Notes under the pieces: generated by a model
Seen by the model: only the letters and a program-made list of their open reading frames with translations
What the model was told of the DNA's origin: nothing
The model's database searches: none
IMG/VR virus record: IMGVR_UViG_3300045282_000093
Location: 1 to 45,086 of that record
Reading direction: 5' to 3' (one strand)
Length of the DNA: 45,086 nt
Origin: a virus
Position numbers and translations under genes: made by a program
Part shown: in pieces, positions 1-45,086 of the stretch
Layout of the letters: each line of letters opens with the position of its first letter
How positions within the stretch are numbered: position 1 is the first letter of the stretch

Positions 1-127
1 TGGGGGAGAGGGATTGCCATGCCGAGGGCGGCGCCACCCGCATAGGCCGGATTATCCTTGATGCCTTGAACAAACGCGCCGGGGGCAGCGGCTACGGTTG
101 AGGGATTGGCTGCGGCCAGCTTCATAA
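1..127. repeat. 127-bp exact terminal overlap (first copy)
   Basis: Bases 1-127 are identical to 44960-45086. A repeat of exactly 127 nt, lying inside one continuous reading frame, is what an assembler using k=127 leaves when it closes a circle. I read it as the overlap of a circular or circularly permuted genome of 44,959 bp, not as a biological direct terminal repeat. The gene crossing the junction stays in frame when the ends are joined. Confidence 0.9.
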
Positions 128-275
128 GGAAGGGGAGGACACCGCTTCCAAGGGTCATTGGATCAAGCGGGATGGCATCCATTACCTCTTTGGGTACGAT
201 TGGTACAGAGGTGGGGATGGGTTGGAAGTCCTTGAATCCTTTGAAGAACTCCGAGAGGCGCGGGTCGAGGGGCAC
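1..275 (-). CDS. N-terminal part of the large unknown protein upstream of the terminase
   Basis: This is the first part of a gene split by the contig ends. Reading leftward, a GTG at 275-273 overlaps the TAG stop (277-275) of the preceding small gene as TAGTG, the junction type used repeatedly in this genome. The frame is open through base 1 and continues at 44959 down to 44116. The joined protein is 372 aa and starts MPLDPRLSEFFKGFKDF. I chose the GTG because the frame upstream of the internal ATGs (182, 158, 125) has ordinary coding character and the stop-start fits. I recognise no domain. Confidence 0.75.
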   Translation of the reverse strand, partial: MPLDPRLSEFFKGFKDFQPIPTSVPIVPKEVMDAIPLDPMTLGSGVLPFLMKLAAANPSTVAAAPGAFVQGIKDNPAYAGGAALGMAIPLP

Positions 276-472
276 TATTTGGCCTTCTTGCGGCGCTTGC
301 GCTTGGACATGCCTGCTTCCGAGAGGGAGATGGCTACGGCTTGGGCACGGTTCTTGACTAGGGGCCCGGAGGGGGAGCCACTATGGAGGGTGCTCTGCTT
401 GAACTTGTGCATCTCCTCGTGGACGCGCTCTTGGCGCTCTTTGCGGCTAGCATTCGGGCTCAAGCGTGGCAT
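275..472 (-). CDS. small basic protein, DUF6496-like
   Basis: A 65-aa protein with a central HKFKQSTLHSGS segment, then VKNRAQAVAISLSEAG and a lysine/arginine-rich tail. This matches the pattern of the small DUF6496 proteins found in phages and bacteria (H-x-F-K-x-G-x-L-x-S-G followed by a KQAIAIALSEA block). Function is unknown; the basic tail suggests nucleic-acid contact, which is inference. A GAGGAGG ribosome site sits just upstream of the ATG, inside the end of the preceding gene. Its stop overlaps the GTG of the next late gene. Confidence 0.75.
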   Translation of the reverse strand: MPRLSPNASRKERQERVHEEMHKFKQSTLHSGSPSGPLVKNRAQAVAISLSEAGMSKRKRRKKAK

Positions 473-635
473 CGTCTTCCTCCTCGCACTCGCGCTCTAG
501 CTCGAAGGCGGCGGTGGGCAGGACCCATAGGGTCATGTCTTCTCGGTACTCGGGGGCGAGGAGTTGGGGCTTGAATCCGAGGGTGTAGCGTTGGTGGAGG
601 AGGGGGATTCCTTGGGGGTCGAGGATTTCTGCCAT
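447..635 (-). CDS. small acidic-tailed late protein, unknown
   Basis: Starting at the ATG at 635, the product is 62 aa (MAEILDPQGIPLLHQRYTLG...) with an acidic C-terminus. The frame is also open upstream to an ATG at 725, but that stretch overlaps the better-supported gene ending at 533. The protein overlaps the DUF6496-like gene by 26 nt and carries that gene's ribosome site. I recognise no family. The ribosome site in front of the 635 start is weak (AGAGAG), so the start is uncertain. Confidence 0.5.
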   Translation of the reverse strand: MAEILDPQGIPLLHQRYTLGFKPQLLAPEYREDMTLWVLPTAAFELERECEEEDDATLEPEC

Positions 636-868
636 TGGACATCTCTCTGGTCGAGATAGGTGATACTGCGGACCAACGAGCGCGGGATTTTCATAATCCA
701 GCGGCAGGTGGAGTCGGCTGTACAACGCTCTGACGCTAATAGTACCACACGTTTATTGAGCTTGAGGAGCCAGCCCACGTCCTCTAGGAGGGGCAGGTTG
801 GACTCCGCCCGCTCGGGCGACCCATCGTAGTCTGTGTCGTGTTGGGCATCTTCCCACGTCACGATCAC
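533..868 (-). CDS. small late protein of the phage V-x-W-x-DA type, unknown
   Basis: From a GTG at 868 the protein begins MIVTWEDAQHD and contains GWLLKLNKRVVLLAS and IPRSLVRSITYL. This order (VTWxDA, a central VGxLxxxxxxxVxxA strand, IPRxxVRxI) resembles small phage proteins I have seen annotated as hypothetical. An upstream in-frame ATG at 928 would add 20 residues and overlap the previous gene by 50 nt. The last ~30 residues are Ser/Thr/Pro-rich and overlap the next gene in another frame, so the folded part probably ends near position 630. Confidence 0.6.
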   Translation of the reverse strand: MIVTWEDAQHDTDYDGSPERAESNLPLLEDVGWLLKLNKRVVLLASERCTADSTCRWIMKIPRSLVRSITYLDQRDVQWQKSSTPKESPSSTNATPSDSSPNSSPPSTEKT

Positions 869-878
869 TAGGGATAGC

Positions 879-1121
879 TCACTGACCTTTGCGGGCTGCT
901 TCTTCTTTAGCGGCTTCAACGAATCCATCGGCGAGCGCCCTTACGAGTTGGGGGAGGAGGCCGGAGTTGGGGTCGAGCCATCCACTGGTCCAACGGAGAC
1001 GCTCGGCGGGGTCGGTGATTCGGCTGTAGGACTCGGCGGCGCTGACAACGATGAATCCGACTTCGTGGCTGGCGGCGTAGAGGAGTTCGGTTCGGGTAGG
1101 GGAATTGCTGCTAGGTTCCAT
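879..1121 (-). CDS. small late protein, unknown
   Basis: 80 aa, starting MEPSSNSPTRTELLYAASHE, mostly helical in appearance, ending in an Ala/Glu/Lys-rich helix. A good CAGGAGG ribosome site lies about 10 nt upstream of the ATG, inside the preceding small-terminase-like gene. It overlaps the last 181 nt of that gene in a different frame. I recognise no family. Confidence 0.6.
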   Translation of the reverse strand: MEPSSNSPTRTELLYAASHEVGFIVVSAAESYSRITDPAERLRWTSGWLDPNSGLLPQLVRALADGFVEAAKEEAARKGQ

Positions 1122-1582
1122 GCTTCGTGGGCCTCCTGTGGCGTCACGGCGGTGAGGATGCGTACAACCCGAGACACTCGGGTGGGGCTGTCTAGTGGGG
1201 GCGGCGGGCCTAGGCTGGCGCCCGTGGACTTGTGCAACTCATCGAGGAACTTGAGGGCCGCTAGTTGGACTTGCTCGGTGCCGGTTTCGGCGAGGGTGCG
1301 GAGCCGCTCCATGCGGCCCTCAGGGGTGAGGGCGTTGAGTTCCTCTAGGGGGAGGAGTGAGGCTGAGGTGGGAGCTAGGCGGGCTGGGTCTTTGGGACCC
1401 TTTGGGCTTTTGCTAAGGCGGGCAAGTTGGAGTGCCCTAGTTTTACGGATTTCTACAATGCGGGCACGAACACTATTAGTGCCGACGCCTAGTTTGTCTG
1501 CGATTTTGTCTGGGTCGGGCTCGCCACCAGCGTCGAGAACTTCGCGGATGGCTTTGCCGATGCCCTTGTCAACCATTACCAT
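941..1582 (-). CDS. terS: probable small terminase subunit (DNA-binding)
   Basis: First gene of the leftward late unit; 213 aa. Residues ~5-45 look like a helix-turn-helix (IREVLDAGGEPDPDKIADKL then GTNSVRARIVEIRK), as expected for recognition of phage DNA during packaging. Residues ~85-130 (ERLRTLAETGTEQVQLAALK, FLDELHKSTG) match the helical repeat style of small terminases. The last ~60 residues are Ser/Pro/Thr-rich and overlap the next gene. An AGGAGG site sits 6-7 nt before ATG 1582. The large terminase is encoded further along the same unit. A generic HTH regulator is the alternative. Confidence 0.5.
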   Translation of the reverse strand: MVMVDKGIGKAIREVLDAGGEPDPDKIADKLGVGTNSVRARIVEIRKTRALQLARLSKSPKGPKDPARLAPTSASLLPLEELNALTPEGRMERLRTLAETGTEQVQLAALKFLDELHKSTGASLGPPPPLDSPTRVSRVVRILTAVTPQEAHEAWNLAAIPLPEPNSSTPPATKSDSSLSAPPSPTAESPTPPSVSVGPVDGSTPTPASSPNS

Positions 1583-1598
1583 TGGGCCTCCTGCGTGG

Positions 1599-1608
1599 AT
1601 TGTACCAC
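1599..1608 (-). promoter_or_regulatory. extended -10 element for the late unit
   Basis: On the minus strand the sequence reads GTGGTACAAT, an extended -10 (TGn-TACAAT) just upstream of the first late gene. No -35 hexamer is visible. The predicted start would fall close to the AGGAGG of the first gene, so that leader would be very short. The 11-mer GTGGTACAATC recurs at 1768-1758. Confidence 0.35.
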
Positions 1609-1719
1609 AAGGGTTACAACTACCCCCCTATTTTGCGGGAGGGGCTGAGGTACTTTTGCCGCCGCCCGATGGGGGGATCGCCCGCGCGCGCTAGAATTGC
1701 ACACGCGAAGCACGTTGCG

Positions 1720-1736
1720 TGCCAACGCCATTGGCA
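1720..1736. promoter_or_regulatory. inverted repeat, possible operator
   Basis: TGCCAA-CGCCA-TTGGCA: perfect 6-bp arms around a 5-bp spacer, the size of a dimeric repressor or activator site. The right arm is also the -24 element of the upstream sigma54-like match, so a bound protein could control it. Confidence 0.35.
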
Positions 1737-1747
1737 TGCCGCATGCT
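1731..1747 (+). promoter_or_regulatory. sigma54-like (-24/-12) promoter, copy 1
   Basis: TTGGCATGCCGCATGCT has the same orientation and the same 12-bp GG-GC spacing (1733-1734, 1745-1746), with ATGC in place of TTGC. It lies 49 bp upstream of the better match. Its left half overlaps the dyad at 1720-1736. Confidence 0.25.
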
Positions 1748-1757
1748 ACGGGCGCGC

Positions 1758-1768
1758 GATTGTACCAC
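1758..1768 (-). promoter_or_regulatory. second extended -10 element (same 11-mer)
   Basis: Minus strand GTGGTACAATC, identical to 1608-1598 and 160 bp further upstream of the late genes. Its predicted start (~1751) leaves a leader of normal length to the gene at 1582. No -35 is visible. Confidence 0.35.
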
Positions 1769-1779
1769 GCGAGGCCCTG

Positions 1780-1796
1780 TTGGCATAGTTCTTGCA
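1780..1796 (+). promoter_or_regulatory. sigma54-like (-24/-12) promoter, copy 2
   Basis: TTGGCATAGTTCTTGCA matches the RpoN consensus YTGGCACGRNNNTTGCW at nearly all positions. GG (1782-1783) and GC (1794-1795) are exactly 12 bp apart. It points into the early genes, with a predicted transcription start near 1807. An early phage unit driven by the host alternative sigma factor would be unusual, so this is a sequence match only. Confidence 0.4.
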
Positions 1797-2087
1797 ACGT
1801 GCGTCATGCGATGGAGATATGCGCTCGATCACGTTCCACGTTACGCGGCTCGGTATCACGCGCGCGATTTATATTCGCGCCCGCGACTGCCCAAGTGTTC
1901 ACCGCTCGGTCGCGCTGCCGCAAGCTGTTGCGCCACAGCGATTTAGCGATTTTGAATCTCCCCGAATCCGGCCGCATCGAAAGCACCGTTCGCGGCGATC
2001 CGGTCCGCGACCCGACATGCGACGCACGCAGCACCCCGGTTTAGTGCGTGAACCGGCCGGGGCGCGTCGCCTAGCAACGGAGGCACC

Positions 2088-2447
2088 ATGTCCGAGCAGA
2101 GCATCATGGACAAGTGCCTAGAGCAGGCGAAGCTATACGGGACTCGCGCTCCTGACCGTGAAGCCACGGTCATAGCACCCGACCCGCACGCCAGTCGCAT
2201 CAACGCGGCCCACAAGGCTGCGCTCCGTAGGGAGGCCGATACGCTTATCGGCAAGGTGCGACGTGCGTGGCGCCCCACAAGGCGCGACCGCATCGCCAAG
2301 GCATCTAGGCCGAAGTCCGCGCCGATCCTCGCTCCTGAGGCAACGTTGGAAGTCTGGAGCGAACCTGCGCGCATCGTCGCATCCATCACGCTTCACGATG
2401 CCCGCGTGTATCCCGCCCTAGTGTACAAGCCCGGCTTCGGAGGCTAG
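2088..2447 (+). CDS. first early protein, unknown, basic
   Basis: 119 aa, first gene of the rightward unit, with a CGGAGG site 5-7 nt before the ATG. The centre is rich in Arg/Lys (KVRRAWRPTRRDRIAK), suggesting nucleic-acid or acidic-partner binding. I recognise no domain. Position next to the early promoter region is typical of host-takeover or anti-defence proteins, but that is only context. Confidence 0.65.
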   Translation: MSEQSIMDKCLEQAKLYGTRAPDREATVIAPDPHASRINAAHKAALRREADTLIGKVRRAWRPTRRDRIAKASRPKSAPILAPEATLEVWSEPARIVASITLHDARVYPALVYKPGFGG

Positions 2448-2452
2448 CACCC

Positions 2453-2545
2453 ATGTGGTTCCTACGCTTCATCGCGTGGGCCGCCAGCATCGCGGTCCTA
2501 TTCATCCTCGCACAAGCACTCATCAACCACATCACCAAGCAATAA
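2453..2545 (+). CDS. single-pass membrane micropeptide
   Basis: 30 aa, MWFLRFIAWAASIAVLFILA then QALINHITKQ: almost entirely one hydrophobic helix. It starts 5 nt after the previous stop. No strong ribosome site is visible; translation may be coupled. One of at least five such peptides in the early unit. Confidence 0.5.
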   Translation: MWFLRFIAWAASIAVLFILAQALINHITKQ

Positions 2546-2576
2546 CCCTCAACCCCACGAAGGGAGGTGAAACACA

Positions 2577-2756
2577 ATGGAAATCTCCATCGACATGGTG
2601 GACGGCAAGCCCACGCTCTACCTCAAGCAGACCCTCGACACCACGGGACGCCTGAGCAGCACGGGCAAGAGTACCATTCACGGCGGTACGGGCGGCTTCA
2701 CCCGAGTCGGCGACTACAAGGTCGCCGTCAACGTCATCAAGGACGCGCAGAAGTAA
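2577..2756 (+). CDS. small early protein, unknown
   Basis: 59 aa (MEISIDMVDGKPTLYLKQTL...), with beta-strand-like alternation and a Gly/Thr-rich middle. The ribosome site AGGGAGGTGA is near-perfect and well spaced, so it is probably strongly translated. No family recognised. Confidence 0.7.
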   Translation: MEISIDMVDGKPTLYLKQTLDTTGRLSSTGKSTIHGGTGGFTRVGDYKVAVNVIKDAQK

Positions 2757-2764
2757 GGACTCCC

Positions 2765-2869
2765 ATGTACCTCAACTGGATGATAACCGGCCCCTGCTGG
2801 GGTTGGTTAAGCAAACGTTGGAGCAGTGATGCGTGGATTGACCCGCATCGCTGGCATCACTGGCTCTAG
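2765..2869 (+). CDS. tryptophan-rich micropeptide
   Basis: 34 aa, MYLNWMITGPCWGWLSKRWS then SDAWIDPHRWHHWL: seven Trp in 34 residues. An AAGGA site precedes the ATG by a suitable distance. The composition suggests an interface- or membrane-bound peptide; function unknown. Confidence 0.45.
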   Translation: MYLNWMITGPCWGWLSKRWSSDAWIDPHRWHHWL

Positions 2870-2899
2870 TTCACCTGACGATGGCCTGATGGGCCGAAA

Positions 2900-2963
2900 C
2901 CCCACGACGCGCCTTCAAGCGCACCCAATAGCAAAGCTAACAAGGCTCAGGGTGCCGTGGGGT
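2900..2963 (+). other. dyad in the gap before the next gene
   Basis: CCCCACG (2900-2906) pairs with CGTGGGG (2957-2963) around a ~50-nt loop, in the 132-nt gap 2870-3001. No T tract follows, so it is not a typical terminator. Confidence 0.3.
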
Positions 2964-3001
2964 CGTGAACGAGCACTCGCACACGAAGGGAGGTGACACC
3001 A

Positions 3002-3262
3002 ATGAAACTCCGCCTCATCGAGATGTATCTGTGCCCTTGCTGCAACGCCGAGATCAAGTTGCTGTTCAAGGACTCGTACCACACCGACCGCAAGCTCGAA
3101 ACCTACCGGCACGCATCCTACGATGCCACGCCCGATGGGTGCAAGCTCGCAGCGCAGCACGCTGAGAACTGGCTCCTCATGGGCATCCTGCCCGACGACA
3201 CCGCCGACCGGAACCAACCCAACGGTGGCGACTACACCACCCAAGCGGGGCGCACCAAGTGA
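3002..3262 (+). CDS. small zinc-ribbon-like protein
   Basis: 86 aa from the ATG preceded by AAGGGAGGTGA. The N-terminus MKLRLIEMYLCPCCNAEIKL has a CPCC knuckle, likely half of a zinc site, with Cys49 and His residues further on. An in-frame ATG 9 nt upstream is disfavoured because it would lie on the ribosome site. Function unknown. Confidence 0.65.
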   Translation: MKLRLIEMYLCPCCNAEIKLLFKDSYHTDRKLETYRHASYDATPDGCKLAAQHAENWLLMGILPDDTADRNQPNGGDYTTQAGRTK

Positions 3263-3399
3263 TCGAGAACGCCGACAGGTTGTACTGGTGCATCATGCGA
3301 GGGATGTGGAAGTGCCTCAGCCGCAAGGACCAGCGTAGGTGGGCCAAGGATGCGCTCTACCTCACGCTCCGTGACTTCAACCCAAGGAGGCCCGCATAA
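3259..3399 (+). CDS. small early protein, unknown
   Basis: 46 aa from a GTG overlapping the previous TGA (GTGA). It reads MIENADRLYWCIMRGMWKCL followed by an Arg/Lys/Trp-rich stretch. The stop-start overlap and open frame support it. No family recognised. Confidence 0.5.
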   Translation: MIENADRLYWCIMRGMWKCLSRKDQRRWAKDALYLTLRDFNPRRPA

Positions 3400-3695
3400 C
3401 ACCTTGACCGGCCCCCAAGCTCCAATCCACGTCCTCAATGAGCCTAATTGGCGAGGGTGGGCGGGGCTTGGGAGCCACTCCTGTGTTTGTTGATTTGTAA
3501 TCAATATGCCCATAGCTTTGTGACGGTCCCCTTGTCAGGCTAAGTTAGGAGGCGGAATCAAGGCCAAATCCTATGCCGTCACAGTTCATAGCCCCACCCA
3601 ATGCGGGTCGCGCCCTCTAGGGGCGTAGCGTACACGCGAGAGGCGCAGCGCAACGCACGGTAGCTGACCGCAGGGGCTACATTGTTTCACTGTTT

Positions 3696-3766
3696 GGCCG
3701 CTCGTGGTGGGCTGTGAGCATTGCCGGGGCACAATACTAGCCCCGGTGCCAGCCCCCCGAGCGGTC
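3696..3766 (+). ncRNA. stem element 1 (inverted pair of the genome-wide 12-mer)
   Basis: A 71-nt element that folds as one long stem: GGCCGCTCG/CGAGCGGTC (9 bp, one G-T), then GGGCTG/CAGCCC (6 bp), then CCGGGGC/GCCCCGG (7 bp) with a 9-nt loop. A second element with the same outer design lies at 8079-8146. The right arm is an exact copy, and the left arm a one-mismatch inverted copy, of the dispersed word CCCC[CA]CGAG[CA]GG, so it could equally be a paired protein-binding site in DNA. Confidence 0.45.
3753..3764 (+). repeat. dispersed 12-mer CCCC[CA]CGAG[CA]GG (one of 12 exact copies)
   Basis: Exact copies, plus strand: 3753-3764, 5767-5778, 8133-8144, 11777-11788, 14256-14267, 28596-28607, 39867-39878. 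Minus strand: 13654-13665, 18235-18246, 32685-32696, 33234-33245, 43327-43338. One-mismatch copies include 3698-3709(-), ~5131, ~9209, ~10860, ~11849(-), ~31730(-), ~38953(-) and ~40430. By hand, fewer than one exact copy is expected in 90 kb of both strands at this GC content. Copies fall both in gaps and inside genes in different reading frames. Function unknown. Confidence 0.7.
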
Positions 3767-3870
3767 TACTTGTTGCGTAGCGGTCTGTGCCCACGCACGG
3801 TAAAGCCCACAAGTGAGGTTGTGGCGCCGCTACCTAGTACAACCCACAGCGTACAACCACTGGAGGCCCC

Positions 3871-4086
3871 ATGAAGTCCACAGCCCTAATTGACCTCGAC
3901 TCCCTTCTGGGGCCAGTCGATACCGGCCCCCCACAGAAGTGGATACATATAACGGCACATAGAACAGCGGGGCCCACGACAGCATTTTGTGGTGCTATCG
4001 TCAGGAACGCTAGTAGCCCCTACGGAACACTTCCCGGCCGCCGCTGTCCCGACTGTGAGCGTATCCGAAAGGCGCGGCTCGGATGA
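3871..4086 (+). CDS. small zinc-ribbon-like protein
   Basis: 71 aa with a C-terminal CPDCERIRKARLG and an earlier FCG, together resembling a small Cys-rich treble-clef or ribbon. CTGGAGG lies upstream of the ATG. It overlaps the next gene by 4 nt (ATGA). Function unknown. Confidence 0.6.
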   Translation: MKSTALIDLDSLLGPVDTGPPQKWIHITAHRTAGPTTAFCGAIVRNASSPYGTLPGRRCPDCERIRKARLG

Positions 4087-4736
4087 CACGCGCCGAAGTC
4101 ATAGCACTCCTCGACCCCATACCCGCCGACCGCGACAGGTATAGCAAACGCGGCGCAGCACTCGACGCCGCGGGCTTCACCTACCTCGGCGCTGGTGTAA
4201 TCAAGCGCGCATGGAAGTCCCCCTGTGGCACCTACGTAGTCCGCCTCCACAACACCAACCTTGATGGCTCTCCCACCAACGGAGCCTGCGAAGAACGCAA
4301 CTACAACGACGCACCTCCCAAGGTGTGGCCCTACTTCCTACAAGTAGAACAACACACCGGCTACCAACTCCAAGCCTTCGCCACACCCGGCAAGACCTGT
4401 GCTCAATCTGGCTGCGATGGCTACCCTGACGGTGTGGTTGATAGCCATCCACAGAACCACATCCACGACACCGAAGGCCGGCCAATCTACTTCGACTACG
4501 GCCACCCCAACGCAATCAAGGCCGACAACCCCGGCGCCTACTGGAACAAGCATCCCGACCCGGCCGCACCGGCCGAAGCCCCCGCGCCGCCCCTCGGGGA
4601 GCCGATTGGCAACGGCGACCCAATGCTCACAGAGAAACTAGCCCAACAACAGGCCGTAAATGACATTTACGTCGAAAACCTGAACAGGATGATTGGATTG
4701 GCCGCAGTTCCCGTAGCAGAAGCACAACCGCAGTAA
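4083..4736 (+). CDS. unknown early protein, possible kinase-like fold
   Basis: 217 aa. Residues ~33-54 (YLGAGVIKRAWKSPCGTYVV) resemble the glycine-rich loop and beta3 strand of kinase-like folds. HIHDTEGRPIYFDYGH (~142-157) resembles the catalytic-loop-to-DYG segment. The lysine expected in beta3 appears as Arg (VVRL). The C-terminal ~60 residues are Pro/Ala-rich then helical. If kinase-like, it may be degenerate. This assignment is by eye only. It overlaps the preceding gene (ATGA). Confidence 0.4.
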   Translation: MTRAEVIALLDPIPADRDRYSKRGAALDAAGFTYLGAGVIKRAWKSPCGTYVVRLHNTNLDGSPTNGACEERNYNDAPPKVWPYFLQVEQHTGYQLQAFATPGKTCAQSGCDGYPDGVVDSHPQNHIHDTEGRPIYFDYGHPNAIKADNPGAYWNKHPDPAAPAEAPAPPLGEPIGNGDPMLTEKLAQQQAVNDIYVENLNRMIGLAAVPVAEAQPQ

Positions 4737-4756
4737 CCCCTAAGGAGGGACGCTAC

Positions 4757-5062
4757 ATGAACACCAAGAAGGCCATCCCCACCCGGACGTGCGAGGTCGG
4801 CAAGATCGACAGCTCCCCGGATGGCAACCCGGCAGGGTTCGGCCAGTACCGCATCGCCTTTTTCGAGCGCGATGTGGATGGTCACCCCACGGGCCACGCC
4901 TCCGCCGTCGAGCCGGTGAAGTCCGCCGCCGACCTCAACACCATCCTCGATGAGTGGGTGGACTCGGGCAAGCTCCCCTCCGGTGTCACGCTGGAGCAGG
5001 CGCGCGTCCGCACGTCCTCGCCCAGCCTCGCCGAGATGCTCGCCTCCCTCGGTGGCGAGTAA
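4757..5062 (+). CDS. early protein, unknown
   Basis: 101 aa (MNTKKAIPTRTCEVGKIDSS...), with a CTAAGGAGGG ribosome site 8 nt before the ATG. It looks like a small alpha/beta protein with an acidic second half (LNTILDEWVDSGKLP). No family recognised. Confidence 0.65.
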   Translation: MNTKKAIPTRTCEVGKIDSSPDGNPAGFGQYRIAFFERDVDGHPTGHASAVEPVKSAADLNTILDEWVDSGKLPSGVTLEQARVRTSSPSLAEMLASLGGE

Positions 5063-5080
5063 GCACACCCTCCACCCCAC

Positions 5081-5172
5081 GCCCAATAGGTTGGGCCACG
5101 GTGGTTGAGCAGTAGGGGCACAGGAGGGCTGCCCCCGAGAGGTAGGAAGCTACATCCTACTCTCAGCCCTCC
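5081..5172 (+). ncRNA. two tandem hairpins between early genes
   Basis: First hairpin: GCCCAA-TAGG-TTGGGC (5081-5096). Second: GGAGGGCT (5123-5130) with AGCCCTCC (5165-5172), enclosing GAGAGGTAGGA (5137-5147) with TCCTACTCTC (5155-5164) and a 7-nt loop; the helix has one bulged G and a C-rich internal bulge. No T tract follows, so it is more likely a processing, stability or regulatory element than a terminator. The left arm contains a one-mismatch copy of the dispersed 12-mer. Confidence 0.5.
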
Positions 5173-5205
5173 CCACCTTTCCACACCCCACAGGAGAACG
5201 CACCC

Positions 5206-5331
5206 ATGTGGTACTACACCGGAGTAGTTGTCTGCTGCATCCTCGGCCTCTACATCATTGGGGAAATCCTCTACCACATCCCCTACTGGATTTGCGCCTA
5301 CATCGACTGGATCGCCCGCGATGAAGAGTGA
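5206..5331 (+). CDS. membrane micropeptide
   Basis: 41 aa, MWYYTGVVVCCILGLYIIGE then ILYHIPYWICAYIDWIARDEE: one long hydrophobic segment with aromatic ends and an acidic tail. CAGGAG lies upstream. It overlaps the next gene's ATG by 11 nt. Confidence 0.55.
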   Translation: MWYYTGVVVCCILGLYIIGEILYHIPYWICAYIDWIARDEE

Positions 5332-5860
5332 ACACGAGGTATCCTACCTCTCCCCTCACCCCTACAACATCGTCAAGCAAGTGATACCCAACATCACCAT
5401 CGTGCCCGATAGGAAGGGCTCACACTACCGTTGTGAGCATGAGATACACACCCCCTATGCCTGTGTCGATGAGTTCCTAGTGATGCACCCCAATGATACC
5501 AACGACGCCTTCACTTGGTATCACGAAATGGCCCACTCTATCATGGGCGGTATGCGCCTCAAGTGTGGCACCTCCACCGCGTACTACCGCGAATGGTTCA
5601 ACAACCGTGTCACCATCGTAATGGGCTTCCGCCGCATCTTAAATCGCACGTTCTTACGCACTGAAGAAGCCGCTGCCGACCGCGTAGCACTCATGCTTGG
5701 CTGGAGCACACGCACCGAATCTAACGCCGCCACCAACCGTTTGGGCCCCGACTTCAGAGACTACGCCCCCACGAGCGGCCGATCCAAGCACTACGCCTTC
5801 GTACAGAGCATGCGTACCCTGAATTGGATACGCAAGAAGTTCCCCAACTACGCGATCTAA
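5321..5860 (+). CDS. HExxH metallopeptidase-fold protein (ArdC-C/zincin-like)
   Basis: 179 aa. FTWYHEMAHSIMGG (~64-77) carries the HExxH zinc motif (H68, E69, H72). A downstream TEEAAADRVALMLG (E115/E116) supplies a candidate third ligand, the arrangement seen in the zincin domain of ArdC-type antirestriction proteins and related M78-like peptidases. The ArdC N-terminal ssDNA-binding domain is absent. ATG 5321 fits the overlap with the preceding micropeptide. A role against host restriction or another defence is inference from family resemblance and early position. Confidence 0.55.
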   Translation: MKSEHEVSYLSPHPYNIVKQVIPNITIVPDRKGSHYRCEHEIHTPYACVDEFLVMHPNDTNDAFTWYHEMAHSIMGGMRLKCGTSTAYYREWFNNRVTIVMGFRRILNRTFLRTEEAAADRVALMLGWSTRTESNAATNRLGPDFRDYAPTSGRSKHYAFVQSMRTLNWIRKKFPNYAI

Positions 5861-5876
5861 GGGAGGTGATACAACA

Positions 5877-6242
5877 ATGCGTGACTACACTATCAAACCC
5901 CTCACTCTCGACGAGGCCAAGGCCGGTGTTGCCGCCCTCATTCTCAAGTACCCCGACAACATCAACCCCATGATTGGCAAGGCCTGTGTTTACGACGACG
6001 GAAAAGGGCGCCACTGCATCATTGGACAACTCCTCACCGAACTCGGCGCTCCCCTCCCACTCGAAAACGGCATGGCTGACCGAGTTTGTACGGGCTATTA
6101 CGAATCGAACGGACCCCGTACCATGACCGACGAAGCGGCCGAGTGGTGCTCCGAGGTCCAGAGGCGCGCTGATGGATACAGCGCCACAAACCCCGGCGTG
6201 AGTAATCCTGTGAAGTGGGGCACCATCAAACTGCCTGCGTAG
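5877..6242 (+). CDS. early protein of the C-x(10)-C-I-I-G type, unknown
   Basis: 121 aa. KACVYDDGKGRHCIIGQLLT resembles a segment common in small phage proteins where Cys, Asp-Gly and CIIG/CxxG occur together. A perfect GGGAGGTGA ribosome site precedes the ATG. Function unknown. Confidence 0.65.
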   Translation: MRDYTIKPLTLDEAKAGVAALILKYPDNINPMIGKACVYDDGKGRHCIIGQLLTELGAPLPLENGMADRVCTGYYESNGPRTMTDEAAEWCSEVQRRADGYSATNPGVSNPVKWGTIKLPA

Positions 6243-6277
6243 CAGCCCCCATACCACGCGGAGGGAGGTGACAATAA

Positions 6278-6637
6278 GTGGAAGACCTCACACCAATGCA
6301 GAAGCACGAGCAGGAGTTGAGCGCCCTGCCCAACGAAGCCCTAGTGCAGAAGCTCATCGCCTGCGAGAAGTCCCTCGACGCCGCAATGGGCGTGCATCTC
6401 CTCACCCTCAAGAGCATCTCAGTAGGCATGGAGATCGGCATCCCCATCGCAATGATCATGAAGTCCATCGCCCCAGTGCTGCTGGAGCGCAACAAGTGGA
6501 TGGAGAAGATTGACAACGAGTTCGGCTTCGACAAGGTGCGGCAGCAGAAGTTTCTCGGCGGCAGGCTCACCGAAAAGGAGATGATCGCCGTCACTCGCGC
6601 AGCCCACGACAAGGAGATGGAGCGTGAAGATCGGTAA
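6278..6637 (+). CDS. helical early protein with hydrophobic centre, unknown
   Basis: 119 aa from a GTG preceded by GGAGGGAGGTGA. Amphipathic helices flank a hydrophobic stretch (~45-65: VGMEIGIPIAMIMKSIAPVL), with a charged C-terminal helix. It could be membrane-associated. No family recognised. Confidence 0.6.
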   Translation: MEDLTPMQKHEQELSALPNEALVQKLIACEKSLDAAMGVHLLTLKSISVGMEIGIPIAMIMKSIAPVLLERNKWMEKIDNEFGFDKVRQQKFLGGRLTEKEMIAVTRAAHDKEMEREDR

Positions 6638-6767
6638 GCTGCACGGACTGCGGCTCCCGCCCACCACCCTCCTCGACCTTGACCCCGAAACCCACAACCC
6701 TCACAAGGGGGACGTAGTGGAGGTGATTCATGAAGCGCAAGCACCCACATCCCGTTGTCCCCCGTAG
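6624..6767 (+). CDS. small early protein, unknown
   Basis: 47 aa from a GTG inside the end of the previous gene (overlap 14 nt). It reads MKIGKLHGLRLPPTTLLDLD..., and GGAG lies just upstream. Its end overlaps the next gene by 38 nt. Supported mainly by start, spacing and open frame. Confidence 0.4.
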   Translation: MKIGKLHGLRLPPTTLLDLDPETHNPHKGDVVEVIHEAQAPTSRCPP

Positions 6768-6918
6768 AAAGGTCTTCGGGGTCACGCCAACCCACACCCA
6801 CTGCACTCTTGCAAGTGTAGTGGGCCTCCTCATGCACTACTTCGGACACCCGTGGGTAGTGTATGGCCTCACCCTCCTCCTCATCGCAGAAGTCTTGCGG
6901 TGGCACATCGAAGCATAG
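6730..6918 (+). CDS. small membrane protein
   Basis: 62 aa: a basic N-terminus (MKRKHPHPVVPRRK) then a hydrophobic segment from about residue 28 (LASVVGLLMHYFG, VVYGLTLLLIAEVL). GGAGGTGA sits just before the ATG. Probably inserted with the basic end in the cytoplasm. Confidence 0.6.
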   Translation: MKRKHPHPVVPRRKVFGVTPTHTHCTLASVVGLLMHYFGHPWVVYGLTLLLIAEVLRWHIEA

Positions 6919-6947
6919 GCACAACCCACAACCCACAAGGAGCCACA

Positions 6948-7286
6948 ATGTCGTTGAAGCAGAGCATCGTTGGATCGTGTCTAGTGCGCGGTGATATCCG
7001 TATCGCGGAAGGCACCGACGCCCCGTTCCAGACACAGGAGGCCAGTGTCCGGGCCAGCAGCGCGGCCCGGCCGGGCGCCATCATCGTGAAGATCGGCTGC
7101 CGCACCTACTCCATGCCCAAGGAAACCGCACTGGAGTTGGCCACCGCCCTCTCCAACGCGGGCAACTCCCAGTACGCCAAGCCCGAACAGCAGCCCAAGA
7201 AGTTCGAGGTGGTGGATGGAGGCGGCAAGGTCCTCGCTACTGTGGAAGCCCTCCAGAAGTCCGACATCACCGTCCGTCTGGCCTAA
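6948..7286 (+). CDS. early protein, unknown
   Basis: 112 aa (MSLKQSIVGSCLVRGDIRIA...), with an AAGGAG site before the ATG. The second half has two helix/strand blocks (MPKETALELATALSNAGN, then VVDGGGKVLATVEALQ). No family recognised. A longer upstream frame lacks a ribosome site. Confidence 0.65.
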   Translation: MSLKQSIVGSCLVRGDIRIAEGTDAPFQTQEASVRASSAARPGAIIVKIGCRTYSMPKETALELATALSNAGNSQYAKPEQQPKKFEVVDGGGKVLATVEALQKSDITVRLA

Positions 7287-7300
7287 GGAGGCCCCACCCC

Positions 7301-7651
7301 ATGCACGAATACCTCAACATCAAGGCTAGCGTGGGCAATACTTGCTTCGCTGCCGTGAAGAATCCCCCCACCGACCTTCCTGTGTCGGTGGGGGAGGTCC
7401 AGCAGGAGTGGCCCAACGAACCGGGCTTTCGTCTCGGCAACATCTTCCTAACCTTCGGCACCCAAGCTGCCTACATGCCAGCAGCCGCAGCCCGGAGGAT
7501 TGCCGACGCCCTCAACGAAGCCGCCACCCTCGCAGAGGCGTACAAAGCCCCCATGAAGCGGTGGGAAGTAGTGGTTGCAGGGAAGGTAGCCTACAACTGC
7601 ATCTCCTCCACCACGAAGCCCACCATCCGAACCAAGAGAGGAACCAAGTAG
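7301..7651 (+). CDS. early protein, unknown
   Basis: 116 aa, beginning MHEYLNIKASVGNTCFAAVK, with a helix (AAARRIADALNEAATLAEAY) near residues 62-81. AAGGAGG lies upstream. A strand-rich first half then a helix resembles the neighbour at 6948, which suggests but does not prove distant relation. Confidence 0.6.
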   Translation: MHEYLNIKASVGNTCFAAVKNPPTDLPVSVGEVQQEWPNEPGFRLGNIFLTFGTQAAYMPAAAARRIADALNEAATLAEAYKAPMKRWEVVVAGKVAYNCISSTTKPTIRTKRGTK

Positions 7652-8017
7652 ATGATGCGCTATCCCAAGAAGCTCGTTGACGCAGTGAAGCGTGGCGCCG
7701 TCCTTATGGACGCCATCTCCCCCGACTGGGCACAGAAGCTCGTGGAGAAGAACGGTGCCCTTGACATGGATGACGCCGACCACTGCGTGCTTGGCACCAC
7801 CATGAAATCCTACTGGACTGCCCGGGACGTGATCTTCGCCCAGTTCTCCAAAGAGCCCCTCCCCACCCGTGATGGTTGGTCGCTCCGAGACCTCCAAGCG
7901 GAGAAGTATGGGTTCCTCCCAATGGGGGAAAATTGGAAGGATACTTCCAACCAACTCGCCGGCCTCTGGACGGCCGCTGCAACGGATCGCGTGACCGGGC
8001 GCTACAGACCGCGCTAG
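7652..8017 (+). CDS. small early protein of the D-x-x-x-C-V-L-G type
   Basis: 121 aa. DAISPDWAQKLVEKNGALDM followed by DDADHCVLG, and a later EKYGFLP...LAGLW block, match the pattern of hypothetical phage proteins with LDMSDxxxCVLGQ and GFD...L...W. Function unknown. Start follows the previous TAG directly (TAGATGATG). Confidence 0.6.
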   Translation: MMRYPKKLVDAVKRGAVLMDAISPDWAQKLVEKNGALDMDDADHCVLGTTMKSYWTARDVIFAQFSKEPLPTRDGWSLRDLQAEKYGFLPMGENWKDTSNQLAGLWTAAATDRVTGRYRPR

Positions 8018-8510
8018 CGTTCCAAGGATGCCCTAGGATCGACGATCATCCCCGCCCTAGGGTTCTGAGTCAAGGTTCGGCCTCTCGGGGCTAGCAGCCC
8101 GGCCAATCGGGGTAGAATCCCCAGCCATACGGCCCCCCGAGAGGTCGGAAGGTCAAGAGAGTGTCAAGGGTTTGATCCCCGCCTCCCTATAGACTCCTAC
8201 TCCGGTGTTCAGGGGATTTGGCGGAGCCAACTTCCGGGCGCTCCCGCGACCGGGAGCTTGATCCCCGGAGGGGTCTATTAAGGCGAACGCATCAAAGCAA
8301 TTCCAGCCAATGTTTATGCGGCTGCAATGCACTTTTTAGGGTGCGGAGGCACATCAAAGTCCTCGCAACCCGCTGGGCCGCAGCGAATTGCAGCATATCA
8401 AAGATTGGATTGATTCGGAGTTGTGGGAGCATCAATCAAACCCCGCCCTTCACAAAGGTTTAACGAATCCCCCGGCCCCGAGCCGAATCAGAACCCAAAC
8501 GGAGGAATCT
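8018..8510 (+). other. 493-nt non-coding gap with dyads and short repeats
   Basis: No convincing gene. It holds CCCTAGG/CCTAGGG (8031-8037/8056-8062) enclosing GATCGACGATC, the stem element 8079-8146, and GGGTGCGGAGG/CCTCGCAACCC (8339-8349/8361-8371). It also holds ATCAAAG-type words at 8291, 8353, 8397 and (ATCAAAC) 8435, plus long-range pairs GCTGCAAT/ATTGCAGC and GCAATTC/GAATTGC. The right half is noticeably AT-richer. It could hold small RNAs or a replication origin. Confidence 0.45.
8079..8146 (+). ncRNA. stem element 2 (inverted pair of the 12-mer)
   Basis: 68 nt. Outer helix GGCCTCTCGGGG/CCCCGAGAGGTC (12 bp, one G-T), with GGGG-TAGAAT-CCCC inside. Compared with element 1 (3696-3766), the outer helix keeps GGCC-n-CTCG/CGAG-n-GGTC but swaps a G-C pair for T-A, a compensatory change. 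The right arm (8133-8144) is an exact copy of the dispersed 12-mer. RNA element or paired DNA-binding site are both possible. Confidence 0.45.
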
Positions 8511-8831
8511 ATGAAAACGCTTCAAGAGGCAGTGGATGCACTCCCCGATACCGCAGATGGTATTAGGGACTACTTCCTCGCCGAGGGCATCAAGACCCCC
8601 GCAAACTACGTGGACATCGTTGTGAACTGCCCGATGTCCCTCTATCTACAGCGAGAGACGGGGCTCCATATCGGAGGAGCTTCTGGCCTCTTCGGCGAGT
8701 TTAGGGCAGAGAAGTACGGGTGCTACGTTGTAGGAGGGCAGAAAGTATCTCTCACTTACGCAGCCACGCAGTTCGTGGGGAACTTCGACCATGGTATGTA
8801 TCCCGAACTGAGAGAACGGGGGAAGAAATGA
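8511..8831 (+). CDS. small protein of the CPMxxYL family, copy 1
   Basis: 106 aa. Begins MKTLQEAVDALPDTADGIRD, has NCPMSLYLQRETG in the middle and GNFDHGMYPELRE at the end. The next gene shares all three blocks, and the gene at 12789 shares the middle one. Small proteins of this layout are common in phages and unassigned; the Cys may be part of a metal or contact site. GGAGG precedes the ATG. Confidence 0.7.
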   Translation: MKTLQEAVDALPDTADGIRDYFLAEGIKTPANYVDIVVNCPMSLYLQRETGLHIGGASGLFGEFRAEKYGCYVVGGQKVSLTYAATQFVGNFDHGMYPELRERGKK

Positions 8832-9142
8832 CCATCAAAGAAGCCCTCGATGCCCTGCCGGACACCCCGGAGGCCATCGCCGCCCTATTCGTACAGAAGG
8901 GCATCAAGTATGATAAGACCAAGCGGGCATACTACACCACGGTGTGTCCCATGGCCCAGTATCTCTCTATCATGACAGGCCAACCTTGTCGTGGTACTGC
9001 ACGGGAGTGGTGGGTGGACACTACTATCGGTACATTGAGCGCCTCAGCGAGAGTCGTTGACAACACAACTCTCGCGCCCAGTGCGGCAAAGCAGTTCGTA
9101 TACCTCTTCGACGAAGGTAATTACCCCGAACTCAGGCGCTAG
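8828..9142 (+). CDS. small protein of the CPMxxYL family, copy 2
   Basis: 104 aa, overlapping copy 1 by ATGA. It contains EALDALPDTPEAIAALF, CPMAQYLSIMTG and LFDEGNYPELRR, each aligning with the preceding protein. This is a clear tandem duplication that has diverged strongly at the DNA level. Function unknown. Confidence 0.7.
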   Translation: MTIKEALDALPDTPEAIAALFVQKGIKYDKTKRAYYTTVCPMAQYLSIMTGQPCRGTAREWWVDTTIGTLSASARVVDNTTLAPSAAKQFVYLFDEGNYPELRR

Positions 9143-9143
9143 T

Positions 9144-9287
9144 ATGCCCCAGTACGCATACCTTGAAGGGGACCACTGCACCAAGCATCCCCACTACACC
9201 GCCACACGCAAGCCCACGAGCGGCTGCTCAAAGTGCTGGGTCCTGTATATGGTGGCGTTGTGGAAGCAACAGAAAGTGCTACCATAG
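9144..9287 (+). CDS. small zinc-finger-like protein
   Basis: 47 aa. HCTKHPHYTATRKPTSGCSK then C gives a C/H...C-x-x-C pattern like small phage proteins with HPxYxAxRxPxxxCxxC. It starts 1 nt after the previous TAG. Probably binds zinc; function unknown. Confidence 0.6.
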   Translation: MPQYAYLEGDHCTKHPHYTATRKPTSGCSKCWVLYMVALWKQQKVLP

Positions 9288-9291
9288 AGTA

Positions 9292-9533
9292 GTGGGCACC
9301 GCACCCTCATACTACCGTCACACCATCCCCCTACCCCGCGACTGGGCCTCAGGTTCCTGCGGAATGGTTGTGGGTGGAAGCGGCCAATGGGTACAGCCCA
9401 CGGTGGGGCGTTGACCGAGCCCCGAAAGCCTAGGCTCCCACTATTCCTCCTGCTGAGGCTCTGGTGGTCAAGCAAACTTGGTTCGGTTGGGGAGGCGCAG
9501 GCCCATTCGTATTAGCGCCTCAGCGGTGCCCAC
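9292..9533 (+). ncRNA. candidate structured RNA closed by an 11-bp helix
   Basis: GTGGGCACCGC (9292-9302) is perfectly complementary to GCGGTGCCCAC (9523-9533). Inside are GCCTCAG/CTGAGGC (long-range), GTGGG/CCCAC, GGGGC-GTTGACCGA-GCCCC, CAAG-CAAA-CTTG and AGGCGC/GCGCCT next to the closing helix. The 242 nt contain no convincing gene, and a normal ribosome site for the next gene follows. I cannot match it to a named RNA class. Alternatives are a chance set of dyads or a recombination site. Confidence 0.4.
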
Positions 9534-9552
9534 AAACAACAAAGGAGAAGGC

Positions 9553-9612
9553 ATGATTACAAAAGATGCCGCCTTGCGCCGCGCCGTCTCTGGACAGGAG
9601 GAACGCCGGTGA
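9553..9612 (+). CDS. possible 19-aa leader peptide
   Basis: ATG with AAAGGAGAAGG upstream encodes MITKDAALRRAVSGQEERR. Its TGA overlaps the GTG of the next gene, so it may serve translational coupling. Too short for certainty. Confidence 0.3.
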   Translation: MITKDAALRRAVSGQEERR

Positions 9613-10052
9613 GCGAGCGGAGGGTGTCGGATGCGGAAGTTGCTCGATGCTGCAACGACGACATGAAAGCCGATCCCCCAACGGGGCGCGGTTCGATCAT
9701 CACGGCATTGGCCCGCGATCTACGCCAATCCCGAGCTGCGCTAGCCGAGAGCGAGGAGTCGCTCTGCGCGTCACGCTCTACGGTCGCACACGGAACCCGT
9801 CTCGTGCAGGCCGCCGAGGGCCGCGTGCGAGAGCTGGAGGCGGCGCTGCGCTGCGAAGGCACCAGCACCGGACAACACGAGTGGCGGGCAGGAGAGTATG
9901 ACGGCCACGCTCGCGGACACTGGTGCTGCCGCTGCGCCCGCGACGCGAGAGACATCGTTGACGGCATACTCGCATCGGCCCCAGAGAGTGGCGCGGGGGC
10001 GCGTTCATTCGTCACGGGGCCGCCCAACAATATCGCGAGTCGGGAGCCATGA
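9609..10052 (+). CDS. early protein with helical centre and Cys-rich segment
   Basis: 147 aa from a GTG overlapping the previous stop; AGGAGG lies 5-10 nt upstream. Residues ~28-80 look like a long helix or coiled coil (ARDLRQSRAALAESEESL, VRELEAAL). GHWCCRCARDARD (~102-114) may bind metal. It is more GC-rich than its neighbours, hinting at a separate origin. Function unknown. Confidence 0.5.
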   Translation: MSERRVSDAEVARCCNDDMKADPPTGRGSIITALARDLRQSRAALAESEESLCASRSTVAHGTRLVQAAEGRVRELEAALRCEGTSTGQHEWRAGEYDGHARGHWCCRCARDARDIVDGILASAPESGAGARSFVTGPPNNIASREP

Positions 10053-10249
10053 CTCCTAATGCCTGCACAATTTGTGGTACTGTTCCGAAGTATAGAAACT
10101 GGAAGTCCACCCATGTGTTTGAGTGTAAGTGCATTGGTCTAGTACGCTGCGATAGTATCGCCTATGAGGCCGCAGTGCTGTACTGGAACAAACACAACCG
10201 TCTCAAGAAGCCCGGATGGGACGAACTACGGAGGTTAGATGTATCCTGA
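10049..10249 (+). CDS. Lar-like zinc-ribbon protein (restriction alleviation family)
   Basis: 66 aa. ACTICGTVPKYRNW gives the first CxxC, FECKCIGLVRC the second Cys cluster, and YEAAVLYWNKHNR matches the AixxWNxR end of the Lar/restriction-alleviation family. Lar-type proteins modulate type I restriction-modification; family membership is by pattern, and the activity is inferred. Overlaps the previous gene by 4 nt (ATGA). Confidence 0.5.
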   Translation: MTPNACTICGTVPKYRNWKSTHVFECKCIGLVRCDSIAYEAAVLYWNKHNRLKKPGWDELRRLDVS

Positions 10250-10385
10250 TTACGTGCTGTTTCGCCTCTCGAAGGAGGCAAGAGTCAAGCTAGCACGCGT
10301 GCGAGATTACATGCTGTACGACCGGCTCGTGTCCCCCTACCAAGCGTTTCGTATCACAGAGGCCCGCGCAAAGCTAGGAGTCTAG
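10239..10385 (+). CDS. small early protein, unknown
   Basis: 48 aa, MYPDYVLFRLSKEARVKLAR then VRDYMLYDRLVSPYQAFRIT...: compact, basic and helical, as in small DNA-binding proteins. CGGAGG precedes the ATG, which overlaps the previous gene by 11 nt. Confidence 0.5.
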   Translation: MYPDYVLFRLSKEARVKLARVRDYMLYDRLVSPYQAFRITEARAKLGV

Positions 10386-10386
10386 C

Positions 10387-10521
10387 ATGCCATTTGCAGT
10401 GATGTTCAAGATCAACGATTACATATATGGAATCCAGCTTGATGGCCGTGTGTTCCGTATCCACATAATGGACATTCACGGCAGCGGTAAGTGGCGGTGG
10501 AATGAGGTGAAGTCCCTATAG
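10387..10521 (+). CDS. small early protein, unknown
   Basis: 44 aa, MPFAVMFKINDYIYGIQLDG..., strand-rich, starting 1 nt after the previous TAG. Its end contains GAGGTGA, a strong ribosome site, just before the helicase frame. Confidence 0.5.
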   Translation: MPFAVMFKINDYIYGIQLDGRVFRIHIMDIHGSGKWRWNEVKSL

Positions 10522-10577
10522 ATACTTACTACTCCCCTGAAGAACTAGAGCACGCAGAAGACACTGCCCTAGCACAG

Positions 10578-11537
10578 ATGCGCGGTGCGTGGCTGAGTGA
10601 ACTCATCACCAAGCCCCCGCCGCCTTGGCTATTCCAAGGCTTCATGCGATCAAATAGCATCACCATGATTAGTGCTCCACCCTCCAGCAACAAAACCACC
10701 TTCATGCTGGGGATGGCGTTGGCGTTGGACTACAACCTTCCCCTCCTTGGGCAGTTCAACCCAACGCATCCCCGCAGTGTGTTGTTCATTGGCGGCGGTG
10801 ACAGCCCCGACTGGGACTATGGCGCCCTAAGTCTCAAACTCATGCGGGGTTACAGCATCGCCCCCGAGAGGAGGGCAATGTGTGGTATCGCCGTCCTCCC
10901 CTATGAGGGGTTCAAGCTAACCGATGTAGCCTCACAAGAGTGGTTGAGCGAGTGGATCAATCTCAACCATCCCGATGTCATTATGATTGATACTCTCCTA
11001 AGTGTACACCGGGGAGATGAGAATGACAACGGGCAGATGAACGCAGTGATGGCAGTATTGAAGGCACTCAGAGATAAGCACAAGATCACGATTGTATTTG
11101 GCCACCATACCGCCAAGCCCTCCCAAGGCAACGCCGGAACCGGCAACTACGCGGCCCGTGGCGCAAGCGCAATCAGTGCAGCATGTGACTTCCATTTCCA
11201 GTTGTCGAAGCGTGGTGACAGGGTGAAGGTGCTGGCAGCTAAAGGCCGTGGCGCAGCAATGGAAGAACCTGTCACCTACTTCGACATATCCCGCGACCTG
11301 ACAGACGAGGGCCCCAGCATAAAGCTCCTCGCCCCGACCGACAAGAAAGAGCTACTCCTGCTCGCGGCCCTCAAGTCAGGTCCCAAGTCCCGAAAGGAAC
11401 TCTCCCTAGTATTGCGTCCCTTATTCCCAGATGCAACGGAGCCACAACTCTACAACGCTGTGGCAAACAACCTCGTGATGATGAAGGCTCGAAGGCTAGT
11501 GAAGTCCCCCTCCCGAGGAGTATGGTCCCTATGGTAA
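10578..11537 (+). CDS. RepA-like/AAA_25 replicative helicase ATPase
   Basis: 319 aa, RecA-fold ATPase. APPSSNKTT (33-41) is the Walker A loop, with Asn where Gly usually precedes Lys. VIMID (134-138) is Walker B. TIVFGHHTAK (171-180) is the motif-3 strand, and the Gly/Ala-rich GNYAARGASAISAACD segment is typical of RepA/RadA-like hexameric ATPases. It probably unwinds DNA ahead of the polymerase at 18148. ATG 10578 lacks a ribosome site; the frame is open upstream to 10506 and GAGGTGA (10504-10510) would suit an ATA at 10518, so the true N-terminus is uncertain. Confidence 0.75.
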   Translation: MRGAWLSELITKPPPPWLFQGFMRSNSITMISAPPSSNKTTFMLGMALALDYNLPLLGQFNPTHPRSVLFIGGGDSPDWDYGALSLKLMRGYSIAPERRAMCGIAVLPYEGFKLTDVASQEWLSEWINLNHPDVIMIDTLLSVHRGDENDNGQMNAVMAVLKALRDKHKITIVFGHHTAKPSQGNAGTGNYAARGASAISAACDFHFQLSKRGDRVKVLAAKGRGAAMEEPVTYFDISRDLTDEGPSIKLLAPTDKKELLLLAALKSGPKSRKELSLVLRPLFPDATEPQLYNAVANNLVMMKARRLVKSPSRGVWSLW

Positions 11538-11611
11538 GGATCATCGTAGGCACCCTCGTGCTCCTCCTCATCATGGCCCTCCTCAACAAGACCACAGAAA
11601 GAAAGGACTAG
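11531..11611 (+). CDS. membrane micropeptide
   Basis: 26 aa, MVRIIVGTLVLLLIMALLNK then TTERKD: one hydrophobic helix and a charged tail. Overlaps the helicase gene end by 7 nt and stops directly before the nuclease GTG. Confidence 0.45.
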   Translation: MVRIIVGTLVLLLIMALLNKTTERKD

Positions 11612-12421
11612 GTGCGCTTTAACATCTCCCAACTGAAGCTCCACCACCAATGCGCCCAGAAGTCCCACTACCGGGACATCCAGAAGCGTGGTCCAGTGGA
11701 GAAGTCAGAGCCCCTCACCCTCGGGACCCTCTGGCACAAGGCCATGGCAGACCTGATGACGGGGAGTGAGACACTACCCCCCGAGCGGGCGATGGCACCC
11801 GAGGAGATTCAGAAGAAGTGGGACGAGACCCTAGCACCCCTCGTCCCGCTCGTGGTGGACATGCTCCCCCGTGGGTACAAGGTTCTAGCAGTGGAGCAGC
11901 CCCTCAGTGTGCCCATCGGCCCACACTGGTTGGAGGGAACGCCAGACCTATTGATTACATGGAACGGTAAAATCTGGCACGTCCAGTACAAAACCCTGAA
12001 CCCCTCGACGCCGCTGCACATCTACACAGAAACCCAGCGGGTGGATTGGCACGAGAGCGGCTACGAGGCGATGATTTGTCATAACTATGACGATCCCCCG
12101 GTCGGCGGCACCATCCTAATCGTTGCGCGGAAGCTCTCCGCGAAGAGCATCGCCGAGAAGCCCGGCCAAGCCGTGAGTGTGCATTACTTGGTGCGGCGCC
12201 CCGCCGAAGTAGCGGAGGCCCTCGCCGATATGTACACCGAGATGGAGGCGATCTACAAGGAGGGCCCGAAGGGAGAGTACAACCGGATTCAGAAGAACCC
12301 CGGCGCATGTGGCGGGGTGTACGGCAACCAACTCTGCCCGTACTTCCATGTGTGCTATGGAGGGAAATCCATCTTGGACTTCCCCATCATTCCAGACAGG
12401 TATACACAGGAGGCTAAGTGA
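11612..12421 (+). CDS. PD-(D/E)XK nuclease, RecB/Cas4-like with probable Fe-S cluster
   Basis: 269 aa from a GTG. GTLWH (38-42) is the GxxxH motif. EGTPDLLITW (PD at 111-112) and HVQYKT (Q125, K127) are the catalytic PD and the (D/E)XK position, here Q-x-K. Four Cys (14, 233, 242, 248, the last two as CPYFHVC) are placed as in Cas4/AddB-type enzymes that hold a 4Fe-4S cluster. It is likely an exonuclease acting in recombination or replication. It sits between helicase and primase. The Gln at the (D/E)XK position is a variation whose effect on activity I cannot judge. Confidence 0.75.
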   Translation: MRFNISQLKLHHQCAQKSHYRDIQKRGPVEKSEPLTLGTLWHKAMADLMTGSETLPPERAMAPEEIQKKWDETLAPLVPLVVDMLPRGYKVLAVEQPLSVPIGPHWLEGTPDLLITWNGKIWHVQYKTLNPSTPLHIYTETQRVDWHESGYEAMICHNYDDPPVGGTILIVARKLSAKSIAEKPGQAVSVHYLVRRPAEVAEALADMYTEMEAIYKEGPKGEYNRIQKNPGACGGVYGNQLCPYFHVCYGGKSILDFPIIPDRYTQEAK

Positions 12422-12789
12422 AAGTAGAGTACAGTTCTAACAACTCCGGTGGATACTGGTGGTTGAAGGACAAGGACTGGCAGGCCCTAGAGGATGCAGG
12501 GTGGTATGTCCACTGGGGGCGCGACCAGTTCTGCCACAGTAATTAGGAACCCCGCACCCCACCCATCTGCCCTACCGCAAAAGGCTGCCCCGGCCATAGG
12601 GCATTCGAGCATCTCACCGATATGCGTGAGGATGATAGGTGGTTGGACGCAGCCGCGACCCATGCGGATAAGGAGTTCCCATCAATCCAAGCCGCGATTG
12701 ACGAGTGGGAAAGTGTAGTTGGACAAGACGCAAACGAAGAAGGCTGCCCCTGCTGTGGGCAGCCCCATAACTTCTACGGAGGTAAGTAG
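12418..12789 (+). pseudogene. conserved-looking GCxCCGxPHNF protein interrupted by an in-frame TAG
   Basis: A GTG overlapping the nuclease stop (GTGA) opens a frame reading MKVEYSSNNSGGYWWLKDKD up to residue 42. Codon 43 is TAG (12544-12546), and the same frame then stays open for 80 codons to the TAG at 12787. The second part ends GQDANEEGCPCCGQPHNF. Small phage proteins I know join an N-terminal SNNSGGxWWL block to a C-terminal GCxCCGPPHxF block in one chain, so the two halves belong together. The second half has no ribosome site or good start of its own. Either a nonsense mutation, readthrough, or a sequencing error. Confidence 0.6.
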
Positions 12790-13151
12790 TGGCTACGAAG
12801 AAAGTTGTGTTGACTAAGGCCGACATCAAGACGCGTATTGCTGACGCCATCCACAACCTCACGGCTTCTGCCGACACGCCGATTGAGGTAGCGCAGGTGC
12901 TTCTCAGAGAGGGTGTGCGTGGTGCGAAGTGTGCTGACTCTGAGAAGTGTCCGCTCGCACAGTATTTTGCCAACGCACTGGAGAAGGGCTACATCGTGAG
13001 CGTGCCGGACTTCAGCGTGGAAGGTCCGGGGCTGGACGAGCCGTTCTACTTTAAGGTCCCGGCTAAGGCAGAGCAACTCTTCTACCGGTTTATCGAGACC
13101 TTCGACAGCTTCAACGATTTCGTCAAGCTCACCGCCACTCGGAAGAAGTAG
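12789..13151 (+). CDS. small protein related to the CPMxxYL family
   Basis: 120 aa from a GTG in a TAGTG junction. It starts MATKKVVLTKADIK, and KCADSEKCPLAQYFANALEK resembles the CPMAQYL block of the proteins at 8511 and 8828. Ends in a Phe-rich helix and basic tail. Function unknown. Confidence 0.65.
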   Translation: MATKKVVLTKADIKTRIADAIHNLTASADTPIEVAQVLLREGVRGAKCADSEKCPLAQYFANALEKGYIVSVPDFSVEGPGLDEPFYFKVPAKAEQLFYRFIETFDSFNDFVKLTATRKK

Positions 13152-13155
13152 CACC

Positions 13156-13356
13156 ATGCGGCGCTATCTAATCGAAGGATTGGGTGGAGTTGTTTGGATG
13201 GTGGCCTTTGGTGGGACTGTGGCCAGTATGGTCATGGTTCTAGCAGGGCCACTGGCCCTCCACCTTTCGTGGTGGCTTACTCCGCTTTGGCTGGCCATGG
13301 CAGTAGTGTGTATCGCTACCATTACAAAACTATCTGACATGGCATGGAACAACTAG
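13156..13356 (+). CDS. small membrane protein (two hydrophobic segments)
   Basis: 66 aa with hydrophobic stretches at ~9-33 and ~38-56 (VVWMVAFGGTVASMVMVLAG; WWLTPLWLAMAVVCIATI). Overlaps the primase start by 13 nt. No further identification. Confidence 0.55.
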   Translation: MRRYLIEGLGGVVWMVAFGGTVASMVMVLAGPLALHLSWWLTPLWLAMAVVCIATITKLSDMAWNN

Positions 13357-14372
13357 ATGACATCCAATGGGCGTGGGACACCTTCTCTTACAACGGAAGG
13401 CTCCAATGGTTCGCCAAAGGAAGAGGAAGAGTCCACGGCGGAAGAACTAGCACATATGACGGGTTGGGACGGCTCATTGCTTGGTCTGGACGACAGAAAA
13501 TTGACCTATACCTCGGCCTCAACCCCGCCCGCCCCTGCGGAGTCAAAGCCCGAAGCCGAGACATCCTCTTCACGCGGTACTTCTTCATTGACCTTGACCC
13601 CATCGGTGAACCTACCGAAGCTGAAGCAAAGGATGCTGCGGCTGTTGTGTTGGCCGCTCGTGGGGTGGAGGGCTTGGAGGGCATCGAAGGAGCGGCGGTT
13701 GTCTACTCCGGCAGGGGAGTCCAATTCTTCCTCACCCTCTACGAGGACGGAACTAACTCCTTGGGACACGCCGTTCCTAGATCGGTATGGGCTACCGAAG
13801 CGGCCATATCCCGGGCGCTACGAGACTTGGGTGCAAGAATATCACCCCTACGGACACATGCCACATGCCACGGTGACGGCGTGGGCGGGGGGATTCCATC
13901 CCAATCTGGGGGTGTACAGCACACCACGGGACCAAAACTATCTACGTGGCGAATCGACCCCGCCGTTAGCGACGCAGCCCGCATCATCCGTTGCCCCGGC
14001 AGCATCAACACCAAGACGGGGCGCCAAGCGAAAGTCTGGCAGCCGGAAGTTGGCACCCTCAAGGGGCCGCTCCCCGAAGTCGAAGCGCAAGCCCACCAAG
14101 CGAAAGCGATTGACAAAGAGTTGACGAATCTCCGCGACATGCTGCCGCATCTTACCCTTACCGCGCGGAACTACCTTCTCAGGGGGGTCAGGGAGCCCGG
14201 TCGTCACGCCGCAGCAGTAGCCACGGCGCGCAACCTACACCGCGAGCTAGCCCTGCCCCCCGAGAGGGTTGAGGAAATGGTAGTGAAGGCTGCCGAGCAC
14301 CAGCGGCCCCCACTATCTGAGAGTGACGCGCGACGAATCGTGATGGAAGAACTCAAGTGGAGGCCGCAGTAA
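13344..14372 (+). CDS. archaeo-eukaryotic-type primase (prim-pol)
   Basis: 342 aa. FFIDLDP (80-86) supplies the metal-binding D-x-D of motif I. YSGRGVQFF (121-129) is motif II (normally SGxGxH, here Gln). VSDAARIIRCPGSINTKTG (208-226) is motif III with the Asp and the RxPGSxNxK signature. The C-terminal ~85 residues are helical like PriCT domains. It should make primers, perhaps also extend them, with the helicase at 10578 and polymerase at 18148. Gln in place of motif II His is worth noting. Confidence 0.8.
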   Translation: MEQLDDIQWAWDTFSYNGRLQWFAKGRGRVHGGRTSTYDGLGRLIAWSGRQKIDLYLGLNPARPCGVKARSRDILFTRYFFIDLDPIGEPTEAEAKDAAAVVLAARGVEGLEGIEGAAVVYSGRGVQFFLTLYEDGTNSLGHAVPRSVWATEAAISRALRDLGARISPLRTHATCHGDGVGGGIPSQSGGVQHTTGPKLSTWRIDPAVSDAARIIRCPGSINTKTGRQAKVWQPEVGTLKGPLPEVEAQAHQAKAIDKELTNLRDMLPHLTLTARNYLLRGVREPGRHAAAVATARNLHRELALPPERVEEMVVKAAEHQRPPLSESDARRIVMEELKWRPQ

Positions 14373-14629
14373 TGTGTCAAGGTTGTGTAGATGATGGAGA
14401 AATCTCTCAGGGGGTGTTTGACCTGATTGAGGCGTACAATAGGTTTGACCCTGAAGCGGCATACGGTGGGGGCCATATCGTGTTTGCAGACGCTAACATT
14501 GAGGATGGAGAGATCAACTACTGCTTAACACAAACCGATGTTACTGTGTCTCCACAGGCCCGCGCCTTCCTGCAATTTCTACTTACAATCCCTATTGAGG
14601 AGCGTATTGGTGAAAATCGTTCCAACTAG
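14372..14629 (+). CDS. small early protein, CxxC start, unknown
   Basis: 85 aa from an ATG overlapping the primase stop (TAATG). It reads MCQGCVDDGEISQGVFDLIE, then GGHIVFADANIEDGEINYCL. The layout MCxxC ... GP/GxHIVxxDxNxED...C is familiar from hypothetical phage proteins. Overlaps the next gene by 20 nt. Confidence 0.65.
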   Translation: MCQGCVDDGEISQGVFDLIEAYNRFDPEAAYGGGHIVFADANIEDGEINYCLTQTDVTVSPQARAFLQFLLTIPIEERIGENRSN

Positions 14630-15482
14630 TAACACAGGGCTGATTCAGGCCCTCATGTATGGTCCCCCCAAGACTGGGAAGACCACAACCTGCACCGCCC
14701 TGCCGTGGGATTTGCCGCCCTTCGATGGGAAGGCTATCTACGTGGCGTGGGAAGTGGGGAGTGAGTCCCTCTCCCCGGTGCTGCTCCCCAACCGGGAGCA
14801 CCTCATCATCGTGAAGCCTGAGACCCGGAAGAACGCCCGAGGCGAGAGCACGTTCGATCCTCATAGCGAGGCTATGGAGATTGCAACTCATGACTGGCGG
14901 AAGGAAACGGGTGCCAAAACCATCATCTGGGACTCACTCACTGCCACAGCCGCAGACCTCCTCCCCGCTTATGCTAACTCTGGTGCCTTTAGCTCTGGAA
15001 GCTCTGGCGACAAGCACATCACGGTTGGCGACAAGGCTAAGGGCTCGTACATGGCCATCCCGATGCCGGGAGACTATGGCATGGTACACTTGGCCGTGGA
15101 TCGGCTGCTCAAACTCCTTCTCCTTCAGGACATGAACATCATCGTGATTGCACATGCGAACTATACGAGTCCTGAGGGTGGTACACCTGAAACTCTTGTG
15201 GGCGGACCCGCTACGGTTGGGACTGCTGGCATCCCTAAGATCGCTGGCCTCTTCGAGAATCTGTTCCGTACCGAAGTTAAGCCCGGCCGATCAATGCCGG
15301 GTTCCGCCCCCACTCCTGCACAATTCAAGATCATCACGGTGCCCAAAGGTATCTGGCTGGGTGGTATGCGTATGCCGGGCCCCAATACGATGCCTGAGAT
15401 CACCGTTGGTGCAGACCCCAGCGCCTTCTGGCGCATGGTTGTGGAGGCCCAGAGTGGCAAGCCCACTAGCGCCCTTGCCTAA
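14610..15482 (+). CDS. Sak4-like RecA-fold recombination ATPase (AAA_24)
   Basis: 290 aa from a GTG with GAGGAG 9 nt upstream. YGPPKTGKTT (17-26) is Walker A. KTIIWDSLTA is the Walker B strand, and MNIIVIAHANYTSPEGG the sensor strand. This is the short RecA-core layout of AAA_24/Sak4 proteins, which anneal single strands and work with a cognate SSB. The probable SSB is three genes downstream. A generic P-loop ATPase remains possible. Confidence 0.7.
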   Translation: MKIVPTSNTGLIQALMYGPPKTGKTTTCTALPWDLPPFDGKAIYVAWEVGSESLSPVLLPNREHLIIVKPETRKNARGESTFDPHSEAMEIATHDWRKETGAKTIIWDSLTATAADLLPAYANSGAFSSGSSGDKHITVGDKAKGSYMAIPMPGDYGMVHLAVDRLLKLLLLQDMNIIVIAHANYTSPEGGTPETLVGGPATVGTAGIPKIAGLFENLFRTEVKPGRSMPGSAPTPAQFKIITVPKGIWLGGMRMPGPNTMPEITVGADPSAFWRMVVEAQSGKPTSALA

Positions 15483-15684
15483 GAAGTTCTACGTCCTCTT
15501 CAACGACGAGGGCATGATGATCCTCAACACTGCTAATCCTGATGTCAAGCTCGTGACAAAATGGGCGCGCCCGGGGGACCGGATTGGGGAGTTCTACCTC
15601 ACCAACACCGGCACCCGGGGCCCCAAGCACCTCAACTGGGAACACGGTGGTGTCAATGCTACCATCAGAAAGAAGGATAAGTAG
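15475..15684 (+). CDS. small early protein, unknown (TTG start)
   Basis: 69 aa if begun at TTG 15475, which overlaps the Sak4-like gene end: MPKKFYVLFNDEGMMILNTA.... Strand-rich with a basic tail. No ATG or GTG fits better; ATG 15514 would remove conserved-looking residues. Next gene joins by TAGTG. Confidence 0.5.
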   Translation: MPKKFYVLFNDEGMMILNTANPDVKLVTKWARPGDRIGEFYLTNTGTRGPKHLNWEHGGVNATIRKKDK

Positions 15685-15863
15685 TGGGGCGCGCTAACGG
15701 CCTTGGAACAAAGACTGTCGCAACATTTACACTCATCGTTGAGTATGATGAGATGCCTGATACTGCCGAACTACGGCGGCTAGTTGAAGAAGCCCGTAGC
15801 TATGGTGGGCCGATTAAGGCTGAACTTAACATCTACGCCCCGAAGACAATCAACCTTCTCTAG
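15684..15863 (+). CDS. small early protein, unknown
   Basis: 59 aa from the GTG of a TAGTG junction: MGRANGLGTKTVATFTLIVE then YDEMPDTAELRRLVEEA.... Looks like a strand-helix-strand protein. No family recognised. Confidence 0.55.
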   Translation: MGRANGLGTKTVATFTLIVEYDEMPDTAELRRLVEEARSYGGPIKAELNIYAPKTINLL

Positions 15864-15871
15864 GAGAACAG

Positions 15872-16417
15872 ATGCCTAAGGTTTCACTGCTAGTCGATCA
15901 GAAGACCCTCGCCGATGCCAACGCCGCAGTCAGTCGCAACCTCATCGTGCCGGAGAACGCGGTGCGGAAGACCACGAAGGATGGCGAGACCGCGAAGTGG
16001 AATGAAGAACTTGAGATCACGGGGAGCAGCATCAAGCCCTCGGAGCGCAAGAAGGACACCATGACTATCCTCGTGCAGACGCAGGTGGTTGTGGACAAGG
16101 ACCCTGACAACGTGAATGCGGGCCGCAAGTTCGGGTTGTTCTTCGACGTGACGCCCAAGGCGTTCCATAACTCGGACCACGAGTTCTACAAGGCTAACAA
16201 CCAGAACATCGGTAGGTTGAATGCGCTTCTGCGCGCCCTGAATCTCATGCCTGAGGCTGTGGACCCCGACGAGATGCTAGATTATGGGGACTTCTTCTCC
16301 GCGGATGATGGGGACAATGCACCTGTTGTTGGGCTCCGGGTAGTGGCACTTATCAGGCAACGCCCATACAATGGAAAAGAGTATCAGAACGCTGACGAGT
16401 TCATCGCGGTGGCGTAG
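15872..16417 (+). CDS. probable single-stranded DNA-binding protein
   Basis: 181 aa with a TAGGAG site before the ATG. The strand-rich core (MTILVQTQVVVD; KFGLFFDVTPKAF) and the C-terminal VVGLRVVALIRQRPYNGKEY followed by QNADEFIAVA resemble DUF669/OB-fold-type phage ssDNA-binding proteins, where the NGKxYxNxxEF ending is typical. Lying close to a Sak4-like ATPase supports this, since such recombinases pair with an SSB. It lacks a clear acidic SSB tail. Confidence 0.5.
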   Translation: MPKVSLLVDQKTLADANAAVSRNLIVPENAVRKTTKDGETAKWNEELEITGSSIKPSERKKDTMTILVQTQVVVDKDPDNVNAGRKFGLFFDVTPKAFHNSDHEFYKANNQNIGRLNALLRALNLMPEAVDPDEMLDYGDFFSADDGDNAPVVGLRVVALIRQRPYNGKEYQNADEFIAVA

Positions 16418-16941
16418 TGAGGTGCTCCCATAACGGGGGCTGTAGCAGAGAGGCAAATGAGGGATTCAAGTTGTGTGAGAGGCACCAAGAAAGCCGCCGA
16501 AAGTACCAATGGCGTATGCGCCACAATAAGGTAACTGGACGCTGCCTACGGTGCCTCTTTAGAATGGCGGTGGCACCTACCCGACACTGTGGTAGGTGCC
16601 TCGCAGCCCGTAGAGAAGCCAAGCTCCCGCACCTCAAGCACGACCTCAAGCACCACGCAATGATGATGGTGATGGCGAAGCAGCCCACAAGTCGGTGTGC
16701 TGTGATGGGGAAATCACTGCTCACACTCACCAAGATCGGTGAGACCCTGACAGTGGACAGAATAGACTCCTCACGCGGCTACATGCCTGACAACGTGCGG
16801 CTGCTTTCGTCATCGCTCAATAGTGCCAAACGAGACTACGCGAGGATTCCCACCCAGAGCATCAAGCGATTGGAGCGGAAGCTCCAACGAGTAGTTGAGG
16901 GATTGCTCGATAAAGAACCTAGGCCCCATGTCCAGATATAG
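16417..16941 (+). CDS. HNH/endonuclease VII-like nuclease with zinc knuckles
   Basis: 174 aa from the GTG of a TAGTG junction. The N-terminus has Cys/His pairs (CSHNGGCSREA, CERHQ; CLRCL, HCGRCLAARRE) for zinc. The C-terminal half has LTVDRIDSSRGYMPDNVRLL ending in SSSLNSAK, the DRID...GY...N...N pattern of HNH nucleases. It may cleave branched DNA or be a free-standing homing-type nuclease; in a replication block the former is plausible. Confidence 0.65.
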   Translation: MRCSHNGGCSREANEGFKLCERHQESRRKYQWRMRHNKVTGRCLRCLFRMAVAPTRHCGRCLAARREAKLPHLKHDLKHHAMMMVMAKQPTSRCAVMGKSLLTLTKIGETLTVDRIDSSRGYMPDNVRLLSSSLNSAKRDYARIPTQSIKRLERKLQRVVEGLLDKEPRPHVQI

Positions 16942-17155
16942 TAACGAACATTACGTCCCCCTCACCCTCACCGAGAAGGTGTGGCTTGAGTTCAAACGCC
17001 CCCCGTGGGACTGGCAACTCTACGATGAGCGCGGGCGCCTAGTGTGGGCCAGCGAACTAGCACGGCGCTACAGGCGGGAACTCAAAGCACGGGAGAACCG
17101 GGACTACCGGGAGAAGGAGTATAAGAAGAATGGGATTCCGAAGCACAGTGACTAG
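16928..17155 (+). CDS. small basic early protein, unknown
   Basis: 75 aa (MSRYSNEHYVPLTLTEKVWL...), highly charged C-terminal helix (RRYRRELKARENRDYREKEY). Overlaps the HNH gene by 14 nt. No family recognised. Confidence 0.55.
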   Translation: MSRYSNEHYVPLTLTEKVWLEFKRPPWDWQLYDERGRLVWASELARRYRRELKARENRDYREKEYKKNGIPKHSD

Positions 17156-17504
17156 TGATGTGTGGTATGGAACACTCCCAGCATGGTTTCAAGAGAAGTA
17201 CATGACAGGGAACTTCCCCATGCTGCGACAATCTGAAAATCTCCCACTGTCGTCTGCTAATGAGGTAAAGGCATACTTTCACACAAACTTCGACACAGAC
17301 GTACAAAAGGCCATTCTAGAGATGGGCCATGACCTCCGTACCATACCCTTTGTCTTTGTGTGGCTACATGAGTGTGGCGGAATCACACGGGTAGAGATTT
17401 GGGAGAAAAACATCTTCTATTCGGAGCCCGCAACATGGTGCCGAGAAGAATGGATCACCCATGACTACTGCTACGGATGTAGCGAAGCGGGGAAGGGAGT
17501 ATAA
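17130..17504 (+). CDS. early protein, unknown, Cys/Trp-rich end
   Basis: 124 aa. Aromatic-rich, with VFVWLHECGG and WCREEWITHDYCYGC near the end. The start overlaps the previous gene; its leader GGAGTATAAGAAG is repeated exactly before the next gene. Function unknown. Confidence 0.6.
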   Translation: MGFRSTVTSDVWYGTLPAWFQEKYMTGNFPMLRQSENLPLSSANEVKAYFHTNFDTDVQKAILEMGHDLRTIPFVFVWLHECGGITRVEIWEKNIFYSEPATWCREEWITHDYCYGCSEAGKGV

Positions 17505-17509
17505 GAAGC

Positions 17510-17761
17510 GTGGACCTACAAACACAAATAGCTCTTAGGCTATACAGCAACTACTGTTGTGTAGCTATTACTGCCGACGAAAATTGGGACGCCCTGCCCA
17601 AGGAGTATCAACAGGCGTGGTTAATAAACGCGGATGAGGTCATTCGGCAGATGCAGTGGGCCCAACGTATCGGTATCAAAGAGTGTGAAGAAGCAGATGA
17701 TTACTCGTGGGCTCCATATGTGTATCCGATCACTCTTGCCCCCGACGATTGGAAGCCCTAG
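17510..17761 (+). CDS. early protein, unknown
   Basis: 83 aa from a GTG directly after GGAGTATAAGAAGC. MDLQTQIALRLYSNYCCVAI then a helical DEVIRQMQWAQRIG. No family recognised. Next gene joins by TAGTG. Confidence 0.55.
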   Translation: MDLQTQIALRLYSNYCCVAITADENWDALPKEYQQAWLINADEVIRQMQWAQRIGIKECEEADDYSWAPYVYPITLAPDDWKP

Positions 17762-18024
17762 TGGACCATAAAGCAATCACGTTGCTCGGCTGGTGGGGTC
17801 CCACATATAGGGATGGCCTTGAGTTCTACATAGAGTTAGATGTGCCGAATAAGGTGCGAATGAAGCGCCACATATTCATTCCTACTTCGGCGCTATATGC
17901 AGGAAGAGAAGATGAAGCGCGTGTAGTTCTTGGTGCTATTGGTAAAGGACTTAGAGAAGTTGGGATTGGAGCACAGACGTTTGCAGATGGGCGCCCTTGG
18001 CCCAAGGAGGAGCCTCTTGAGTAG
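17761..18024 (+). CDS. early protein, unknown
   Basis: 87 aa from the GTG of a TAGTG junction: MDHKAITLLGWWGPTYRDGL..., mixed strands then a helix (EARVVLGAIGKGLREVG). No family recognised. Confidence 0.55.
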   Translation: MDHKAITLLGWWGPTYRDGLEFYIELDVPNKVRMKRHIFIPTSALYAGREDEARVVLGAIGKGLREVGIGAQTFADGRPWPKEEPLE

Positions 18025-18025
18025 T

Positions 18026-18148
18026 ATGGTGGAATGGGTTGAGTGTCGTTGGTTCGACTTGTGTAACAAGCTACACCGCTGCCCACAATGCTTTGGTGCA
18101 AACCCAATCCCCTGTCCCGGCTGCGGTAAGTGTGGGAGGTGCTGTTAG
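18026..18148 (+). CDS. cysteine-rich micropeptide, zinc-binding
   Basis: 40 aa with nine Cys: MVEWVECRWFDLCNKLHRCP then QCFGANPIPCPGCGKCGRCC. At least two CxxC knuckles, so one or two zinc ions are likely. It lies immediately before the DNA polymerase and is coupled to it by TAGTG. Confidence 0.55.
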   Translation: MVEWVECRWFDLCNKLHRCPQCFGANPIPCPGCGKCGRCC

Positions 18149-20445
18149 TGTCCTCTATGGTAGATGGTAACCCCAACTCACCCCTACTCATCGTGCCTAT
18201 GGCTCCCGGCCGCGAGGAGCTACAGGCTGATCGCCCGCTCGTGGGGGGCAGTGGCAGGCTCTTTTGGGCCCTAGCAAAGAAAGCAGGCATCAAGCGTGAA
18301 GCGTGCTACATCGTCAACACCATCGGGGAGTGGCCGGAAGGGGCGGACGGCAACCCGACGCAAGCGCAATACGAAGCGTACTGGACGCGCTTCGATGAGG
18401 CAGTTGGAGCGTTCAAGGGCCGTGTGGCGCTCTTACTCGGAGGGGCCGCGATCTGGCGATTCGCAGGACTTGTGGGAGGAGTTAACGCTTGGAGGGGATA
18501 TGTTGTATCCCCCAACGAAGCCCTCCCTCTCGCTCACACCATCGAAGTCCAAACGGTCTACAAAACGTCGCGGGTGGGCAAGTACAAGAAAGGCGACCCC
18601 CGCACAGTGCGATGTAAGCAATCATCCGCTCCTGTCATCCCACAGTCCGTAGAGGTTATCCTCCCTACGCTGCACCCCGCAGGCGTGATGAGAAGCGGGT
18701 TCACCAACCTGCCTGCCCTACAGGCTGACCTGCTGCGCGCCGAGAGGGCGCTCAAGGGCACGCTGATGCCCTACCGCCAGCACTACGGCACGGCAGCGAT
18801 TGTGTTCGCCAACCCCGATGCGGTGGCGTTCGACATTGAAACGGAGTGGCCGGACCACAAGGTAATTGGGAGGATTGGATTTGCAGGACCCGACGCAACA
18901 TGGACAGCACCGTGGCAGTATGGGCATCTGGCAGCGCGTGCGATTCTGGAGCGCCCCGGAGCCGTCAAAGTCGCCCACAACATCTCCTTCGACCTCAACA
19001 AGCTCGAAGATGGGTACGGCCTCAGGATCGCAGACCCCATTTGGGACACCATGCTCGCCGCCCAGATGCTCCAGCCCGATCTCTATAAGGGACTCAATGC
19101 AGTTGCCAGTCTCTATCTCGATAGACCACGTTGGAAGCACCTCGGTGACAGTGACCCTCCGAAGTACAACGCCTTTGACGCTAGCGCAACTCTTGAACTC
19201 TATCGCACGCTGCGTGGAGAACTCAGAGAGACAGGTCAGCTAGAACTCTTCGAGGGCACCATCATGCCAGCCGTGCGGGTGCTGATTGGCATGACGCGCC
19301 GAGGCATCCGAGTGGACGAGAAGCTGCGCCCCGTGTGGCTAGAGGAACTCAAGGCAAAGGAAGATGCGGCCCTTAGCGCGTGGTCGCGGGAGACTGGGGC
19401 AGTGAACCCAGCCAGCCCAGCGCAGCTTGCAAAGTACCTCTACGGCACGCTCGGACTACCGCCCCAGTACGGGAAGTACGGTACTGTGACCACGGACGTG
19501 GGGGCCCTGAAGGACCTACAGCGTGCCCACCCCGAGCGTCGTGCCCTAATCCAGAGTCTACTTGACTTCAGGGCTGCGGCCAAGATGAGGAGTACCTATG
19601 CTGAGAACCCCTTGGGGGACGATGGTTGTGTGCATCCGGGGTATCTACCGGGAAGCAAGGACACCGATGATGGGTTCGGAAAAGGAATGGCGGGGACTGG
19701 CCGTATTACTGGGCGTGATCCGAACCCGCAGAACATCCCCCAAGAGGCGCGTCGTATTTATGTGCCCCATCGTTCGGACATGGTTCTACTGGAAGCCGAT
19801 TACTCTCAGATCGAGCTACGGGTAGCTGCCAGCCTCTCGGGAGATGAGGGGATGCTTGAGGCGCTCAAGGGCGACCTTCACAGTAGGACGATGGAGCTTC
19901 TGAACTGTGATCGCACACGCGCGAAGAACGTCATGTACGGCACGCTCTACGGTGCTGGACCGCGTAAGCTGGTTCAGGTTCTTCGGCAGAAGGGATTCGA
20001 CATCACTGAAGCAGAGGCGAAGGAACTCCAAAACGCGCTAGCCCGCGCCTATCCTAGGCTGTGGGAGTGGCGCCAGAAGGTGGTCAACGATGTTGCTGCA
20101 AATTACTATCTCACCAATCCTTTCGGACGGCGAAGGTACTTCCTCCGGGGAGCAGAAGATGCTCCCGCCGCCATTGACTTTCTCCCTCAATCTACCGCCG
20201 CAGATGTTCTCTGGCGGGTCCTCACGCCCTTGGAGGCGGCGCTTGGCGAAATCGGTGGGGCGCTCCTTACAGTTGTACATGACTCTGTGCTCGCCGAAGT
20301 ACCGGCCACGTTGGTCGCAGCAGGCGCAGGCGCCCTCAAGCGAGTAATGGAGCAGGAGTTCCCCGAGGTGGCGCCGGGGTTCATGGTGCCGGTGAATATC
20401 AAGACTGGAAGTAACTGGGGAAGTATGGAGGACTATGACGGATAA
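18148..20445 (+). CDS. family A DNA polymerase with N-terminal UDG-like domain and 3'-5' exonuclease
   Basis: 765 aa from the GTG of a TAGTG junction. Residues ~12-182 match the uracil-DNA-glycosylase fold: PMAPGREELQ...RPLVGGSG (17-36), YIVNTIGEWP (54-63), ALLLGGAAIWRFAG (94-107) and PTLHPAGVMR (173-182). The first motif reads MAPG, not GEAPG, so the usual acidic residue is missing. The exonuclease follows (D229-I-E231, NISFDLNKLE near 278, Y340-x3-D344). Polymerase motifs: A DYSQIELR (551-558), B R589-x3-K593-x3-Y597-G, C HDS (711-713, usually HDE). Tyr at 597 corresponds to the Phe762 position of E. coli Pol I, as in T7 polymerase. Confidence 0.85.
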   Translation: MSSMVDGNPNSPLLIVPMAPGREELQADRPLVGGSGRLFWALAKKAGIKREACYIVNTIGEWPEGADGNPTQAQYEAYWTRFDEAVGAFKGRVALLLGGAAIWRFAGLVGGVNAWRGYVVSPNEALPLAHTIEVQTVYKTSRVGKYKKGDPRTVRCKQSSAPVIPQSVEVILPTLHPAGVMRSGFTNLPALQADLLRAERALKGTLMPYRQHYGTAAIVFANPDAVAFDIETEWPDHKVIGRIGFAGPDATWTAPWQYGHLAARAILERPGAVKVAHNISFDLNKLEDGYGLRIADPIWDTMLAAQMLQPDLYKGLNAVASLYLDRPRWKHLGDSDPPKYNAFDASATLELYRTLRGELRETGQLELFEGTIMPAVRVLIGMTRRGIRVDEKLRPVWLEELKAKEDAALSAWSRETGAVNPASPAQLAKYLYGTLGLPPQYGKYGTVTTDVGALKDLQRAHPERRALIQSLLDFRAAAKMRSTYAENPLGDDGCVHPGYLPGSKDTDDGFGKGMAGTGRITGRDPNPQNIPQEARRIYVPHRSDMVLLEADYSQIELRVAASLSGDEGMLEALKGDLHSRTMELLNCDRTRAKNVMYGTLYGAGPRKLVQVLRQKGFDITEAEAKELQNALARAYPRLWEWRQKVVNDVAANYYLTNPFGRRRYFLRGAEDAPAAIDFLPQSTAADVLWRVLTPLEAALGEIGGALLTVVHDSVLAEVPATLVAAGAGALKRVMEQEFPEVAPGFMVPVNIKTGSNWGSMEDYDG

Positions 20446-20635
20446 CGAAGCGAGACTAATCCGTACCCTCCGAGAGGTGTTAGAGGAGGCCAGTGGGGTG
20501 GACGACAGGTTCAGCCGCTCGCTCGCCTATACGACCACTATTCAGGATGCGTGGAATTTGTTGGATGAACTAGTGCCGGAATGCGCCTGCCCCGAGTGTG
20601 AGGCAAAGCGCATTCTCAAGCGGGGGCGTGGCTAG
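20435..20635 (+). CDS. last early protein, small, CxCPxC end
   Basis: 66 aa, helical (LIRTLREVLEEASGVDDRFS; IQDAWNLLDELV) with ECACPECEAKR near the end, a likely zinc site. Overlaps the polymerase gene by 11 nt. Its TAG stop shares a CTAG with the stop of the opposite late gene. Confidence 0.65.
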   Translation: MTDNEARLIRTLREVLEEASGVDDRFSRSLAYTTTIQDAWNLLDELVPECACPECEAKRILKRGRG

Positions 20636-22659
20636 CGGTCTTCGCTAGGACAGGTGGGGCAGGGTGCGCTTGATAGCGTGGTGGCAGTCACTACGTTACT
20701 GAGCGCACTTGCATTTCCACCTTCATCGAAGGTCTTCATCGCCACGTAGTAGAAGGTGGAGGGATCGAGGCCCTTGATTACATATCGCTGCGACGAGAGC
20801 GGTAGAGCAAGCCCCGGCACAGAGAATGCTGTTGCGGCGGAGTAGTTGAGTTCGGTGATGTTGGCGGTGGAGACGTAGATGATCTGCTGGGCTGCCGACT
20901 TCGAGAGGCTGTCGTCTCCCGTAGCACTCCAGTTCACCGTGATGCTCCCCATGTTCACAGCTTCAACACCGAGGTTCTGCACATCATCGGGACGGATGCC
21001 ATCGGCGATTGGTCGGCTCACGCCAACGTGGGTTTGGAACCCGTTGAAGTTCCGTACGTCAAGGGCCGTGGGCTGTGTGGGGCGGGCGTCGAAGGTTGCG
21101 GTGTAGGTACTATCGGTGAAGCTCGGTGCGCCCCACTGTGTAGACGGAACAAGAGCTACGCCGGGGGGATCATAGTCACCCGGGCCAACCACACCACTAT
21201 GTAGGTCACGGGTGGCGCTTGTCCAGCCGCTCGCGTCGCCCGGTCCGGGGCGGGCGTAGGTAGTGCCGCCAAGGTAGATGCTACGGTTTCCCGGAATCCA
21301 ATTAGGATCGCTACTAGGGAGGCTGCTCCACCACGAACCGTAGAGGTTGAAGTCGGTGTAGAGCCGGGCCTTGTCGGCGGCGGTAAGGGCAGCGGCGTTG
21401 AGGGCTGGAACGCTCGCACTACCTACGTAGTACATATTGCTCGTTAGGGTGAAGAGGTTACCTACCCCCGAGGGGATGACAAACGCTCCACCCGAATACT
21501 TACTGAAGAAGGTACAGTGGTCGAAGAGCCAGTCATTGCCCGGCCCACCGGCCGTAGGATCAAAGTAGAATGCTGGGCGGTTAGTATTGGTAGTCTCGAA
21601 GGTGCAGCCATAGAATCGCATGTATCCCGGCACGGGCTTCTCTACAGAAAATTCTCCACCAGTTGTAAGATTTTGGAACACACAGTCTCGATATGTATCG
21701 TATCCAAGTTCTCCACCTGTTCCGGTAACTTGAAGCCAAAGTTGTAGCTGTGTGCCCGGTCCTCCTCCTGTTACTTGTAACGTATCACGTATAAACGTGT
21801 TGTGTCCTGAATAGCTGCGGAATTGGTACATACATCTTGCTGAACCTTCGTAAGTAACAAAAATGCCCACATCTGTCCGTGTTGAATTTTGAATGCTGTA
21901 GGCAGACTGGATATAATTTTCGATGGTGGTGGCTTTGTGATAGAAGAAGAAGCGGACGCGCTCCATATTGACTATGTTGGGGTATAAGTTAGAATCCGTA
22001 TTGAGATATATCCATGCGGAATACGCATCATCTCTACTTTCGCCTCTAAAAGTCAAGTCTGCGAGATTGGTTGCCAGGCGTGTGCTAGCAGACGCATAAT
22101 TTCCTGTCGTAACACATCTGCCGCCAGTATTATAGCCAATTAGCCCATGCGTAGCCGCGCTGGGAACAGTAATACTTCCCCAATCAAAAAGATGGAGTGC
22201 CCCCGTAACCCGAAATGTATCAAGCGTATCGCCAATAGATATGCTAGAACCACTGTGGTAGAACGTCAAACTACCATTACGTCTGAAGTTACGTACTGTG
22301 GTGTAGTTAAATGCTGGACTAGATTGAAATGACGGATCAGCAAACATTGTTCCAGTAGCGCTGCTATCAGCGCCGATATAGATAATTCGGTTAGACGCGG
22401 TGCCAGAGGTGGCGGGCCATGGGAACACCGCGTAGGTGCCTGCTGCCACGATTATGCGCGTATCGGGCGCAGCGGCAGCATTTGCCTGCGCGAGCGTCAT
22501 AGGGTGTGAGGCATCAGAACCATCTCCACCCCCCGACACCGAAACATAGAGAACAGTGGTACTCTGCGCCTGCTGTGCGGAGAACATCATCCCACCAATA
22601 GTCAGCCCCAGTGCGGCGAGCCCTCCAAGCACCCACTTCATCAGGTCTTTAGGTTGCAT
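20632..22659 (-). CDS. signal-peptide beta-helix protein with C-terminal FN3 domain
   Basis: 675 aa, last gene of the late unit. Residues ~1-33 are a hydrophobic signal or anchor (MKWVLGGLAALGLTIGGMMF, AQQAQS). YVSVSGGGDGSDASHPMTLA, then a repeated strand pattern to ~450, is typical of right-handed beta-helix (pectate-lyase-like) proteins. Residues ~575-668 form a fibronectin type III domain (ITVNWSATGDDS; YYVAMKTFDEGGNASALSN). Position after the lysis genes and the signal sequence suggest an exported glycan-binding or degrading protein, not a virion spike. The coding region 21640-22350 is much more AT-rich than its surroundings. Confidence 0.6.
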   Translation of the reverse strand: MQPKDLMKWVLGGLAALGLTIGGMMFSAQQAQSTTVLYVSVSGGGDGSDASHPMTLAQANAAAAPDTRIIVAAGTYAVFPWPATSGTASNRIIYIGADSSATGTMFADPSFQSSPAFNYTTVRNFRRNGSLTFYHSGSSISIGDTLDTFRVTGALHLFDWGSITVPSAATHGLIGYNTGGRCVTTGNYASASTRLATNLADLTFRGESRDDAYSAWIYLNTDSNLYPNIVNMERVRFFFYHKATTIENYIQSAYSIQNSTRTDVGIFVTYEGSARCMYQFRSYSGHNTFIRDTLQVTGGGPGTQLQLWLQVTGTGGELGYDTYRDCVFQNLTTGGEFSVEKPVPGYMRFYGCTFETTNTNRPAFYFDPTAGGPGNDWLFDHCTFFSKYSGGAFVIPSGVGNLFTLTSNMYYVGSASVPALNAAALTAADKARLYTDFNLYGSWWSSLPSSDPNWIPGNRSIYLGGTTYARPGPGDASGWTSATRDLHSGVVGPGDYDPPGVALVPSTQWGAPSFTDSTYTATFDARPTQPTALDVRNFNGFQTHVGVSRPIADGIRPDDVQNLGVEAVNMGSITVNWSATGDDSLSKSAAQQIIYVSTANITELNYSAATAFSVPGLALPLSSQRYVIKGLDPSTFYYVAMKTFDEGGNASALSNVVTATTLSSAPCPTCPSEDR

Positions 22660-23041
22660 TGTAGAACCACACGGAGGGAGATGGGTTGTAGGGGCTGGTG
22701 TCGATATGCACGAAGTGTCCTTTCAGGTCAACACCTACGCGCCGAGCGCCGAGCATACAGGCGAAGGCTGCGAGGGTGATGGCCTGCTGGAGTGAGGTAG
22801 TGGAGATGTCTGCGGCATGCCCCGTCATGTGGGCGCTGTGTTCTACGCCGCCTACCGAAGCGTTGTGCTCTGGGGTACGGTAGCCACTAGCGATATGAAT
22901 TGGGGTGCCTACGGCCTCTCGGAGAGAGTCGAGTAGCTTGACAATGCTGTATTCCATGTGCTGCCCAGAGCCACTCATCGTGGGGTCATCGAACTCTTGG
23001 GAACGAAACCGCTTGATGGTGGACCACTGGGCTGGCAGCAT
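22649..23041 (-). CDS. endolysin, M15 peptidase (D-Ala/L-Ala-D-Glu type)
   Basis: 130 aa. SGYRTPEHNASVGGVEHSAH with MTGHAADI gives H71-x6-D78, and HFVHID gives H112: the zinc ligands of M15A peptidases. These cut peptide links in peptidoglycan. It is a single-domain enzyme without a cell-wall-binding part, as common in phages of Gram-negative hosts. It lies next to small membrane proteins that could be holins. Overlaps the next gene by 11 nt. Confidence 0.85.
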   Translation of the reverse strand: MLPAQWSTIKRFRSQEFDDPTMSGSGQHMEYSIVKLLDSLREAVGTPIHIASGYRTPEHNASVGGVEHSAHMTGHAADISTTSLQQAITLAAFACMLGARRVGVDLKGHFVHIDTSPYNPSPSVWFYNAT

Positions 23042-23050
23042 GGAATAGAC

Positions 23051-23194
23051 CTACTTGGTGAGGGGGTCTGCGGTAACGGTGAAGGTGCGGCCCTGCCAAA
23101 CAAACTTGAACTCGGCCTGCTGCCCGGCCACAACCGCTTCGAGGTCTGCGAGAATCTCAAACCCCACCTGAAGTGCGTGCATCCATTTCATCAT
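23051..23194 (-). CDS. small late protein, unknown
   Basis: 47 aa, MMKWMHALQVGFEILADLEA then VVAGQQAEFKFVWQGRTFTV.... The ATG overlaps the previous TAA (TAATG), the standard junction of this unit, and the endolysin starts shortly after its stop. The N-terminal helix is amphipathic. Function unknown. Confidence 0.65.
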   Translation of the reverse strand: MMKWMHALQVGFEILADLEAVVAGQQAEFKFVWQGRTFTVTADPLTK

Positions 23195-23394
23195 TAGTTA
23201 CCCAACCTTCCCACATGGACTGCGTTGAGGCTGCCCATGACACCGAAGACATTGAGTAGCCACAGCACTACAACAATGATAACAACGATGTTGAGGACAT
23301 TCTTAATCTTCGCATCCATCGGGATGAAGGAGTTAACAAGCCACAATAGCACCCCTACAACAATTAGGGCGCCGATGATTGTGAGCAACGGCAT
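23194..23394 (-). CDS. two-helix membrane protein, Thivi_2564-like; possible holin
   Basis: 66 aa: two membrane helices (LLTIIGALIVVGVLLWLVNS; VLNIVVIIVVVLWLLNVFG) linked by FIPMDAKIKN. The pattern GVLLWLVNxxIPMDxKIKxxLNxVVxIxVVLWLLNVFG is that of Thivi_2564 family membrane proteins. Beside the endolysin, a holin-like role is likely but unproven. Confidence 0.65.
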   Translation of the reverse strand: MPLLTIIGALIVVGVLLWLVNSFIPMDAKIKNVLNIVVIIVVVLWLLNVFGVMGSLNAVHVGRLGN

Positions 23395-23804
23395 TAGTAC
23401 CGATCCTTGAGGAGCTTGTACGACACTCCAACACGAGCGTTCCAGTTAGGCGCCTGCACGAAGTCACGGTCTAGGTTACCGAACACATCAAACCGCTCGG
23501 AGAGTGGTGCCCTGTACTCCAACCCAATGAAGAACGGATCGACGTGCTTGCTCTCCGCGACGGGCGTGGGGAGAACCTGATCGAACCGGAATCCCGCAGT
23601 CACGCCAAAGCCATCTTCGAGATGGAAGGGCTCTGGCCTCGCCGGAACCTCAACATACACCGTCTTCGTGGGCGGGCAAGGAACTGCCCCCTTCGAGTGG
23701 GTGGTGCTTGTATGCTTGTGGCACGGGCAAGGGACTGAACTGGCTAGCGCTAGTGCTGGAACCAACAGCATCAAGGCTACTAGCATTACTTTGAACTTAG
23801 GCAA
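23394..23804 (-). CDS. secreted protein with outer-membrane-like C-terminal strand
   Basis: 136 aa with a clear signal peptide (MPKFKVMLVALMLLVPALAL then ASS). A Cys/His-rich stretch (PCPCHKH) follows, then strands ending NARVGVSYKLLKDRY. The aromatic strand pattern resembles outer-membrane beta-barrel pieces. It may act in lysis of the outer membrane (spanin-like role) or modify the cell surface. No family recognised. Confidence 0.55.
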   Translation of the reverse strand: MPKFKVMLVALMLLVPALALASSVPCPCHKHTSTTHSKGAVPCPPTKTVYVEVPARPEPFHLEDGFGVTAGFRFDQVLPTPVAESKHVDPFFIGLEYRAPLSERFDVFGNLDRDFVQAPNWNARVGVSYKLLKDRY

Positions 23805-23828
23805 TTAGCTTCCTTTGAGAGCGTCGAA

Positions 23829-23852
23829 GTGTAGGGGCCGAAGCCCCTACAC
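23829..23852 (-). terminator. 10-bp cUUCGg hairpin in the late unit
   Basis: On the minus strand GTGTAGGGGC-TTCG-GCCCCTAC then AC forms a perfect 10-bp stem with a very stable TTCG tetraloop. No T tract follows, so it may be a partial terminator or protect the upstream mRNA end. It lies in the 62-nt gap between two late genes. Confidence 0.6.
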
Positions 23853-23866
23853 CCGCGACAAGTGAA

Positions 23867-24202
23867 CTACGGCTGGGACGGGGTGTTGGCAACCACTGCG
23901 GCCGAAAGCTCCGCAGACTTGGCACCAATGGAATCCGAAACCGCCTGAATCGCTGCCGGATTGCCCGAAGCAATCGCAGCGTCGAGCGCGTCCTTGAGGC
24001 CCTTGAGGAGAACCTCGGCCGAGTCGATGACGGTGTTCTCAGCCGCAACAGCGTCCTGAAGATTCTTGAGTTCGTTGGCCATGTTATCTACTTTCTGGAT
24101 GATGGTGTGGAGGTCCATCTCAATCTGATTGAGTGATCCCCCATTAGTCGGCTGAGATTGTGCTTCTAGTGACCGCGCCAGCCGGTTAACGGCGCCCACC
24201 AA
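23867..24202 (-). CDS. coiled-coil late protein, unknown
   Basis: 111 aa, nearly all helical with heptad-like spacing (IEMDLHTIIQKVDNMANELK; LLKGLKDALDAAIASG). No membrane segment. It sits inside the lysis group; its role is unknown. Confidence 0.6.
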   Translation of the reverse strand: MVGAVNRLARSLEAQSQPTNGGSLNQIEMDLHTIIQKVDNMANELKNLQDAVAAENTVIDSAEVLLKGLKDALDAAIASGNPAAIQAVSDSIGAKSAELSAAVVANTPSQP

Positions 24203-24219
24203 TTTGTCGAGTTCGTATC

Positions 24220-24531
24220 TTAGGGCTTCGATGCAGCACTTCCTGTCGGGTTTGAGAGGCGTTCTACTTGCAGTTGAAGGGCTTCAATCCGATCAAGTGC
24301 CTTTGTGAGTCTGTCGTTGGCCATGTTATGAACCTGATCTACCTGAGTGGCCAAGCTGTCTGCTGCGACGAGTTGTGTTGCAGCTACATCCTTACGCTCT
24401 TGGGATTGGGTGTCCGCGATGGTGGCGGCCTGTTGGCGCTGCTTACGGGCCGCGAAGATGACGGCGAGAACGGTAGGGAGCCCAGTGATTACTGCGAGGA
24501 TGATCTGCGTGAGGTTAGCATCTACCGTCAT
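24220..24531 (-). CDS. membrane protein with long coiled coil (holin or i-spanin candidate)
   Basis: 103 aa. One membrane segment (~8-28: QIILAVITGLPTVLAVIFAA), a basic turn (RKQRQQ), then a long helix ending LDRIEALQLQVERLSN. The layout fits an inner-membrane spanin or an antiholin/holin. Joined to its neighbour by TAATG. Confidence 0.55.
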   Translation of the reverse strand: MTVDANLTQIILAVITGLPTVLAVIFAARKQRQQAATIADTQSQERKDVAATQLVAADSLATQVDQVHNMANDRLTKALDRIEALQLQVERLSNPTGSAASKP

Positions 24532-24797
24532 TATACACTATCCTTCTTGTGCCTGCCGAGGATCGTGGACTCCAGCGTGGCCAATCTGTCGTTGATTGTC
24601 TCATGCACGTTGTCGGAAGCCTCCGTAAGTGCAACAGCCTCAACGCGCGTGAGAAATGTTTGTGAAGTCAGCAGTGCCTCAATGACCTTCAACCGCACCG
24701 AAATGTTCATCCATGCTCCACCGATCCCAATGAGGGTCACGATGGTCCAAATGTCGCCGGGTGTAAGCTGATATGGAATGGGTAGGAGTTGGAGCAT
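24531..24797 (-). CDS. small membrane protein, lysis group
   Basis: 88 aa with one membrane segment (~15-32: IWTIVTLIGIGGAWMNIS), then a charged helical tail ending GRHKKDSV. Start overlaps the stop of the large ejection-type protein by 1 nt. Possible holin. Confidence 0.55.
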   Translation of the reverse strand: MLQLLPIPYQLTPGDIWTIVTLIGIGGAWMNISVRLKVIEALLTSQTFLTRVEAVALTEASDNVHETINDRLATLESTILGRHKKDSV

Positions 24798-27538
24798 TAT
24801 TGGTTCTGGATGGCCTTGACGGTATTCTGAACCGCCGTTGGGGTGCGCTTCAGCATGAACTCAGGGACGGTCATATCTTGACTTGCTACCTTCGCCACAT
24901 CGGCACCAAACTCTAGGATCGAGCTTGCACCCGGCCCAATGATCTGCTTCGCTGCCTGCCCACTATCCCCACCTGCCATGGCGTTAGTCATATCGCCCCA
25001 TGCCCCTAGGGCACCTGCGTAGAGCATATCACGCACACGCTGCATGTTGTCACGGTTTCCATCAGGGGTGCGCCCTGCGAGCAAATCAAGAACGCTGTGG
25101 GAGGCTTCCGTTCCAACACCGAGTGCCAACAGATACCGCGCAGCGGGTTTGAGGTTTCCATGAGGCCAAGGCCGCTGTGCCTCCTTTATTACGTAGTCAT
25201 CAATGAACTTCGCCTGCTGGATGCTCCATGTCTTGAACTTGTAAATCCACTTGCCCCAGTTCGTGCTCTTGAACTCCGGCAGGTCAATAGCCCTGCTGGC
25301 AAACTGAATCTTCTCCCCACCCATAAGTAGCGCATTGCGTGCCTGCTCCTCAGTGAGTTTCCCACCCTGTTCCACTAGTGCGGTGGGGTCGAGCCCCAAC
25401 CGTGTAATCACGCGCTCAAGCTCCCCCGCCCGCCCCCTCTCCCAAGCACTCAGCGGCCCCTTCGTCATGTAGGCAGCGTACCGCTTCGCCACTTGTGAAG
25501 CCTTCGTCAACCCCGCAACCGCCGACGCAATTCGTGTCATCCGGTCTGTACCCTCAATCCCCATGGTCTTCACCCAACCAAGCGCCCACTTATCCGGCCC
25601 TTCCACGTCGAAGATATGGCGCATCCCCGCCAGTGTAGCACCACTCTCCCGTACCATCGCTCGCGTGGTCGGCGATGCGAGGGCCGAGGCCACGCCCACG
25701 AGCGTGTTACGCACCCCATAAGCCGCAGCGGTATTGCTGAGGGACATGAACTGGAGGAGTGTGGTCTTGGGGCCGAGGAAAGCCACGGTCGCAAGATTGG
25801 AGGCTGCACGGCTGAAGCTGCCGAGTGCGGGATCAACCTTGGGACGGCCGATGTAGGCGCGCCAAATCTTGTCCAGCCGCTCGGCGCCCCCGGGTGCGGT
25901 CTGGCCAAGTTGTCCCTTGAGGGTCTGGAATACCTCGTCCTCTCCACCAAACACTGCGGCCTGTGCTAGACGGCGGCTGTTGTAGTGGGCGTAGAGAGGC
26001 ATCCACTTCTTGGGGTCGGTTTCGTAGGGGAGGCCGAGGTCGAGTTCGCGGCTGAACTGGAAGGGCGTGCGGACTTCGGCGGGCGAGAAGAACTGGCTCT
26101 TGTCCAGAATCTTGTCGAGCACGTCGCTAGCTTCCTTCTTGTTCGTCGCTTGTCCCTGCTCGATGATTTTGAAGAGGGCGGTGTTGCGCTCGTCACTACC
26201 CACAAGGTAGAGGCGCTTGAGGAGGGCGGGGTTGATGAAGTGGGGGACGTAGGAGGACTTCTCGCGGAGCGGCACCATAATGGCGTCGCCACGGAAGCGG
26301 CCGTCTGCGCCCTTGATGGCGCCGAGGGTCTTTTGGGCCTCGTCGCTCACGTTGGTGAGGTCACCCGGGTTGGCGAAGGCGCCCCTCACAGCGTTGCGCT
26401 CTGCATCAGGTAGGGCGTTGAAGCGCAGTGTCAGGGCTACGTCCTGCTCTCTCACGCCCTTCTGAGCAAGCTGGAGATATTGAGAGTGTGCATAGTTATG
26501 CCACTCTGTGACACGGGAGGCGACGGCATCGTTAATGGGCGTGGCCAGCCTCTCGGAGGCCAGTGTGAGATTGTGGCGCTCTTTGTCACTGAGGCCCTTG
26601 TAGAGCCCGAAGAGAAACTCTTCGCCCTCGCCCTCGTGGAGGGCTGCGGCCATGTTGCCGCGCTCCATGAGGTCTGCGATCTGGGCGCCCACCGGGCCGA
26701 ACATCGGGTCCTTGCGAAGGGTGCTGCCCGTGTCGCGGAGTACGGTGGAGTAGAACTGGTAGATGCCCTTGAGGGCGCCAGTCTTGGCGGGGCCGGGAGC
26801 GAGGCTGGCCTGTCGTAGCGCGTCCTGTACCACGTAGTTCATGGCCACAGGGTCGGTGCCGCCATAGGTCTGGAGACCCTTTGTGGCGATGGAGGCCGCA
26901 CGCCGCGCTGATTTCTTGGCGGTGTCGAAGACCTTAGGCCCAACATCGTCTGCGACTTGGCCCTCAGGGATCACCATGCGGTAGGCTTTGCGGGCAGCAT
27001 CTCGCACGGCCTCGCGGTTGGTGGCTGCGATGGCATCGGGCATCTCCCCAGCGCCCGGGATGGCCGCGAGGATGTCGTCAATGGTGCGGACGTTGCCCGG
27101 GTTAAAGAGACCCTTCACTAGGCGGACACCAGCCCCCAGCCCCGAGAGGGCGGTGCCAATGGCAGCGCCGCCTGCGGCGTAGGTGCCTGCGCGTTTGAGG
27201 GTGGCGGGCACGTCTTCGCCCCTGACTAGCCCACCAGCCAGTCCGGTAGCTCCCGCGTTGAGGGCAGCGTTCGCGGCTGCGGCTGCGGGGACGGCTTCGC
27301 CCACCAGCGAAGCAGGGAACATAGCGCCCGCCACCATCTCAGCCTGCGTGGCTACGTGGCCCCGGTAGTCGGAGATTGCGTGCTCCGGTCCCTGTGGGTC
27401 GGCCGGGTTAGGGGCTTGTAGGGGGAAGCCATAGGGCCCCGGAATAGTCGGAGGAGACGCCGCATCGGCGTTTGGTGCTGTGGCGAATGTGATTCCGCCC
27501 TTGGCCTTTGGTGCTTCATCGTTGAAAACGATTGGCAC
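24797..27538 (-). CDS. large internal virion/ejection protein
   Basis: 913 aa, third and largest of three consecutive proteins after the tail genes. The N-terminus has Ala/Gly-rich hydrophobic stretches (~85-105 and ~115-135), followed by a long helical body with no catalytic motif I can identify. The order small, medium, large behind tail genes is that of P22 gp7-gp20-gp16, which are ejected into the host. A peptidoglycan-cutting domain is not evident. Confidence 0.6.
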   Translation of the reverse strand: MPIVFNDEAPKAKGGITFATAPNADAASPPTIPGPYGFPLQAPNPADPQGPEHAISDYRGHVATQAEMVAGAMFPASLVGEAVPAAAAANAALNAGATGLAGGLVRGEDVPATLKRAGTYAAGGAAIGTALSGLGAGVRLVKGLFNPGNVRTIDDILAAIPGAGEMPDAIAATNREAVRDAARKAYRMVIPEGQVADDVGPKVFDTAKKSARRAASIATKGLQTYGGTDPVAMNYVVQDALRQASLAPGPAKTGALKGIYQFYSTVLRDTGSTLRKDPMFGPVGAQIADLMERGNMAAALHEGEGEEFLFGLYKGLSDKERHNLTLASERLATPINDAVASRVTEWHNYAHSQYLQLAQKGVREQDVALTLRFNALPDAERNAVRGAFANPGDLTNVSDEAQKTLGAIKGADGRFRGDAIMVPLREKSSYVPHFINPALLKRLYLVGSDERNTALFKIIEQGQATNKKEASDVLDKILDKSQFFSPAEVRTPFQFSRELDLGLPYETDPKKWMPLYAHYNSRRLAQAAVFGGEDEVFQTLKGQLGQTAPGGAERLDKIWRAYIGRPKVDPALGSFSRAASNLATVAFLGPKTTLLQFMSLSNTAAAYGVRNTLVGVASALASPTTRAMVRESGATLAGMRHIFDVEGPDKWALGWVKTMGIEGTDRMTRIASAVAGLTKASQVAKRYAAYMTKGPLSAWERGRAGELERVITRLGLDPTALVEQGGKLTEEQARNALLMGGEKIQFASRAIDLPEFKSTNWGKWIYKFKTWSIQQAKFIDDYVIKEAQRPWPHGNLKPAARYLLALGVGTEASHSVLDLLAGRTPDGNRDNMQRVRDMLYAGALGAWGDMTNAMAGGDSGQAAKQIIGPGASSILEFGADVAKVASQDMTVPEFMLKRTPTAVQNTVKAIQNQ

Positions 27539-28584
27539 TACTTACCTCGTGGGGCTTGAACTGCTGTGGCTGGAGACTGGTAAGAGGCGTCGGGGAAGTA
27601 TCGCTTCCCTGCGGGCGAGGCCATGAACGCTTCGAGTTCGGCCTCGCTGAACCAGTGGTTCAACTGGTCAGCAGCGATACGTGCTGTAGCCTGCTCGTTC
27701 GCGGGAATCGGTGCGCCCTTCGGCCCCTCCATCCCGAGAGTCCCGCGCGAACGGATCGGCTGGCCGGAGAGTAGGTACTTGTTGGCGTCGGCCGGATCAC
27801 GAAGGCCGAGGAGCCGCTGGAGCATCTGCTTGGGAGACTTCTCGGTGGTGAGGCGGAAGGCGTTGTTCTCAAGTTGGTCGGAGCGAATCTTGTCCTTGTC
27901 CATCTTGGGGTTGTTGCTCGCGGCCTTGAGTTTGTTCTGCTGCACTACGTAGAAGTCGGGCTTCATAAACCCGGCCTCATCGAAGCCCTCCTTCAAGGAG
28001 GCGGAAAGGCGGTTCTTCGCGTTGATGAGTGCCACACCAAGGTCGATCTTGCCACGGTATTCGGTGCGGTTGTTCTCCGCAGCCTGCACAGCGTTCACGC
28101 GGGAGTTTTCGGAGTTCTCCTGCTGGAGTTTGAGGACCTTCTCCTGTGCGGTGTGGACCTTGTTGATGGCCTCGTTCATCTTCATCTCTTGCAGCGCATT
28201 GCCGCTCTGGCGCGCGGCCTCCGCCATCTGGGTGTACTGCGATTCCATGGTCTTCAGGTGGTCAAGGCGCCGTTGCGCGAGGTTGGCATTCTGCGTTGCT
28301 ACGCTCTCTTGTGCTTGCGTCCCATAGGTGGGGTTCTGCGACACCGCGCTGGCGAGGTTGCCGAAGAGTTTCTCAATCCCACTAGAGAGTGGATCGACTG
28401 TGGGAACGGGAGCAGCAGATGCCGTTTGGAGATTCTGCCCTGCCGCTGCGGCAGCGGCCTGCTGTGCGGCAGACTGCTCAGTAAGCTGCTTGAGCAGCGC
28501 ATCGAGAGACGATTGGGCGCTCGATGCCTCGGTCATGGAGCCTTCGAGGCTGATTGGATTGATCGGCTGGTAGGCGATAGGCAT
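27538..28584 (-). CDS. internal virion/ejection protein, coiled coil
   Basis: 348 aa. Residues ~25-50 are Gln/Ala-rich, ~95-165 a long coiled coil (RLDHLKTMESQYTQMAEAAR; EKVLKLQQENSENSR). TAATG junctions on both sides. Second in the three-gene ejection-type set. Confidence 0.6.
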   Translation of the reverse strand: MPIAYQPINPISLEGSMTEASSAQSSLDALLKQLTEQSAAQQAAAAAAGQNLQTASAAPVPTVDPLSSGIEKLFGNLASAVSQNPTYGTQAQESVATQNANLAQRRLDHLKTMESQYTQMAEAARQSGNALQEMKMNEAINKVHTAQEKVLKLQQENSENSRVNAVQAAENNRTEYRGKIDLGVALINAKNRLSASLKEGFDEAGFMKPDFYVVQQNKLKAASNNPKMDKDKIRSDQLENNAFRLTTEKSPKQMLQRLLGLRDPADANKYLLSGQPIRSRGTLGMEGPKGAPIPANEQATARIAADQLNHWFSEAELEAFMASPAGKRYFPDASYQSPATAVQAPRGK

Positions 28585-29228
28585 TAGAGCTTCATCCCCC
28601 CGAGCGGGTCGTAGATCGAGGTATTCACATTACCACCACTACCACCACCCCAACCTCCACCTGTACTGGCACCAGTAGTGCCCGGGGCGGTCTTGCCCTT
28701 ACGGAGGTATTCGGCGAGGAGGGGACCGAAGAATTGGAGTCCTGCGCCACCGAACTGGGCAGCGTAGTTGGGGCTGGGGCCTACAGAACCCATGCCCTGT
28801 ACGCCTGCGAGGATGCTTTGGATGGCGTCCTGACGAGACTTGGTGTATTGGTCGGAGTTGATCTGGGCTAGGGTGCGGCCCCCAACGCCAGCGGCAGCCG
28901 CTCGGGAGAGGACATCCAACCCTGAGGTTATGCCCGCACCGGCACCACTGGAAGCCGCAGACATCTGGGCAGCGTTGCCAGCATTACTGGCGAGCACGGC
29001 GTTGGCGCCTGCGGCAGGGGATTGCTGGTACTGACTGAATAGGTCGTTGGTGCGCTGCCCAATGCTTTGGGGCGACAGGAGTTGGAGCATCTGGGCGATG
29101 AGCTTGGCACGCGGGTCCCCACCTTGGAAGAGGGAACCGAGGAGGGGGAGAAGGGCGGCAAAGGCCCCACTGCCCAGTAGGGCGGCGAGGGATAGCCCAG
29201 CGGTTGCGGGAGTAGGGGTTTCAGCCAT
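28584..29228 (-). CDS. small internal virion/ejection protein
   Basis: 214 aa. Hydrophobic Ala/Leu/Gly-rich N-terminus (LSLAALLGSGAFAALLPLLG), helical middle, Gly-rich C-terminus. Composition and position resemble the smallest ejection protein of P22-like phages. No closer assignment. Confidence 0.6.
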   Translation of the reverse strand: MAETPTPATAGLSLAALLGSGAFAALLPLLGSLFQGGDPRAKLIAQMLQLLSPQSIGQRTNDLFSQYQQSPAAGANAVLASNAGNAAQMSAASSGAGAGITSGLDVLSRAAAAGVGGRTLAQINSDQYTKSRQDAIQSILAGVQGMGSVGPSPNYAAQFGGAGLQFFGPLLAEYLRKGKTAPGTTGASTGGGWGGGSGGNVNTSIYDPLGGMKL

Positions 29229-29258
29229 TAGAGGTCCTTTCGTACTGAGTATAGCATG

Positions 29259-30935
29259 CTACGTAAGGCTTTGTACCCGCACGTAGATGTTGTAGGTGCC
29301 GGTGCCGGTGAGGGTGGTGCTGAATTGGATAGTGCTGCCCGAAGTTGAGTAGATTTCGATACTGCCAGTCTCATAGCTACCGACCGCTGTGTAGGCAATG
29401 CCGCTGTTAATTGCGCCTGTTTGTGCCTGTTGTGGGTCGGTCCATAGGGCAGTCATCGTGAGGTTGCCGGGCACTGTTACTGCTGTGAATACGGCATAGG
29501 CACTCACACGGTAGCGGCCTGCGTGGACAGTGGTGTAGGCGGTGGTTGCACCGATTGAGGCCGTCTGGCCAGTCTTATCTGTGGTAGCTGAGGTAGGAGC
29601 GACAATAAGATCGACGGTGCCAGTGTCATTGCCAAAAGTATAGGTGCGTGCCGCAGTATTAGCAATTGTAAAGGCATTATTCCCTACCGAACCAGACAGG
29701 ACAACACGCAGTTTTTTGCTTGCTGTGGTAGTATCTTGAAACTTTGCGCCATTTGTGGCATTGGTGCTGTTAAATATATTTGAGTTATCAAGTGTTTTGT
29801 TGGAGAGTGTGGCGACTTCTACCGATCCAACGAGCACCACATCTGCCGATGCAGGAAAGAACACCACATTATCGGCCACTGCAACCCCGGGCTCGCGCTG
29901 GAGAGAGGTCTTGAAAGATTCACCTGCTGTGGCGAGAATAAGGCCAAGTCCAGCCGTGTAACTACCGCTATTATCTACCCAGAAGGTTGTGCCACTTACT
30001 GGAGGATCGCTGCCAGTACCATAGGTCCAACTGCCAGTGATAGTTTCGTTGTCTGCTACGCGCGCAAGCAGGGCACCGTTGGTGATCTGCGTCTCAAGGA
30101 TATTGCCAGTGAATATGCCAACAACTGCACCATTGAAGGCACCAGAACTATCAAAGTAACTGAGCTTGGTGGTGCCGTCTGAAGCAAGGAACTCCTGAAG
30201 GTCGCCGCTTTGCGTAGCATGGGCAATGACCTTTACAGGGATGGCGGCAGCACTGCCCGACACATTGCTGATTTTGAGGTGCGGACTATTACCCCCCGAG
30301 GCGTTGAGATTGATGTCCGCCCCGAGCCCAGTAAGCGTACCCGAACCCGCACCGAGCCCCATCTGGAAGATGGTTGTACCGCCCGCAGTAGCTTTAAAAT
30401 TAAAGCTAGTGGCGATGTTTGTGAACGTGTCGGCAGATGAAGTATAGACGGCTGGGCCGGGATTGTCGTTGTGTACCAGAGTACTATCGCTATAGAGCGT
30501 AGAAACTAGCCCAGTAGGCGATGAAACTAGCAGGCTACCATGCTGTTGTGACGAACCATCTGCACTTACAGACCACGCTATTGGATTGGCACTTGGTTGG
30601 TGAACACGAAGTGCAATCTCAGAGCTTCCAGCCGTAAGCGTGTTAAATTGTAGTGCGGGGACTCCGGCGCTACTATCAGCAGATGTTAGGACCTGTCCAC
30701 CAGCGCGCCCTGAAAGGTACAAATACTGAGGATGGTCGTCGTAGTTTGTGAGGTCGGAGAGGATGTGGTGACTAGTGAGGTCGCCCCCAATAGCAGTGGG
30801 GGAATTGCCCGGCCCAATGCTATTGGCAAGGGCGCTCTGCGTCTCATCCATGTAGTCCTTGACCACCTGCGCGAAGCGGCGCAGGAGCATGTCGTCAAAG
30901 AGTGCTGGATTGATGCCGCCCGCGAAGTTCTTCAT
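29259..30935 (-). CDS. tail fibre-like protein
   Basis: 558 aa. Helical N-terminus (~10-45) for attachment, then HHILSDLTNYDDHPQYLYLS and Gly/Ser/Thr-rich repeats. VATLSNKTLDNSN and FGNDTGTVDL match strand modules common in phage fibres. Ends in a beta-sandwich-like domain (~470-558). Likely host-recognition fibre. Parts of the gene are AT-richer than average, as usual for exchanged fibre modules. Confidence 0.65.
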   Translation of the reverse strand: MKNFAGGINPALFDDMLLRRFAQVVKDYMDETQSALANSIGPGNSPTAIGGDLTSHHILSDLTNYDDHPQYLYLSGRAGGQVLTSADSSAGVPALQFNTLTAGSSEIALRVHQPSANPIAWSVSADGSSQQHGSLLVSSPTGLVSTLYSDSTLVHNDNPGPAVYTSSADTFTNIATSFNFKATAGGTTIFQMGLGAGSGTLTGLGADINLNASGGNSPHLKISNVSGSAAAIPVKVIAHATQSGDLQEFLASDGTTKLSYFDSSGAFNGAVVGIFTGNILETQITNGALLARVADNETITGSWTYGTGSDPPVSGTTFWVDNSGSYTAGLGLILATAGESFKTSLQREPGVAVADNVVFFPASADVVLVGSVEVATLSNKTLDNSNIFNSTNATNGAKFQDTTTASKKLRVVLSGSVGNNAFTIANTAARTYTFGNDTGTVDLIVAPTSATTDKTGQTASIGATTAYTTVHAGRYRVSAYAVFTAVTVPGNLTMTALWTDPQQAQTGAINSGIAYTAVGSYETGSIEIYSTSGSTIQFSTTLTGTGTYNIYVRVQSLT

Positions 30936-33900
30936 TACTTGGCGTCCTCCGCCCCGAAGTCCTCACCCTCAAGCACCCCATAGTCAATGGAGAGGCGGTC
31001 ATTCACTCCCGTAGTGAAGGCGGTTTGAACTACTAGGTCCAGCCCCTCGCCGAGGTCGGCGGTGCCGAACTTAAGGGTATAGGGCTGCTTTGGGAAGCTC
31101 TGGCCAAGCCCCGGGTGCGTAGGTAGAGCAAGTTGCTTGGGTGTGCCAGTACGGAGAGCGGCTCCAGTCTTGTGGACATCGGGGCGTGCGGTAATGGTGC
31201 CGGGCGATGCAGCCTCATAATCCCTCGTGGTGATATTGACGTAGGAACTCTTGAGGTTCCACTCGTTACCAAAACCCGCGAGGAATAGGCGACGCGTCTT
31301 GAGCACCGGGTCATTCATGCCCTGCCGAGTGTTCTCATACTGTACACCGAAGGTGCCGCTCGTAGTGCCTGTGAAGATGAGACGATTGCCGTTCGAGAGG
31401 GATGCCAAGGTGCTACTACCGGCGGTGTAGGTGATAGGGCCGCATGCCTTGAGCGCCCCGTTCTTGAGGTGGCGCGGAGCGTAGGAGAGATAGAGTACGC
31501 GCGTGGGGTAAGTTGTGGTGAAGGCATCCACTGGGACGAAGTACACTTCCACGCACTGTAGCTCCGGGTTGTTCACAAACTGGAGCTTGCTCACGTTGTC
31601 CTGTGATACTAGGGCTTCCCAATCGAGGTCGGGGCAGGCGGGGTGGGTGCGATACCCCTCGGTAATGAACACTCCGAAGCGGTTGCCGTAGATGAAGCGT
31701 TGGGCGCCATCGGGGAGACTGAACAAGCAACCCGCTCGTGGGCCAGCTACACCATGGTTCACCTCGAAGGTCTCAACAGCACGGCCACGCGCGAACTCGG
31801 CGTCGCTGTTGCGCGGCAGGTAGTTGGCACGGTGCATCTGGGACTGTTGGGCGATGATGGCGATGTTGCCTACTGTACGGATCATGGAGATGTTGCCCTG
31901 ATCCTTGGGGAACTTGAGGAAGTATTCCCTAGGCCAACTGTGGGGCGCCAGCGGGAAGCTATAGCGTGCAACGGTGGCATCAGTTACATCGTTGAAGAGT
32001 AGGGAGTCTTGGAATACGTCCCCAGTAGAGGCGCGGGGCGGGGGACCGTTGCGGCCGGTGGCGATGGTGATGCCAAAGGGCGTGATAACCACGCTTGGAT
32101 AGTCGAAGGCCGGGGCCTTGTCTTTTCCAAGGGTGCCAGCAGTACCGCCTTGCGTAACTCCGAAGGTCACACTCACGGTCACACCATCGAGGAATACCTT
32201 GTCGGCGGTGGAGAGTGTGGTGTGGGCCGGGAGTTCTGCGATGAGGAACACACTGAACTTACCAGTGGCGAAGTCGCCTTTAGTCCAGCCGCCTGCGGGC
32301 TTGCCCCAAAGGTCGCTCGTGCCGCCGAGAGTGTAGGCGGTGTTTGCGGGGGTGAGCTTCTGTACCCTATAGGAGCGCACTGTCCACGGCTGCCCAGTTA
32401 CACCGAGACCCACGCGCAAATAACCACCAATGGTATTAGCGCCAGCGTCAGTAGCTTTGCCCTTCACACTGACTGTGATTCCACTAATTGCCGCGTTGTC
32501 TGCGATAGGAGTGGCTGCACCTGCGAAGTCGATATTCACGAGTTCAAGGCGCGCTCGCACGGCGGCAGTGCTACTGCCAGTTACGCTAGCAAAGGTCGCA
32601 TCCACTGCGCCAGTCGCTTGGGTTGGGGGATTGCTAGTACCATCGTTTACCCACAAGGCATCGTAGGAACCAAGCCCACCCGAGCCGCTCGTGGGGGCCA
32701 CGGCCGTGCTACTAGTGGCGCCGCCGCCATCGGTGATGGAGATTTGGGTGTTATCCTCTCGGAGTTCGAGTTCCCCAATCTTCACGCCGTAGGGATACTT
32801 GGAGGTTTTCTCCTTGTCAGCACCTTGTTGGGTGGTGGCGTCGAACTTGTCAGAACGGTACACACGCCAATGGGTGGCGGTGGGGTTCACACGCGCAGGA
32901 CGAGTGATGATAGGGATTGTGGTGCTGGTGGAGGAGACATTGTAGGTGGCGATGTCGCCGATAAAGTCGCTCTCGATGTCATTCACCTTGTCGTATTCTG
33001 TGGTCCAGAAGCCGTAGAACCCCGTACCTCGCGCGAGCGCCCACGCACCAGTAGTGGTGGTGATTGTGGGGGCGGCAGTTACAGGCTGGAGCCCGTGGGG
33101 AATGGTGGTGCCATCACTCTGGAGCGCCCTGTTGTCGTTGGCACCATTGAGGAGGAAGTTCTGGTTGTTCTGGAATACGCTCTCTAGCGTGGTGCCAGCC
33201 GTCACCGCCTCAATGGTTGAGTAAGTCGTCGCACCTCTCGTGGGGGTGAGGACGGCCTTTTGATAGAGGGCATTGGCCTGCGCCACGAGGAGGGTATCGG
33301 CCGCAAAGATGAGGGTGATACCCGTGGTGATGGTAGCTGCCGCCGAGAGGGTGAGGCTGATCCGGCTGTTCTTGGTGGTTACTGTGGTGCCACGCGGTAG
33401 CACAGTTAGCAATTCGGAGGAGATGGGGGTGCCATCTGGGGTGAGTGGGTAGATTTGCACCACTGCCCCCGCACTCACGCCATCGAAGTCTTCTGAGTTG
33501 AATACCACTGTGAGGCTACTGCCAGTGCCAGAAGCGGGCGTCGAGAGGGTGATTCGGTCTGGGCCTTGGATGCTGATTACTGTGGCGCCCACAGTGAGGT
33601 TAGTGCCACTCACTACTGAGGCCCCCACCTTGATACCGAAGAACGACCCAGTAGTTGTGACAATGGGGCTACCATTTGTGGTAGCACAACCAGTTGTGGA
33701 GAGGGTGCTGGGGATTACGGTGGTGCTAGAGGCTGTGACAATGCACTGCACCTTCACAGTGTCGAAGGGACAGTAGACTAGCCCGGTGACGGCTGCGCCA
33801 AGGTTGCCAGTGCTATCGGTGGTGCGCTTGGGAGAACGATGGAGCCCATCATCGTTGGGGAAGTACACGGCCTCATCGGTCTGCTGCATCTCGCCCGGCT

Positions 33901-33964
33901 GGAGGTCGGCCGGGTTTCTAGCGGTTACTAGCCCGCCATTGAAGTTCTCACGTACACGGGCCAA
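30935..33964 (-). CDS. tail nozzle/tail tubular B-like protein with Ig-like inserts
   Basis: 1009 aa. Begins MARVRENFNGGLVTARNPAD then LQPGEMQQTDEAVYFP, the NGGL...R.d...l..ge....N opening of nozzle or stabilisation proteins that close the podovirus tail. Inserted beta modules follow (SGTNLTVGATVISIQGPDRI then TLSTPASGTGSSLTVVF, ~115-155), also present in the next protein upstream. The body ends in a strand-rich domain. Lies between adaptor and fibre, as expected. Confidence 0.65.
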   Translation of the reverse strand: MARVRENFNGGLVTARNPADLQPGEMQQTDEAVYFPNDDGLHRSPKRTTDSTGNLGAAVTGLVYCPFDTVKVQCIVTASSTTVIPSTLSTTGCATTNGSPIVTTTGSFFGIKVGASVVSGTNLTVGATVISIQGPDRITLSTPASGTGSSLTVVFNSEDFDGVSAGAVVQIYPLTPDGTPISSELLTVLPRGTTVTTKNSRISLTLSAAATITTGITLIFAADTLLVAQANALYQKAVLTPTRGATTYSTIEAVTAGTTLESVFQNNQNFLLNGANDNRALQSDGTTIPHGLQPVTAAPTITTTTGAWALARGTGFYGFWTTEYDKVNDIESDFIGDIATYNVSSTSTTIPIITRPARVNPTATHWRVYRSDKFDATTQQGADKEKTSKYPYGVKIGELELREDNTQISITDGGGATSSTAVAPTSGSGGLGSYDALWVNDGTSNPPTQATGAVDATFASVTGSSTAAVRARLELVNIDFAGAATPIADNAAISGITVSVKGKATDAGANTIGGYLRVGLGVTGQPWTVRSYRVQKLTPANTAYTLGGTSDLWGKPAGGWTKGDFATGKFSVFLIAELPAHTTLSTADKVFLDGVTVSVTFGVTQGGTAGTLGKDKAPAFDYPSVVITPFGITIATGRNGPPPRASTGDVFQDSLLFNDVTDATVARYSFPLAPHSWPREYFLKFPKDQGNISMIRTVGNIAIIAQQSQMHRANYLPRNSDAEFARGRAVETFEVNHGVAGPRAGCLFSLPDGAQRFIYGNRFGVFITEGYRTHPACPDLDWEALVSQDNVSKLQFVNNPELQCVEVYFVPVDAFTTTYPTRVLYLSYAPRHLKNGALKACGPITYTAGSSTLASLSNGNRLIFTGTTSGTFGVQYENTRQGMNDPVLKTRRLFLAGFGNEWNLKSSYVNITTRDYEAASPGTITARPDVHKTGAALRTGTPKQLALPTHPGLGQSFPKQPYTLKFGTADLGEGLDLVVQTAFTTGVNDRLSIDYGVLEGEDFGAEDAK

Positions 33965-33965
33965 G

Positions 33966-34892
33966 TTAGAAACTCCACGGGTCTAGCGAGTTCTGTGCCA
34001 AGCTATTGGGGTTCCACCCAGTTTGAAGGCTTTGGGCGGGCTGGAAGGCAAGGTCCTCATCAGGGTTGGCACGATCCACTGCACGGGCACTAGAGAGTCC
34101 TGCTTCACCAAACTTTGTCCAGAAGGCTTGGCGGACTTCATTGCCGCCCTTGTCGGCGAGGTAGAGGCCCTTCGCTAGCGCGAGAAGGGAGAACTCGTAG
34201 TCCTGTGGGATGTCGAGAGTTTCACTCCCTGTGGTGGGAATGGTCATGCGCCGCTGATATTTAATGATGAGGGTATCGGCAGTGGAGGGTGGGGGGTAGA
34301 GGCGAATCTTACCCACACCGCCCTGTGGGAAGAGACTGTAGGCTTCGGGAAGCCCAGTAATAGTCTGGGTGGATGAGATTGCGTCGTAGAGGTTGGCGTT
34401 AAGCGGGAACAGCTTCCTAGGCGACACTACTGTGCGAGCGGTGTACATCTGCTTGAAGTCGGCGGGGAGCGCGTAGTCAGAGCGCCCGAAGGTCAGTGTA
34501 GCGGCTCCTGTAGCGGTGGCCGCTCGGGAGAGGGTGATGTGGGAGGTGTCGGTTACAGTGACAACGGTGGTTTCTGCAATGATGCCGGTGCCGCTCACAA
34601 TGTCGCCCACACGCACCACTGTGGTGCCATCACCAAAGAGGGCCGCAGAGGTAACGGTGGTACTGTCGGTGGTTGTGGCGGATACTACGGTGTAGGGCGC
34701 GATGATTGCGATCCCTAGGCCGATGTTGCGGAGGTAGTTCCAGTTGTAGCGGTTGTTCCAATACTCAAGGGCGGCTTGGATTGCATAGCCTGCCTTAGTG
34801 AGTTGGTCGGCATCACCGCTGGAGTCGGCGATCTCCGCCACTCGTGCTTGGCCGAGGGCGAAGGTCATGCCGCTTTGTTGAAAAAGGCTCAT
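33966..34892 (-). CDS. head-tail adaptor (tail tubular A-like) with Ig-like insert
   Basis: 308 aa. Helical N-terminus (VAEIADSSGDADQLTKAGYA, then IQAALEYWNNRYNWNYL) and late segments IRLYPPPSTADTLIIKYQRR and YEFSLLALAKGLYLADKGGN are typical of podovirus adaptor proteins. Residues ~80-145 hold an inserted beta module (GDIVSGTGIIAETTVVTVTD, SHITLSRAATATGAATLTFG), shared with the nozzle protein. Confidence 0.7.
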   Translation of the reverse strand: MSLFQQSGMTFALGQARVAEIADSSGDADQLTKAGYAIQAALEYWNNRYNWNYLRNIGLGIAIIAPYTVVSATTTDSTTVTSAALFGDGTTVVRVGDIVSGTGIIAETTVVTVTDTSHITLSRAATATGAATLTFGRSDYALPADFKQMYTARTVVSPRKLFPLNANLYDAISSTQTITGLPEAYSLFPQGGVGKIRLYPPPSTADTLIIKYQRRMTIPTTGSETLDIPQDYEFSLLALAKGLYLADKGGNEVRQAFWTKFGEAGLSSARAVDRANPDEDLAFQPAQSLQTGWNPNSLAQNSLDPWSF

Positions 34893-34895
34893 TGA

Positions 34896-36275
34896 TTATG
34901 CCTTTGGATAGGTTTCTACGTCGCCTGCGGCGGCGAGTACAGGAAGCGCGTCTGTGGCTTCAGCAACCGCTGCCGCTTCTGCCGTCTCTGCCGCTTCCTG
35001 TTCTTTCATGAGGCGCTCATTCTCGGCCTCTTCATCAGGAGTAGCGTGGGGCGAAGAAGCCTTCTGCTCTTCCTTCAGCTTGAGGTAGAACTCATGGAGC
35101 TTCGGCACAGTTTTGAAGGCGTCGCGGTTATCAACTACCCAGTCACGGGCGTTGGAAGCGAGGTTCTTGCGGAGGGTAGCATCTTCGATGAGGGTGCAGA
35201 GCTTTTGCTCGAACTCCTCAGGGGTGTTAAAGAGTAGCCCAGTCTCGTTGTCGATCACCTCAGCCGCGTACACGCCAGTGTTCTGTGCGAGAGTAGCAGC
35301 GGGGCGGTAGATGGAGCTACTTTCGTAGAACTTGATAGCCGACCGCGAGAGGTTGAACCGCGTGTCCTTGAGGGGCGCGAGGCTGATGTCATGGCCGATG
35401 GTGCCGAGGCGTAGCTTGTACTGGCCATAGGGCACCCACTTGATGTGCTCTACCTGAGAGGCCGGGACAAACTGCATCACCCAGTTGTACATCTCACCAA
35501 AGATAATGAACTTCGCGTGCGGGTACTTCTTTGCGACGCTCGAAAGGGCGTAGCGAAGGGGATACCAGTCTTCGTAGTGGGTGGGGCTGCCCTGCCAGAG
35601 GATGCGAACTTCGTTCGGGTGCTCGGCAAGGTCTACCTTGGTGTAGTGGTCGAAGCGGATAGAGTTGGGGAACACATGGGTATTACGTTGGGAGGTCTCG
35701 CGGTGGATGTATGCCTGCGTTCCGAGAGTGGAACAAGTTACTGCGGTGGCGTTCTCCACAATCTCCTTGTAGCGCGCGATAGTGGCACGATTAGCCTCAA
35801 GGCTAAAGCCATCCTTCCCATCTCGGTACATCTCAACCTTCTGCCCATTGATCTCAGTACCGAGGACCCACGGGTGTTCGGGGTCGATGGGGATTTCATT
35901 TCCCTCGTGGTCCCGCGTTCCCATCGTGCGGAACGCCTCGTTGAAGGGGTGAACATTGAAGAGGTCATCATCGGTGTCGAGGACAAAGAGCGGGGGCCAT
36001 TGCCACTCCATATTGCGGTGCTTATTGCGGAGGGCCTTCCAACTCTTCGTGATATTCATATTCTTCACGAGGTGCTCGCCCACAGGCTGGTAGAACAGGT
36101 TGATGTCACTACTGGTGATGCAGCGTAGGCGGGACTGGTTGCTGATTTCTACAGTCATGTCATCCACGAGGGGCAGGACTCCCAATCCCATTTCCTGCAT
36201 CGTGAAGAGCGGAACACCAATGCGGTAGTAATACGAAGCGTGGTATTCCTTGGGCAGCAGTGTGAAGACCTCCAT
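34896..36275 (-). CDS. glycosyltransferase, GT4/GT-B type, inside the virion unit
   Basis: 459 aa from ATG 36275, 1 nt after the previous TAG, with AAGGA upstream; an upstream ATG at 36326 would overlap that gene. FVLDTDDDLFNVHPFNEAF (~95-115) matches the DxDDDLF segment of a phage/bacterial GT family. RILWQGSPTHYEDWYPL begins the second domain, and IKFYESSSIYRPAATLAQNT followed by GLLF is the GT4 donor-binding end. An acidic coiled tail follows. It probably moves a sugar from a nucleotide donor to a virion protein or host/phage glycan. Its place between capsid and tail genes suggests virion glycosylation. Confidence 0.65.
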   Translation of the reverse strand: MEVFTLLPKEYHASYYYRIGVPLFTMQEMGLGVLPLVDDMTVEISNQSRLRCITSSDINLFYQPVGEHLVKNMNITKSWKALRNKHRNMEWQWPPLFVLDTDDDLFNVHPFNEAFRTMGTRDHEGNEIPIDPEHPWVLGTEINGQKVEMYRDGKDGFSLEANRATIARYKEIVENATAVTCSTLGTQAYIHRETSQRNTHVFPNSIRFDHYTKVDLAEHPNEVRILWQGSPTHYEDWYPLRYALSSVAKKYPHAKFIIFGEMYNWVMQFVPASQVEHIKWVPYGQYKLRLGTIGHDISLAPLKDTRFNLSRSAIKFYESSSIYRPAATLAQNTGVYAAEVIDNETGLLFNTPEEFEQKLCTLIEDATLRKNLASNARDWVVDNRDAFKTVPKLHEFYLKLKEEQKASSPHATPDEEAENERLMKEQEAAETAEAAAVAEATDALPVLAAAGDVETYPKA

Positions 36276-36276
36276 A

Positions 36277-36612
36277 CTATCCTTGCCTCCGGCGTCTATA
36301 GGTTTGATATTCGGGGTGACGATCAAGCCACCTGAAGAAGACCTTCTTGTTCTCTAAAAAATAGGGAATGAAGGCTGGGCACTCGGGGTCGGTGAGACGG
36401 CCAAGCAGGGTGTCGGGGATGCTGGCCACAAGGCGGAAGTTGGGGTCATTACCCCCCAGCCGTCCACCCTGTGCGAAGTCCTCTTCTGCCTCACGCTGCA
36501 TTTCCTGAATCGCGTCGAACCGTGGCCCAAAGCGGGGTACGGCCTTCACGAGCGTCTCGGGTTCGCAAATCTCATCTGCGAGCCTATCAGGCCCTTTCGA
36601 TACGTAGAACAT
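36277..36612 (-). CDS. late protein, unknown
   Basis: 111 aa (MFYVSKGPDRLADEICEPET...), helical, ending in an Arg-rich tail (YQTYRRRRQG). TAATG junction upstream. Similar-sized unknown proteins often sit between capsid and tail genes of podoviruses. No function assigned. Confidence 0.55.
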   Translation of the reverse strand: MFYVSKGPDRLADEICEPETLVKAVPRFGPRFDAIQEMQREAEEDFAQGGRLGGNDPNFRLVASIPDTLLGRLTDPECPAFIPYFLENKKVFFRWLDRHPEYQTYRRRRQG

Positions 36613-37064
36613 TAGAACGAGCCCTTCCCTGCGTAGGGATCATTACCACCCTTCGGGGGCGGGTTCTTGAGTTTGTCCTGCACTGGAGCGAAGGAGAGAG
36701 CGTTAGCCGCAGAAGCGAAGTTATTATCGCCCTGCGCCTCTACACCATCCTTGGGGATCGAATCCTCAGTGTTATAACTCCCATCCATGTTGCGCCCGGT
36801 GCCTTCGAGCGGGTTGTACCCCAAAGCCTGAGAGACGACGAGTTGCCCCCACACGGTGTTGTTGGGCGGGGAGTCCAACGGCATGATCCCATCGTCTCCG
36901 GGGCGTTTTCCTTCGTCGCTGCCCTTCTTACGCACTCCTGAACCACTGGCGCCGCCCGTGCCGGGTAGGTCAAGATGTCCACCGCCACCACTACCACCAC
37001 TATCACTGTCATCCATCGGAGGCGGTGGGCCCTCGGGGGAGAAGTTCTTGTACCGGAAGATCAT
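36612..37064 (-). CDS. Gly/Ser/Pro-rich late protein, unknown
   Basis: 150 aa, low complexity to ~60 (PPPPMDDSDSGGSGGGGHLD), then VWGQLVVSQALGYNPLEG and NNFASAANALSFAP. Probably a flexible minor virion component. Lies directly after the hairpin that follows the capsid gene. Confidence 0.5.
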   Translation of the reverse strand: MIFRYKNFSPEGPPPPMDDSDSGGSGGGGHLDLPGTGGASGSGVRKKGSDEGKRPGDDGIMPLDSPPNNTVWGQLVVSQALGYNPLEGTGRNMDGSYNTEDSIPKDGVEAQGDNNFASAANALSFAPVQDKLKNPPPKGGNDPYAGKGSF

Positions 37065-37083
37065 GATACCTCGTTAACCTATT

Positions 37084-37105
37084 GGAGGGGCCCGAAGGCC
37101 CCTCC
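37084..37105 (-). terminator. 9-bp cUUCGg hairpin after the major capsid gene
   Basis: On the minus strand GGAGGGGCC-TTCG-GGCCC then CTCC: perfect 9-bp stem with TTCG tetraloop, starting 14 nt after the capsid stop. No T tract follows, so it may reduce readthrough into distal genes or stabilise capsid mRNA. Confidence 0.65.
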
Positions 37106-37118
37106 CCTAGGAGTTGTA

Positions 37119-38054
37119 CTACGTGGTGAGGCCGCTCGCGCGAATGTGCGCTGACGGGTGGAGGATTTCAATGGTGAGGTCCCCGAGGATGTATCCACGG
37201 GTCGCATCGCCACCCTTCCCAATCGGCGTGTGCCGGAAGGGTCGGAGGAATCCAACACGAGCCTTTGCACGCTCAAGCAGGAACACGTTAGCGGACGCGG
37301 TGAGAGACGTGCTCTGGACCATCCAACGGTCAGGAATGACCGCAAGGATGCCGAAGTCGCTCTCGTAAACATCCACGTTCGCAATGAACCGCTTGTCCGC
37401 CGCAGCGATGTTACGAGTGTTTCCGGTGCCCATTTGAGCAGAGAAGTCCGCCTTGACGCCCGGAGAAACGTACATCGTGTCGGCGTTTCCGCCGTTCGTG
37501 TAATTCAGTTCCATCATGGAGTTGATGAGCGCCGTGGTGATTACGCCAGAGGCGGTCACGCAGGTGCTCGTTGCCGTGAGGAAGTCGGCAATCGTCTTCA
37601 TGATCGGAGCAGTGGAACTGTCACCCGTTGCACTGCCGCCCGTAATGGGCCACAGAGCGCGGGTTTCAGCATTACGCGCCAACTCGCGCATCGCCCATTC
37701 AACCTGAGCGGTGTACTCGTTGGGAACACCAACCGGATTAACTACCTGAAGCCGATCTTCCAGCGCGATGTCCTTGCGGAAGATTTGGCAGTAGTTCTCC
37801 AACCGAACGCGCGGGGTGAGCGCACTTGCGGCGAAGTCATCGCCACTCTTTGCGCCACCAGTTGCAGTGGCCGCGAGTGCAGCGGTGATCCAGAAGTGCC
37901 ACGTATTGGTAATCGTGGTCTTGGGTGCCGAACTGATGAAGGGGGTATCGAAAGGATCGACCATGGTGATGAAGTTAAGAAGGTCGTCCTTGATACCCGA
38001 TGCGCCAGTCGGGCCAAGAGAGTAGGTGAACCAAAACTGATTAGGGAATGCCAT
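37119..38054 (-). CDS. major capsid protein, SU10/DUF5309 type
   Basis: 311 aa. DPFDTPFISSAPKTTITNTW then HFWITAAL (~33-60) is the signature of the SU10 major capsid family (DUF5309, HK97 fold). NYCQIFRKDIALEDRLQVVN and ALINSMMELNYTNGGNADTM followed by YVSP match further family blocks. Usual length is about 300-340 aa. Preceded by scaffold and portal, followed by a strong hairpin, consistent with high expression. Confidence 0.85.
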   Translation of the reverse strand: MAFPNQFWFTYSLGPTGASGIKDDLLNFITMVDPFDTPFISSAPKTTITNTWHFWITAALAATATGGAKSGDDFAASALTPRVRLENYCQIFRKDIALEDRLQVVNPVGVPNEYTAQVEWAMRELARNAETRALWPITGGSATGDSSTAPIMKTIADFLTATSTCVTASGVITTALINSMMELNYTNGGNADTMYVSPGVKADFSAQMGTGNTRNIAAADKRFIANVDVYESDFGILAVIPDRWMVQSTSLTASANVFLLERAKARVGFLRPFRHTPIGKGGDATRGYILGDLTIEILHPSAHIRASGLTT

Positions 38055-38077
38055 TAGAGATCACCCTGCATTTATTG

Positions 38078-38875
38078 CTAGGGTCTCATGTCCTTTGGTA
38101 CGAGGTCGCCGAGCCACAGGGCCCGCATGTCAGAGGTGTCACCGAAGGTCCGCGCTTTTTGAATCGCGGCTTCCATGGCTTCTGCATCTGCGCTTACCTG
38201 TGCCACAGTTCGTGCTCCACCGCCCCCATTGGGGACCTGTGCAGCCAACCGTGCAGCCGCCTGCTCTGCGCCACTGGCGCTAGCCGGAGCCCCTTGGGGC
38301 CCTAGCATAGTCTGATACTCGAAGTACGCATAACGGAGCGCACCCTTCGCATCGACCGCGAGCATTCGCTGATAGCTGTCGTTGATTTCGGGGTTAGCGG
38401 CCAGAAACTCACCACTCTGCCTCTCGAACGCTTCAAAGTCCTTAAACTGTGACGCCACTGCGGAACGCGCATTCTGCGCCTCAGCAATAGGCTTCAGCAT
38501 GGAAAGGAACTCCTCCCGCGCCTCAGCGCGAGATGCCGCCCTGAGTTCCGCGACCGGAAGGCCGTAGTCCTCAAGGATTTTGAAGGGATCGTTCTGCCTC
38601 TCGGCGCGCTGTTCGGCGGGGTTGGCCCGTCCGGCAAGCTGCGATTCAAGGTCCGCGATTCTAGTAGCCCGAGCATCATTCTCGGCTTTAACGCGGAGAA
38701 ACTCTGTGGTGCTATTCTGGTAGCCCTTCTCCAATTCCTCGGTGCTGGTGTATTTACCAGCAAGAAGGCGCCGCTCCACCGCAGGGGTGGCTTCGGGGGC
38801 AGGGGTTTCGACCACAGGCGGGTTGGCCGCTGCAAGGTCTGGGTGGGTGAACTGGGAGGTTGTCTCCGGGGGCAT
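38078..38875 (-). CDS. scaffolding protein
   Basis: 265 aa: Pro/Ala-rich N-terminus, coiled-coil-like middle (~55-130: ENDARATRIADLESQLAG), helical charged body and a basic end (LVPKDMRP). Position directly before the capsid gene and the composition fit a capsid scaffold. Confidence 0.7.
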   Translation of the reverse strand: MPPETTSQFTHPDLAAANPPVVETPAPEATPAVERRLLAGKYTSTEELEKGYQNSTTEFLRVKAENDARATRIADLESQLAGRANPAEQRAERQNDPFKILEDYGLPVAELRAASRAEAREEFLSMLKPIAEAQNARSAVASQFKDFEAFERQSGEFLAANPEINDSYQRMLAVDAKGALRYAYFEYQTMLGPQGAPASASGAEQAAARLAAQVPNGGGGARTVAQVSADAEAMEAAIQKARTFGDTSDMRALWLGDLVPKDMRP

Positions 38876-38930
38876 TAGTGTGTTCCTGTCGTTAGGGTTG
38901 TCCTACCGTGCCCAAATGGGCAACATCTAT

Positions 38931-38940
38931 ATGATACCAC
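38931..38940 (-). promoter_or_regulatory. extended -10 element before scaffold and capsid genes
   Basis: Minus strand GTGGTATCAT (TGn plus TATCAT) in the 69-nt gap 38876-38944, resembling the GTGGTACAAT elements at 1599-1608 and 1758-1768. A dyad GCCCATTTGGGC lies just downstream. It would give the capsid genes their own promoter. No -35 seen. Confidence 0.35.
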
Positions 38941-38944
38941 AGTG

Positions 38945-39289
38945 TTAAGCTGCACTCTCGGGGGGAGCAGTAGCCGCTGGGTTAGCCTCGGGAGCGTAGG
39001 GGTCGGCTACCGCACTGGGCTGTTCCTGTGGGGTGCTGGACTTCTCGGCCTGACTTGCGATTGCTTCCTTGATGAGCTTCTCCCAGATGCCCACAATGAA
39101 GTCGAGTTCGGCAGCGCGGCCCTTGAGGAACTGGCCAGTGCGGTCATCGGTGTTGTGGTCTAGGATTGTGTTGGCGATGGTCTGGTAACGCGTCTTGATG
39201 AGGGGGAGCGCCACTTCGCGCCAACCGGGCCCCTCGATCATGCCGGTGAGGAATCGAATCTGCTCGAATGAGAGTTTGCCTTCTGCCAC
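38945..39289 (-). CDS. small late protein between portal and scaffold
   Basis: 114 aa, helical N-terminal two thirds (MAEGKLSFEQIRFLTGMIEG, LPLIKTRYQTIANTILDHN), Pro/Ala-rich tail. Unknown; similar-sized proteins occur beside portal genes. ATG follows the portal stop by 8 nt. Confidence 0.6.
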   Translation of the reverse strand: MAEGKLSFEQIRFLTGMIEGPGWREVALPLIKTRYQTIANTILDHNTDDRTGQFLKGRAAELDFIVGIWEKLIKEAIASQAEKSSTPQEQPSAVADPYAPEANPAATAPPESAA

Positions 39290-39297
39290 TTATCCTC

Positions 39298-41190
39298 CTA
39301 CGTTAGGCCCGGGATGGCGGCGGGCCCTTGCCCACCGAGGACTCCGGGGTTCAGTTGCTCAAGGTTGGTAGCGCCCGGCGAGAGGCTGTTTGCTAGCCCT
39401 CCACCCATGCCGCCACCATCCTCGGTTTGGTTGACTGCTGGGACTTGGTTCTGGACGAAGAGTTCGTTCACATTGGTGAAGTCGAGCCCTGTGAGAACCT
39501 GCCGTCCGAAGGCGTACCAGTTCATGATGCGGAGGAGTGCGGGATTGGCGCTAAACGCCTGCATTGCAGCAAGAAGGTCCTGCCGCTTCATCTCCTTGTT
39601 AATCATGGTGCTAGCACCAATGGCCCTCGCCCTATAATCGGGGTTGATGTCGGCGAGGGTAATCATGGTGGGTTCGGGCTTCATAGGGAGCCCGGTGATC
39701 TGGTTCGTGGTGAGGGCAGAGCCCAGCACCTTCAACTCCTGTGGGACCTTGAGGAACTGCCGGTTGAGGGCCCGGAACCAGTTACCGAGCGGTTCGAGGA
39801 ACTCCTTCTCCATAAGCATGGCCTCGAAGTTCACCCGCCCCAGTACGTTGGACTGCCGGGCAATCACCCCACGAGCGGTCTCACGGCCTCCGCCACCACC
39901 CACCCCAAGCACATCATCGCTCGATCCACCGGCACGCTGCATCATTCCCCAGAGGTACTCGATTTCGTTGTAGGCCATCTGGGCGCCGCGCATGTCGAAA
40001 GGAATCGGGCGGAAGTTGTCGTCCCCTGTGCCGCCTTCAACCTCGATGATTCGGCCGGGACGAAGGAAGAGATTCTCCTTGTTGAAGCTGGCCTGACTTG
40101 ACACGCCGATGGGCGGGTTGATGATTAGGTCCATCAGGTCGAGCTTCTGGTTGGCGAGGCGGTTCGCCGTGATCTGGAGCTTGCGAAGCACCTCAACCTT
40201 GCCGATCCCTGCAAAGTAATGGGGGTCGGGCTGCGGGTGGTAGGAGAGGAACGGCTTCTCCTTCTTCCAGAAGGGGTTAAAGCTGTTCTTCAGTACTACC
40301 ACGCCATTCGCTACAATGATCTGGCGGTGGTACACGCCATCGGAGGCGAACTCATCGGGCACCTCGCCCCAGTATTCGATAATCTCCACGGGCTTGGCGT
40401 ACTTCTCACCCGCCCGTGTGGACATCTCACTCCCCGAGCGGTAGACGTTGAGGCGCTCTACCATGCCACGCTCTGTGTCCCCCGACATGAGGCTCATCTC
40501 AAGGCGGCGCACAGCCCCCTTGTCGTAGCCGCCCTTATCGGTGCCGTAGTCGCCCATGCGCTTGATGTCATCAAACTCCATGTAGTAGCGGTGACATACC
40601 CACTTCATGTCGGAGATGCGCTTCTTGAGTGGCTGGGGGAAGAAGTCGAGGAGGTCTACCACATCCCAGTTGGGGCCGTCGAAGCGGGTAACGTCACCCT
40701 CGTGGATGACTTCGCGGTTCGTGGTGGGGTCGATGATGCGCCACTTGTCCTTGCAGACCTCCTGCTTCCAGCCCACTCGGGCGATGGCAGTACCGTAGAT
40801 GTCGGCACTGAGGTGGAAGTCTGTGGCCTTGGTGTAACTGTCGCAATCGTCCATCTGGGCGCTGATGAGCACCGCGTTGTTCTTCGCATTCGCGGCATCA
40901 TCGGGGCCATAGCCCACAAAGTCCAGCACTGGGTAGGTGCCGAAACTCACTTGGGTCTTAGTGGCTACGTCCTTCTCGATGATGCTAAAGATGTAGGGGA
41001 TGTGGACGTTGTTGCGGAACGAGGCTTGGTTGCCGCTGTAGATACCACGAAACAGGTCATAGTCCTGCCGGGTTTGCATATGGTAGGACTGATGGTACTT
41101 CTGCGAGTGGCGAAACCGCTTCATCACGAAGTCGAGAACGTCCTCGCCAATCGGCCCGCCAGTGGGTTTGTCCATGCTGGGGTTACTCAC
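39298..41190 (-). CDS. portal protein
   Basis: 630 aa. RQDYDLFRGIYSGNQASFRN then NVHIPYIFSIIEKDVATKTQ at the N-terminus, and KVEVLRKLQITANRLANQKL with DLMDLIINPPIGVSSQ in the middle, match podovirus portal proteins. Ends Gly/Pro-rich. Twelve copies would form the packaging vertex. Followed by scaffold and capsid. Confidence 0.8.
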   Translation of the reverse strand: MSNPSMDKPTGGPIGEDVLDFVMKRFRHSQKYHQSYHMQTRQDYDLFRGIYSGNQASFRNNVHIPYIFSIIEKDVATKTQVSFGTYPVLDFVGYGPDDAANAKNNAVLISAQMDDCDSYTKATDFHLSADIYGTAIARVGWKQEVCKDKWRIIDPTTNREVIHEGDVTRFDGPNWDVVDLLDFFPQPLKKRISDMKWVCHRYYMEFDDIKRMGDYGTDKGGYDKGAVRRLEMSLMSGDTERGMVERLNVYRSGSEMSTRAGEKYAKPVEIIEYWGEVPDEFASDGVYHRQIIVANGVVVLKNSFNPFWKKEKPFLSYHPQPDPHYFAGIGKVEVLRKLQITANRLANQKLDLMDLIINPPIGVSSQASFNKENLFLRPGRIIEVEGGTGDDNFRPIPFDMRGAQMAYNEIEYLWGMMQRAGGSSDDVLGVGGGGGRETARGVIARQSNVLGRVNFEAMLMEKEFLEPLGNWFRALNRQFLKVPQELKVLGSALTTNQITGLPMKPEPTMITLADINPDYRARAIGASTMINKEMKRQDLLAAMQAFSANPALLRIMNWYAFGRQVLTGLDFTNVNELFVQNQVPAVNQTEDGGGMGGGLANSLSPGATNLEQLNPGVLGGQGPAAIPGLT

Positions 41191-41794
41191 TTGGTCTCAT
41201 TCCTCGGCTAGGGCCGGGTACAAAGTGGATAATGTCGTCACACCATACGATATTAGACTGCCCCCCGAACTTGTGGGCCACATCCTCCATGAAGGTGAAC
41301 TCTGCTTGAGAGGCTGTGCGGCCGTTGATGGTGGTATCCCACTTGGGCAGGTCTGGGACGTTGGGTACAACCATCATGGAGCCGCGAAGATTGGGGGTGA
41401 GGGAGATTGCTTGCTTACCGCCCAATACCTCTACCCTCTCGCGGAGACGAAACATATGGGGCATTGGGGTGGTGAGGCGCCGCTTGGCGCGGTCGAGGGC
41501 GCCTGCGGTGAGCATGTCATCATCGTCTAGGAAGAGAATGAAGTCCTTAGCAGCATGTTGAAGGGCTAGGTCGCGTTGAGCATTGCCGAAACTATTAGTG
41601 CGGGGAGTCTCAAGAATCTTGATGCGTGCGTCGCGCCGTGCTAGATCGTCCAGCCACTCGCGGAGGCCAGCCATAGGGCCATCGAGGATGATAAGTTGTT
41701 CATCGTCGGGGCCCATTTGATTGGTAGTCTGAGTAATCACGCGCCAGAGGGTGTCGCGGCCGCAGGTGGGAGTCACAATGGAGAGGGTGGGCAT
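41183..41794 (-). CDS. glycosyltransferase family 2 (GT-A)
   Basis: 203 aa. TLSIVTPTCGRDTLWRVITQ is the GT2 N-terminal strand and loop, LIILDGP the nucleotide strand, and FGNAQRDLALQHAAKDFILF then LDDDDML contains the metal-binding DxD. Length covers only the catalytic domain. It overlaps the portal gene by 8 nt, so it is truly part of the packaging/capsid block. Substrate unknown; with the GT4-like enzyme it could decorate the virion. Confidence 0.75.
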   Translation of the reverse strand: MPTLSIVTPTCGRDTLWRVITQTTNQMGPDDEQLIILDGPMAGLREWLDDLARRDARIKILETPRTNSFGNAQRDLALQHAAKDFILFLDDDDMLTAGALDRAKRRLTTPMPHMFRLRERVEVLGGKQAISLTPNLRGSMMVVPNVPDLPKWDTTINGRTASQAEFTFMEDVAHKFGGQSNIVWCDDIIHFVPGPSRGMRPSE

Positions 41795-41797
41795 TAG

Positions 41798-42325
41798 TTA
41801 TAACTCCATCGGGAGCAGGTTCCCGTCCATGTCCACGATTGCGCCATTGGCCCTGATGTGCTCGTAAAGTACATAGGTGAGATACACGTCATCGGAACAA
41901 TACTGGACGAGTTCGGCAATTCGTCCGGCCGCAAAGAGTGTTGGGGCATGATCACCTGAACCCGTCTTACCATACCCAAGCGTTCGTATAGCCACTTCAT
42001 CCAGTTTGTAGCCTTTGTACCTGCCGTTGAGGGCGCACCAGATTTCTTGGAGAACGTCACAGTGTCGTCGTATGTCGAGAGGTCTTCCCACCATACCTTC
42101 CAAGAGGGGAAGGTCAAAGGCTTGGCCGTTGTAGGAGACAACAAGATCGGCGGTTTCAAGATGATGAATGAGGTCAGAAAGGGTGTGCTCGTCGTAGAAG
42201 TACATCCGGTCGTCTGTGGTGTCATAGACACAGGCGATGCTGAGGCCGAGTTTGCCTTCACGCGCGGCCTTCCAGTCTTCTTTCTTCGTGACGGGTAGCT
42301 TGATTTCGACATCTACGACCACCAT
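41798..42325 (-). CDS. DEDDy 3'-5' exonuclease / RNase H-like (RNase_H_2)
   Basis: 175 aa. VVVDVEI (D5, E7), VVSYNGQAFDLPLLEG (N66, D71) and QYCSDDVYLTYVLYEH (Y142, D146) give all five DEDDy positions. The pattern is that of RNase_H_2 (YprB-like) proteins. Stand-alone in a late packaging block it could trim DNA ends or act on RNA; the target is unknown. Confidence 0.7.
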   Translation of the reverse strand: MVVVDVEIKLPVTKKEDWKAAREGKLGLSIACVYDTTDDRMYFYDEHTLSDLIHHLETADLVVSYNGQAFDLPLLEGMVGRPLDIRRHCDVLQEIWCALNGRYKGYKLDEVAIRTLGYGKTGSGDHAPTLFAAGRIAELVQYCSDDVYLTYVLYEHIRANGAIVDMDGNLLPMEL

Positions 42326-42427
42326 TTTGTTGGCCTCTCGAAAGGAGGGGCGATAGTCGCCATGGGAGGGACACGGCGCTCCAGAGGAGACTCAGGGAGG
42401 CGTCTGAGCACTATACGCCCCAATAGA

Positions 42428-42433
42428 AGTATA
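42428..42433 (-). promoter_or_regulatory. possible -10 element behind the terminase gene
   Basis: Minus strand TATACT in GTGTAGTATACT, at the start of the 108-nt gap 42326-42433 between terminase and exonuclease. The gap also has the hairpins CTCAG/CTGAG and GGCGA-CTA-TCGCC. Weak evidence; no -35. Confidence 0.25.
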
Positions 42434-44116
42434 CTACACAGGCTCATACGGCCCTCGCTCGGTATCCGAATGGACTCTATCATACAGTTTGAGGGCTTGG
42501 GGATTGGTGGGCCAGCCCTTCAATACCTCATCGCCGGGCTGGTAGGGAGGGGCCTCCTCCTGCACCATCCCAATCTTACCTGCGGGGGTGTAGACACTGG
42601 GGTTGAAGACATCGGCCGCAGCATCGGCCCAATCGTCGTGGGCACTATTGCCGATACGAACCATCTGATCCACAAGGCGCTCGGCACCCATAGCATTGTC
42701 CACAAGGCGAACATACCCATCGGTCCAGTAAGAGGCAGCAGTGATAATGCGCCCAACCTTCTGCTTCCCGGCACGGTTGAGGGGGAAGAACACTGGCATA
42801 GCGATTCCCTTAGCGTGACATGCAGTGCGGATAGCATATTCCCACACTCCTGTCTTGCCTCCGGGTTCAGTCTCATCGGTGATAGCGAACACCCGGCGTC
42901 CTAGGGCTTTCTGCTGCTGGATCACAATGACTAGTTCGCGGAGGAAGTCCTCCATGCGCCAGATATTGGAGCCCTTGCCGCCCAAATAGTACACATCGCC
43001 ACTCCCATCCCGCGAGTGGCCCCACCACTGGAGCACACTTTCATCCCCTCGGGCTTGGCGGTTAGGGCTTTTGAACGCAGTGTCGAGGTGGATGCTCACA
43101 CGGATGTTCTTGGGGACATCTTTGGGGGAGCACCATACCTGTTGTGATTGGGCGCGGGTGAATGGGTTGAACTCGCTAGAGGCCGGGTCATTCATCATCT
43201 GGGCGTAGTAACGAAGGTTGTTGTCGGCTTCGTAGTCGGAGAGGAACTTCTCACTGGCGCGCTCAGGATAGATGGGGATGCCTTCGTGGTCCCTAGCTTG
43301 GAGGTAGTACACGTGGTAGCGACCGCCCTCTCGGGGGGCTAGGTCCGGCATGCTCATGCCTGTGAGGGTCTTGATGCCGAACTTACGGAGGTAGTACCCG
43401 AAGTGGTCACCATCACCGTAGCGGGTGCCGGGCATCATGAAGAAGGAGGTGTCACCGAACACGGGGGTGAGGGATGCGATGTGGTCATTCACAACCTTGA
43501 ACCACTCGGAGTGGAGTCCCATGGCCTCGTAGGAGGTGGGGTCATCGAGGATGCCTGCGTCGGGGTGCATGCCCGTGAGGCCGCGCTCCACGCCCCACAC
43601 ACCGAAGGAGGGGTTCTTGTTACTCACGTTCTTGCGGGCGCCGTGGGTGGTGCCGTCCTTGCGCCACTCGCGGTTCTTGTCGTACCAGTTGCCGAAGAGG
43701 TAGGTGAACCATGCTTCGGGTTCGTCACCGCTGATGATCTTCTTGAGTGGCTCAACGAACTCGGAGGCCCGGGTGGAGTTCTCACTTCCAGTGTAGGTAC
43801 TCACTTCGGGGTCGTGGATGTGGAGCCAGAGTTGGCCCGCTTGGGTGAAGATTGTGGTCTTGCCGAAGAAGCGGGGTACGAGGGGGACGAGGTACATGGC
43901 TTCGCGGGTGGCGAGCCAGTGGAGGGCGTGCTCTTGGAACCACTCGCACATGGGCTTGTGGATGCGGGGGGTGAACCAATGGGGCTTCCCGGTCTTGCCC
44001 TTGTGCCACCGCTCTGCTTGCTGGTCGATGCCGAAGGCTACTCGGACGAACCAGTAGAACTCCTTGTAGCAAATATCTTGCCAGAGTTCACGCTCGGCTG
44101 CGGTGTCCCATGCCAT
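42434..44116 (-). CDS. terL: terminase large subunit
   Basis: 560 aa. VPRFFGKTT (80-88) is the Walker A of phage packaging ATPases. DAGILDDPTS is Walker B. The nuclease half has SIHLDTAFKSP (first Asp), a central ITDETEP and DDWADAAADVF (last acidic residues). It drives DNA into the prohead through the portal. TAATG junction with the upstream gene. Confidence 0.9.
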   Translation of the reverse strand: MAWDTAAERELWQDICYKEFYWFVRVAFGIDQQAERWHKGKTGKPHWFTPRIHKPMCEWFQEHALHWLATREAMYLVPLVPRFFGKTTIFTQAGQLWLHIHDPEVSTYTGSENSTRASEFVEPLKKIISGDEPEAWFTYLFGNWYDKNREWRKDGTTHGARKNVSNKNPSFGVWGVERGLTGMHPDAGILDDPTSYEAMGLHSEWFKVVNDHIASLTPVFGDTSFFMMPGTRYGDGDHFGYYLRKFGIKTLTGMSMPDLAPREGGRYHVYYLQARDHEGIPIYPERASEKFLSDYEADNNLRYYAQMMNDPASSEFNPFTRAQSQQVWCSPKDVPKNIRVSIHLDTAFKSPNRQARGDESVLQWWGHSRDGSGDVYYLGGKGSNIWRMEDFLRELVIVIQQQKALGRRVFAITDETEPGGKTGVWEYAIRTACHAKGIAMPVFFPLNRAGKQKVGRIITAASYWTDGYVRLVDNAMGAERLVDQMVRIGNSAHDDWADAAADVFNPSVYTPAGKIGMVQEEAPPYQPGDEVLKGWPTNPQALKLYDRVHSDTERGPYEPV

Positions 44117-45086
44117 TAGGGGCGCCCGTAGTTGCTGCGGTAGATGTTGAGGAGGTCACCCATGAGTCCAGTTTTGCGCTGGGTGCCAATGCCGAAGCCC
44201 CAATGGGAGTAGGCTTTGAGGAATGCCTCTTGGTCCTTGTTGGGGAGGGCGGAGAAGCGGGCGGTGATCTCTTGGCGCCAGTCGGGGGATTTGATGTCGT
44301 GGCCGGGGAGGAAGAGTTCGCGCATAGTGGAGGGCATATCTTCGAGCACCTTGCCCTTGTCCTCTACTCTCCAGCCTTGTTTCATGTCCCCGGTCTTGAG
44401 GGCCGCTGCTACTTGGTCCTTGGCGATCTGTTTGATTTGCGCTTCTACGGCGTCAGGGTGAGCACCGTTGGCCCAGTCGGGGCGGTCTGGGACGAAGGGA
44501 TAACCTAGGGCCTCAGCATGCTGCATGAGTTTGAATGCTTTGTCATTGTCCCTAGTCTTGAGGGCGTCTTCGATCTTGGTGTGGAGGGCATCTACGGCAG
44601 AGGGCTTCCGCACTTGGATGTCTACACCGGGGATGCCACCTAGGCGCTCCCAGCCCTTGGGGGTGCGGATGTAGTGTTCATCGCCCATGAAGGTCTTGAG
44701 GGTGGCCACGCTGCCGTTGGGTGCTTGGGCACTCCCAATCATCTCGTTGATAGAGATTTCCCTCTTCTTGTTGAGGGCAGCGTCGAGGAGGTCGTTGCGT
44801 TTCGGCCCCTCGGGGTGGGCTAGTGCCTGCGCCATCAGGTCGGTGAAGGCGGCTTTGTGGGCGTCTAGCTGCTCCATGTTGAGTTCGGGCCATGCTGGGT
44901 GGGCAATGGGCTTGATCGCACGCACATCGCGCCACTGCCCGGCGCCGAAGCCGCCTTCGTGGGGGAGAGGGATTGCCATGCCGAGGGCGGCGCCACCCGC
45001 ATAGGCCGGATTATCCTTGATGCCTTGAACAAACGCGCCGGGGGCAGCGGCTACGGTTGAGGGATTGGCTGCGGCCAGCTTCATAA
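44116..45086 (-). CDS. large unknown protein upstream of terminase (rest of the gene split by the contig ends)
   Basis: Downstream part of the 372-aa protein begun at 275; in the window it runs off the right end. Includes GNPAYAGG-like Gly/Ala segments, then a helical body (VDALHTKIEDALKTRDNDKA; AVEAQIKQIAKDQVAAALK), ending LGDLL-like LMGDLLNIYRSNYGRP. No catalytic motif seen. Its place before the large terminase in the packaging block suggests a virion or packaging role, not established. Confidence 0.7.
   Translation of the reverse strand, partial: MKLAAANPSTVAAAPGAFVQGIKDNPAYAGGAALGMAIPLPHEGGFGAGQWRDVRAIKPIAHPAWPELNMEQLDAHKAAFTDLMAQALAHPEGPKRNDLLDAALNKKREISINEMIGSAQAPNGSVATLKTFMGDEHYIRTPKGWERLGGIPGVDIQVRKPSAVDALHTKIEDALKTRDNDKAFKLMQHAEALGYPFVPDRPDWANGAHPDAVEAQIKQIAKDQVAAALKTGDMKQGWRVEDKGKVLEDMPSTMRELFLPGHDIKSPDWRQEITARFSALPNKDQEAFLKAYSHWGFGIGTQRKTGLMGDLLNIYRSNYGRP
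44960..45086. repeat. 127-bp exact terminal overlap (second copy)
   Basis: Identical copy of bases 1-127. One copy should be removed when the genome is circularised. Confidence 0.9.

Follow-up and report, generated by a model that had tools for sequence, protein, structure and literature searches.

Two hairpin-forming elements in the early region of a phage genome, E1 and E2, are back-to-back copies of an asymmetric word, CC(C/A)CGAGnGG, which recurs about 25-30 times across the same genome, on either strand. A single change between E1 and E2 is not enough here to demonstrate selection on pairing. We put at roughly even chances that E1 and E2 are paired sites for a putative DNA-binding protein, in which case the hairpin would be a by-product. 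These data also carry a wider caution: two inverted copies of a degenerate, dispersed DNA word can give a false appearance of RNA covariation.

Genome and setting of the elements

The window, which is the whole stretch of DNA analysed, is the 45,086-base virus record IMGVR_UViG_3300045282_000093 (positions 1 to 45,086). The record has a direct terminal repeat of 127 nt and looks complete. Its genes include the phage families terminase, portal/adaptor, major head protein and DNA polymerase, together with a helicase-like ATPase, an exonuclease and a Sak4-like protein. A rightward early/replication arm extends from ~2.1 to 20.4 kb, and the remainder is a leftward arm. By coding-potential scoring, the early region has its longest non-coding gaps at ~1585-2087, 3263-3870 and 8018-8510, with one more near 9143-9610; E1 is in the second of these gaps and E2 in the third. 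ARAGORN detected no tRNA in the window, and sigma-70 promoters and terminators showed no excess. Separately, words containing GCCGGC, CCGCGG or CTCGAG are under-represented in coding sequence across the whole window, which suggests restriction-site avoidance, and the early protein encoded at 5327-5860, which has a WYHEMAHSIMGG (HExxH) motif and no Pfam match, is a possible small metalloprotease. The features discussed below are as follows.

3263..3870, + strand: non-coding gap containing E1 (coding-potential scoring)
3410..3476, + strand: hairpin E0, 67 nt, long nearly perfect stem GGCCCCCAAGCTCC/GGGGCTTGGGAGCC, motif-free, in the same gap as E1 (closing-helix scan)
3696..3766, + strand: E1, 71 nt, two inverted copies of the dispersed word, with an interior hairpin that is stable on its own (fold z, interior shuffles)
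3698..3707, - strand: left motif copy of E1, CCACGAGCGG (pattern scan)
3723..3747, + strand: inner 8-bp stem of E1, GCCGGGGC/GCCCCGGT, with 9-nt loop ACAATACTA (folding)
3755..3764, + strand: right motif copy of E1, CCCCGAGCGG (pattern scan)
5133..5142, + strand: motif copy CCCCGAGAGG, unpaired and intergenic, within a different hairpin at 5123-5172 (pattern scan)
8018..8510, + strand: non-coding gap containing E2, from the stop of gene 7652-8017 to the ATG at 8511 (start codon read off the sequence)
8079..8146, + strand: E2, 68 nt, two inverted copies of the dispersed word (folding)
8081..8090, - strand: left motif copy of E2, CCCCGAGAGG (pattern scan)
8135..8144, + strand: right motif copy of E2, CCCCGAGAGG (pattern scan)
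11779..11788, + strand: one of the 19 motif copies in listed genes, given as an example (word scan)
43327..43336, - strand: example of a motif copy in the terminase gene (word scan)

The first-pass annotation had placed two stem elements at 3696-3766 and 8079-8146, with common outer arms GGCC-n-CTCG / CGAG-n-GGTC, an n pair that is G-C in E1 and T-A in E2, and right arms that are exact repeats. All of this was borne out: both elements lie inside non-coding gaps, and the right-arm sequences CCCCCCGAGCGG and CCCCCCGAGAGG each occur three times in the genome. There is no convincing third element in the window with arms like those of E1 and E2.

The arms belong to a dispersed, strand-independent word

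The core CC(C/A)CGAGnGG has 25 exact-pattern sites in the genome. An extended pattern, CCCCCGAGnGGTC, allowing at most 2 mismatches, matches 33 sites as against 7.8 in dinucleotide shuffles, and an iterated weight matrix (PWM) gives ~29 strong sites, 17 of them oriented with transcription and 12 against (counted from the position list). Inside genes the core word occurs 19 times versus 2.4 in synonymous-codon shuffles, a count matched in 0/300 of them, which rules out codon usage as its origin. The coding copies fall in all phases and on either strand, and both transcription arms contain them. The 10-mer pattern was defined after E1 and E2 had been seen, but rankings of 8-mers and 12-mers, which are free of that bias, recover the word independently. 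When all 8-mers were compared with synonymous shuffling, the top two over-represented 8-mers were both parts of the word. Each alone is borderline after allowing for ~33,000 words; the evidence is strong because both fall in one longer word, which is also the source of seven of the eight 12-mers occurring at least three times. The 8-mers ACTAGCCC and TGGGCTAG are also over-represented, and CTAGCCC is found near several motif copies, mostly just upstream (window positions 3737, 8094, 14247, 43342 and 44823).

Folding strength differs between E1 and E2

E1 folds at -50.8 kcal/mol (z -6.4), with 0/200 shuffles as good, and E2 at -41.9 kcal/mol (z -3.1), with 1/200 as good. In a scan of the whole + strand (90-nt windows, step 30), E1 has the lowest z genome-wide and E2 ranks ~36th. 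With the 9-nt arms held fixed and the interior shuffled, the interior of E1 is exceptional (0/1000 shuffles, z -3.9), whereas that of E2 is no better than chance (264/1000, z -0.6). Hence, of the proposal that both elements share an inner CCGGGG/GGGG stem with an A-rich loop, only the half concerning E1, with its 8-bp stem, holds; E2 has a bare GGGG/CCCC and the loop TAGAAT. On the minus strand, E2 folds as strongly as on the plus strand and E1 almost as strongly, which is a point in favour of DNA sites. Across the genome, exact 9-mer inverted repeats are mildly in excess (22 versus 13.6, maximum 22).

Other hairpins occur in the early gaps. Domain-closing helices in the gap 3263-3870 exceed those in shuffles (15 versus 5.7, 0/60). 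Despite this excess, we do not claim that the gap is an array of tRNA-sized domains, an idea we dropped because single domains other than E0 and E1 fold weakly (z only -1.3 to -2.2). A further intergenic hairpin at 5123-5172, GGAGGGCTG/CAGCCCTCC, holds one unpaired copy of the word and is followed by a short T-run region; it is a possible terminator.

The variable base pair is a free position of the word

The paired change between the outer helices, G-C to T-A, had been read as a sign of selection on pairing. The change is real, but it is unpersuasive as proof. The variable pair corresponds to position 7 of the word, its free n, where the non-element copies have C 11, A 8, G 4 and T 2 times. 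Two copies therefore agree at this position with P 0.33, and both elements would agree with P ~0.11. The other variable position of the word (C/A) differs between the two arms of E1, giving a T-C mismatch in the fold. The argument from compensation fails. Against 600 random inverted pairs made from the other copies, the arms of E1 are ordinary (fractions 0.29-0.41), with a helix as long in 0.29 and a duplex energy as good in 0.32 of the pairs. Those of E2 are somewhat better (0.018 for helix and 0.12 for duplex energy; 0.02-0.41 depending on the measure).

Two inverted pairs lie in early gaps

Exactly two pairs of strong sites stand minus-then-plus no more than 80 bp apart; each lies in an early gap, and the copy starts are 45-48 bp apart in E1 and E2. 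Two such pairs in early gaps were obtained in 0.08% of random-placement trials (P = 0.0008, with the gap set restricted to early-region gaps). This non-random placement supports a functional paired arrangement, whether it is read as duplex DNA or as RNA. The core-to-core spacing is 60 in E1 and 57 in E2, a difference of 3 bp or about a third of a helical turn, and hence a rigid two-protein complex is not favoured.

The first-pass annotation had named a paired DNA-binding site as the main alternative to RNA pairing, and it is this alternative that we favour, because the word is a DNA motif that occurs throughout the genome irrespective of strand or phase. A putative sequence-specific protein, most simply phage-encoded, would recognise the word; two molecules per pair would then influence the downstream early gene blocks, which begin at ATG 3871 and ATG 8511, perhaps by local looping or as a roadblock. 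The foldability of the + strand transcript would largely follow from the inverted placement of two copies. Against this reading, we recognised no DNA-binding regulator, and no HTH or repressor family, among the proteins scanned with Pfam and/or PHROGs, many of which have no assignment. The pairing in the interior of E1, which extends beyond the motif, counts against a pure DNA site, and E1, with its real interior hairpin, may have come to act also as RNA or as a cruciform. It is improbable, in our estimate, that both elements are dual, with a phage protein binding the 12-bp word without orientation bias at early-leader pairs and the same DNA yielding a regulatory RNA hairpin.

Weighing of alternative explanations

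E1 is the strongest fold in the genome, with an interior beyond chance, and both elements stand on the sense strand in the leaders of early gene blocks. These properties would fit elements that act as RNA: hairpins of ~70 nt, carried on early transcripts, would be processing sites, terminators/attenuators or cis-acting antitermination RNA. We regard this as possible though doubtful. The helix of E2 reaches 15 pairs when taken at 8076-8149, a length equalled by 1.8% of random motif pairs, and the excess of domain-closing helices in the gap 3263-3870 points the same way. However, that gap as a whole, without E1, has a z of only -1.75, the interior of E2 is at chance level, and the arms are accounted for by the DNA word, with a paired change that chance alone would give with the probability calculated above. 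A role in termination is further disfavoured, since no T-run (U-run) follows 3766 or 8146, and terminator-like sites number 7 versus 6.9 in shuffles, none of them at E1 or E2. Rfam yielded no match above the gathering threshold in the window, the best weak ones being unrelated (E 3-9).

Two hairpins could also have arisen in long gaps by chance from a GC-rich genome and a mildly repetitive word. The overall z of E2 is one that many genome windows reach, and the inverted repeats noted above are only mildly in excess, both of which speak for chance; nevertheless, we think it unlikely, given the placement of two pairs in early gaps (P = 0.0008), the shuffles of E1 (0/200 whole, 0/1000 interior) and the enrichment of the word (0/300 synonymous shuffles). 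It is less likely still that the phage carries the word as a genome-wide signal, DNA-uptake-like or other and possibly host-derived, whose inverted intergenic pairs serve as stem-loop terminators, as with the DNA uptake sequences (DUS) of Neisseriaceae. The organisation is similar, a 12-mer dispersed through the coding sequence of both strands with inverted pairs between genes (PMC3630211), but there are only about 25-30 copies, in a phage, and the terminator-like T-run is absent.

Relatives in sequence collections

The collections searched contain no close relatives of this phage: the best identities are 34% for the capsid, 35% for the polymerase and 37% for the terminase (polymerase/terminase up to 38%). 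An IMG/VR search with the helicase, capsid, polymerase and terminase returned remote relatives only, and there were no near relatives by DNA among phages. We found no homologues of E1 or E2. A direct scan for the element pattern gave five viral matches, about the number expected by chance, none of which resembles E1 or E2 beyond the pattern; one match in an archaeal genome was rejected, since it folds differently. The word is absent or at background in the relatives found, which are remote (~35-38% protein identity): the core occurs 6 times in 39.5 kb of one (G001), in which the extended pattern is also not enriched, and twice in 20 kb of another (L103). As a separate observation, in the remote relative IMGVR_UViG_3300009678_000081 (L097) an 11-bp inverted repeat, GGGTGAGCGCC/GGCGCTCACCC, overlaps a near-consensus promoter TTGACA...TATAAT at ~10785-10830, in the manner of an operator. 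The word described here points to a dispersed-motif system without strand preference, in a phage lineage that lacks close relatives in the collections searched.

Comparison with known systems

The RNase III processing hairpins of T7-type phages are intergenic, have an irregular stem with an internal loop and lie among early genes. E1 and E2 resemble them in these respects, but differ in that their arms consist of copies of the dispersed word. Antitermination by HK022 put RNA acts in cis through the zinc-binding domain of the RNA polymerase beta' subunit. The HK022 putL and putR RNAs are two ~70 nt elements downstream of early promoters, each consisting of two adjacent stem-loops with conserved unpaired residues (PMC9378689). 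The size and place of E1 and E2 are similar; however, E1 and E2 are each one hairpin closed end to end, which also counts against their acting as RNA of this kind.

The stoperators/operators of cluster A mycobacteriophages (L5, TipsytheTRex) are asymmetric words of ~13 bp, present at ~20-30 per genome and oriented with transcription (PMC9283540, PMC6550527). The number and length of the sites described here (25 exact, 29 strong PWM sites) fit such a system. In contrast to stoperators, which lie in short intergenic spaces, the copies here are mostly within genes and have no predominant orientation (17 same, 12 opposite); the sequence is unrelated, and no repressor gene was recognised among the proteins scanned with Pfam/PHROGs. 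If a cognate protein exists, it would define a stoperator-like system without orientation.

To our knowledge, the word is unrelated to known DUS dialects. DUS also differ in being present in thousands of copies per bacterial genome, as against about 25-30 in one phage here, and in sequence; the terminator T-run is absent here, and a role in uptake is implausible for this record alone. The DUS of Neisseriaceae is a word of ~12 bp dispersed over both strands of coding DNA, and its intergenic inverted pairs form stem-loops (PMC3630211). The same combination of a dispersed coding word on both strands with intergenic inverted stem-loop pairs is found here, and inverted-pair DUS are the nearest structural counterpart of E1 and E2.
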